A stretch of 49,339 bases of DNA from Ectocarpus siliculosus (lineage: Eukaryota > Sar > Phaeophyceae > Ectocarpales > Ectocarpaceae): assembly GCA_000310025.1 (NCBI GenBank), contig FN649750.1, forward strand, positions 1,877,299-1,926,637. Reading direction: 5' to 3'. Of the stretch, positions 1-49,339 are shown one piece after another (position 1 is the stretch's first letter; every line of letters begins with the position of its first letter). The notes under the pieces were generated by a model, which was not told the DNA's origin, ran no database searches, and saw only the letters and a program-made list of their open reading frames with translations. The position numbers and the translations under genes were made by a program.

Positions 1-80
1 GCCATGAGCAAACAAAAGAAAAATTCGACCCGCGTGCAAACTCCCTTGGTAGTTTTGCAGCCCCCCCCCCCCCCCCCCCC

Positions 81-185
81 CGTCCCGTCCCGTCCCGGCA
101 TTGTGTTTTGGGTGCGAGGTCAACGGTCTAACGAATATAATACGGCATGCGGTTACATGAACCCACCCACCCACCCACCCACCCC
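81..185 (+). repeat. Retroelement 3'-end repeat, copy A
   Basis: Shares with copies at 1390-1479, 17041-17118 and 31076-31162 the ordered blocks CCGTCCCGG, GCGAGGTCAAYGGTCTAAC, CGGCATGC and a C-rich tail (here an ACCC repeat). It is antisense to the mutase gene and ends about 8 bp from the exon 5 splice donor. The copy at 17041 is joined to the end of a LINE-like reverse transcriptase frame, so these are probably truncated LINE ends or SINEs using that tail. Confidence 0.7.
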
Positions 186-193
186 GCTCTCAC

Positions 194-840
194 CTCTTCA
201 GGGTCCCCCACGTACCCCCCGCTGAGGTGTTCGGCAGAGTTGGCCAACCTCATCGGCCGGAGATCCTCATCGAGGTGGTACACAAGCGGCACCGCTCGAG
301 GGAGTTCCACGTGCATGATGTCCTGACAAATTTCGGCAAGTATTTATTTTTAATTTGAATCGGGGGCGGGGGATTGGGGGAACGGGAGAGTACGCAATCG
401 TTGTTGATGTTTCGTAATTCGGTGAGGTCTGATACAAAAAACAGCGGTAGAGTAGTGGTACATGCTAAGGCAACGCAGGGAACGTAATGAGCTTGCGGGA
501 GACCAACTCCACAAAAGAAGATAGTGGGCGCAGGAGTCAAAGGAGGCTTGATGAGTCTCACCGCGTTCGAGATGCCATCGATGTACTTGAGGAGGGAGCG
601 AAGGTTGTTCTCGTGGCCGCAAACACACACACGCTTGCCCGACCGGATGGCCGGCGCGATCACCTGCCCCCGGGTGTTGTGTTCATAAAGCAGCAACGAC
701 AGCAGCGGCGACAGCAGCACCAGCAGCAACAACAACAACAAGGACGACGACGACAAAGTGTTGTGATTAATAACGATAGCAGCAGCAGCAGCAGCAGCGA
801 CTACAAACAACAACAGCAACAGCAGCAGCGGCGGCAGCAC

Positions 841-896
<56 letters not shown>

Positions 897-3800
897 AACA
901 ACAACGACAACAATGGCGGCAGCGATGACGACAATGACGGGAACAAAAAAAGTATGACGACGCACGCCCACGTGTGCCCTCAACCGTTTGCCCGAACCAT
1001 CATATACGTATAAAGTGTACTTTTTTTAGTACTCGACGAGATCATGCCGCCCCTGCAGCGACTCGTGTACAACACACACACCAAGTGATGACAACGCCAA
1101 AGAAAACCAAGCTCCCGTTTCTCCCTCCCTCCCAAAGATTCAAATCTTTTGCGGTACAGTACTTGAAGAATGCCGTCGTGCCTGTCGAAGGTGAAACGAT
1201 TGGTTACCCGGGATGCCGATCGCTACTACCACCACAACCACCACAACAAAGATCCAAGCCCTCTGCGGTTCATGAAGAATACAGCCGTGACACGTTTGGA
1301 TACCCGGAATCTGTTTTGGCACAGCAAACCCAAGGAAGATGACAAGCTTCTTCGTGAAGCGTAGCCTGGGTCGGCGAAAACCCTCAATACCGTCCCGTCC
1401 CGGCATCGTGTAGGGGTGCGAGGTCAATGGTCTAACGACTACGGCATGCACGGCTGTGAGTACACCCCCCCTCCCCCCGTCCTTCTTTTCACCTCGTCCC
1501 AGTAGGCGGAAGACCGGCTCATGACGTCCTTGAGGGACTCGTGAAGGGGCACCTGGCTCTCCCCGTCCTGCATGAGAAACTTGTACCTGGGGTTGTTGCC
1601 GGGCCAGAGCTTGCTGGACTTGTCGATCGGGGGCGGCGGGATGTCCCACGACCGTCTCCAGATCTTCACCTGTGGTGGAAGGGGGAAGGAGAACGGAATG
1701 CCCAAGAACAAAAAATCAAAGGGTAAGGGTCAATTGTTGTAATCGTTGTAATCGTTGTAGTAGTCGTAGTTGTTGTTGTTATTGTTTTATTAGTTGTAGC
1801 TGTAGCTGTGATGTAGGCGTGTTGTAGTTGTAGTAGAAGCAGTTGATGTTGATGTCGTCGTTGTCTTCACAATAAAAACGGTACCGGCCTCTGCCCAGCA
1901 CCCTTCAACCCCCGTGCCGGCCCAACTGACCGCACCGCGCCTTCCAATAACATCTTATTAATTGTGTGGTACGCACGCGCGCCATTTCCTACATAAGCTC
2001 ACCCGGCTTTTCATACCTTGTGTTTTTCTTCGTCGGGAGCAAAAAAAAAGAAGACCTCAAGCAGCGACAACATTTTCTTGTCAGCAAAAATAAAAATAAA
2101 AGGACGCAACACCCGTTGACTACTAAACAGAAGTATTTGTTTGTGTGTGGTACGCACCCACACAACGCAACGCAACGCGACGCAACGCAACGCACCTGCT
2201 CCGCGCCGAAGCTCCGGACGCACTCCTTCTTCTCCCTGCCCACCAGGGCGCCGTAGCAGCGCTCGTTGAGGTGCCAGTCCGTCGTCACCGGCACGTGCTG
2301 CTGGTTCAGCTCGTCGAGGACCACCCAGGCCGTCTTGATGGCTCGCTTGAGCATGGAGGTGTAGATCACGTCGAACTCGAACTCTTGCGAGAGGAGGAGC
2401 TGCACGCGAGCGCGCGCGGGGTGGACGGAAACGGTGTGTACGTGGAGAGAGTGGTTGGGTGGGGGTGGGGTAGCGCGGGTGGAAAAGGTGTGTGTACACG
2501 TTGAGTTTGTTTGGAAAGTAGTTACGTAGATGACGTCGACGGAAGGGTGCGCATACATGGAGAGTGTGTACAGTGAAGCAACGTGCGTGGAAAGGGTGCG
2601 GGTACCTGGAGAGTTAGTGAAGTGGAAGGGTGTGTGCGTGGAGAGTTCTTAAGATGGACGGGAAAATGGTTATTGTTGCCAACTCCGTATGACGAGCCCT
2701 TCAAACTGAAACCCGATTTGTTTTTTGTCGCGTTCACTGCTGTTCTACCCAGCTGTCTGACGAGCAAAAGTACATCAAACATGGGGCAGGCATCTGGGTG
2801 AGGCGGCAAGTAGCTCTGCTCGACTATTGTGTCTCAGCACCCTTTGCTTCAGCACAAACAAAATCCTCGAAAAAACAGCAGTGTACTGTTTCCTAGAAAG
2901 CCTAGGCGATGCGGGGCTTCTGCAGCGCGCGAAAGAATAGTTGCCCCGCTGACCAGTTAGATCAAAGGACTGCAAACATGTACATACATCTCTGGATAAA
3001 AAAAAAAAATCTCTGGATACGCCTCCCTGTGCATCACTCAGTGCGTGCTCTTGAGTCTGCCCGCACGCGAAGAGGCGGAGGGTAAGAGAAGTAGCCTTTG
3101 CAAGGGTTTTTCGCTAAAAAAAACGTGTTGGATAAAGTATGCAATCGTGGGAGTTGGGTTAGGGTTAGGGATAGGGAATACGGTCTGCGTACCCCCCTGC
3201 CTGTTCTCCCTCTTCGTCTACTTAATATCTCGCGAAGGCGGTCCGGTAGGAGGTACTACTGTACCCGGCATTGCACTTTAGCGTAGCTCAAGTGCAAGAG
3301 GGTGGGATGCCCGGTAAAAACCGACGCGGCTATGATCGGGGTCGCTACTGCTGCTGTGGGAGGAACACAACACTTTCCCCATCTTCCTCGTCCTTTCTCC
3401 AACAAAGAATGCTCGAGGTTTTGCACTATTGCTGCCGGTGTCTCGCGATGCTGGGTGTCAGGCTTGCACCGATCGAGGATTGTTTCGGCACGCGAGAATG
3501 AAATTGTACCCTCGGGGGTGACCTTCGCCTTCCCATTCAAGGGTTGGGTGCATGCGTCAATTCTGGTCCGCCAGCTGTGCTCTGTAGTTAAACATACCGC
3601 CAGCTGTGCTCTGTCTTTAACATGCCAGGGGGCTACGCGTTCTACTCAACTTTCGCAAGAGAGGCGGAGAGATGGCACTCCCTCGAGACCGATTTTCAAA
3701 GCTCGATTTCTCCATAACCATTTTCCTACACAAAAAATGGTGGTTTTGGAAACACCTCGTCAAGGGTTTCCGAAAACATATAGGGCTCTATGCGCACCCA

Positions 3801-5086
3801 GTGGAGCAATCGAGCTTTCAAAGCCGGTCTAGGGTAACGGTAGTTCGGACAGCCGCGTTGCCTGTGAGCCACCGGTACTTGCTTTGAATACGCTCAAAAT
3901 TAGTTGGTCTCGAGGAACAGAACGTAGCATCCGGGCGCCTAGCGATAGTGTACATGGCGATTGATTTGTGACAGGATAGAGGTTAGGCACTTATTTTAGC
4001 TCCTTACCCAGCTTTGATGCTGTTTGTGCATGCCGACGTGGGATGAGAGCCTTGCATGACGCCACACGGTTTTTCTCGTGTCCGATAAGCAACCGTCCGT
4101 GCAACCTCTTGACTATCACTTGTTCCCCCTGCTGATTCAAATTACCAGTGGGCCTGCTGCTGCATTTTACCACGGTCTCGCTCTGCATTTGATGTGGAGA
4201 AAAGAGTTGTGTTCAACGTGGACAGCATGACTGCTGTTGTGTTCGCATGATGGCATGCATGTATGCATACAGCAGTACACCCTCTGGCGCCAAACAAAAA
4301 AAAAACGCAATGGTCATCAGGGGCACACCACCACGGGCCGCTAAAAAATCTATCGTGCTCTCCATGTTTCAAGTATTCCGTATCTTCAAGCACTAGCGTC
4401 GCTGTCTTCCTGTCACACGCACATTCCCCATTTTGTTCACGATTGACGAACAATAGCCGACACGGGCAGGTGACAACCTGGAACATGTCGAGGAAAAAAA
4501 AAAACATAAACGTGGAATGACGAGAGTTCAAATTCAAATGGTTAGGCATCACTGGTAAATCTTCCCCGACGTTTACCTGCCCGGCAACGCGCGCTTCAAT
4601 CTCTCCCTCCTCCGTCAGCTCGGCATCCGTCCACCCGATGAACCGGTTCGCCTTGTTCCAGGTGCTCTGCCCGTGCCGCACGAACACCACCTCGTAAGCG
4701 TGCGTCTGCTGCGCGTCGACCTCCCCTGCTGCTGTCTCCAACTCCACGCTCATCATCATAGTGCTGCTGTGCCGATGCCTCGTTCTTCTTGCGGATACAT
4801 GCGACCGCCTTCGGGGCTGTTGTCGTTGTTGGAACCCTGCTGAGAAGGAAGAGGAGGCCAGCCCGCCCTCAGCCCCCGCCACATATCCTCCGGTTGTGCG
4901 GCTGCTGTGATCATGACACCGCCGGCATGAAGCAGTCGAGGTCGCTGCTGCTGCCGTTGCGACTTGTTGCTGCAACGCAATACGACTGCCGGTGCCGCTG
5001 CCCGGGCAAGCAACGAAGGCGGAGGCGGAACTAGCCAGCACGGCAACGGCCACGGACGCCGCCCAGGGTAGAGTACGATGGGCCAT
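194..5086 (-). CDS. 2,3-bisphosphoglycerate-dependent phosphoglycerate mutase, plastid-type, partial 3' end
   Basis: Interconverts 3- and 2-phosphoglycerate (glycolysis/gluconeogenesis). Exons on the minus strand: 5086-4577, 2399-2196, 1669-1493, 663-562, 322-194. All junctions are GT-AG and phase 0, giving 374 residues. Exon 1 carries a hydrophobic leader ending ASA|F (F24), then a Ser/Ala/Arg-rich stretch to about 113, as expected of a signal plus transit peptide for a secondary red plastid. Catalytic core: RHGQ at 137-140 (phospho-His 138), LNERCYG with E216, WRR at 242-244, second His at 314 in [17 protein letters not shown] near 345. The second His is followed by Glu where E. coli GpmA has Gly. 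The last exon shown ends GDPEE at a GTGAGA donor, so roughly the last 10-20 residues lie off the window. Intron 1 is about 2.2 kb. Plastid location is inferred from the leader only; the enzyme family is certain. Confidence 0.93.
684..915. repeat. CAG/CAA trinucleotide array in a phosphoglycerate mutase intron
   Basis: Imperfect CAG/CAA repeats, including an uninterrupted run of about 17 CAG units near 847-897. It lies in the intron between exons 3 and 4 of the mutase, so the transcript carries CTG/TTG repeats. The poly-Gln reading frame on the plus strand is a by-product of the repeat. Confidence 0.95.
1390..1479 (+). repeat. Retroelement 3'-end repeat, copy B
   Basis: Best-preserved copy with the block GCGAGGTCAATGGTCTAACG, then ACTACGGCATGCACGGCTGT and a GAGTACACC-(C)n tail. 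It lies antisense in the intron after exon 3 of the mutase; its C-rich end is about 13 bp from the splice donor at 1492. Confidence 0.75.
1735..1862. repeat. TTG/TAG-rich simple repeat
   Basis: Imperfect trinucleotide repeats (TTG, GTAGTT, GTAGCT) in the intron between mutase exons 2 and 3. No coding content seen. Confidence 0.8.
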
Positions 5087-6474
5087 GTTTGTCGAAGTCC
5101 TCTATGTATGGTGCAGCCAAGTCGTCAACAACACGGCGTGTATGTTGTACTCCTGAAGCAAGCCTACCCGTAGGTAGAACTTTGGTGTCTCTTCCGTGTT
5201 GGCGATCTTTTGCACCCCCTGCCCTAAAAATCGCGTACCCCACCGATATTATGGGTTCGTAGGGAGGCCTGCTTGGCGTTCAACGGACAACCGTCCCACA
5301 ACCGGCTCCCTGGTGCTGCCCGCTCACTTCTACCGCAAGCTGTGCGTCACTACACGTCACACGATGAACTGACGAATTGACAACGTTTCGGAGATTTCGG
5401 AGATTTGGCACTGTAGGGGCAACGCAAAATAAGGCTGGGGGCTGGGGGCACGTTCACGATGCCCCCCAACGATTCCGGAGACATGCATGGAGATTGTGTT
5501 GTGTGCCACTGCCCCATCCATTCGAAGGCACACCGGAACGGCCGCATGAGAGTTAGGTAGGTCAGCCATTTGTGTACGTGCCGTGTGTCCTTCATCCGTG
5601 AACTCCGGGATACCCACGACTAAGCGACTAGTCTACATTGACCGATATTATCGTAGATGGTACGCAACAACCGACGGAGCTGGCTCCGTCCCCATTCTGT
5701 GAACAAAACTCGAGATGGACCACAGCAGGAGTGCTGAAGCTCTGATCCGCGGTTTCTCATAAAACGAAATTGGAGGTAGACCGCATGGCATACCTGTTCT
5801 GCCGCTGCAAATTCGGTTATCGCTGGAACTGCATAGATTTGTAGTCAGGAAAAATGTGGGGTGCCAGAGGGCTTGCACCTGCACCTTCTGCTTGTTGTGG
5901 CTAAGTATGTGCTCAGTTGTATGCTATTGTACGCGTACACAGCAGTATTCGAGCGATTTCATCAATCACTCCTTTCGGTGTGGACCAGGCGTGTGAGTTT
6001 GGTGCGTGAGCTGTGAGACGAGGCTCAAACCAATAGCACTTCACCTCTGATGGCATATCATTTGTCCGGTTCCGAGCAAGATTCGCATGTCTGTGCGTAC
6101 ATATGCGGACGTGAACGTAAAAACATGACGTGCTTTGTCTCCTCCTGCTGATTTCATATAATTACTGCTGTACAAGCAATCAACGATCGTTATTGTATGT
6201 ACCAGCGGCGACAAAGGTCTTCTTGGCCAGGTGGCACCAGCGGCAATATCGAAAGGAGGCTCGTGTTTCCCCACTGAAGATGAACGCCACATAATGTGAA
6301 GACACACTTTTTTTCGATGTGTGACGCCTGCAGCGCGCCCTATGACTGATCCCGAGGGCTTACTGTAATGAGATTCATCAGGTGACCCCAACCGCCGCTG
6401 CCATTGCCCCTTGCCTCCATGTGCGACGCTCACCACAGCAGCATCGATAGAGCAAAAAAAAAAGACACCCGCAG
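5087..6474. other. Divergent intergenic region without a recognised gene
   Basis: About 1.4 kb separating the mutase start (minus) from the ankyrin gene (plus). It should contain both promoters. Only short unrelated reading frames occur. Two copies of the window-wide TACAGCAGTA word lie here: 5938 (one mismatch) and 6163 (reverse). Confidence 0.6.
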
Positions 6475-7929
6475 ATGTCTCACCTGCAGCGGCTTGCTCG
6501 AGGCCCTAGGAACGAGCTACACAAAGCCGCGTTGGACGGCTCCTCGCAGCGCACCGAAAGCTTGCTGGCTGGAGGGAGGATTGACATCGATCAAGGGGAC
6601 CCGAGGGGCTGGACCCCCCTCATGTTCGCCGCCGAGGAGGGCCATTCGAATGTTATCAAGGTCCTACTGAACAGGGGGGCGAGTCTATTGCCGGTGGATG
6701 ACGACGATTATACGGCTCTCCTCGTCTCCGCCCAACACGGACAGCTCGGGGTGACGAATTTGCTGCTAGAAGCGGGGGCACAGCACGACGCGCTAAACTG
6801 TCAAGGCTTCACACCGCTTCATGTGGCGGCGATCGGAGGGCACTCGGGCGTCATGGAAGCGCTGGTCGGGGCCGGCGCAAACGCCAACAGCCGGGCACCT
6901 AACGGGCAGACGGCGTTGCACATTGCGGCGCTAGAAGGGCACGTAGACGCCGCCAGGGTTCTCCTTCGTGCGGGAGCGAACCCCCTTCTGCCCACAAGGA
7001 TGTCGTCGGGAAACACTTTCGTCCCGTTGGACGGGGCCGCGCTTAACGGGCATCTGGCGGTGGCACGCGAGCTGGTACAGCGGTTTGGTATCAGAGGTTG
7101 CGCTGGCGCGAGCGCGGGCGTAGATGCCCTCGGCCAGGCCGCCGTGGACCAGCACCTGGACGTGATGGCCTTGTTGTGCGACGCCGGAGTTGTGGATACC
7201 GGAAACGCGCTTGTCGCCACCGTCTTCCTCGGGCGGGAGAGGGCCCTGAAGTTCCTGCTGGAACAGAAGGGCGAAGGGACTGCTCGAACGACTTACGCAA
7301 GTACTCCCCGCGACGGCAGGGGCCACACACCCTTGCTCTCGGCTGTTACCACTGGCCCTTGCTCTCCCAGAGTCGTGCGGTTGCTCGTCGACGCCGGAGC
7401 GGACGCGACACTGGCTGTTCGCGTCCCGGATGGGTTTGGGCGGTCGACCAAGTACACGCCGCTAGACTGTGCAACACGCTGCCTCGCTGAAAAGGTGGTC
7501 GACGAGGACTTCGCCACCGCACAGCAGCTGCGCAACCTGCGGGCCAGCCGCCGCTTACTGTTGCAAGTGGAGGTGGTTCACGCGACGTCTTGGCTGTGGG
7601 GAGGCCATGCCGGCTGTCCCGCTGCGCCGGGCAAAAAGCGAGCCCAGACGGAGTCGACGAATGGAAAGCCGCTGAAGTCGAGGTTGCCGATCATGTGGCG
7701 ACGGAGTGCGAGACGTGGTGCGGCCTTGCCGGGCGTGTTCAGGTGGGTTAACGGGATGAAAGCTAGAGGTTGGGATAAGATTCGACATTTATGTGCAGTG
7801 TGTATCGGAAGACTTGGTGTACGCCTGCATATGCCACACCCTTTTATGTCGTTTTTGGAAAGGTTATTCTGCGTGGAACCAGTTTACGTGTACAATCTTT
7901 TCTCCAACGACCAGAAGCGTTTTTCATAA
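6475..7929 (+). CDS. Ankyrin-repeat protein
   Basis: A single open frame of 484 residues. Ankyrin repeats run from about residue 11 to 360: clear units start at WTPLMFAAEEGH (46), TALLVSAQHGQ (80), TPLHVAAIGGH (113) and TALHIAALEGH (146), followed by degenerate units and a last clear TPLLSAV...LLVDAGADA near 290. The block LRASRRLLLQVEVVHATSWL follows. The remaining ~100 residues are Arg-rich, have no recognised domain and may include read-through intron or 3' UTR. Ankyrin repeats mediate protein-protein contacts; no catalytic domain or membrane segment is visible, so the role is unknown. The ATG at 6475 directly follows a CCGCAG, so it could lie at an exon boundary with an upstream exon not found. 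Stand-alone ankyrin proteins of this size are abundant in brown algae. Confidence 0.85.
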   Translation: MSHLQRLARGPRNELHKAALDGSSQRTESLLAGGRIDIDQGDPRGWTPLMFAAEEGHSNVIKVLLNRGASLLPVDDDDYTALLVSAQHGQLGVTNLLLEAGAQHDALNCQGFTPLHVAAIGGHSGVMEALVGAGANANSRAPNGQTALHIAALEGHVDAARVLLRAGANPLLPTRMSSGNTFVPLDGAALNGHLAVARELVQRFGIRGCAGASAGVDALGQAAVDQHLDVMALLCDAGVVDTGNALVATVFLGRERALKFLLEQKGEGTARTTYASTPRDGRGHTPLLSAVTTGPCSPRVVRLLVDAGADATLAVRVPDGFGRSTKYTPLDCATRCLAEKVVDEDFATAQQLRNLRASRRLLLQVEVVHATSWLWGGHAGCPAAPGKKRAQTESTNGKPLKSRLPIMWRRSARRGAALPGVFRWVNGMKARGWDKIRHLCAVCIGRLGVRLHMPHPFMSFLERLFCVEPVYVYNLFSNDQKRFS

Positions 7930-9715
7930 GGTGTTTTTTGGAAGATGATGATGCGCTCTCTGAAGCGGAGGTTGTTTCCCTCCATGGACACTGCCGCAAC
8001 GGCGAGAAGCGTGGCGTTGATCCTGTTGTTTGCGGAGCCCGCCATCGGCGCTTTCTTCCAAAAGTAGAGCCGCTGCCACAGATGTTTGGTGGTGGTAGTA
8101 AGGGTTCGTGTTCGTTGTTTCCACACATAGGCCCGGCTGCCCGCTTGCCACGGGCCCAATAACACTGAGTGTGATGCCGCTTTTGTCTTCGCAATATTTT
8201 CCTTGCTGACCTTCTCCTGCAACCCCTCTTCCCTAGCCTCCAAAGGCCAAGAAACGAATTTCTGTGGTTACCAGCTTCCTAAGTTTCACAGTTCCTTGGG
8301 AAGAGGAAGTCCCCCCAATTGCGTAGAGATTAACGTGTTCCTACGTTCCTACTGCAGAACGGTAGTCCAACAAAAAACGCAAATATATGCAGTCCTTCTC
8401 TCGTATTTTTCTTCGGCGAACGGGGTACGCCCAAGGTCGTTGCAACCAATGCCCAACTACTGCATGTTTTCTCTGGTCGCTGTTCGTCGCCTTGTCGCAA
8501 TCACACCTGGTGCAGGTTAGCAAAGAAGGCTTGATAGGGGTATCATTGCAGGGGTCGACAGAGAGAGGGGGGGTGGATCCCTGGCTTGTGTTGGCAGCCG
8601 ATGGAGCGGCGTATGAAACACAGTGGAAAAGAGTGTAGGGCCACCGCGCTTGAGTGAGAGGTGGTGGTGCATTTGGCTTTGACGAGTCGCCCGTGATACA
8701 CGTCATTGCTTGCCCAGCACCCGATTGGTGCGTTAACGACGTTTTTTGTTTGTTCTGGAAGCAGGACAGGATGTTGGTGAAGGGTGGCTCGCGCTGAATA
8801 ATCTGTCTTGTTGAGCCTGTTACCCACAGGGGAGATACGCTGTGTGCTGCTCGGGAAACCGTGGAAATACAGGTAGCTTTCTCTGACGCTATGAATTCAT
8901 TGCTAATCTATCTTAGACTCTTTTCTTAGATAGAGATGGATTCGTTGGGTCATATCCAGAAAAAAAAAAAGATAAGCTGGGAATGTCTTGTCATCCGTGA
9001 AGAGCTGTCGCTGTTCTTGAGCCGGGCTACGATAGACAGCTATTGTTTTTTCTGAAATCATCCGTTTGTCTGGCCCGCTTGGTTTTTTTCTTAGGAGGTG
9101 CGGGTGATTATCCCGCCTAGTAAAATGAAGAAAGCAGGCGCGTAGTAAGTTCCGGTATTTATCTCTACTTTAATTAATCTCCATCGTACAGGCACTATGC
9201 GTATGATGTCACATAGTACGTGTCGAGTCTAGTTGTCGGGTGGATGTCCAAACTGAGATAGGTGAAGGGCGTAGAGTAGGTAGATCGTGAGCGACGTCGA
9301 CCTTGGCCGCTGTTCTAAGATCCCAGGTCGGAACGATAAGGTCGTGCAATGATTACGCCGGGAGGCGAGAGAGAAGTGTGAGAAGTCGAAAATCTTGGGG
9401 TAAGCAACAAACAGGTGGTTCAGCTCTCCCCGGCCCTTCCCTACCCGGAAGACATGTACACGGTTGAGCATGAATCGTCATGTACAAAACCAACAGTCAC
9501 ACTTTGATGGCAAGTAGACTTGACCTTTAATGCTTCCCGATCTGACGAGCGGAGTTTCGCGAATTCCACGCCTTTTACTTCATGTACTAGCCGAAGTGAC
9601 CAAAAACGTTAGCGCACACAAGCCATCCAAGTTCTGGAGTCTCTCCTCGATTCTAACATGCAACACAGAAGTTCCAGGCCTTCTTTACCGATTCTTCGTC
9701 GAGATGGCAACCATG
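7930..9715. other. Intergenic region, no gene recognised
   Basis: Lies between the convergent ends of the ankyrin gene and the cap methyltransferase. It presumably holds both 3' UTRs. Reading frames are short, overlap on both strands and resemble no family known to me. Confidence 0.6.
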
Positions 9716-12700
9716 TCACAGCCCGTCAAGGCCCCACGCCCGCCAAAAACACTGCATGGCTGCCGCATCACCATCGTCGGCCTCCTCCCCTTCTTCCCCT
9801 GCTGCGCCGGCACTGCTGCAGACGCCGTCTGTCATACAACGGTCTTGACCGCCGCAGCCGTCCACTTCCCAATCGCCTCCGCTACGCGTACCATCGTGCC
9901 TTGAAATTCCACCAGCGGTGGCCGCCGTCCCGATAGGTTCTTGGGGAGCTTCGCCCACTGCAAAGCGGCCCCAAGGCTCGACGCCGCCCGCGTGATTTGC
10001 GTTTCTGCTGCTGATGCTGTCTCGGAAAGCCCACGCGCGCCCCCGTTTGGTTGACGCTACGCCGATGATTCGGGCGCAAGCCTCGGCCTGCAGGCTCGCA
10101 AGTCGGTTGTTTGCAAACCTTACGTGTTTGAAGGGGTTTGTGGGGGCGATAGGGGGTTGTTGGGGCCATGGCGGGGGCAGGCGATCTTTGTGAAAGTATA
10201 GGGGGTTGGTGTAAGGGGCGAAAACGGTCATCTCGTGGGCCGACTGGTGACGCGTGAAAATCTCTCACCGTACACTGTAGGCCGGAGGGAATGTGACCAC
10301 TCCATAGACCATCACCACCTACATCGCGAAATGCTATAAAACGAGCAACATCTCACCTCAAGTACGCCAAGAAGCTCGCGTCCTGTTTCATGTCGGCCTC
10401 TATGCCTAGAGCAGCCACATCCAACCGGTTGCCGTCAGCATCATCGTTGCCTTCACGACTGCCGCCAACAGCGATCGCGCCATCAACCGAAGAATCCGGC
10501 TCCCTGGGGTCCTTCGCAGTCGACTCATCAACGGGATCAGAACGGCGCCGTTCAATGATTTGCAGAGCTTGCACCTTGGCACGGAGTGCATCTGTGAAGG
10601 GGCACCCTGCCGCCGATGGTAGAGGTGGCAAAAATCCCGTGCAGACCAGGTAGCGCTCACCGCTAGCGGGACGGCTGCATCACGGGAACCAAGAATAGGT
10701 GGAATCGGCGAGGGGGCAAAAAAGTGACTTCGACAACCAACGGTAATGGAAAAAAGAAAACACTCTTGGCGGCCAAGGAAACACTCTCATCTTGTTCGCT
10801 TTATGGGTGAAGTCGCCGCTGTTATTGAATTTATGGAATTGTACCAAGTGCTGAGATTGGCCGAAGAGTGACCCACCTTGCGATCGGTTTGACGATTGCG
10901 ATTCGTCGAAACTTGCGGTGCAGCAGGTACAGAAGTGCAGCCGTCGATTCCGTCCAGCACTCGAACAGCTTGCAAACGAAGGACCCTTCTTCCCGAAGCA
11001 ATAGCAGTGCCGTCAAAGCCTAAAAAATATAGTTAATTTGTGAGAAAGCACATGGAATCAACAGGTGTTCAGTATGTTCTCCAGCTTGCGATCGAAGTTT
11101 CGCGATTTTTTGGTTTATGTCATGCTGCAGGATACTCAGTAAAAAAAAACGTGGGAGCATACAGGAGCAATCTTCTCGTTTCGTTTAAGGACATTATGGT
11201 TGCAACGCGGACCGCCAACACCGAAAAAGGGAACAAGCACGACAGACATCTCAACCATCCCTTCCATCCCTTGCTCGACAGCCAGATCGTAATCGCGTAC
11301 CTCAGCGTGCACGAGCGGCGATAGCAACCTCTCCTGCTGCAGGGCATCCCTTGCCGCCCCGAACCCACCATCCGCTACCACCAAGTCAAGGTACTTCTCC
11401 CCTGTCGACGTCCGGATAGCTTCCACGAACCCTTGGATGTTGGCCTCGTCGGTCAAGTCTCCCGTTCCGTTCGGGCCGTAGTCTATATGCATCTCGAGCG
11501 AGGGAGCCGCTGCGGCCGTGACAATAGTTGTTGTACGCTTGGCTCTGACGTCTCCACCCGAAAGCGTTGAAGGTGTGAGAGGCGTTTCATCTCCCGTTCC
11601 TGCCATCGGACCCGCCACACGGCACCAGGGTTTCAGGTGGTCCAATCGCCATGCGCAAGGGTCCTCCTCCTCCTCTTTCTTGGTTTGACGAGCTTCACCC
11701 TGTTCTTCAACCCTGCGCGATGGACCCCCCAGCAAGCTGCCATCACCTTTCCTCCAGCTAGGATCCCCGCTTGGTTCATCTTTTGAAAACGAGATGCGGC
11801 AGGGGTCTCTGTCATCGTTGACGCCCACCTTCATGGCCGACCGACCATCCTGAAAACGAACTGTATCGCCATCATTATTGTTGCCTCTGTAGCTCTTATC
11901 ACCCACCTGTCGGAGTGAAATGCCCCACCCCCGCGCGGGCAAACCAAGCTTCCGCCGTCTTCTCAGCAGGTACTCCGAGAACCCTCCGGGACCTCCGCAC
12001 AAATCTGCGAACAGTAATGGCGGTGCTGCCGGTAGACTTGGGTGTGGTTTCTTGGGTTGGAGCGGTTCAACATGGCATCCTTTGTCAAGCGCCGCCGGTT
12101 TGCCTTCCTCTCCCAGGCCCTGCTCATTGGAACCCACACATGGAAGCGTTAGTAGTCCGTCGACGATGGCGTCGATGTTGGCGAGCTTCATGGCGGAGCG
12201 GTTGAGGAACGACCCTCTACCAAGAGCCTCCGCAGGGTTGCAGGCGCTTCGCGCGCGCTTGAACACCGCTGCGGGTATCTCGTCGAAATCTCGTTTTACA
12301 CTCGAAAGCTGCTCGTGCAGACAAGTCTCACGAGCGCCGAATAACACGTTTGATGAGGTTTCGCTCGCCGCCTGCAGCCCGCCACCCCTGTCATGACGTG
12401 CCTGGACCCTCGAAGGTTCCGGAGCTAGCGATGCTTCCGCTGCCACGCGTTGCAAGGGCGTCGAGTCACAACATTCCTGCGTTTCTGGCACGGATCGTAT
12501 GCTTCCATCATGGGTCGTGCAACCAGAAGACGGGTGGCCTTGAGTAGAAGTGTTTATCAGCCATGCCACCCCGGCTTCATCGATCTCGACGTTCACCCCG
12601 ACGCTTAGCGCCGGCGGAAGATTAGCGATATCTGCTTCGCTCAGCCGTCCCCACACGCCCTGCACCACCGCCGTCGGCGCTGTGCTTTCGTCGGCATCAT

Positions 12701-12866
12701 CGCCACTGGCAGGTTTGGCTTTGCCACCATCTCTGCCAACTATCAGAGAGGCAAGATCGCTGTTAGGGCAGGTGCCGAAGGGGTAAGACGGTGTACTAGC
12801 CTGTAGCGGCGGTGCCCATGTCTTGCTTTCCGGTTCCCGCGGGCGTTTCCGGCTAGGCCTACCCAT
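9716..12866 (-). CDS. Cap-specific mRNA (nucleoside-2'-O-)-methyltransferase, CMTR1/FtsJ type
   Basis: Methylates the ribose 2'-OH of the first transcribed nucleotide of capped mRNA in the nucleus. Exons: 12866-11301, 11019-10877, 10674-10357, 10118-9716; all GT-AG and phase-consistent, about 810 residues (human CMTR1 has 835). The chosen start gives an N-terminal nuclear signal, GRPSRKRPRE. The Rossmann methyltransferase core shows FLNRSAMKLANID with K227, the SAM motif FADLCGGPGGFSEYL (286-300), DLVVADGGF with D499, FVCKLFE with K539 and SRPASGERYLVC with E576. This is the K-D-K-E tetrad of 2'-O-methyltransferases. The SRP junction spans an intron and restores the family sequence, which supports the model. 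A conserved helix (ANNRLASLQAEA) follows, then an acidic tail. The G-patch of animal CMTR1 is not seen. Residues 321-458 are an unusual low-complexity insertion. An upstream in-frame Met at 13058 is possible but less likely. Confidence 0.9.
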
Positions 12867-13401
12867 GATGCAGGCTGATGCGTCGGCACCGCTCTTGCCA
12901 GCAGTATCACAACGCTGGCGAACTTGGGAGGTCGCGTGTGGCACAGCGTGGTCCGGTATGTGGACACGATCGTGTGTTGTGTAGGTGAAGAACGGCGGGG
13001 CTACGGTCTGGGAAGCGTTGTACTTTGTAAAGCAGCAGCATGTACAGCAGTAGTTCAAAGCTCACTGCTGTACTCTTCTGCAGCTCCCGACTCCCAGTTT
13101 CCCAGAGTCACAACACCACGGCGGTAACACAACGGTCGCAGGTCACAGCGTCACAGCGTCACAGCCAGCGGTACAGCAGGAGAGTGCAGCGGGCGGCAGT
13201 GCGTAACGTTTTGGGGACCGGGCGACCGGGCGACCGCGCCGCTAGGAACCAGGGGTTGGAACCAGAAATTCAAGGTGGAAACCCAGGGGACAGAAAGGTT
13301 CGTCCCCGTGCCGCTGGGTTGCAGTGTTGCAGTGTCGCAGTCCACCCGACACAGTGTCACAGCAGTCGAGCGTTTGCCTTCGCCTTTCTTCCTGGGCAGT
13401 G
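12867..13401. promoter_or_regulatory. Probable bidirectional promoter region, cap methyltransferase / SHMT
   Basis: About 535 bp between two divergently oriented start codons. It contains an inverted pair TACAGCAGT / ACTGCTGTA (13043-13051 and 13064-13072) and three tandem GTCACAGC units (13142-13165). No TATA box was confidently identified. Promoter function is inferred from position only. Confidence 0.5.
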
Positions 13402-16400
13402 ATGGTAGCAGGCAGCAGAGTGCTTCGCCTAGCAGCGGCTGCTGCAACGACGGCTGTGGCAACATGCTTCGCGTGCTCTGCAAGTACCGGCCACAGCGGT
13501 GCTGCCACTGCCCCACACAGCTCAACCACTTCCGCTGATAGCATTATGATAACTCCGCGAGCCGTATCGCCAACAGCAGCTTTAGCGACTGGAGGGCGGG
13601 GTGCTCCCGACGTCGGCAACAGAAGGAGATCGGCGCGTCGATCGTCGACGCTGGCGCGAGCGATGGCGTCGACTCAGGAAGAGTCTGTGTTGCGCACGCG
13701 TGGCGGTGGGGGTGGTGATCTGGGAGACGCTGACACAGGCCTTTCCGAGACGGACCCGGAAGTTTGGGAGATTATCACCGCGGAGCGGAGGCGACAGGTG
13801 GGCGGTGTGATTCTCATGTACAGTTGACAAAGCAGAGAATAGGTAGAAGAATTGATCGGGCGAGATCTCCGGGCGTGCTCTGTACTTGTATCGACAGAAA
13901 CTTCTTCAGATTACCGCAGTAGTTTTGGCCGTGTCGGTTGGGAACCGAGTTGGTCTGTTCGGCCCAACAGCCTATCCACGGCGCGCGGCGAGGGAAAGAC
14001 AAGCTAGGGGACCACTACAACATATACAGACAAACTATTTTATCTCTCTCTCTAATCGTTTATACGTAATACAACTTGTGTGTGGGCTAGCCGGTCCAGC
14101 ACCTGTGGGGATAAAATCTGGTATATGTAAACACATTCGTGCGGGCTGTGATGGATCGTTTGTTGCCCCCTCCAGTGAAGCAACATCCATTGCGGGTGGA
14201 GGCTCAATCTCTTGCTCAGGCTCGAAAAACCAGCCCATCTTGTTGATTCCGCAATCGAAGTTCTTTACTCTTGGCGCCTGTCAGATTCTGTAGGTTTTGT
14301 TAATGGTCGTTTTCCTCTCAGTGGTTTTCGTTTTAGATGGCCCCGCCCGTCGTCCTAGAAGCACGATGACTGCTGGATGGACTAGTATATACTACTTCAT
14401 ATGTAGTCAACCGCTGACTGGTAGTCCCACTGACTGGTAGTCCAGTGGTCATCCTGCTTGAACCAAAGATAATTGGCTGACTGGTAGTCCAGTGGTAATC
14501 ATGCTTCGACAGTCCTCGTCGCCCCTGTCTCCTTCTGCCGCCGCCGCCGCCGCCACGCGATCTCCCGTTGATTGTTGCGGTCTGACTCTGCGTCCTTCTG
14601 CTGTCGTATTGACCCTGTCTATGGTTCAATATTGCTTGTGTCTTTCTCTGCTGCCTTGGGCGGGTGCGCGACGCAACACGACGGTGCGCCTCGACGATGA
14701 GAAACAATAGGTGTGCAGCATCGAGCTCATCGCGAGCGAGAACTTCGCCTCCGTGGCGGTGCTGGAAGCTCTCGGTTCGATCATGACCAACAAGTGAGAG
14801 AGAAAGCTGAGAGAACGGAATACCTTGTGAAAGACGTCGCTTTTTGGTAACTCTTGTGTCTTGTTTTTTTGTTGATGGTGACGGCGGTTTTCGCGTAGGT
14901 AGGCATTCGGCGCGGCAGATAGGACCATGAGACGAGACGAGGGGGGCGCGCGCGCGCGCGGGGGTGATCGTAACCTTTTTTGGGGTTCTCATGGCAAGGC
15001 CAGCGGAAACAATGATTTGGTGAGTCGGTCGGCTTGTCTTGTCTCATGTCCACACGATAGCCGTGGATAGGGACCCATCAATTGACCCGCGTCAAAAAGT
15101 GCCTGGCACCTGGCACACCTTCGATCAGCTTGCTTTCCAAACGTTGGTCCGTCCGTGGTCCGTGCATGATGGGTTGCGTGCTTGCCGATGAGTATCTTAC
15201 CCTCTTTTTTCGCCGGTGGCCTGCCCTCGCCACCGCACCGAAACCACCCCAAACTTAACCACCCCAAACTTAACCAACAGCAGCATCATCATCATCATCA
15301 TCATCAGGAGCATGTATAACACCACCATTACCACCGCCACCACCACTAACATCAACCACACACGCCGACAACAACCCCATCAACCAGGTATAGCGAGGGC
15401 CTGCCGGGAAAACGCTACTACGGAGGGAACGAGCAAGTGGACAGGATGGAGACCCTTTGCCAGGACAGGGCCCTTTCTCTCTTCGGCCTGGACCCGGCAG
15501 AATGGGCGGTAAGGGCAGACAGCTCTCTCCGCAGCAGTGTCGTATTTTTTCACGGTACCGCCATTGTTGTACCAAGGTGGCAGTACGTCAGTTTCCATCT
15601 CCGACGACGAAGAAATCCGCGTCCCGCCACGCTCTATCGCCCTGCCCCAGGTGAACGTCCAGCCGTACTCGGGGAGCCCCGCCAACTTCGCGGTGTACAC
15701 GGCCCTCCTGAAGCCGCACGACCGCATCATGGGGCTGGACCTCCCCTCGGGGGGTCACCTCACGCACGGGTACTACAGCGACAAGAGGAAGGTGATGCCT
15801 ATGGTGGTGGTGTTTAACGGCTTCCGTGTGGTGGTTGTCGTCTTTCTGTGTGTCGTCGTCGTCGTCGTCGTCGTCTTTTTTTTTCTCTTTGTCGTTGGTG
15901 TCTTCCCCAATGAGTTTTGAGTAAGCTTCCTCATGGAGCACAGGTTTTCTACACGTCTAGAGTCTTCACCCCTTTTGGGCTAGATCGGCTGTTGGGGCCA
16001 TTTCTTGGCCCCATCTTCTTCACCTGCTTTACCTCGCGAAGAATGGCAACATTATCTCCTCTTTTGAACTACTGTACTCGACCAGGGGGGTGCCGGGATA
16101 CACAGGGACGACTCTAGTTTAGTATGGATGCTTAATGGAGTGGAGGAGTATGGGGGTAATGAACAGGTCGAATCGCGGGACGATTACGCCGCGGGTTCAA
16201 CAGCGAAGTTGCGCCGCGTCTGTCTACCCTTGGGTGGAAAGCGCTTGGAAAGCGCTACTAGGGGCAAGCGCGGAAGAAGTACCTAGCCCACCGTTGATAG
16301 GAGGCACCGGGCAACGTAGGGCTTGGGTTAGAAGGTCTCGCTTTCCCTGTAGAGAACTATCTTGAAACCCTCCTTTTCGTGCCCCGTTTACCACGATCCC

Positions 16401-19400
16401 GCCAGTTGTTGTCTATAATCCCTATCAAATGGCCCCTCGACTATCGAGGGGCCATTTGATAGGGATTTTAGACAAGAGACGGCTGAAGTGGGAAGGCAGC
16501 TTTGCACTTGCACCCAGGGATGGAACTGTCTGCACCATCCAATCAGCAGGCATCGTTCGCTGTTTTTCTTACATGTCAGAAATTGCGCAAGAACGCCCAA
16601 TTTTCCGTGCGTGGTAAGGAGGTTAAGCGGCTACGAACACGCCCCCCCCCCACACACTAAATTCAGGACCGGGGACACAGGCCTTCGAGAACGTCGACGA
16701 AGACATAGGACGGTAGATGACGAAGACAATAAGTTCAAATGTGATAGCGGCTTCGAATGCGAAGACCGTGTTCATGTAGTCGCGGAATGTCCGTGGTACG
16801 AAGAGGAGAGGGAAGTGTACATGACTGAGCTGGGGAAAATAGAAGGGAGGTACAGGGAGATGTTTGAGGCATGGAATAGAGAGGAGAGGACGGTAGCTGT
16901 ACTGGGGAGTAGCAAGTGGTTTGAAAAGGCGGGGGGGGATATCGTTAGACTAGACAAACTAGGGAAGGCGTTTTTGAGCCACCTTTGGCAAAGTAGGAAG
17001 GAACGATTGGCCATCGGTGATCGGTCCTGTGGGAACAATGCTCCGTCCTCTCGAGGACGCGTGGTCAATGGTCTAACCGCCAAGGCATGCAAAACATAAG
17101 AGTACGCCCCCCCCCACCACTGCTGTTCGCGTTTGTGGGCGTCGCCCCTGTCACCAGGTCAGCGCTACGAGCATATATTTCGAGAGCCTGCCCTACCAGG
17201 TGGATCAAGAGACCGGTCTCATCGACTACGAGGTCAGTGGGTTGGCCATTCGTGCTTCCCTTTGGTGTTTGTTTGGTTCCGTTTCGTTCTTCTGGTATAC
17301 GGCCCCTTCAAGACTTTTCATGACGCAACAGCCACGTCGTCCGACCACGGAGATCTGCGGGTGATGTTCTTTTCGTTCGGCTCTGTGTGTTTTTACACCG
17401 TTTCAGTGGCATACTGTAGAAGACGGTACCATGAGCTAGGCGGCAACAAAAGATGCTGCTACTGCACAACTCGGTCATCGCGATCGGGCTGATCGTTATA
17501 ATATACTATCCAGTGGTAGGCCTTCCTTCACGGGGTCTTTGCGACGGTGACCTGATGGTAATTTCGGCGCATTTTCTGCAAACCCGAACTCAACCCCCTG
17601 ATGTGTGACGCCATCGATGTGAATCAAGGGTTTGGAGCGCCAGGCGAGGCTTTTTCGGCCGAAGCTGATCATCGCGGGGGCTAGCGCGTACTCCCGAGAG
17701 TGGGATTACGCGAGAATGCGGAAGGTGTGTTCTCTGTTGCTGTTGCTACTTTCGGCTGTCGTGTTGTACATGCCCATCTCGGCACTGCCATCTCGGGACA
17801 TCGTCGACGGAGATTTGTTCAATTGCATGTTTTCGTTCCGCGTAGTTTTCACTGCTTGGAAGGCTGACATTTTTTCCACGTCACCCCCCCCCCCTCCGGC
17901 CCTCCATGTATGCTCCGCAAAGATCGCTGACGAAGTCGGTGCCTACCTGATGACGGACATGGCACACATCTCAGGACTAGTCGCCGCCGGGGAGGCGAAC
18001 GACCCTTTCCCCCACAGCCACGTCGTCACTTCCACTACCCACAAGAGCCTCCGGGGGCCCAGATCCGGCCTTATATTTTCGAGGCACGTATTTTGCATGC
18101 TCATATGTACGAACTGCGGCGTTTTTGGCGTCGGCCCGCTGAGCAGGCTTCACTGATTTCTGCTTGTTATTTGTTTTGACTCTAGCTCTGCTTCATCTCC
18201 CGCCCCCCGCCCGCCCGTGCCTTGGTGGGCAAACCCCAGCCAGAGTTTGGCAAGCATTCCCTCTCGTTTGAGATGCGTTGTTGTTAGGTCTCAGTAATTT
18301 ATCATTCGTGATACGACTCCAAGAACGATAGCAACCCCCCTCCCCACGCGCGCGCGCCCGGCCCCTGATGCACTTACGATTCCTCCGTGGCATTTTTGTC
18401 CGGTGGCGTTGCGTAACGTGCGTGTGTGTTCAGGCGCAACGAAGGCATCAACGACCTGGTGGATTTCGCGGTGTTCCCAGCGTTGCAGGGCGGTCCTCAC
18501 AACCACCAGATCGCTGCCCTCGCCGCAGCCCTCAAGGAAGCGGCCAGCCCGGATTTCAAGAGGTTTGTGTTATTATTTTTCATTTTTTTCGATCTTGCTC
18601 ACAGCCTCGACCCACGAGCGCACGCCAGTCTATGGGTTTGTGAGTTCATTCTGTAAGCGTGCGTGGCCGTGTGTGTGCTGGGCATCGAACCCATTGTTAT
18701 TCGCCAACCAATGAAAGTATGTCGATATTTTCGGGAAAAATACGTCTTTTACGTCCGTCTGCGGGCTCCCTTGGCGCGGGGGGCGGAGAGGAGAGCAATC
18801 GACACCTCCAAGTATTGTAAGTACGTATTTTAGGAGCAACCTCATGAGTATTCGACCACTTTCCAAAGAGACTTCACTCTGTTGTTTCTGTTTTGGAGAC
18901 CGAATCATGAAGCATTTGTAACTCACTTGACTATGAGACTGTTGTCTCCAGGTACACGTGTGGACAAGTTCCCCGTGGGATGTGTGGTATGGATGAACAA
19001 CCGGTTCAACCTCTGGTGGAGAGGCTGACGAGTACGGATAGTTGTGTTGTGTGTCAGGTGGGGAGCAACCTTGTGTTGAAGCAAGGTTCAGCATCCAACC
19101 TACACTGACTCTGTCTGTGGCAACACCCCGAAGGTAGATCTCCGACAGGTCATCTGACGTGACAATCTACGACAGTCTGAGGTGGCATTCACATGACGGG
19201 GAGTGCCGACAAAGAATGGGTCTCCGAGCATTCAAGTTGCCGTGTTCAGATGTACACCGAGCGGCCTTCATGCGGGACTCCTGGGTTCCATCCCTTGGAC
19301 CCTAGACAAGGCTTCACGCGAAAGGTTTTTTTGAAGGCATTGCATGGACCATTGACTACCACCAGAGTTCGGGTTCGTAGTGAACCAACCTCCGTCCCTC

Positions 19401-20616
19401 CCTCCCTCTTCATATTCCTGCGAGTAACTGCATGGTTCGTTGTACAGCTAAGAAGACGGAGGGCAGGCAACACACGAGGTTTACCTATCAGTTTACAGTG
19501 CGTCTCGTTCATCCCTATCTTTCTCTGATCGAATCCCCTCGCGACAGTTATATCAAGAAGGTGAAGACCAACGCAAAAGCTTTGGCGGCGGGACTACGGG
19601 CTAGGGGACACGAGGTGGCCACGGACGGCACGGATAACCACCTGCTGCTGTGGGATCTCCGCCCCAGGGGGCTGACCGGATCGAAGATGGAGAAGCTCCT
19701 CGAGGCCTGCAGTATCTCGGCCAACAAGGTGTGTCATCATCGTTTGCTTGTCGCGCACGTGGTTAGTTTTGCTCGAGTCTCTCCAAGCGTGTACCGGTAT
19801 ATGTTAACGCCGCTTTGTGTGTGCGCACGCTACGAAGGTGACGCGAACTTTAACAGAGGGGCCGGTTGTGAGTGTGGCTTTTCCAGACGGCACGGTGCTG
19901 TGAGTGAGCCCCCAGAAAACCTGACAAAGCAGCGTAATACGGACTACCTTCGTTCCTGCAACGTCAATGAAGCGGCGATAACAGAAATAGACGGTTGCAC
20001 ACCAAAACAAGCTTCCGCAGACATTGCCTGTAGCAGCAGGGGTCCATCTAGTAGTAGATCTTCCCTTTTTTGGGATCCCACGACGAGTGCGTGGACTCGC
20101 CACTATCTGGCCGAAAAGACCGGGCTACCTGGCCCGTCGCGTGCCGTAGTAGGTTTACACTTCTGAAGGATAACTCGCGGTCAGTATTAGTAGAGGCAAC
20201 TAAACAATGTCGTATATTCCGTTCCTGTTCCAGTGTTTCCTCACGGTAAAACCTTTTCCTGGCCGTGCTCCCTGCCAACCCGCCCCAAACACCACACCCG
20301 CATCTGCACATGCTGCTCATAGAACACGTTGTACGGGGACAAGAGCGCAGCATCCCCGGGCGGGGTACGGCTAGGAACTCCCGCCATGACCACCAGAGGC
20401 CTGGACGAAACTGACTTCAGAGAGACCGTAGCGGGTTTTCTGGATAGAGCGGCGTGTTTAGCTTGCGCCGTGCAGGAGAGAGCCGGGTCGAAGAAACTCA
20501 CGGCGTTTGTCACGGAGATGGACGCCGACGAAGGGGTGAGGGAGTTAAAGGGAGAGGTGGAGGCGTTCGCCGAGAGGTTTTACTATCCGGGAGGGGCCGA
20601 GGGGGCCCAGCGGTGA
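13402..20616 (+). CDS. Serine hydroxymethyltransferase (glycine hydroxymethyltransferase)
   Basis: PLP enzyme converting serine and tetrahydrofolate to glycine and methylene-THF. Ten exons: 13402-13797, 14711-14793, 15388-15508, 15651-15791, 17158-17232, 17629-17724, 17923-18083, 18434-18562, 19548-19728, 20323-20616; about 558 residues. Landmarks in order: [105 protein letters not shown], the Schiff-base site [10 protein letters not shown] (K345), [48 protein letters not shown]. All expected segments are present in order. The seventh intron keeps frame only with a GC donor (AG|GCACGT at 18083/18084). The N-terminus has a hydrophobic leader with Phe after a possible cleavage site (ATC|FACS), then about 80 Arg/Ser/Ala-rich residues: an organellar presequence, plastid or mitochondrial undecided. 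MASTQEES is a possible internal start for a cytosolic form. Confidence 0.94.
14405..14505. repeat. Short tandem repeat of CTGACTGGTAGTCC
   Basis: Three near-copies of CTGACTGGTAGTCC (14413, 14431 and 14477 approximately) in SHMT intron 1. The last two extend into AGTGGTMATCMTGCTT. It resembles a tRNA D-arm only superficially; no clover-leaf follows. Confidence 0.7.
15850..15890. repeat. GTC trinucleotide run and poly-T
   Basis: About eight GTC units followed by a T-rich run just after SHMT exon 4, inside intron 4. Simple repeat. Confidence 0.8.
16411..16473. repeat. Near-perfect long hairpin in SHMT intron 4
   Basis: Two arms of about 30 bp (16411-16440 and 16444-16473) are reverse complements with one mismatch and are separated by only CTA. 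Pairing can continue about two bases outward. The left arm contains CCTATCAAATGGCCCCTCGA. It sits just upstream of the LINE fragment. It could be a fold-back element end, a hairpin RNA source, or a snap-back cloning or assembly artefact. Confidence 0.85.
16620..17118 (+). mobile_element. LINE-like retrotransposon 3' fragment in SHMT intron 4
   Basis: The frame ending at 17099 encodes a zinc-binding tail, C-x5-C-x4-H-x4-C ([17 protein letters not shown]), followed by [11 protein letters not shown]. This is typical of the C-terminus of non-LTR reverse transcriptases. The frame ends [15 protein letters not shown] and is followed by a C-run. The DNA over the last ~60 bases matches the dispersed repeat copies A-C, tying that family to this LINE. 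The reverse transcriptase core is absent, so the copy is 5'-truncated. It is in sense orientation to SHMT and ends about 40 bp before the exon 5 acceptor. Confidence 0.8.
17041..17118 (+). repeat. Retroelement 3'-end repeat, copy D (attached to LINE frame)
   Basis: Contains GTGGTCAATGGTCTAACCGC, CAAGGCATGC and GAGTACG-(C)n, matching copies at 81, 1390 and 31076. Here the repeat is the end of the LINE coding frame plus its tail. Confidence 0.75.
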
Positions 20617-21560
20617 CGATCGTCGTGCACGGCTTGATTGCTTCTTGTTTCAACCGTTGTGTGCAGAGAGTTCAGGTGCCGGGCTAGTTAGCTTGTTGGG
20701 GCAGTTCCTCTGTGTCTGCCATGCACAACAACAGCCAGGAAGCACACAGCACGTGGTGGATTGAGCCAGTTAGCGTTGGGCTGAGGGATCAAGCATGTGT
20801 GGGCGGGTATGGCCGTGAATTGAGCACCAACAGCGCCACGCCAGTGAATTTCGTGTGCCATGTTTTCCCGTCACTACCCACGCGGTACGCGTGTTCTGTT
20901 CGCTTACCCTTTCCTTTGGAATTGTGACAAACAGAATCGCAGTCTACCACCCCTGCATCCGTGGGAGGAACGGGGAGGAAGTGACTCGTGCACGGTTGTT
21001 AAGCTGGCCCTCTTTTTCTTCAACTGTTGTGTCCTCAAGAGCGTCATGAGAACAAATGCTAATAGCGGCAGGGGAGGGAGTACGCACAACTCCCATGCTG
21101 CCAAAACCGATATTTTAATTACAATCATGCTTCGTGTTTATGGCACACCCAGCATTGCCCCAGTATGTCCAACTTGGCGATGGGAGGCACGCTTGGGAGC
21201 TTTACTCCAGCTCTCTACGGTAGAATTCTTCCGGCTCATAGGGCAACTAATTTCTCCGTGCCAAAGTTGTTCTTGAAATACGTTCTGAAACGTGGAGGCT
21301 AGATTCCGCTTAGACACCAATAAACACGTTCACGACGTTGTCACACCATCGAAATACAGTCAATGCCGATCAGGTCTGCTTCATACCGATGTGGAGAACC
21401 TCAATAAAACTGAGGAGAAATTCGACAGTGAAATCAAGCAACAGCAACTGTAGAGTCTTGAATACATGCGGTATAAAAATTCGACGAGTGTCAGGGCGGC
21501 ATCATCTGCGCTAGCAAAAACTCGTGTATTTAGTCCAAATCGTGGCGATGCACGCCACGT
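20617..21560. other. Intergenic region, no gene recognised
   Basis: Between the SHMT stop and the C-terminal end of the NB-ARC-TPR pseudogene (convergent). No coding segment could be supported. Confidence 0.6.
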
Positions 21561-24486
21561 CTATGAAAATCCGTTTACCACCGTATCTTCCCCCCAAATC
21601 GCGCTTATTGTCACATAAAGCACCACGCCAGCCAACAGCACGGCCACCGTCTGAGTCACTACCGCCAATGTGGACTTGTGCAGCTGTGCTAAGGCCTTCC
21701 TGGTTATCGCAGTGTCCCAGTGATCGATGCCCAGCTTTTCATCCCGGATTGCAAGCGCCTGTCGAAACAATTTCTCGGCCTCCTCCTTCCTGCCTGCGTC
21801 GCCCACATTGACGGCGAGCCAATTCAAGGTATCTGCCACATCCGGGTGGTCCTCGTCAAGTTTTCCCTCACGAATTGCGAGCTCTCGTCGATGGAGCTCC
21901 TCGGCCTTCGCGGTTCTGCCTGTTTTCCAGGCGCACACCCGAGGTTATGCAGCGTGAATGCCACATCCGGGTGATCGACGCCTAGTTTTTCCTCCTGGAT
22001 CGCAAGCGCTCGTCGATTCAATGCCCTGGCGTCCTTCATCCTCCCTACCTTGTAGGCCCAACCCGCGAGTGCATTCAGGGTGGAAGCCACGTCCGGGTGG
22101 TCGACGCCCAGCTTTTTCTCACGGATCGCAAGCGCTCGTCGATGAAACTCCTCGGCTTCCTCCATCCTCCCTACCGTGACAGCGTACGACCCGAGGTTAC
22201 TCAGGCTAGATACCACGTCCGGGTGAGCGACGCCCAGTTTTTCCTCCTGAATCGCAAGCGCTCTTCGATAGAAGTCCTCGGCTTTCTTCATCCTCCCTGC
22301 CTTGGAAGCGCAAACCCCGAGTTCATGCAGCGTGTGTGCAACGTCCGGGTGATCGACGCCGAGCTGTTCCTCCCGGATCTCGAGCGCTCGTCTATGAAAC
22401 TCCTCGCGTCCTCCTCCCTCCCTACCGTGACAGCGTACGACCCGAGGTTACTCAGGCTAGATGCCACGTCCGGGTGAGCGACGCCCAGTATTGCCTCCTG
22501 AATCGCAAGCGCTCGTCGATAGAAGTCCTCGGCATCCTTCATTCTCCCTAGCTGGTGAGCGCAAACCCCGAGTTCATGCAGCGTGCGTGCCACGTCCGGG
22601 TGAGCGACGCCCAGCTGTTCCTCTCGGATCTCGAGCGCTCGCCGATGAAACTCCTCGGCTTTCTTCATCCTCCCTACCTTGGAAGAGCAAACCCCGAGTT
22701 CATTCAGCGTGAATGCTACGTTCGGGTGATCGACGCCAAGCTTTTTCTCCCGGATCTCGAGCGCTCGTGGAAGAAAACTCCTCTGCTTCCTCCATCCTCC
22801 CTGCCTTGACAGCGCAAACTCCGAGTGCATGCAGCGTGTGTGCAACGTCCGGGTGATCAACGCCGAGCTTTTCCTCACGGATCGCGAGCGCTCTTTGATT
22901 CAACGCCTCTGCTTCTTGTATCCTCCACATCATGTTAGCGCAAAGCCCGAACTTATTCAGCGTGATTGCCACATCTAGATGGTCCATTGTACCAAGGAAA
23001 TTATCTTTGGCTGGAAGGAGTAGTGAGTATTTGGCGCGGCATTCAAACCAATCCCGCCGCTCCAAGTGAGAATCTGCCGTCTTTCCCAGAATTCTCGCAT
23101 ATTCAGCGCTCGAAGGGTCTATTGCATCTAACGCCGCGTCGTATGGCTGCAGAGGGACATCCTCGCCCCCAACTCGCTCAACTTCATCCTAGATTTTCAC
23201 CAGCTCAACACCCGAGAACGCAAAGAGAGCCCGAACGCTCGAGGCATACCCTCGCCACCGAGACAGTGCTGTGACTCGCGCATCCTGGTTTGCAGCAAGG
23301 CGTCCCTGAATGAATTCAGCGTGTTCGTCGTGGACGCGGTGCAAACTGCCGTCCTCTACCGTGAGGATCGACCAGCGCTCGAGGGTAGTCATGACTGCCT
23401 CGGCCGCCTCTAGATCCTGTGCAGACAAGTCATCGCCGTAGAGCAACACCGCCGCGACTTTTCGTGGGAAAGATAGCCCCTTCGGTATTACCGCCAAGGA
23501 GAGGTAGAGCTCTTTGTTTTGGGGGTTGTCAGAAGCGAGTTCGTCCAGCCCGGCACGAAGAACGGCAGCGCGGCAGGACAGGGCCTTCTCATCTCCGCCT
23601 CCCTTCTGAATCTTCGTGATACGGTTGAACGCCACCCGCCAAGTCTTCTCATCACGCCTCCTACGGACCAAGCCCCACCTCCCCACCATGGCAAGGTCCA
23701 GCACCACAAACTCACAACGATTCATCAGATCGTATGCAGATTCCGGAAGGCGCGCGTTGTCAACCAGATCGGCCGCACGTCGTAGCACCAGCTCGGCCTC
23801 GTTCGGCAGCATCTCGTCGAGGCGTTGTGGTGTCTGTTCTGGAAGCAGGGTGTCCTGGCGGGTGGTGTAGAGCACCCACAACACGCTTGCCCTCTTCAGC
23901 TCTTCCAGCACCTCTCTCTCCCAAACGTCATCGGCCACCACCAGGAAACGCCGACAGCTCTCGTCCACCACCTCCCGAATGTAGGCCGCCCCGTCTTCGG
24001 GATCGTTCTCGCTCCCCGCTTTCCGAAGCGGCCTTCATCGCTTCAGCATCACGGTCTCGTATACCATACCGGCTAGACGAGTCATGAGCTCGGGCAGCCG
24101 CCGCTTTGCCCCCTGCCCCACCTGTAACCACAACACCCCCTTGTGGAAATGTGCCCGCACGTCTGTTCGACGGACCACCATCCCGGCGGCAGTGGACTCC
24201 CCCACGCCGCTGGGGCCAGCTAGCCCAACCATCCTCGGCTCGTCGGACAAGACACTCGTGCTGTTCCCGATGCCCAGACGATCACACGCTTCGGAAACCA
24301 CTGCCTCGCGCTTGACGTACGAAACCTGAATTTGCGGGGCTCCGGAAGGGATCTTTACGCTGCTCGCCGCGTCAGCAATGTTGTGTTGCTCCTGCGGTGG
24401 GGAGCCAGGTCCCGGACGATAGGGTCGAAAATGACGCGGGGAAGTTTGCGGGCAGCAGAAAACAATTTACTCTCAGCTGTATGTAC
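21561..24486 (-). pseudogene. NB-ARC-TPR receptor-like gene, decayed
   Basis: STAND-type ATPase followed by TPRs, a family known in Ectocarpus as candidate immune receptors. Order on the minus strand: a segment starting after an acceptor at 24487; P-loop GPSGVGEST with Glu (GAG) where Walker A needs Lys; kinase-2 FLVVADDVW; VLYTTRQ; an MHD-like LHRVHDEHAEF; then ten TPR units of 42 residues (unit pattern LGV..GR...AE...RRALAIREEKLGVDHPD) and a hydrophobic helix VVTQTVAVLLAGVVLYVTIS near the C-terminus. Breaks: a frame change near 24400; in-frame TGA at 24035-24037; in-frame TAG at 23189-23191; an extra T in a T-run near 22776; a 1-nt loss near 22405; another frame change near 21935. The breaks and the Walker A change mean no full-length active product from this copy. 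Translation continues in the same frame across both stop codons, so the decay looks recent. Confidence 0.85.
21650..22985 (-). repeat. Tandem array of 126-bp TPR-coding units with a 252-bp duplication
   Basis: About ten 126-bp modules without introns. Units 4-5 and 6-7 repeat as a pair: the DNA around the SLSNLGSYAVTVGR unit recurs at 22171 and 22421 (251 bp apart, one base short because of a deletion). This indicates a dimer duplication or gene conversion. Confidence 0.85.
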
Positions 24487-27400
24487 CTGAAGCCGAGAGA
24501 AGCTCACCGTATAGATGCACATCATGAGCAACCAAGACGAATGACGTCGTCCGTATCCACACAGGAGATCGCACCATCGGCGGTCATCACATCGACGATA
24601 GGATAACAATCCGCTCCCCACTTCACCAACTCTGTGCGATTGTGGGCAATTCTTCTAGAGTATGTCTCTTCGAAAGCGAGGAGCTCACGTCCACACATGG
24701 GACTGAACAATGCAAGCTATCGACGACGGATCAAACAGCGCTCTGTGCCTGTGAAGGCTGTATCGCCACAACTTGCCCATGCACATATACGAAGTAGAAC
24801 GCACGACGGGCGTGTCACCTGTGCCGCCGCAACCCGGTACCACACTTCAGCACGTAGTATACTCGTCTTTGCCGAGATACCGCTAATTCCCCTGTGTCTG
24901 ACAGAGTATACCCGAACATCTACGATTTCGACATGAACGCAATGGATTTACGCCTGCCTCAAGCCCCCGTACCTGGAGTTCTGTTTCCCTTGCGGTCCAG
25001 CTCTCCTGTTTGCCAAGAAGCTCCACCTAAACGGTTCGGTGAGGCAGAGACACATGGAAAAAACACAGAGGACGGCCAACCTATCATATTCTGCGGGAAT
25101 CTTGTATCGGGTGTGGTTGAGTTCTGCGTAGCTTCAGGTAAGCGAGAAACATACACGTGTCACAGGACGAACCTCGTGTATGTATCATACTCAAGCTCGC
25201 CTTACCGAAACCACTGCTAGATAGAACACTAGGGCACGGAAAAGCAGGATTATCTTTGGCGGCAACTTCTCGTCTGTTCGGTGTGTGCGTACGTCTTCGT
25301 CAAGCCATAGCCTAGATCATCTACGCACAGCAACTGGCCCTGCACAAGCTGTTGGTGTCAACCTTTCAAAGGGCATGGTTCCGACTTGGGTGTGTCGAAA
25401 ACGTACACAATCCGATATTAATTGAGCAACTGTCACGTCAACGCCTACATACTCTTTCCATCCTCATCCGGTGCAAATGTCGTTCAGTTAAACGGAAAGA
25501 CTGGATACCGGAAAGTAAACGAAAAAACGAACGCGACAAGGGCACTCCTACCCAGTGTCCCAAAGTTATCGGGTGCCGTTTGCGCTTCCGTATGGATACT
25601 TGGATGCCATCTACAACTTGTCAGGTGGAGCATGCCAAAATGTTTTGCTCTTGACCACAAACATGGTGCTTGCTGCGAGATCTAGCGAAGCTTTGTCACG
25701 TATCGTAAGATCATTGTCCCTGTCCTCCAGCTCCTTGGTAGACGACCCGAACTCCTTGTTTCGTCGAACTTTGGCGTGATCTCAGGGGACCCACCAAAAC
25801 CTAGCACGGCCACGCCAATGGCAAGACAGCCAACAACCACGCTTCTGCCGAGGAAGCCTGAGACCCGAAGCTCCTTCTCCATGGCCTCAAGCCGTTTAGC
25901 GTTTTCTTTAGTCTGGACCTGAGGGTGGGAAATGCAAGAACCGCAAGGGAACGCATGCGCAGCTCTCCAACCTGTGATGATCTATTATTGCCGAATAAGT
26001 TTGACCAGCAACTGCCACTCTCCGACGCCTATGATGCTAGAAGCAGGACCGCAATAGAACACAACGACAGCACCAGAGCAGGGGTCCCGACTGAGGTGAC
26101 CGAGAATCTTCCAAAGATCAAGTCGCACAAAGAGTGTGTGTGGGTTCAAGCACACACCAGGACACCAGAATATTACTGTGGTACGGTTCCCTGTACTCGT
26201 GATGATGCTCCCGCCACCATGTGCTGCAACGAGAAAGGTGGGGTGGCGTCAACTACTTGGATGGCAAAATCTGGCAGAGAGAAACTGAGCACACAACATA
26301 TAGCACATCTCACACGCTTTGCGTCCTGTGTGTCGAGGAGCAAATAGCTTGCAGTAGCAACAACGGTCGCAGTAGCAGCCCCAGAAACTGCTGCGCCTGG
26401 GTGGGTAGAGGAGCTGCCGGAAGTGTTTGTTAGGACACCGTTTTGTTTAACATAGCAGCCTCAAAGGGTGCATTTTAGGCGCACTTGCGAGCATCAATAC
26501 TGATGTATTGAATCTCGGGCGGGAATTCCGATCCCTGAAATAGAGGGGGAGTGCCGAATCAATTGTGGAATAAGATCTCCCGCTTGGCGCGCTCGCGAAA
26601 AATACCACCCCGATTGATGGTGCATGTTGGCTGGTTTCCACGATACTCACTAACGGATTTAGCTCGGGGAGCTTTTATTCAGCCCGTGACACGAATGCTA
26701 AGTCGAATATATTGAACCGAATCCGAGCTGCGGACCACGGAGGAGATGAACTACTGCATAGCAGATGGGTTCAACATTGGTGACCTACAGCAGTAAGTTG
26801 GCAAATTGTGCGAAAAAATACGACCAGATACCCAGGGAATATGTTGGAAAATGTCCCGATCCTGTTCACTTCCTCGTTGCCTCCCAACAAAATCGGGGAC
26901 ATCATAGGTCCGTGTACTTCGGACCCGTGGCGTCGGACGCGTTGGTCCAGCGCGTCCCTGCGACACCGGGGCCGCGCTGTCGTCTCTCTCGCAATATCAG
27001 CATGACTGCGAAGGTCAAAATGGATTCTTTCAGGTTTGGCGTGTATACGCGGAACGTGTCCGTTCCTACGGGCACCGGTTGCTCGACCACCCGGTACTAC
27101 TCTCCCCCGCCCGTCATGGCGCGTCACGTACTGCGGCACTGGTGTTGTGCAAGGCGCATGCCGTCGCCATTGTACTGGACACAAAAGGCGTGTCGGTTCC
27201 CCCCTGAAGTACAGCAAGCCGCCGCTCAGTCACAAGTCGTGGCCAAGACAGGCTTGTAGGGATCGTTTCATATTTCAAGGCATGGCACTTCTCGTGTAGG
27301 CCTGGTAGGACTCAGTCCTAAAGCATTACGATTAGAACCAGCCTACCTATCCGCCCCCCTCCTTTCGTTTCCTACCCACGAAACCTTCGTGGGCTTGGTG

Positions 27401-28828
27401 GGACTCAATCAGTCCACCAAAATATATCAACGGGCTCAACAACAAAAGAGAGAGACCCGACAAACACGAGTCGAAGAGAGAGAGGGAGGTCGGAGGGACA
27501 AGAGCAAGGAAGTCAATGTGGGGAGACAACCAAGCCCACAGAGAGGGAAAAGCCGGGTATCGTGGTGTATTTTTCGCTAAGCGAGGAGACCCTCCGGAAT
27601 ATGATCGATTTCTGCCTTTGCAGCAGGCGGAAGATCGACGCACACATGAGGGCGACGAGAGCCGCGGGAGGAGAGTTGCAGGGAGAGGGGAAGGAGAGAG
27701 CAACCAGGGTTGTGTCGCGGCGGGGTGGAGGAGGGAACAGGGCTAAGGAACAGCAGCTCTTTACCCGTTGGTAGGATCACACGCTCGTACACACACAGAG
27801 TGGGATCGGGTGTAAGGGAACGAGGTGAGTCAATCACATGCGCTACAGGGGTTCGGGCAGGTGCCCCATTCGTCCGCAATTCCACCTTCCCGCAGTAACA
27901 TCGACATTTCCCCCCGTGGTGGCGGGAGTTCGTTTCAGATTGATGCGGCGGTCTGGGGTCGGGAGATTTGAAAGCACCGGGGGCACCGGGGTGGGCAGGA
28001 GAGCCACTGGGGACGGCACCGCGGCTTAACACTTGATGCCAGCGGTGACATGCATGTAAAACTCGATTTTAATGTGGAATTTACTTGTTTCTTTGGGGTT
28101 TCCACCGGACCCCGACCATGTGACCCGACCATATGATCTCCAAAGGAAGTAGCTTGATAGAAAAAGGGGGAGGGCTTACAACCAACAGTCCCACAGCGGC
28201 CTCACTCAACTTCCACACAGGAACCCCGCCCCCCTCACACACACGGACAAGGTACCTCCCGCATCTATCCCAAGCAAATTCAAACCCACTAACTGCTTCC
28301 ACCCTATTTCCCCGCTCCCAAGTATTTACCACCCCACACCGTTTCTACGTTCGAGTCTTTTCGCCATCCGAAATTTCCCGGGATGGTGTGTTTCGGCCGC
28401 AAGACGGTCTCAACACAAAGGACTATCACATACTCTGCATATCCACCAATCCTTGATCCAAGCGTGCACATGCCGACATGACCATGTAGACCACAGCCAA
28501 AGCACAAAAAGAAAGGGGAAATCAAACAAAACACCGTGGTTGGGTTCACACGCACGCACAGCACGAAGAAAAACGGCGGGGCGGGGAGGGGAGGCAGACG
28601 GGTCGTACTCAGCACCACGATTGACCGCCTGGCGGGGCAAGAGTGTGCTCTGTTCGAAGCACCCTCGTCACACCCCGGCGCAGACGAGAAAGGAAAGGGA
28701 AAGAAAAATAACGGGTTTGCACACCAGACAGGCGTTGCACGGAAACACCGGGGACCGGGAAGAGGCTGGTACCGCACGACGTTTTCGCCCACAAAAAATC
28801 GTTCACGTCTAGGCCCCTGCCCCCCCTT
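24487..28828. other. Long stretch of mostly unassigned DNA
   Basis: About 4.3 kb between the NB-ARC pseudogene and the last exon of the EF-hand gene. Apart from the possible exon at 25682-25918 and one exact TACAGCAGTA word at 26786, I found no recognisable coding or mobile segment. Several 100-160-codon frames on opposite strands overlap one another between 26.7 and 27.3 kb and cannot be ranked. Upstream exons of the NB-ARC gene may be hidden here, for example around 24522-24710. Confidence 0.5.
25682..25918 (-). CDS. Possible exon: coiled coil plus membrane segment
   Basis: After a good acceptor (CCACCCTCAG), the frame reads VQTKENAKRLEAMEKELRVS, then a hydrophobic GFLGRSVVVGCLAIGVAVLG. 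The frame loses coding character after PEITPK, where the -1/+1 alternative frame (KEFGSSTKELEDRDN) looks better, suggesting a frameshift. It lies upstream of, and on the same strand as, the NB-ARC-TPR pseudogene and could be its 5' exon or an independent degenerate gene. Confidence 0.35.
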   Translation of the reverse strand, partial: VQTKENAKRLEAMEKELRVSGFLGRSVVVGCLAIGVAVLGFGGSPEITPKFDETRSSGRLPRSWRTGTMILRYVTKLR

Positions 28829-31800
28829 TCATCGACTCCTCCTCCTTGGCTTTCTCTGAACCTCCGGCGAAACCCACGGATTTGTTGGCAGCATGGGACT
28901 TCTGTTACAATTGCGATGTTGCGGGGAACGGGGGGTGAGGGGTGGGAGGTGGTGAGTTGGGGGAGGGGGCGGCCTCCTCTCTGGAATTTGCGTCTTCGTG
29001 CGTCCCGATACCCAAATCAACCATCGTTGTGCCAAGTGCATGACGAGAACGGAATGGTTCCTTTGCATCCAGGAAAAATTAATTCATTGGGAAGAAACAA
29101 GACACTACATACTCATGTGAGTACTTCCGTTCCTGACCCGAAGCCCGAAGCCGGAACGGAACGGTTCTTCTGCAGTAAGGAAAATGTAAACGTCGTGAAG
29201 AAACAGGACACAACTTCTGTGGCACTCTGTACCTGTCCCGAAGCCAGCGCGGATGGCGACATGGCCGACTTTACTGGCGGTCGAGTAGCGGCAGAAGCAC
29301 CAGTGGCGTTTTTCGGGGAGGAAGCCGCTGGATCGTTGGCGTCGTCGTTGTTGCTGCCGCCGGGGTCTGCTGCCGAGTCAATCTGGGGGAGCAACGCCGA
29401 AGAAATTCGACGGGTAATCTCCTGGCAACGATGCGAGGAGGGGGGGTGGGTAGAGGTATCAACGTTGAGCGACACGTATCCTGCCTCGTGACGAAGGTGA
29501 TTAAACAACGACATAGCAGTAACTACACAGCTGCAACAGCTGCAACGACAGCAGAACTCGTGCCACAGCAGCAAGCCGAACTACAACAACTACGGCAACC
29601 GCGGCAACGGCTGCCACCTAAGCCGGTCTGCATACCTTTGCCATGACGGAGGTTTTTCTTGCAACGCTGACGGAAGATTTTCGTCTGGACTGTCCCCCTT
29701 CCCGCTTCGACTCCGCCGCTGCGGCGGCCTCCGCCTCCATGGCCTGAAGAGAGCAGCGGAGAGGCGAGAATGGGAGAGGAGAAGGTTGACTATGACCATG
29801 ATTCCCCTTGTATCCGGCCTCAACACTTCTGAGTTTATTGTTGTTGTCGTGAAGAGCGTGGACGCCTCTCCAACCAATCAAAATCACCCAAGAAACGCGA
29901 CCCTTTCCCCCCTCGTCCAGACGAGCGATCTCGGCTTACCAACTCGTCGGCCGTGTCTTCCCCGTCGACGTCGACCCACTTGGTGAAGGCGTACACGAAC
30001 TCTCCGAAGCTTATGTCGCCGTTGCTATCCCAGTCCATCTCATCCCATCGCTCCTGCGGTTACGAAGCGGCACCGATGCTCATCGCCGTTTGTTGACCAT
30101 CTTCGCTTGGCACTTTTTTAAATTAATGTTGAGTTATGTTCTCCCCCTCTCCCCCCCCTCCGCCACCCCCCTTCTTCTCGTCCCATCGACTAAGGCTGTG
30201 GACTGCACAGGAACAGCCACAACATGAGCAAAATGACGAAAACGTTTGTGAGCCCTGAAGAGGTGTTTACTGTACCAGGTTTCCGTAAGCTACGGAGTTT
30301 CCCCCACGGGGAGGGGATCGTTTCTTTTTCTGAAACCAAACCCCCCGGGGGGAAATGGACGTACCGCGGGGGGGTTGGTTTTATTATTTCCAACGCTACC
30401 CCGGGGGGAAGCCCCCCCCTGGGGGGTTGTGCAAAATAATGATGGTCCAAACACCACACACACAGCGAGTGGTGAAACTGAGATGGATAAGGTTTACGAG
30501 CAAGCGTTCAACCAGCAGAGGGAGGAGGAACGTAAGAGCGACAAAGACGAAGAGAAAAAAGACAGCAAGAGGTACCATTGCCTAAGCTCATGCACAAGAA
30601 TTCGCAGTTTGTCCGCAGGAACAAGATAGTTTTATGCTTCGGTTCTACCTTGAGTTGTGAGATCCAAAAATGAATGCGATTATTTTTTCCCTTTGTGCGC
30701 AAGGTTTCGTCAGCATGCTATATGGTACGTTTCAGCTGACTCCAGGGATGATAAATGCAAGAAATAGACAAACAAACGAAAGCATTTCACCCTTAAAACA
30801 ACGGCGAGGGCCAAGTGACAAACGGTACACCTAAATCTCGCTCGAAGCGCAGATCTGCAAGTGAATTTTCCGTCCCATATCATGCTTTTTGTGCTCCGCG
30901 ATGGAACAAAATCGACTCAGAAAATAAAGGAAATACATCCCCCTCGGGGGGAACTCGTGGGAAAAATGGTACCCCGGGGGGAAATCGACACACCCGGGGG
31001 GATTTGTTTTTTGGTCGAAAACGATCTACCCCGGGGCTAAATCAACGAACTCATGCTTCCAGGCCGAAAAGGTAATGGGGGGGGGGAGGGGGGTGTACTC
31101 ATAGTCGTGCATGCCGTAGTCGTTAGACCATTGACCTCGCATCCCTACAAAGCCGGGACGGAGCACGCCGGGTTCTCACCGGACCAGGCTCGGGGGGGGA
31201 ACTCTAACCCGGGGGGAAAACTCCGTAGTTTACGGTATGCTATATTCGGAGCCATACACTCTCCGTGGGGAGCAATTACATCGGCAGCAGCAATGTTGGG
31301 GATTGTAACGGATGTCATTCAGCGTTTCCTAGTACTGCAGCGCAAGTATGGCTACCGCAGCACGCACATTGCTTACGTTCATGCTCAATTCGAGTATTCT
31401 GGGGACAGGCAGAATAGGCGCACTTCTGGAAAAGCTGTCGAAGAACAAATCCATCGCCAAAATAGAAATAATGCTACAACAACAACAGCAGCAGCAGCAA
31501 CAACAACGACGGTACCTGGGAGAGAATGCTCATGCTGCCTTCGTCCTTCTGCCCGTTTTCCGCCACGACGATCATCACTTGCTCCCGGCTGATTACCCCC
31601 TTGCACTCCTTGTCGAACAACAAGTAGGCGTACCTTCAATTAGCAGCCAGAACACAGTCTTGCGTCAGAAAAGACCATTAGGTGAACGGCATTACTTTTA
31701 AAGAGAAAATGACACAATCCCGTGGGACTCTCAGTGACCCGGCTAACTCGTGAGAGCCGGGGTACTCCACACCATTCGCTACTGCTGTAACGGAGGATAT

Positions 31801-33215
31801 CTAGTTTATATTATTCTTCCAACCGACGCCGCGGACATCGTCTCTCGAGATGTGCGTCTAACGTCTATCGTAGCGTTGGTTGGTGTCGAAAAAATCAGTT
31901 ACTACTCGTGACAGCGCTCACGTGAACAGCTCAAGCGCGTTCCGCACGGTCTGCTCCTTGTTGTAGAAATTGCTCATCCGCCGCCCCGCCGCGCGAGCAG
32001 CGGCCTCCGCCTCGGCAGTCGCCGGGTTCTGCACCAATACGAGGGTTGTTGTAGTAGTGCGGTTGGGGATGGGGGTAAGAGGGTTAGAGGGTGAGATAAC
32101 GAGTGTTCGCGGGGGCTAGGGCACATCAACAGGTGCCCTCGCCTCGGCAGTTTTACTGTGGGCTTTCGATTTACACGGGCTGTGAAGAGTATCACCTAAA
32201 AAAATGTCGCTGGGTCAGTGCGGTCCAATTCGCCAGGCTAGACGTACCTCCAGCACGCTAGAGTTGGAACGCGAGACCGAAGCCTTCGACTAAACGCAGG
32301 CGTTTGCGAATAAGCCCCACGCATCCCATCAAGGCCCATGGAAACTGGAAGGTCTATTCTTCTCCCAGGGTTCGGTCATGCATGATACTGAGCCGACATC
32401 CTTGCACCGCTACGCGCGTACCGCCTACAACATAATCGTTGCAGAACACTCTTTGGCTTTGGGCACGCACCTCCATTAGGTCGGGGATGGCGTCCAGTAC
32501 GTAGCCCATGGCGAGAACCACGAGAAACTGCTTCATCGTCAGCTGCTTGTCCTCGTAAAAGTCGGCCATCTTTTCGGGGGCAATAACCCCCCGTCACGCA
32601 CGGCACGCGCAGTAAGACACGTGTTTTCAACGAAGAGTTTTTCGTCCCGCTATGAGGACGACGTCTTGTTCACAGGTCTACATTTTTCAAGTTTCTACCC
32701 CGTCGTCGTAACACCCGAGCAATGGCAGCATGTAATGACGCCGAATGAAATGGTTTGGTCCTTTGCGTCATAACTGGTACAACCCGTGTCCACCGTAGGT
32801 CTCTGTTTACCTCAAAGGTACGTCGGTGAGCTTTGATCCGGTCGCTTCTTTGTTCTTCTTTTTCTACAGTTTACACTGTAAATACTCTAAGCAGACTCCG
32901 TTTGAGATGTATTGTCCCAAAGAAACTTTCTCCGTCACATGTTCCAGCTGCTGCACTGATCTTGAAGAGGTTTGGCCGTTGTTCTCATTGCTGTCGTTTC
33001 TTCACTTCACCTTGAACAAGGCTTTGATCTCATCCTCCGACAGGTTAACCTTGAGATCCTTCATCGCGGTGGACATCTCGCACATATCGATGCGCCCACT
33101 CTGGTCTGTGTCCCGCTCTTGAAACACCCGCCGGATGTCGTTCATGACTTTTGGCGTCGTTTAGCCAGGCAGGGAAGATACGGATAGGGAGGGTGAGAGA
33201 GACACACACACGCAC

Positions 33216-33282
<67 letters not shown>

Positions 33283-34418
33283 TTTCATTTATTGCGAACG
33301 ACGACCGAACCCTCGCTTCACCGGGGTGTGGGAAGAATAAAGAAGGAGAGCACGTATTGTGCGCGGCAGTAGTAGAAGCAGTAGCACCACTCTGCGCCAC
33401 ATCATTGAAAATATGAAAATATCTCACCCTCGGTTTTGTCTATGCCATGCAGTGCACCCAGAAAACACGTATTCCTAATTTCTCCCGCGACGCAGATTAA
33501 ATCTTGGGGTACCCCTCGACAAAGGAAGGTGGGCTTCACAGCGCCCTACTCCTATCCAACCTTCGACGTCCACGTTGCTCACATGTCCGAACTGTCCCGA
33601 GCTTGAGAAGCACCCTATGGGGAAGGTGGGAAGAAAAAACGGGCACGGGGAGCGGAGGGATGCGTCTTGTTTTTTCACCTCTCACCACCAACATCGCTGG
33701 TATCATAGCTATATTTTGCCGTATGTGACTACAATAGTACGCCCTACGCTCACGGAGGACCGCGGCCGATCCAAGGGCACCTTGGGGGGATCTTGGTGAG
33801 GCGAGCACACGCCTCTGCAATGTGTGGGATGCGGTTCAAGTTCATTTTCCAAGAAAAAATGTATCCCTTCCAAGCTTTGAAGTGTTGGTGCGTGTCCGAA
33901 AAGCTCGCTCCACCTATTGTACGTAGTCTTTGACGGAAATAACAATTTGCCACAGCTACCCTCTTGATCGCCCCTACCGTTGCGAAGTACGCAGGATGCA
34001 TGTTGGCCCCCTTGTACCGACTTCACCTCGTGAAGCTCATCTCCTGCTTGAACTTGGTGCGATACTCCTCCTTTTTAGACTGAAGCGCCACCATCAGCTG
34101 TTGGTGTTCACCGGCAAGCAAGGAATGAAGCAGGCACGCACCGGCAGGCACTGTTAGAGAAAGAAGCAGCAGCCCAAATTAGAACGAAAGGCAAACCCGG
34201 AAATTGTCTATATTGGCGTCACGTACTGGTACGTTGTACCAAGAAACATTGAGAACCTCCACCGCAGTATAATAGCGGCATGAAATCGAAGTGTGAGCAT
34301 GAAACAGGCTTTGTCATACCGGCGTTCTCAACACATGAACGTGGTGTACCTTAGACTGCATCTCGGTGATCTCATCGCTCGCGATGGCCACCGCCGAGGG
34401 GGAGTTGAGGCGCCCCAT
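28829..34418 (-). CDS. EF-hand calcium-binding protein, multi-exon
   Basis: Likely calcium sensor of unknown target. Exons: 34418-34350 (MGRLNSPSAVAIASDEITEM...), 34097-34027 (SKKEEYRTKFKQEMSF), 33147-33011, 32569-32471, 32028-31922, 31633-31516, 30053-29940, 29743-29636, 29421-29233 and probably 28861-28829 (basic tail, VQRKPRRRSR stop). From 33011 onward every junction is GT-AG with matching phase. EF-hands: canonical DTDQSGRIDMCE; degenerate around ADFYEDKQLTMKQF; degenerate DKECKGVISREQ; canonical DWDSNGDISFGE followed by FVYAFTKWVDVDGED. The C-terminal part is Ala/Ser-rich with a basic segment (SKREGGQSRRKSS), low complexity. The phase between the second and third listed exons does not match, so a small exon is missing or the second exon is wrong. 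About 350 residues in total. No membrane segment or signal peptide is seen. Confidence 0.82.
29506..29612. repeat. CAA/CAG-rich imperfect repeat
   Basis: ACAACAG / GCAACRGCAG units in an intron of the EF-hand gene, close to exon 29421-29233. Simple repeat. Confidence 0.7.
30283..31235. mobile_element. Putative inverted-repeat (MITE-like) element with CCCCGGGG palindromes
   Basis: The ends are inverted repeats: CCGTAAGCTACGGAGTTTCC at 30283 and the complement of AAACTCCGTAGTTTACGG ending at 31235, with one mismatch and one indel in about 22 bp. Near both ends are clusters of GC palindromes such as ACCCCGGGGGGAAA (near 30341, 30400, 30971, 30990, 31031, 31207). It lies in one intron of the EF-hand gene. 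No transposase is seen and no clear target duplication was found, so the boundaries are provisional. Confidence 0.55.
31076..31162 (-). repeat. Retroelement 3'-end repeat, copy C
   Basis: Reverse-complement copy of the repeat at 1390-1479, nearly identical through GCGAGGTCAATGGTCTAACG, ACTACGGCATGCACG and the GAGTACACC-(C)n tail. It is nested inside the inverted-repeat element and is sense to the EF-hand gene. Confidence 0.75.
31472..31510. repeat. CAA/CAG repeat beside an exon
   Basis: ACAACAACAGCAGCAGCAGC-type run directly downstream (in transcript sense) of the splice donor of EF-hand exon 31633-31516. Confidence 0.8.
33215..33281. repeat. (GACA)n tetranucleotide microsatellite
   Basis: About 16 uninterrupted GACA units, in the EF-hand gene intron upstream of exon 33147-33011. 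Confidence 0.97.
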
Positions 34419-35469
34419 GCACCCACCGAACGGGAGGGCACTGCCAAGGTTCATCCTCGGAAGAATAGATGACGAGTGAGCTCACAGAGGCAATTTGCAC
34501 TTCACCTGTGGAACGGGCATCATGTGGAATTTGGAAGGACGAGGGTTCGCGGTTACGGTAGATATAGTTGGAACAAGAGAAACGGTTGGGCATAGCGGCG
34601 GCGGTGACCGATGTCTGGGGCGCGCTGTGATGGAAGTTCTAACATGTTTGTTCACGAAACAGGCACGGGACGGAAGTGTCGTAACCTGGAAGGTGCTTAC
34701 ACACGTAATTACGGGTGGGTGGGGCTCGAGCAGGGCATTGTTGCACATAAGTCATCTCCACCGTGGGCAACGGGTTTGTGGTGTCGGGTAAAACGCTGTG
34801 CAAGACTGACCTCGGTAGGCTTCGTACGTAGGCAAGCGGGCGTCTTGAGGGTTCGAGATGTCCGCACGGTGATGACTTTCAGTCTGTCATAAATAGGTTG
34901 GTCGCCCAGTTGCCCAGCTATTGAATGCGGTGCTCGAAGAAAGCAACATGTGGTCGAGACCGCTCTGTGCGTGATCCAACACGTCGCTGAAGGACCACAG
35001 GGAGCGTTCTTTTGAAGAACAGAACAAAAGTCGACCCATGCTCCCGACGGAAAAGCTTCAGGAATGAGTGATCAAAAGTCTATCGTGTATACGTCGAGCG
35101 TTGTCTGAGGGCGATATCGCCTCCAAGCTCACGCATTGAAGCACGTGCGGTAGAGCGCTTGTCTGGTACTCCCACAAATACTGGTCGGTGCTCGGTGTGA
35201 GTGGAGCATTCAGCAATACTGCTGTGACACAGCAGTAGTGCCCTTGACAGGTGCAACTTGTTCACTGCAAGGCTCTCCATACTCGCCCAGCCTTTAGAAC
35301 AGTAGTAGATGCCCGCCGGTTAAGACATATCGATGTTCGGGTTGGGTTGAGGTTCAATTCTTACTTCGTCGCTATCGTCGAGCTAGACTGCCATATTGGA
35401 TGTTATACACGCCAATCCACGGCTGAGCTACTACATACTGCCGTAGCTCTGTTTTATGTCAGAGTTAGG
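34419..35469. other. Upstream region of the EF-hand gene, no other gene seen
   Basis: About 1 kb between the EF-hand start codon and the copia element. It contains a 21-bp palindrome, TACTGCTGTG-A-CACAGCAGTA, at 35217-35237. Reading frames are short and unassigned. Confidence 0.6.
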
Positions 35470-35474
35470 AAAAG

Positions 35475-35705
35475 TAACAGCAGTACGCCTACAACTGCAA
35501 CGGCAGTGCAGCGGCTGTGGTACGCTGCGGGTGGCGTGTGTGGCTGAGGTTTTGGGTAGAGAAACGCAGAGTGATTTATTATCTTCACACAGACGCCCGA
35601 GCTGTCTTCACCTGACGGTTACAGACTTGGCAACGCCTTCACAATACTGCATCAAACCCAATGCAGTAGAATAGAGCCGTTCTTGTACTACAAGCACTTC
35701 CAACA
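35475..35705 (-). repeat. Copia 3' LTR
   Basis: 231 bp. On the plus strand it begins TAACAGCAGTACGCC, where the partner LTR has TGACAG; the terminal dinucleotide is mutated (in element sense the end is TA instead of CA). It ends CTTCCAACA. Confidence 0.93.
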
Positions 35706-35942
35706 TGTCCTCTCAAGAACTACGTCATTCTACAGTTCCGATACATAAGACCTCTCGAAACGATATACATTCGTGTCCTCTCGATACAATGCTGTCTAAA
35801 GAACTTCTAACTCATTATCCGTATCTACTTGTTTCATTCAGCTGCTATCGAACAGCGATGGGTTTTCTTCCTACAACACAAACTCCCGAATTTATTTCAA
35901 CACATATACACATACATACACCGATTTGAAGAGGGGAGGTGG

Positions 35943-37683
35943 TTACACTCCTAGGAGCAAGAGGCGGTTCCTTAGAAACTTCACCGCACCCAAACTCTTT
36001 GTAAGAATGTCAGCTTTCTGCGCGTCAGACTCAATGTACTCCACTGCGACTACCTTGTCTTCGATAAGCGACCTTACATGATGATACTTGATGTCTATGT
36101 TCTTCGTACGCGGCGTGATCTTGTTGTTTACACTAGTCGAGATCGCGCCAGTGTTGTCCTCGAACATCCTCGTCGCCTCTTCTTGCGTCTGGTTGATGGT
36201 GCTCAGAAGGTGACGGTAGTGGATGATCATCGTGCAGGCTTGGACATCGCGACATATTCTGCTTCCACCGAGGAGAGGGCCACCACCGTTTGCTTAACTG
36301 ACCTCCAGTCCACCGGTCCACCTGCCAGAAACAGAACAACGCCTGTAGTCGAGCGACGGTCATCTCCATCGCCTGCGAAGTCGGAATCAACGTATTCTGT
36401 CCGCAGGTTTCCTTGTTCAGCGTCTTCCCTGTACGTTATCCCAATGAAGCTCGTTCCCTTCAGGTACCGGAGCAGTCGCTTCAGTTTGGCCATCGCCTTC
36501 GGGCCTGGTTTGGCCATGTTCCTGGAAAGCACCAACACCGTGTGGGCGATCTCCGGCCTCGATCCCCGTCCATTCCGGTGAACAGGATGTCGTCTACATA
36601 AACAAGGAGAATTACTTCCCCCATTCAGGACGTATAGGCGGGGGTTCGCCGTGCTTTGGATGAATCCGATTTCCAACAAGAACTCGTGAAACGTGCCATT
36701 CCATCCCTTCGGGGGTAGGCGTAGACCGTAAAGCCACGACTTCAGTAGCCAGACCTGCCTAGCTTGTTCCGACGAACACTGGAAACCCTTCGGAGGTATC
36801 ACGTAGATGGGTTCCGCTTCTTCGGGGATTCTGGCATGGAGGAATGCCGTCTTGATGTCAGCTTGCTTGAGAACGAGAGCTTGATGTGCAGCTATAGCAA
36901 TCATGAGATGAACAGATTCCATAGACGCCACTGGTGCTGCCTTGTCCGCTCCCGTATCAGCTGCATGAAAACCTTGCACCACTACGCAGCTTTTCGGGCG
37001 AATCGGTACACCATCCTGTACTTCCACTTGTGTACGAATTTCGACGGAATCAGTGGAACACCCTCCGGCGGATCAACCCAGTCAAATACGTCATGCTCAT
37101 ATAGCGACTGTCCCTCGTCGCTCATGCTCGCTTTCCAGAGTTCTGAATCCGGTCCGCTTACCGCTTCGTCGTAGTTCGCGGGGTCGGAAGGCATGTAGCC
37201 CACCTCACCAGGGCTGCCCGTCCCCATGTTTCCGAGCTCGCCGCCAGTCAGCAAAGCATGTTCGATCCTCTCGTACGCTTCCTCCGTCGTATGCAGCGCC
37301 TCCTCAGTCGTATGCAGGTTCAGCACCTGCCTTAGCACTGGGGCCCTGCTGCTCCGCCGTAATTCTGGTTGTTGCGGTCCTGCTGCTTCTGCATCCGCGT
37401 CGTTTTCTTCATCTTTTGTTTCGACAGAGCCAGGCTGGTAAATTGTTTGACTCAGGTCAGGAAGCGGGTCGTGTCCTATCTTGGGTTTGGCCACGTCGCG
37501 CGTCTCTTTCTCGCGAAATGAGACCTCTGCTGAGTTGGTGATTTTGCGTGGATCGGCAGGGTCCCACAGCCGGTCGTCTTGTTGTGCGTGTTGCATCCCA
37601 CCAGGTACATCTTCTTCGCCCTGGCGGCCAGTTTGTTCGGCCTGAATCTTGCCTCTACGTGCTTGAAGGCTACCGATCCCCAC
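35943..37683 (-). pseudogene. Copia reverse transcriptase / RNase H, broken
   Basis: RT start EAVSGPDSELWKASMSDE near 37170; VLKQADIKTAFLHARIPEE; KSWLYGLRLPPKGWN; active-site YVDD at 36600-36589, in a different frame from the flanking segments. The usual ~80 residues between YVDD and the RPEIAHTVLVLSRN block are missing, an internal deletion of roughly 240 bp. RNase H segments: VDSDFAGDGDDRRSTTGVV, VALSSVEAEYVAMS, then in another frame KNIDIKYHHVRSLIED and ADILTKSLG. Frame changes near 37000, 36600 and 36230. Confidence 0.9.
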
Positions 37684-38583
37684 TCATGGATGTGTGACAA
37701 ACTGCCAAGTTGCTTTTCTTGCCATACCTCTAGCGGTGCCTTGCCGTCCAAGACATCCGTTGGCGTGCGGTTCTTGATGTATACGGCAGTTTTGACGGCC
37801 TCTGCCCACAGCTGGGCCGGAAGGTGAGGCGCGCCTAGGAGAAGGTTGCGAGCAGTACCAATGATGGTGCCGAATCCGCGCTCAGCTATTGCGTTTCCTT
37901 GAGGGATGTAAGGGGCATTCGTTTGAATAGTGATCCCAAGTGACTCGCACAGTGCCTGGAACCCCCCCTTGAACTCAGCTCCCCCCCACATTGTATTCTA
38001 CCGATGCAGAGACCTTCAGGATCAGCGACATCCTGGACAACCGTTTGTAGCGCCTCAGCAGCTTCGTCTTTGCTCTTGATTGGAATCCCCCACCTCATCC
38101 GCGACTTGTCATCCGTGAACATCACGAGGGATTGGCAACCCCCGTACGACTCGACGGGATGCTTCCCCCAGAGGTCAACATGCACGATCTCGAGCCGTGT
38201 CTGGGCGCGTGGGCGGTCAGATGGAGGGTGGCACAGACCTCACAGTCACCGGATTCGATGTTGCGGCTGAATTTCACGCCGGTAGGCTCCTTGTCCGACA
38301 GCTGCTGTAGCGTGCGCGGGTTGCAATGGCCCATCCTCCGATGCCACATGTGCGCGTCTACCTTGGTGCGGTAAATTTCCTGCTGGGCTTGCGGTGCGTC
38401 CACGTCATCCAATATGATATTGGCGACATACATCCGCGGCATTTCGGTTGAAATGGGAAAGGTATTCGTACCGTGAATGAGGGCCGGAGGAGACGAAAGA
38501 AGATCACACTTCACCCGCTTTTCGTCCAGTGCTCCGACCCAAAAGATGTTCGCTCCCAGGCCCCGAACCAGCAGAACTTCCAA
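37476..38583 (-). pseudogene. Copia GAG-pre-integrase and integrase, broken
   Basis: HHCC finger: WHRRMGHCNPRTLQQL ... CEVC (about 38346-38230). Integrase core: HVDLWGKHP with the first acidic residue; the second catalytic region (usually ...DNGGEF) is scrambled across a frameshift near 37985; then APYIPQGNAIAERGFG with the Glu, and AEAVKTAVYIKNRTPT. Three frames are used in 1.1 kb. Confidence 0.88.
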
Positions 38584-38620
38584 CGCTACCGGAATGACGT
38601 GATCTTGAGAATTTCGGATC

Positions 38621-38956
38621 TTAAAACGTTAGAGTACCCTTCTTGGTGGCACTCGACGTACCACATGATCCTATAATGCGCACCGCGCAGGCAGCCGGGT
38701 CGCGTACGTGTTTGGCCATGCGCGATTCAGTGCAGACCATGTGGCCAGACGCTGCTGTATTGATGTATACGGTCCTGTCACTTACAACCCGGTTCACCTT
38801 TTCCACTTGAAACACGTTGGTGTACGCAACAATCTCTGTTGCATCAGGCGCCTCCACCGCCTGAAGGTGAGTAGTGGCACCGAGATCCTCTCCCATCGCT
38901 GCGGCAGGCCTTGTTTGCACCTGCGGCTCACCAGCGGCGCGCTCCTCGAGTTGCAC
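38621..38956 (-). pseudogene. Copia protease region, catalytic Asp replaced
   Basis: The protease motif reads VYINTAASGHM near 38770-38735, whereas copia proteases have an Asp-Ser/Thr-Gly triad at this place. Asn replaces Asp and Ala replaces Gly, so the protease of this copy is expected to be inactive. Confidence 0.75.
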
Positions 38957-39081
38957 CGCAGCAGGCCTCTGCTCCTACTCTTCACCAGCGGCGCGCTCCT
39001 CGTGCGGCGCCGCAGCAGGCTCTTTGTGCGCCTGCGTGTCGTCTCCGATAACAATCGCGAAGGCCTCTAGCTCACTGCTGT

Positions 39082-40249
39082 CTACCTGGACCTGCGTGAA
39101 CCATGCCTGTGTGGTGGGTTCCTTCGTCGCGTGCGCCTGTTCTTTGGCGTCCTCTGCCTCATGCGAGAGGCGGAGTGGGCAATCATGCCACCCGTGCTCG
39201 TTGAGTTGTGGCCGTACCTGCAACGTCCCCGGTTGTTTTGGCCATTATCCTGGCCCCGTCCTCGACCTCTACCTCCGGAGGCTTGGCTGCCGCGACTTCT
39301 TCCGCGTGCGTCTTGCGCATGTCCCGCGCTGTCTCCTCCGTGCGAGTTCCCCTTCGAGGAACCACCGTTGCTGTTGTGCCCGCTCGATGCACCATCGCTG
39401 TTCGAACCGCTTGCGGTTCTGCCGCCATTTCCTCGACGGCCTCGTCCACCACGCCCGCCTTGCTTACGGAAGCCACGTGCCCCTCCGTGTGTGACCGTGT
39501 TCAACGCACGGCCGTGGCTGCCGGAGCCATCATCGCTCAAAGACACTTTTCCGCGGGTTTGCATCGCATGGTACGCTGTTGCACGATTGGCCACATCGTC
39601 GAAGTCCAACGCGACACGACCACCACTCGGCTTCTCGCACAGCAGCAGTCTTGAACGACCCGTAGTGATTGTCGGGGAGCGGCTTTAGAAAGGCGTGTGT
39701 CTTCCTGGTCGGAACGACGGTGTCGCCAAGAGCGTCCAGCTCTATGCAGATGCGGCGTAACTCTTGAATCACGCGCGCAGGGTCAAAATGGTCTGTAGCG
39801 GACACTTCGAGAGACCCGAACTTGTCATGCAGCTCCTGCATGCGGAACACGCCGTCGACGCGGAACTTCGCTTGCAGTGCGACCATAGCACTGCGCCCGT
39901 CACCGAATTCATCTGTCCCGATCGGGGCATACGTTTGAACCACCTGGGATGCCACGCTGGCGTACCCGTCGGCGCAATCCGATGTCGCCAACGGCAGACG
40001 AGTGTAGAGTTTTCTGTTCTTTTCTTTGTGCTCATCCGCCAGCTTCTTGTGTGCTGCGGCCTCGGCCGCGGTAGCAGTTGCAGCAAGAGCAGGTGGTGCA
40101 GTCTCGACTCCAGACATGACCTTTCCCGGGCCAGCTTCGTGCATCAAGGAGCGGAAGAGAGACTGACAACCATGGAAATGCGCCGGATTTCCGTCAAACG
40201 GCGCATACCCTCGCTGGAGATGGTTCGTGGCTTGAGAGGCGGATGCCAT
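39082..40249 (-). pseudogene. Copia gag-like region, broken
   Basis: From 40249 the frame starts MASASQATNHLQRGYAPFDG and contains RKLYTRLPLATSDCADGYAS and HAFLKPLPDNHYGSFKT, typical of the copia gag capsid-like region. The frame changes near 39610, after which a Gly/Ser/Asn/Arg-rich segment follows. The zinc knuckle is eroded (only CRYGH recognisable). Confidence 0.85.
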
Positions 40250-40293
40250 GTTCTGACTCGATTCTGTTCCTCTCCCGCGCGAGGCTCAAAACC

Positions 40294-40523
40294 TGACAGC
40301 AGTACGCCTACAACTGCAACAGCAGTGCAGCGGCTGTGGTACGCTGCGGGTGGCGTGTGTGGCTGAGGTTTGGGTAGAGAAACACAGAGTGATTTATTAT
40401 CTTCACACAGACGCCCAAGCTGTCTTCACCTGACGGTTACAGACTAGGCAACGCCTTCACAATACTGCATCAAACCCAATGCAGTAGAATAGAGCCGTTC
40501 TTGTACTACAAGCACTTCCAACA
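40294..40523 (-). repeat. Copia 5' LTR
   Basis: 230 bp, intact TG...CA ends. The primer-binding site next to it was not identified with confidence (adjacent element-sense sequence starts GGTTTTGAGCC). Confidence 0.93.
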
Positions 40524-40528
40524 AAAAG

Positions 40529-41836
40529 TATTGTTCAGATTGAAATCGGTGTTTCTGGGATTATGTAGCGCTCAATGCTGAAAGTCTCATAGATACCAGA
40601 CGTGAGACGAATGCTTCTCGGCGGGGAATTACGCCGACATCGCTCCTCTTGTACGTCGACGAAGGCGGACGCTACGAACCCAACACTTTCGATGTTGTTG
40701 TGACCAGTTCTCCACAGACAGCCCATGACCCCCGGTTGCCATCTCGAGCATGGCACGTGTTTGTCTTCGCTGAACGTGGTCAAAAACCTTATCGAAGGTC
40801 GGAGATAACTTACAAAAAATTCGGTCCATTTGGTCCTGTTTGAGCGGGGCGGCACTGGATGCGTTCGTACACCGCTGTTTACTTTTTACATGCACCGCAG
40901 TCGTCCGAAAAAAACATATCTTTGGTCCGAGTACACTCCACAAACCACGTGTCTCCGTCAAGAGTACAGTAACCCCAGCAGCATTCTAACTCTTCCTTGT
41001 GCCCGGTTAGGACATCAAGTTTGTCTGCATGTGTACTGGGAACAGTTGTACTCTCTGGGTTTGCTTCTAGACGCACCTTGCACGCAGCTCGGCGTGCGCA
41101 ATCGACCGTTTTGGTGGTGGGTGGAAACTTCGTTCTGGGGGAAGACCAGGTGGCCTCGACCAGCAGTTTATTCCATGATGGCGCGGCTAGTCTTCGGGTC
41201 TCTCCCCCTCTCTCGTTCAGCTCGTGGTGTAAAGCTCCCCTTTAACGAGAGGGAGAGGGTGAGAGAAGATTGAGGAGTTGAGGCTTGGGCGGGGTCGTGC
41301 GCGCGAAAGACGAACCGGCAGAAGACTCGCCGCGGTTCAGATTACATTTTACCGAAAAACTGGATTTCGTATTTATTCTCTCCCTGTGTAGGAGTAGGTC
41401 ATCTTTTCGCAGAGGGCTAATCGTTATGGGAGGATTGGTGGAAGAAACCGGCATCATGTATGGCGTGTGGTCAGGCCTGGCCGTTGAGGTGTTGAGGTGA
41501 TGTCGTCTTCATCTTGGATCTCTGAATATCATTGGACAGGGGGCACCGCCATGGAGATTACTCGCCCCCCTACCAAGTCACCATGTACAGCCGCTGGCTG
41601 GCATTGAACCGACCACCCACCGACCACACGCCACAGAGACGGCGCAGCAGAGAGCCAGCACAGCAGACAGCGAGAGGAGAGGGTGGGGCATTATAGAAGA
41701 GAGGACATTCATCCAAGCACGCCACCTGGTTACCAGTACCATCACGTCTGCAGGAGGACTTTCCCTCTACACACCCGAAGTAGCTTCGTGCTGCGGGACA
41801 GAAAACACCACCTCGCCTCACCGCTGCTGCAGAGGC
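40529..41836. other. Intergenic region, no gene recognised
   Basis: Between the copia element and the RPA12 start codon. A 110-codon minus-strand frame (40961-40629) has no recognisable domain and is not called. It should contain the RPA12 promoter. Confidence 0.55.
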
Positions 41837-44800
41837 ATGCCGTGGCCTTTCTGCCCGTCGTGCGGGAGCGTGTTGGACCCTCCGGAGTCTGGGGACATCT
41901 TGTGTGACCACTGCCACTTGCGGATATCCTATGAAAGTGAGTGGATGGTGTGTGACATTGCGCCGCATTTTCAAACCGGGGTATCGTGCATGTTGCGGCA
42001 CAACCCACCAGTGCGTAAGTAGAGGGTTAGGCCGTGTATTAACGTTTATGTTTGTCACCTAAATTGAATACCTAAATTAGATGAACCAATTTGGGTTTTT
42101 GGCCAGAAAGGGCTTGCGTCGTTTTAACCCCTTTGGGTCGAGGCTGGTCTGTCAGATTGTTTTTTTTGCGCCAAAAAAAAAAATATGAGAGCGAGAGCGA
42201 GCGGGAGCGAGAGAAGTGCAGAGAAAGACACCAGTGTACTTCAGTGTATAGACTTAAAAAGACTCGAAATAAGTCCAGTACCCAGCCGGTTTCCCTCCAC
42301 TCACTGAAAAGACTCCACCACATCCCGTTCGACTGTGAGTATATCTCGAATGGGTAGTCTTTCTGTGTGTGTTTTTATTATTCCTTACTTCTGCACACGC
42401 AACAACTATCTCCACCTGTAGGCCATGAGGGAAGCCGGCGACAGGGTGGTGGCCACAGACAGGGTCGTAGAAGGGTTGATGGGTGGTCGCGCTGCGGTCA
42501 GTAGGGCAGGTTAGCTGTGTAGACTTTGAAATAATCAGTCGTCTAGCTGCCTTAATTAGTCTATTTTCGGTATATTGTAAATGATCAGTCCAGAGAGGGC
42601 AAAATGATCAGTGAAGACCCATAGCTGGTATTTGTACTTCTGTACTTCTCTGTTCTCTGTCCTCCCCCGAAATGTGCCCTGCCAGCTCTCTAGAGCTCCT
42701 GTGTTTTTCAAACAACAAGCACATCCACCAGAACACACCTGTTCCTCGTGGTTTCCTAGGTTCGGGCGAGGGTGGTGTGTGTGGCGCTACGAGTGTGGAT
42801 GTGTTGCTGATATGTGTTACTCGTCTACAGCAGTAGTAGTAGTGTTGTTGTAGCGTTCGTTGTAGTTGCTGACACAATGATTGCTGGATCTTGGGAACGA
42901 TTTTCAAATTGTTGGGAACCACGATATCCTCGATATCTGGGTTTCGGCAGGGCTTGCAATACCCCTCCCTTTTGCTGCCTCTGCTCTTTGCAGCAGTGGC
43001 TTCCTACGTTCGGGCGAGTGTGTGTGTGGTGCTGCGAAAGAACACATAGGTATGTATGTATGTATGCACACACGCGTTCATGTATATACGTTGAGAGATT
43101 CATGATTTGGCATTGATTGGCCACATTCCCGAGACCTTGATATATTTCCCGCTGTCACTGGCGTCTCTTCATTGGTCAGCCAGTTAGCGCGGGTGCTAAT
43201 CACCTAGACACACCTACCTATGGACTTGCCAATACACGGCGCGAAGGGGTGCAGGGCGGCAACTCCACGACTTGGCTCTACACCAGCATTTGCAAAAGAT
43301 CAATCAATGATCAGTGAGAACGCCTGAAGACTCAAAAGGATGAACGCATTTTTGCAACACCGAAGTTCAGCAACACCCAAATGCGGCGGAATTGCTGCCG
43401 CGAGGTGACGTGGTGACCCAACCAGGCAGAGCGATAGACCATGTGCACCACACGGGAGCTGTAACAGTATGTCAGCACACACACGAAGCTAAGCATCAGC
43501 AGGTGGTGCCAGCGGTCCAAGCCTCATCCTCAGGCTTGCTCTACGACTGTTGTTTGGACTGTCTCGCTGCACACAAACCGGCCGTTGACTTTTGACATTG
43601 CACATATTGGAAAGCAACTTCCCCAGCAACCCAACCAGCGCAAAAAGTTGGCACGCTCACGGATTCATTGTAATACAGCTATCTCCCAGCAGCGGGCAGC
43701 GGGCGATGCGTGTGGGTGCCGCACGGCCAGTGTGCCACATGCAGTCCCGTCAGGGGTAACGCCAGCACGAGTTCAGCTCATCACGGGGGGTGCAAAAGGG
43801 GCGCAGTGCAACTCGGGTAGTTCGATTCAGCAAAAAATATTTCAATGTGCAATTGTTTTTTGCTGCACCCAATATCGGAGTCCCGCTTTTCCGGGCAGAG
43901 AAAGCCTCATCGTGTTTTTTCCTGTGGACCAATCAGCGTCTTTGGCCCCCGGCACCCCCCCCAAAATTATTTTTTGCAGGGCCTCAATGTAGGTGCAAGT
44001 TTTTAACGTTAAAACAGGCCCTTACTGCTGTACCAGGCACCCAACCCAGACTTATCCGGTTGAATATTTTATCCAAATAAGTTTGCTTACTTTGCAAAAC
44101 CTGCGTAGACTACTGGTACAATACACTGCTGTTGCCGGTCGCCCGGGGTGGTCGCGCAACTACTTACCCATATATACAGCAGTCCCTGAATACGGCTGTG
44201 GTGGGGGTTGCTGATAATGGCTGCCTTCTAGTGGGGCAGCCGCCTTATTCAATGTGTAGAACAACTGTTATTGTTCCGTCTATGCCATCCAATTTCACCC
44301 ACCTTATGTAGGGCGACCGCCTTTTTCGGGGACCCCGACTACTATTATAGAGTAAATTCCAATTTCGCCTAACGTTGTATCCCCATCTCGTGTCTGCTGT
44401 TGCGCAAGGTTTCGGGGAGGTGGAGGTGGTCACCAGGAGTCAAAACAGAGCGGAACCAGAGTGGTTAGTGCAGATTCAGCGAAAAGGAGAGAAGCAGGAG
44501 CTTCAGCGAGCAACGGTGCGTATACCACCACCTTTGGTGACAATGGGCTATGGAAACAACTACTGAAATGTCTTCGTGTTTTTGTAGTTGTTTTTCCGGG
44601 TAATCACGACTCCCTCGGACATGTCGTACGCGAAGCTGAAACGATGTAAGGAGTGCGACGAACCTGCACAACTGGATAAGGAGTGATTTGTGTCCTCCGG
44701 GGTAATTTTGAAGCCTGCATGTACCACTACCACCGTACATGTGGTCTTCAATAGAGGGACGTATTCAGATGCTCCGTTAGCTCGTACCAAGTAATGTTGC

Positions 44801-45818
44801 TGGGCCGTGCTACTGCGCCTTCATAAAATTCCAAGTCCCAGGTATATATCTACATGCACAAAAGTAAATACATATACATTCCTTTTTTCTTCGACTTCAA
44901 AAGCCAGGAAGGTGCCCCCCCCCCCCCAACTACCCCTCTTCCCGAAGAGGGAAAATCAGTCGTCCCTCAATTTTTTTCGCCGTTGTACTTTGGATCCATT
45001 TCTTTTTCAACCATGTGCCCCCTAAGACCGTTCTTCCCCGAGAGAACAGTGCTACTTCCAAACATCTCGCTGTTGTACTTTGGATCCAAGTTTTAGTTTT
45101 TGACGCCTGAGGTCTGGTCGACCAAGGATCCACGTTAACGCTTCCTAGCTTGTGAACCTTCAGGGTACAGTATACCTTCAACGGCAGTTGTGTTTTTGTT
45201 GTGCCTGGTTTTCTTCTTCCTGCAAGCCTTTGCCTCTTCCTCTCCAATAGGGTCGAGCTACCGTATTGTTGTGCCGTTTGTCTTTTTTTCATGTTTGCAT
45301 CTAGCTCAGGAAGAGAACGCGTATCGAAGGGCGCGGCCACTGCAAGATTTTGGTCGACGCCATGCGCGGCCACTGCAGGATTTTGGTCGACGCCATGCGT
45401 TCGCGTACGCACCCACGTGGATAAGCTCTGTTCCGCGTGCGTCACATATACTCCCTCCGCAGATGATGACGCTAACGTTCGTCGCCCCGATCCCCCCACA
45501 ACTTTGTCGTCCAAATTCTCTCTCTTTGTCCCTCTCTCTGCCTCTCTGTCCCTCTCTTTCTCTTTCTCTTTCTCCGTCTCTCTCCCTCTCCCTCTCTTCC
45601 CCCCCCCTCGCCCCCCCCCTCTCTCTTCTTGCTTGTCCGTTTCCTGGGGGGCCGCCCGCCCGTGCGGCGGCTTTCAGGTGGAGGAGGCGTGTCCGAAGTG
45701 CGGGCACCCCAAGATGGAGTTCTACACCATGCAGCTGCGGTCCGCAGACGAGGGGCAGACCGTCTTCTACGAGTGCCTGTCCAAGGCCTGCAAGCATAAG
45801 TACGCTGTCAACAACTAG
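41837..45818 (+). CDS. DNA-directed RNA polymerase I subunit RPA12 (TFIIS-like zinc ribbons)
   Basis: Small Pol I subunit that stimulates RNA cleavage and termination in the nucleolus. Exons: 41837-41936, 42274-42334, 42430-42496, 45678-45818; all GT-AG, phases 1, 2, 0; total 122 residues, the normal family size. The N-terminal zinc ribbon is FCPSCGSVLDPPESGDILCDHC (C6, C9, C27, C30). The C-terminal TFIIS-type ribbon is CPKCGHPKMEF...LRSADEGQTVFYEC; the RSADEGQTVFY motif with the acidic D-E pair is the cleavage-stimulating hairpin. The fourth zinc ligand region reads CLSKACKH, slightly longer than usual. The two middle exons are short and supported mainly by phase and length. Intron 3 is about 3.2 kb and full of simple repeats. 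Confidence 0.9.
45331..45396. repeat. 33-bp tandem duplication
   Basis: Two adjacent 33-bp copies starting GCGCGGCCACTGCARGATTT, differing at one base, in RPA12 intron 3. The duplication creates an internal repeat in a long antisense frame, which is not called as a gene. Confidence 0.9.
45519..45632. repeat. CT-rich tract before the last RPA12 exon
   Basis: Long polypyrimidine run (CTCTCTCT, TTTCTCTTTC, CCCCCC) ending about 45 bp before the acceptor at 45677. Probably a microsatellite that also serves as the polypyrimidine tract. Confidence 0.8.
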
Positions 45819-47602
45819 AGATAACCTCTAGTGGTATAAAACGGTTGATCGGGGGACGATGATGTTGTTGTTGTTGTTGTTTTTGCTGTTGGCGGTGTGC
45901 TGTCGTGTATTGTGTTTGTGTGAACTCTTGACGCTGCGCACGTCGGAGGTACCCTGTTATTTCGCGTCAATTAACTTTTTTTTTTTTGGCCTGTAGATTT
46001 GTCGTCGGTGTTGTAAGTTCTGTGTGTGCGCCCGGGGAAGGGGTTTCATTGCGGTGTCGGCTTAGAGATGGCGGTTGGACCTTGGCTGCCAAAGCCTTGT
46101 ACTTTTGCATGTTTTGCACTGAGAGTTGATTTCGTGTGTGTGGATCCGCTGAGTGAGGCCGACAGAGTACTCGATTTGAATATCAACCAGACACGTGGCC
46201 TTCGACGGCACCTGAGAAATTCTGCACGCGACCGGTCGGACTCAACTTCGCGCCCTTGGGGGATAGAGCGGCCGTTCGTGGTTCCTTACCCATGGTTTGG
46301 CGTTGTAGCTGCGCACCCCCCTTCCACCGAGAGATGAATGGATCCGACTCGGTTTGATTATTGGTGTGGTGTACCACACGGGCAGGACATACGCAGCAAC
46401 ACCTGGGTCGTAAACGTCATTCCAGCATGTCACCTCTGGTGCGAAGTACTGAGTAGGTGCAAAGTGCCCGAAAGAAAGTGGATCGCATCGCATCATGCTC
46501 CGAAGTTAGGTTGGCCATGGGTATTGGTTACGTAAGCACCAGCGTCGGAAAAGCTCTTCCCTTGAGTTAGTTGCTGCAGCAGGAACTTGATAGAAAGCAG
46601 GCTCGTGGCCGTTAGGGCTACAGTATGAACAGCAGTGTCAACCACTACGCGTCTGACAAAACAGGTGGCCATGGCATCAATGTGCTCGTTCTCCGAGGCA
46701 TCCCGTGGAGAATTTACACAACATCCCTTTTCCTTCGATTTTTCCAAACTGTCGTACCAGCTCGCCTGTTGTACCACCTCCGGAGTAGCCGTATTGAGTC
46801 GCCATGTCCGGCGGGGACAGAATGCCCCCCTCGGTGAATTCGCGGTCAACGGCGCGGGTCAACTTTACCACACGAAGGAGCTCTCTTTCACCGGGCCCAG
46901 ACGCCCGTTGGACGCCGCACCGCACAGAGATGTCCTGCCGTCCGGCAAACGCGGCTGTTTGCACTCACGCGCATCAGCGTCGATCAGAGGTTTCATTGCC
47001 TCCTAGCGCCCAGCCCATTTTCGGCAGCCGTGTGTTGTGTGCTCGCGCCGGCCTCACCAACATCTTGCCTTGTCACGGCGACGACATGTCCGTATGTGTG
47101 CAGCGGAGAGCAGTACAGTAGAGCACAGTGTAGCCGTCACCAGCAGCAAGTGGACTTGTCCGCTGCCCTGCTGATCAACATCCTGACCACAAACGATAAC
47201 TTCTCGCTTCACGACCGGGAGGAATCCCTGTCGGACTCCCCGCTCGATCTACATGTGTTCAGCCCGCTCGCTTACTAAACGTGATGCATGTATGTACAGT
47301 AGAAGGGCTAGCCTCCATGGTACTCGATGGAGTCACGACTTGTGGCATTGGAGGTCATTACCAGGTCCCCGAGGCCACGATACCTGCGGCATCTACTTTC
47401 TTCTGAACGTGTGTGTGTGGAGAACAGACGACGACGGGCCGCACAGCCGAGGACACACACGCCATTTCAAACATTCAAAATGGTAAAAAATAGGGAGTTC
47501 CGTGATATGTACAAGAGAATTATTAGGGTACGTACAAACGTTCATGCGGTGCCCCCAGCAGCAACATGGGGAAATCTCGCCGCGCGCTGCTGCCTCAATA
47601 TC
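45819..47602. other. Mostly unassigned stretch; possible terminal exon near 47146-47278
   Basis: After the RPA12 stop. The plus-strand frame ending at 47278 reads QVDLSAALLINILTTNDNF ... SPLDLHVFSPLAY and looks protein-like, preceded by a possible AG at the AGCAGCAAG near 47146, but I recognise no family and no partner exons. Minus-strand frames between 46493 and 46964 are equally ambiguous. Confidence 0.35.
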
Positions 47603-48389
47603 ATGCGTCGAGCTCTCCAAGCCACACGTTCCTCACTCCCTTCCCGACCACGACATCACCACCAATCTCGCAAGCGAGCACTGCACGTCTACACCCACGG
47701 CGAGGGCTTCCTCGGCGCGCTGGGCCATGGCGACTTCTCAGCGCGAGAACAGGCCCTCCCCGTTGCGGCCCTCGCGTCCAGGGATCTGCGCTGCGTTAGC
47801 GCGGGCTGGACGCACTCCGCTGCCGTCTGCAGAGACACCGGGGAGGTGCTGGTGTGGGGGCGGCCCTTCGACCTGAAGCAGCCCTTGCGGATCAACCGCA
47901 TCCAGCGCCTGTTCCCGTTCGTGGTGACCGCGATCAACGCCCTCGCCAGCTCGAGAGAGGTCCTCCCGAGCCCGGTCTCCGTCCCGCTGATGGCGGAGCC
48001 CGCCGCGGCTTCGACGGCCTCCACGGTCACCGCCGCCTTGCACGACGCCCGCCCGTCGCTGCACTTCCCGCCGACCCCTTCCTCCCTCAGAGCGAAGAGC
48101 GTCGCGTGCTCGGCCGCCCTCACCGTGGTTCTGGGCGAGGACGGCAAGGTCTACTGCATGGGGTACAACCGGTGGGGCCAGTGCGGGCAGGGGCCCGACA
48201 ACGTCTTCACCGTGTTCGAGCCGCTTCGAGTGGGCGGCCGCGCGCTCGAGAGGGAGGCGGTGGTCAAGCTGGCCGTCGGCTTCCAGCAGGTGCTGGTGCT
48301 CTGCGAGAGCGGCAGGGTGTTCGGCTGGGGGAAAGGGTTGAGGGGGCAGCTGGGAGTCGGCGGCGAGATGATGGAGCTCCCTGAGGAAG
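47603..48389 (+). CDS. RCC1-repeat protein, 5' exon, possible mitochondrial presequence
   Basis: 262 codons ending at a donor (GAAG|GTGGGT at 48389/48390). RCC1 beta-propeller blades: VYTHGEGFLGALGHGD (29-44) with CVSAGWTHSAAVCRDTGEVLVWG (64-86), then SVACSAALTVVLGEDGKVYCMGYNRWGQCGQG (166-197) and VVKLAVGFQQVLVLCESGRVFGWGKGLRGQLGVG (220-253). The segment between blades (about 90-165) is a longer, Ala/Ser/Pro-rich loop than usual. The chosen ATG gives MRRALQATRSSLPSRPRHHH, Arg/Ser-rich without acidic residues, consistent with a mitochondrial presequence as in RCC1L-type proteins; an upstream exon spliced near 47681 is the alternative. Remaining blades were not found before the window ends, so the gene is partial. 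Confidence 0.83.
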
Positions 48390-49290
48390 GTGGGTGGTTC
48401 TCCGGCGGTGGGATCGTCTGGTCTGGGTCTGTTGTTGCTCTGTCTCCCTTGCGTGCGGTGTGTTTGGTTGAGTGCTCCGTACTCTGCGATGCACGGAAGC
48501 CCTCAGCCGTCGGTGAAGTGTGCAAGCGCATAGGCTCCCACAAACAGCAGTTCAGCGCCGAGACGGACTTCGATCAAACTTGCCCCCCAACACGCGCCTC
48601 CGTTGAGCCAACGCTTGCACCCACCCATCCGTCCCTCCTCTGGGCTGCTCCCAAACGCACTGATTGACCACTTGTACAGCAGACAACTGTAGCAGTCCCG
48701 TGTCGACCATTCTACTGGCCCTACAATACGTGTTCGTACACAATGCCTTGTGCACTGTCGAGGTAACGGGCGAAAAATCTCTAGTAAACGTGAAGCGGAC
48801 AGCCTCAACCCATCCCGCACCAGCAAGTGCAGTTTGGTATGACGTATTGATGACCGATTGAGGCGGCCACCCTTGCCTTTATCCCAGTCCACCACGGACA
48901 CCATTCAATGCCGTTCGTACTAGAGCAAGTAGGCCATGGCATCACCGATGTGTGGTGAACATGAATGCTGAGGACTTTTTTGTCGGGCAGTCCCCAGCCC
49001 TCCACACCCCTCATTCCCATCATGCCCCTTCCGCGCCAGCAACCTTATAGCGTGTTGCGCCCTACCGGCGCTGTTAATGTTCCATTCCGCGCGTTGCTCA
49101 ATGCCGGGCATGTCTGGTAGTTCATGCCATCGAATGTTTCCTTGATTACAGCAGTACACCTCAAAAGTGTGGATATACTCAAGGGTGTAGCCCGTTGGTG
49201 CACATCCGAGACAGGCGCCTCTGTCGACATCACTCACAATATTTCCAATATTGCCTCCTCTCTCTTTTGCCCAAAAACCGAATTGACGCT
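48390..49290 (+). other. Intron or 3' region of the RCC1 gene, no exon identified
   Basis: The reading frame stays open to 48667 but loses RCC1 character immediately after the donor. One exact TACAGCAGTA word is at 49147. Confidence 0.5.
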
Positions 49291-49292
49291 CT

Positions 49293-49323
<31 letters not shown>

Positions 49324-49339
49324 CCCACCCCCCCCCCCC
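49291..49339. repeat. Poly-C run at the window end
   Basis: Nearly pure C with two interruptions. A similar C-run occurs at 61-81. It could be a real homopolymer or an assembly edge. Confidence 0.9.

Follow-up and report, generated by a model that had tools for sequence, protein, structure and literature searches.

The minus strand at ~24391–21561 of the window, the whole 49,339-nucleotide stretch of Ectocarpus siliculosus DNA analyzed here (contig FN649750.1, positions 1,877,299 to 1,926,637), carries what is very probably an ordinary NB-ARC-TPR gene that has become a pseudogene, has lost its function, and is now drifting. The locus runs from an NB-ARC module through a linker and ten TPR units of 42 codons each to a hydrophobic C-terminal tail. 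Its reading frame is broken by two in-frame stops (TGA at 24037–24035 and TAG at 23191–23189) and by three one-base frame changes (near 22776, 22405, and 21938), and the coding pattern carries on at both sides of every lesion, which is the mark of a pseudogene. The weights given below to decay, error, splicing, and separate short proteins are judgements.

The NB-ARC module and the first repeats lie on the same strand and in the same frame (frame 0). Along the array, the frame passes from 0 to 1, back to 0, and then to 2, so that the first two changes cancel, while the third is uncompensated and shifts the C-terminal tail away from the frame of the NB-ARC. A full-length, unspliced reading of the locus thus meets one stop ahead of the Walker B motif, a second stop ahead of the TPRs, and, close to its end, a frame change that nothing restores.

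A first-pass annotation of this DNA had described an NB-ARC-TPR architecture whose open frame was lost through several separate lesions, with the coding pattern otherwise kept. Both parts of that description hold: an NB-ARC match of 46.3 bits is obtained when the first stop is read through, and it is followed by an array of TPR_12/TPR_10 matches. The two in-frame stops with continuing frame on either side, and the replacement of the Walker A Lys by Glu, were likewise found where they had been claimed. The count of "at least four" frame changes was too high. Three are present, with the frames running 0, 1, 0, 2 and the repeat spacing departing from 126 bases in three of nine intervals.

The NB-ARC Module

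The N-terminal part of the NB-ARC, with its P-loop, occupies 24391–24038 on the minus strand, as placed by codon position and by a Pfam NB-ARC match of 22.6 bits for the piece 24038–24466 alone. The first stop (24037–24035), identified from the open reading frames, follows directly, and the Pfam NB-ARC and Apaf-1 matches extend over it. The remainder of the domain (24034–23192) includes the stretch RFLVVADDVW, which we take to be Walker B, and a winged-helix part; YTTR and the VHD triplet are presumably NB-ARC and winged-helix motifs. This second part alone gives a Pfam match of 22.7 bits, as well as PDB matches to Apaf-1 and to a plant NLR. Separately, both halves fall just below the Pfam cut-off of 23.5 bits. 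If the TGA is read through, the two halves join into one match to NB-ARC (PF00931) with an E-value of 4.3e-12. That the domain exceeds the cut-off only when the stop is read through supports decay.

The best PDB relatives of the read-through NB-ARC are a plant NLR (9jbn, E 6.5e-10) and Apaf-1 (1z6t, E 1.2e-8). The Apaf-1 alignment covers residues 10–332 and spans the stop at residue 118, with a gap of seven residues soon after it; the 9jbn alignment is in two pieces and leaves out residues 108–146. In both proteins, the likeness extends over the NB-ARC core and the start of the next region. They differ from the locus in having Lys in the P-loop and in their sensor domains, which are WD40 in Apaf-1 and LRR in plant NLRs, unlike the TPRs found here. 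Modeling the read-through NB-ARC with AlphaFold2 from the single sequence gave a mean pLDDT of 37.2 and a pTM of 0.29, and nothing is drawn from the result.

The P-loop motif has the form GxxGxGK[ST]. The corresponding residues of the locus read GPSGVGES, with GAG (Glu) at 24199–24197 in the Lys position, and the P-loop Lys of Apaf-1 aligns over this Glu. As it stands, the locus is not a competent NB-ARC member. The Glu may be a further lesion, or it may be an older functional change that came earlier than the stops.

Upstream, the frame is open back to 24466, and only one Met precedes the P-loop, at a distance of five codons. The exon may start at ~24391, after a possible 3′ splice site (an AG ending at 24392, whose preceding 20 bases are only 60% pyrimidine), although this start is a guess. 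No N-terminal exon or start of the NB-ARC-TPR gene was identified, and the gene model is incomplete to that extent. Further upstream on the same strand, a separate ORF at 25685–25981 has a hydrophobic stretch (GRSVVVGCLAIGVAVLGFGG) and no Pfam match; it may represent an exon from another gene.

The module ends at the second stop (23191–23189), placed from the open reading frames and the codon reading. Downstream of it, a linker at 23188–22991 leads to the regular TPR array. The linker is open in frame 0 and holds a possible degenerate repeat, with no match to the repeat anchor described below.

The TPR Array

Ten TPR units of 42 codons (126 bp) follow each other at 22990–21732 with no internal intron, as established from a tandem repeat (TRF) period of 126, anchor matches and their spacings, the unit translations, and Pfam. 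Four pieces of the array match TPR_12 at 65.9, 144, 135.3, and 66.4 bits (cut-off 30.1), and TPR_10 is also above its cut-off. Anchors were found at 22864, 22737, 22611, 22485, 22360, 22234, 22108, 21982, 21857, and 21731. The successive spacings are 127, 126, 126, 125, 126, 126, 126, 125, and 126 bases, exactly 126 in six of the nine intervals. A degenerate first unit (22990–22865) was placed from the spacing, without an anchor match.

The anchor pattern of the array exceeds chance. Allowing up to 8 mismatches on both strands of the whole window, 22 matches were found, and all ten with 6 or fewer mismatches lie inside the array. Of the remaining 12, all with 7 or 8 mismatches, one (21556) is just past the array. 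Shuffling the mononucleotides of the array 200 times gave 0.19 anchor matches on average and never more than 2.

Each frame change coincides with a unit of aberrant length. The unit at 22864–22738 measures 127 bp, a base more than its sisters, and takes the frame from 0 to 1 near 22776. The unit at 22485–22361 is 125 bp, one base shorter, and returns the frame from 1 to 0 near 22405; its closest sister (22234–22109) is 93% identical and of full length. Finally, the unit at 21982–21858, also 125 bp, takes the frame from 0 to 2 near 21938, and this change is never compensated. The last half repeat and a hydrophobic C-terminal segment (LAVVTQTVAVLLAGVVLYV; 19 residues, mean hydropathy 2.28) occupy 21731–21561, in an ORF that ends at the stop at 21563–21561.

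The two closest pairs of units, 22485/22234 (93% identical) and 22611/22360 (89%), are both made up of units that sit two apart, which indicates an internal duplication of 252 bp. Because units 22485 and 22234 are sisters of unequal length, the lesion of 22485 either arose after the duplication or was left uncopied. Each frame lesion is private to a single TPR unit, and no sign of exchange after decay was seen among the units.

What is known of the family suggests how the intact protein would have worked. While alive, it would have been a STAND-type switch, with the NB-ARC holding nucleotide, the TPR superhelix sensing or holding a ligand, and the hydrophobic C-terminal segment perhaps serving as a membrane anchor. 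No switch protein would be expected from the broken frame, and RNA from the locus may undergo nonsense-mediated decay.

Surroundings of the Locus

A serine hydroxymethyltransferase (SHMT) gene with several introns lies at ~15.4–20.6 kb on the plus strand, convergent with the NB-ARC-TPR locus. Eight exon segments, uninterrupted, were recognized by eye and are presumed to belong to it; four of the eight have Pfam matches (17623–18153, 19384–20163, and 20323–20613), and the first two of these also have a PDB match. Within an apparent intron of this gene is a plus-strand ORF at 16419–17096 with no Pfam match, which to the eye looks like the end of a LINE-type ORF.

Other repeated sequences are present as well. 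A Copia-type LTR retrotransposon occupies 35477–40523 on the minus strand, with RVT_2, GAG-pre-integrase, and SH3 matches between direct repeats of ~229 bp (35477–35705 and 40296–40523) that are 97.8% identical; it is probably a fairly young insertion. A short dispersed repeat of ~60–84 bp, 77–92% identical, occurs in four places (85–150, 1390–1478, 17055–17118, and 31081–31161). A perfect ACAG tetranucleotide array of 16.8 copies lies at 33216–33282, and a C-rich run of 47 bases (49293–49339) closes the window.

Errors, Splicing, and Other Explanations for the Lesions

All or most of the lesions might be sequencing or assembly errors in an intact gene, for example in a mosaic of collapsed, near-identical paralogs. 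All three frame changes are of one base, two of them are at short one-letter runs, where sequencing errs too (a point that weighs against decay), and tandem repeats of 126 bp are difficult to assemble. However, substitutions account for the two stops and the P-loop Glu, all of which lie outside the repeat array. The SHMT exon segments (~1.2 kb, recognized by eye) are also unbroken, where about two breaks would be expected at five lesions per 2.8 kb; this is weak evidence alone, given a chance of ~0.1 of seeing none. Neighboring long ORFs of 641, 492, and 451 amino acids, with FtsJ (barely over the cut-off), ankyrin, and RCC1 matches, are open as well, though they were chosen for openness. On balance, error as the source of all or most of the lesions is unlikely.

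It is more doubtful still that introns or alternative splicing skip the lesions to give a shorter receptor. Alternative splicing is described for brown algal NB-ARC-TPR genes in passages of two papers (PMC11378527, PMC12879055), and GT..AG pairs that would skip units and keep the frame exist for the first frame change (two pairs) and the second (three). These come from a listing of introns of one to three units around the frame changes, taken one lesion at a time, the stops being judged from homology alone. Yet consensus donors of the types tried are lacking in all five pairs, no unit-skipping pair exists for the third frame change, and the anchor spacing shows no intron within the array. At the first stop, an intron would probably delete conserved sequence, because the similarity to Apaf-1 spans the stop.

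In the least probable reading of all, the fragments that the breaks set apart are each made as a short protein in its own right, such as a TPR-only decoy. Six open stretches of 127–281 codons are left for this, four of them with TPR matches.

Two further candidates were set aside. An alternative genetic code was considered as the cause of the stops, and the three frame changes would still remain under it. A processed pseudogene, or retrocopy, is not favored, as neither a poly-A tail nor a target-site duplication was found: the minus strand at 21600–20900 has no run of six or more A, and the longest exact repeat of the flanks is 10 bases, a length reached in 121 of 300 shuffles. Such marks could be lost from an old copy.

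Signs of Past Constraint and Age of the Proposed Decay

Comparisons among the repeats bear on the time before the gene decayed. Pooled over the ten TPR units, pN/pS was 0.57 (codon bootstrap 0.41–0.79); among the eight core units, it was nearer neutral, at 0.62 (0.40–0.97). The two closest pairs differ, with pN (0.115) above pS (0.099) in 22611/22360 and pN (0.050) below pS (0.141) in 22485/22234. The inter-unit ratio is only a rough sign, because unit pairs are not independent; it suggests constraint before decay, while the repeats diverged, and is silent on when that constraint ended.

The stops allow an estimate of age. With transitions weighted twofold, a stop arises from 3.3% of random substitutions within the open segments. 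Two stops would then amount to ~61 substitutions over 2796 bases, or 2.2% neutral divergence (95% range 0.3–7.9%), an estimate based on two events and on the assumption that no stop was tolerated before constraint was lost. The first-pass annotation had called the decay recent. This is plausible and compatible with a neutral divergence of ~2%, while its bounds are weak (0.3–8%, from two stops).

A Donor of TPR Modules?

It had also been proposed that the silenced gene could still pass TPR modules to active paralogs by recombination. In its fullest form, the intron-free array would act as a donor cassette, from which gene conversion or unequal crossing-over moves modules of 126 or 252 bp into such paralogs elsewhere in the genome. 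The idea has an LRR precedent in print, in that LRR-only sequences are put forward in a passage of PMC11378527 as a reservoir for the shuffling of LRRs. The locus itself lends the proposal no support: no second NB-ARC or TPR copy, or tandem paralog, was accepted in the 49-kb window, and every frame lesion is private to one unit. Matches outside the locus were taken as chance (protein pieces with E-values of 0.010, 0.13, 0.29, and 0.92, and one 19-base DNA match with an E-value of 0.13). A donor role is highly improbable.

Similar Genes in Brown Algae and Beyond

The locus is likened to the brown algal NB-ARC-TPR receptors by architecture, in that a TPR array follows the NB-ARC on the same strand, and differs from them in its broken reading frame. 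The family in Ectocarpus is said to have high rates of birth and death (Zambounis et al. in 2012), and every TPR is reportedly encoded by its own exon (the same authors). Teng et al. in 2023 are said to have studied brown algal NB-ARC-TPR candidate immune receptors as well. That repeat-per-exon layout is not the one at the locus, where ten units of 126 ± 1 bp are contiguous. Its intron-free TPR block may be the mark of a subfamily, an older, intron-poor layout, or a retrocopy.

Brown algal NB-ARC-TPR genes are treated as candidate immune receptors in passages of PMC11378527 and PMC12879055, which also speak of exon shuffling and alternative splicing; for NB-TPR genes, PMC11378527 describes shuffling of the TPR exons. 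The latter source gives figures for the parallel ROCO family of Ectocarpus, in which 20 of 37 genes were earlier predicted to be pseudogenes, a number that stands at ten in the newer genome version. Because pseudogenes are, on these figures, common in that parallel family, a dead member of the NB-ARC-TPR family is expected rather than surprising, as dead copies are in receptor families that change fast.

Relatives in viral contigs and in bacterial and archaeal genomes were sought with scans that reach close relatives only. With the TPR piece, 66 stretches led to seven bacterial loci. An NB-ARC lies in the scanned ORF of two of these seven (E up to 1e-5); the ORF of another relative, L004, is cut by the locus end, and an N-terminal domain could be missed there. 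The two are an HTH-NB-ARC-TPR protein of Ktedonobacter (L001) and a TIR-NB-ARC-TPR protein of Candidatus Fischerbacteria (L006). Both have an NB-ARC followed by TPR_12/TPR_10, as the locus does, with 42% and 35% TPR identity, respectively, over the best segment. In contrast to the locus, they have open frames, GLGGIGKT P-loops, and additional N-terminal domains. With the NB-ARC half, none of 61 stretches in bacterial and archaeal genomes was confirmed as a close relative. In viral contigs, two stretches fit the pattern of the NB-ARC half and one that of the TPR piece, and none was confirmed within the same reach.

Significance

The similarity of units at an offset of 252 bp suggests that TPR modules can multiply within a gene without exon boundaries. 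If the intron-free TPR block proves common to paralogs, it would help to show which of the two layouts, intron-free or one repeat per exon, came first. As a dead receptor gene, the locus adds a single data point to the birth-and-death record of a candidate immune family.
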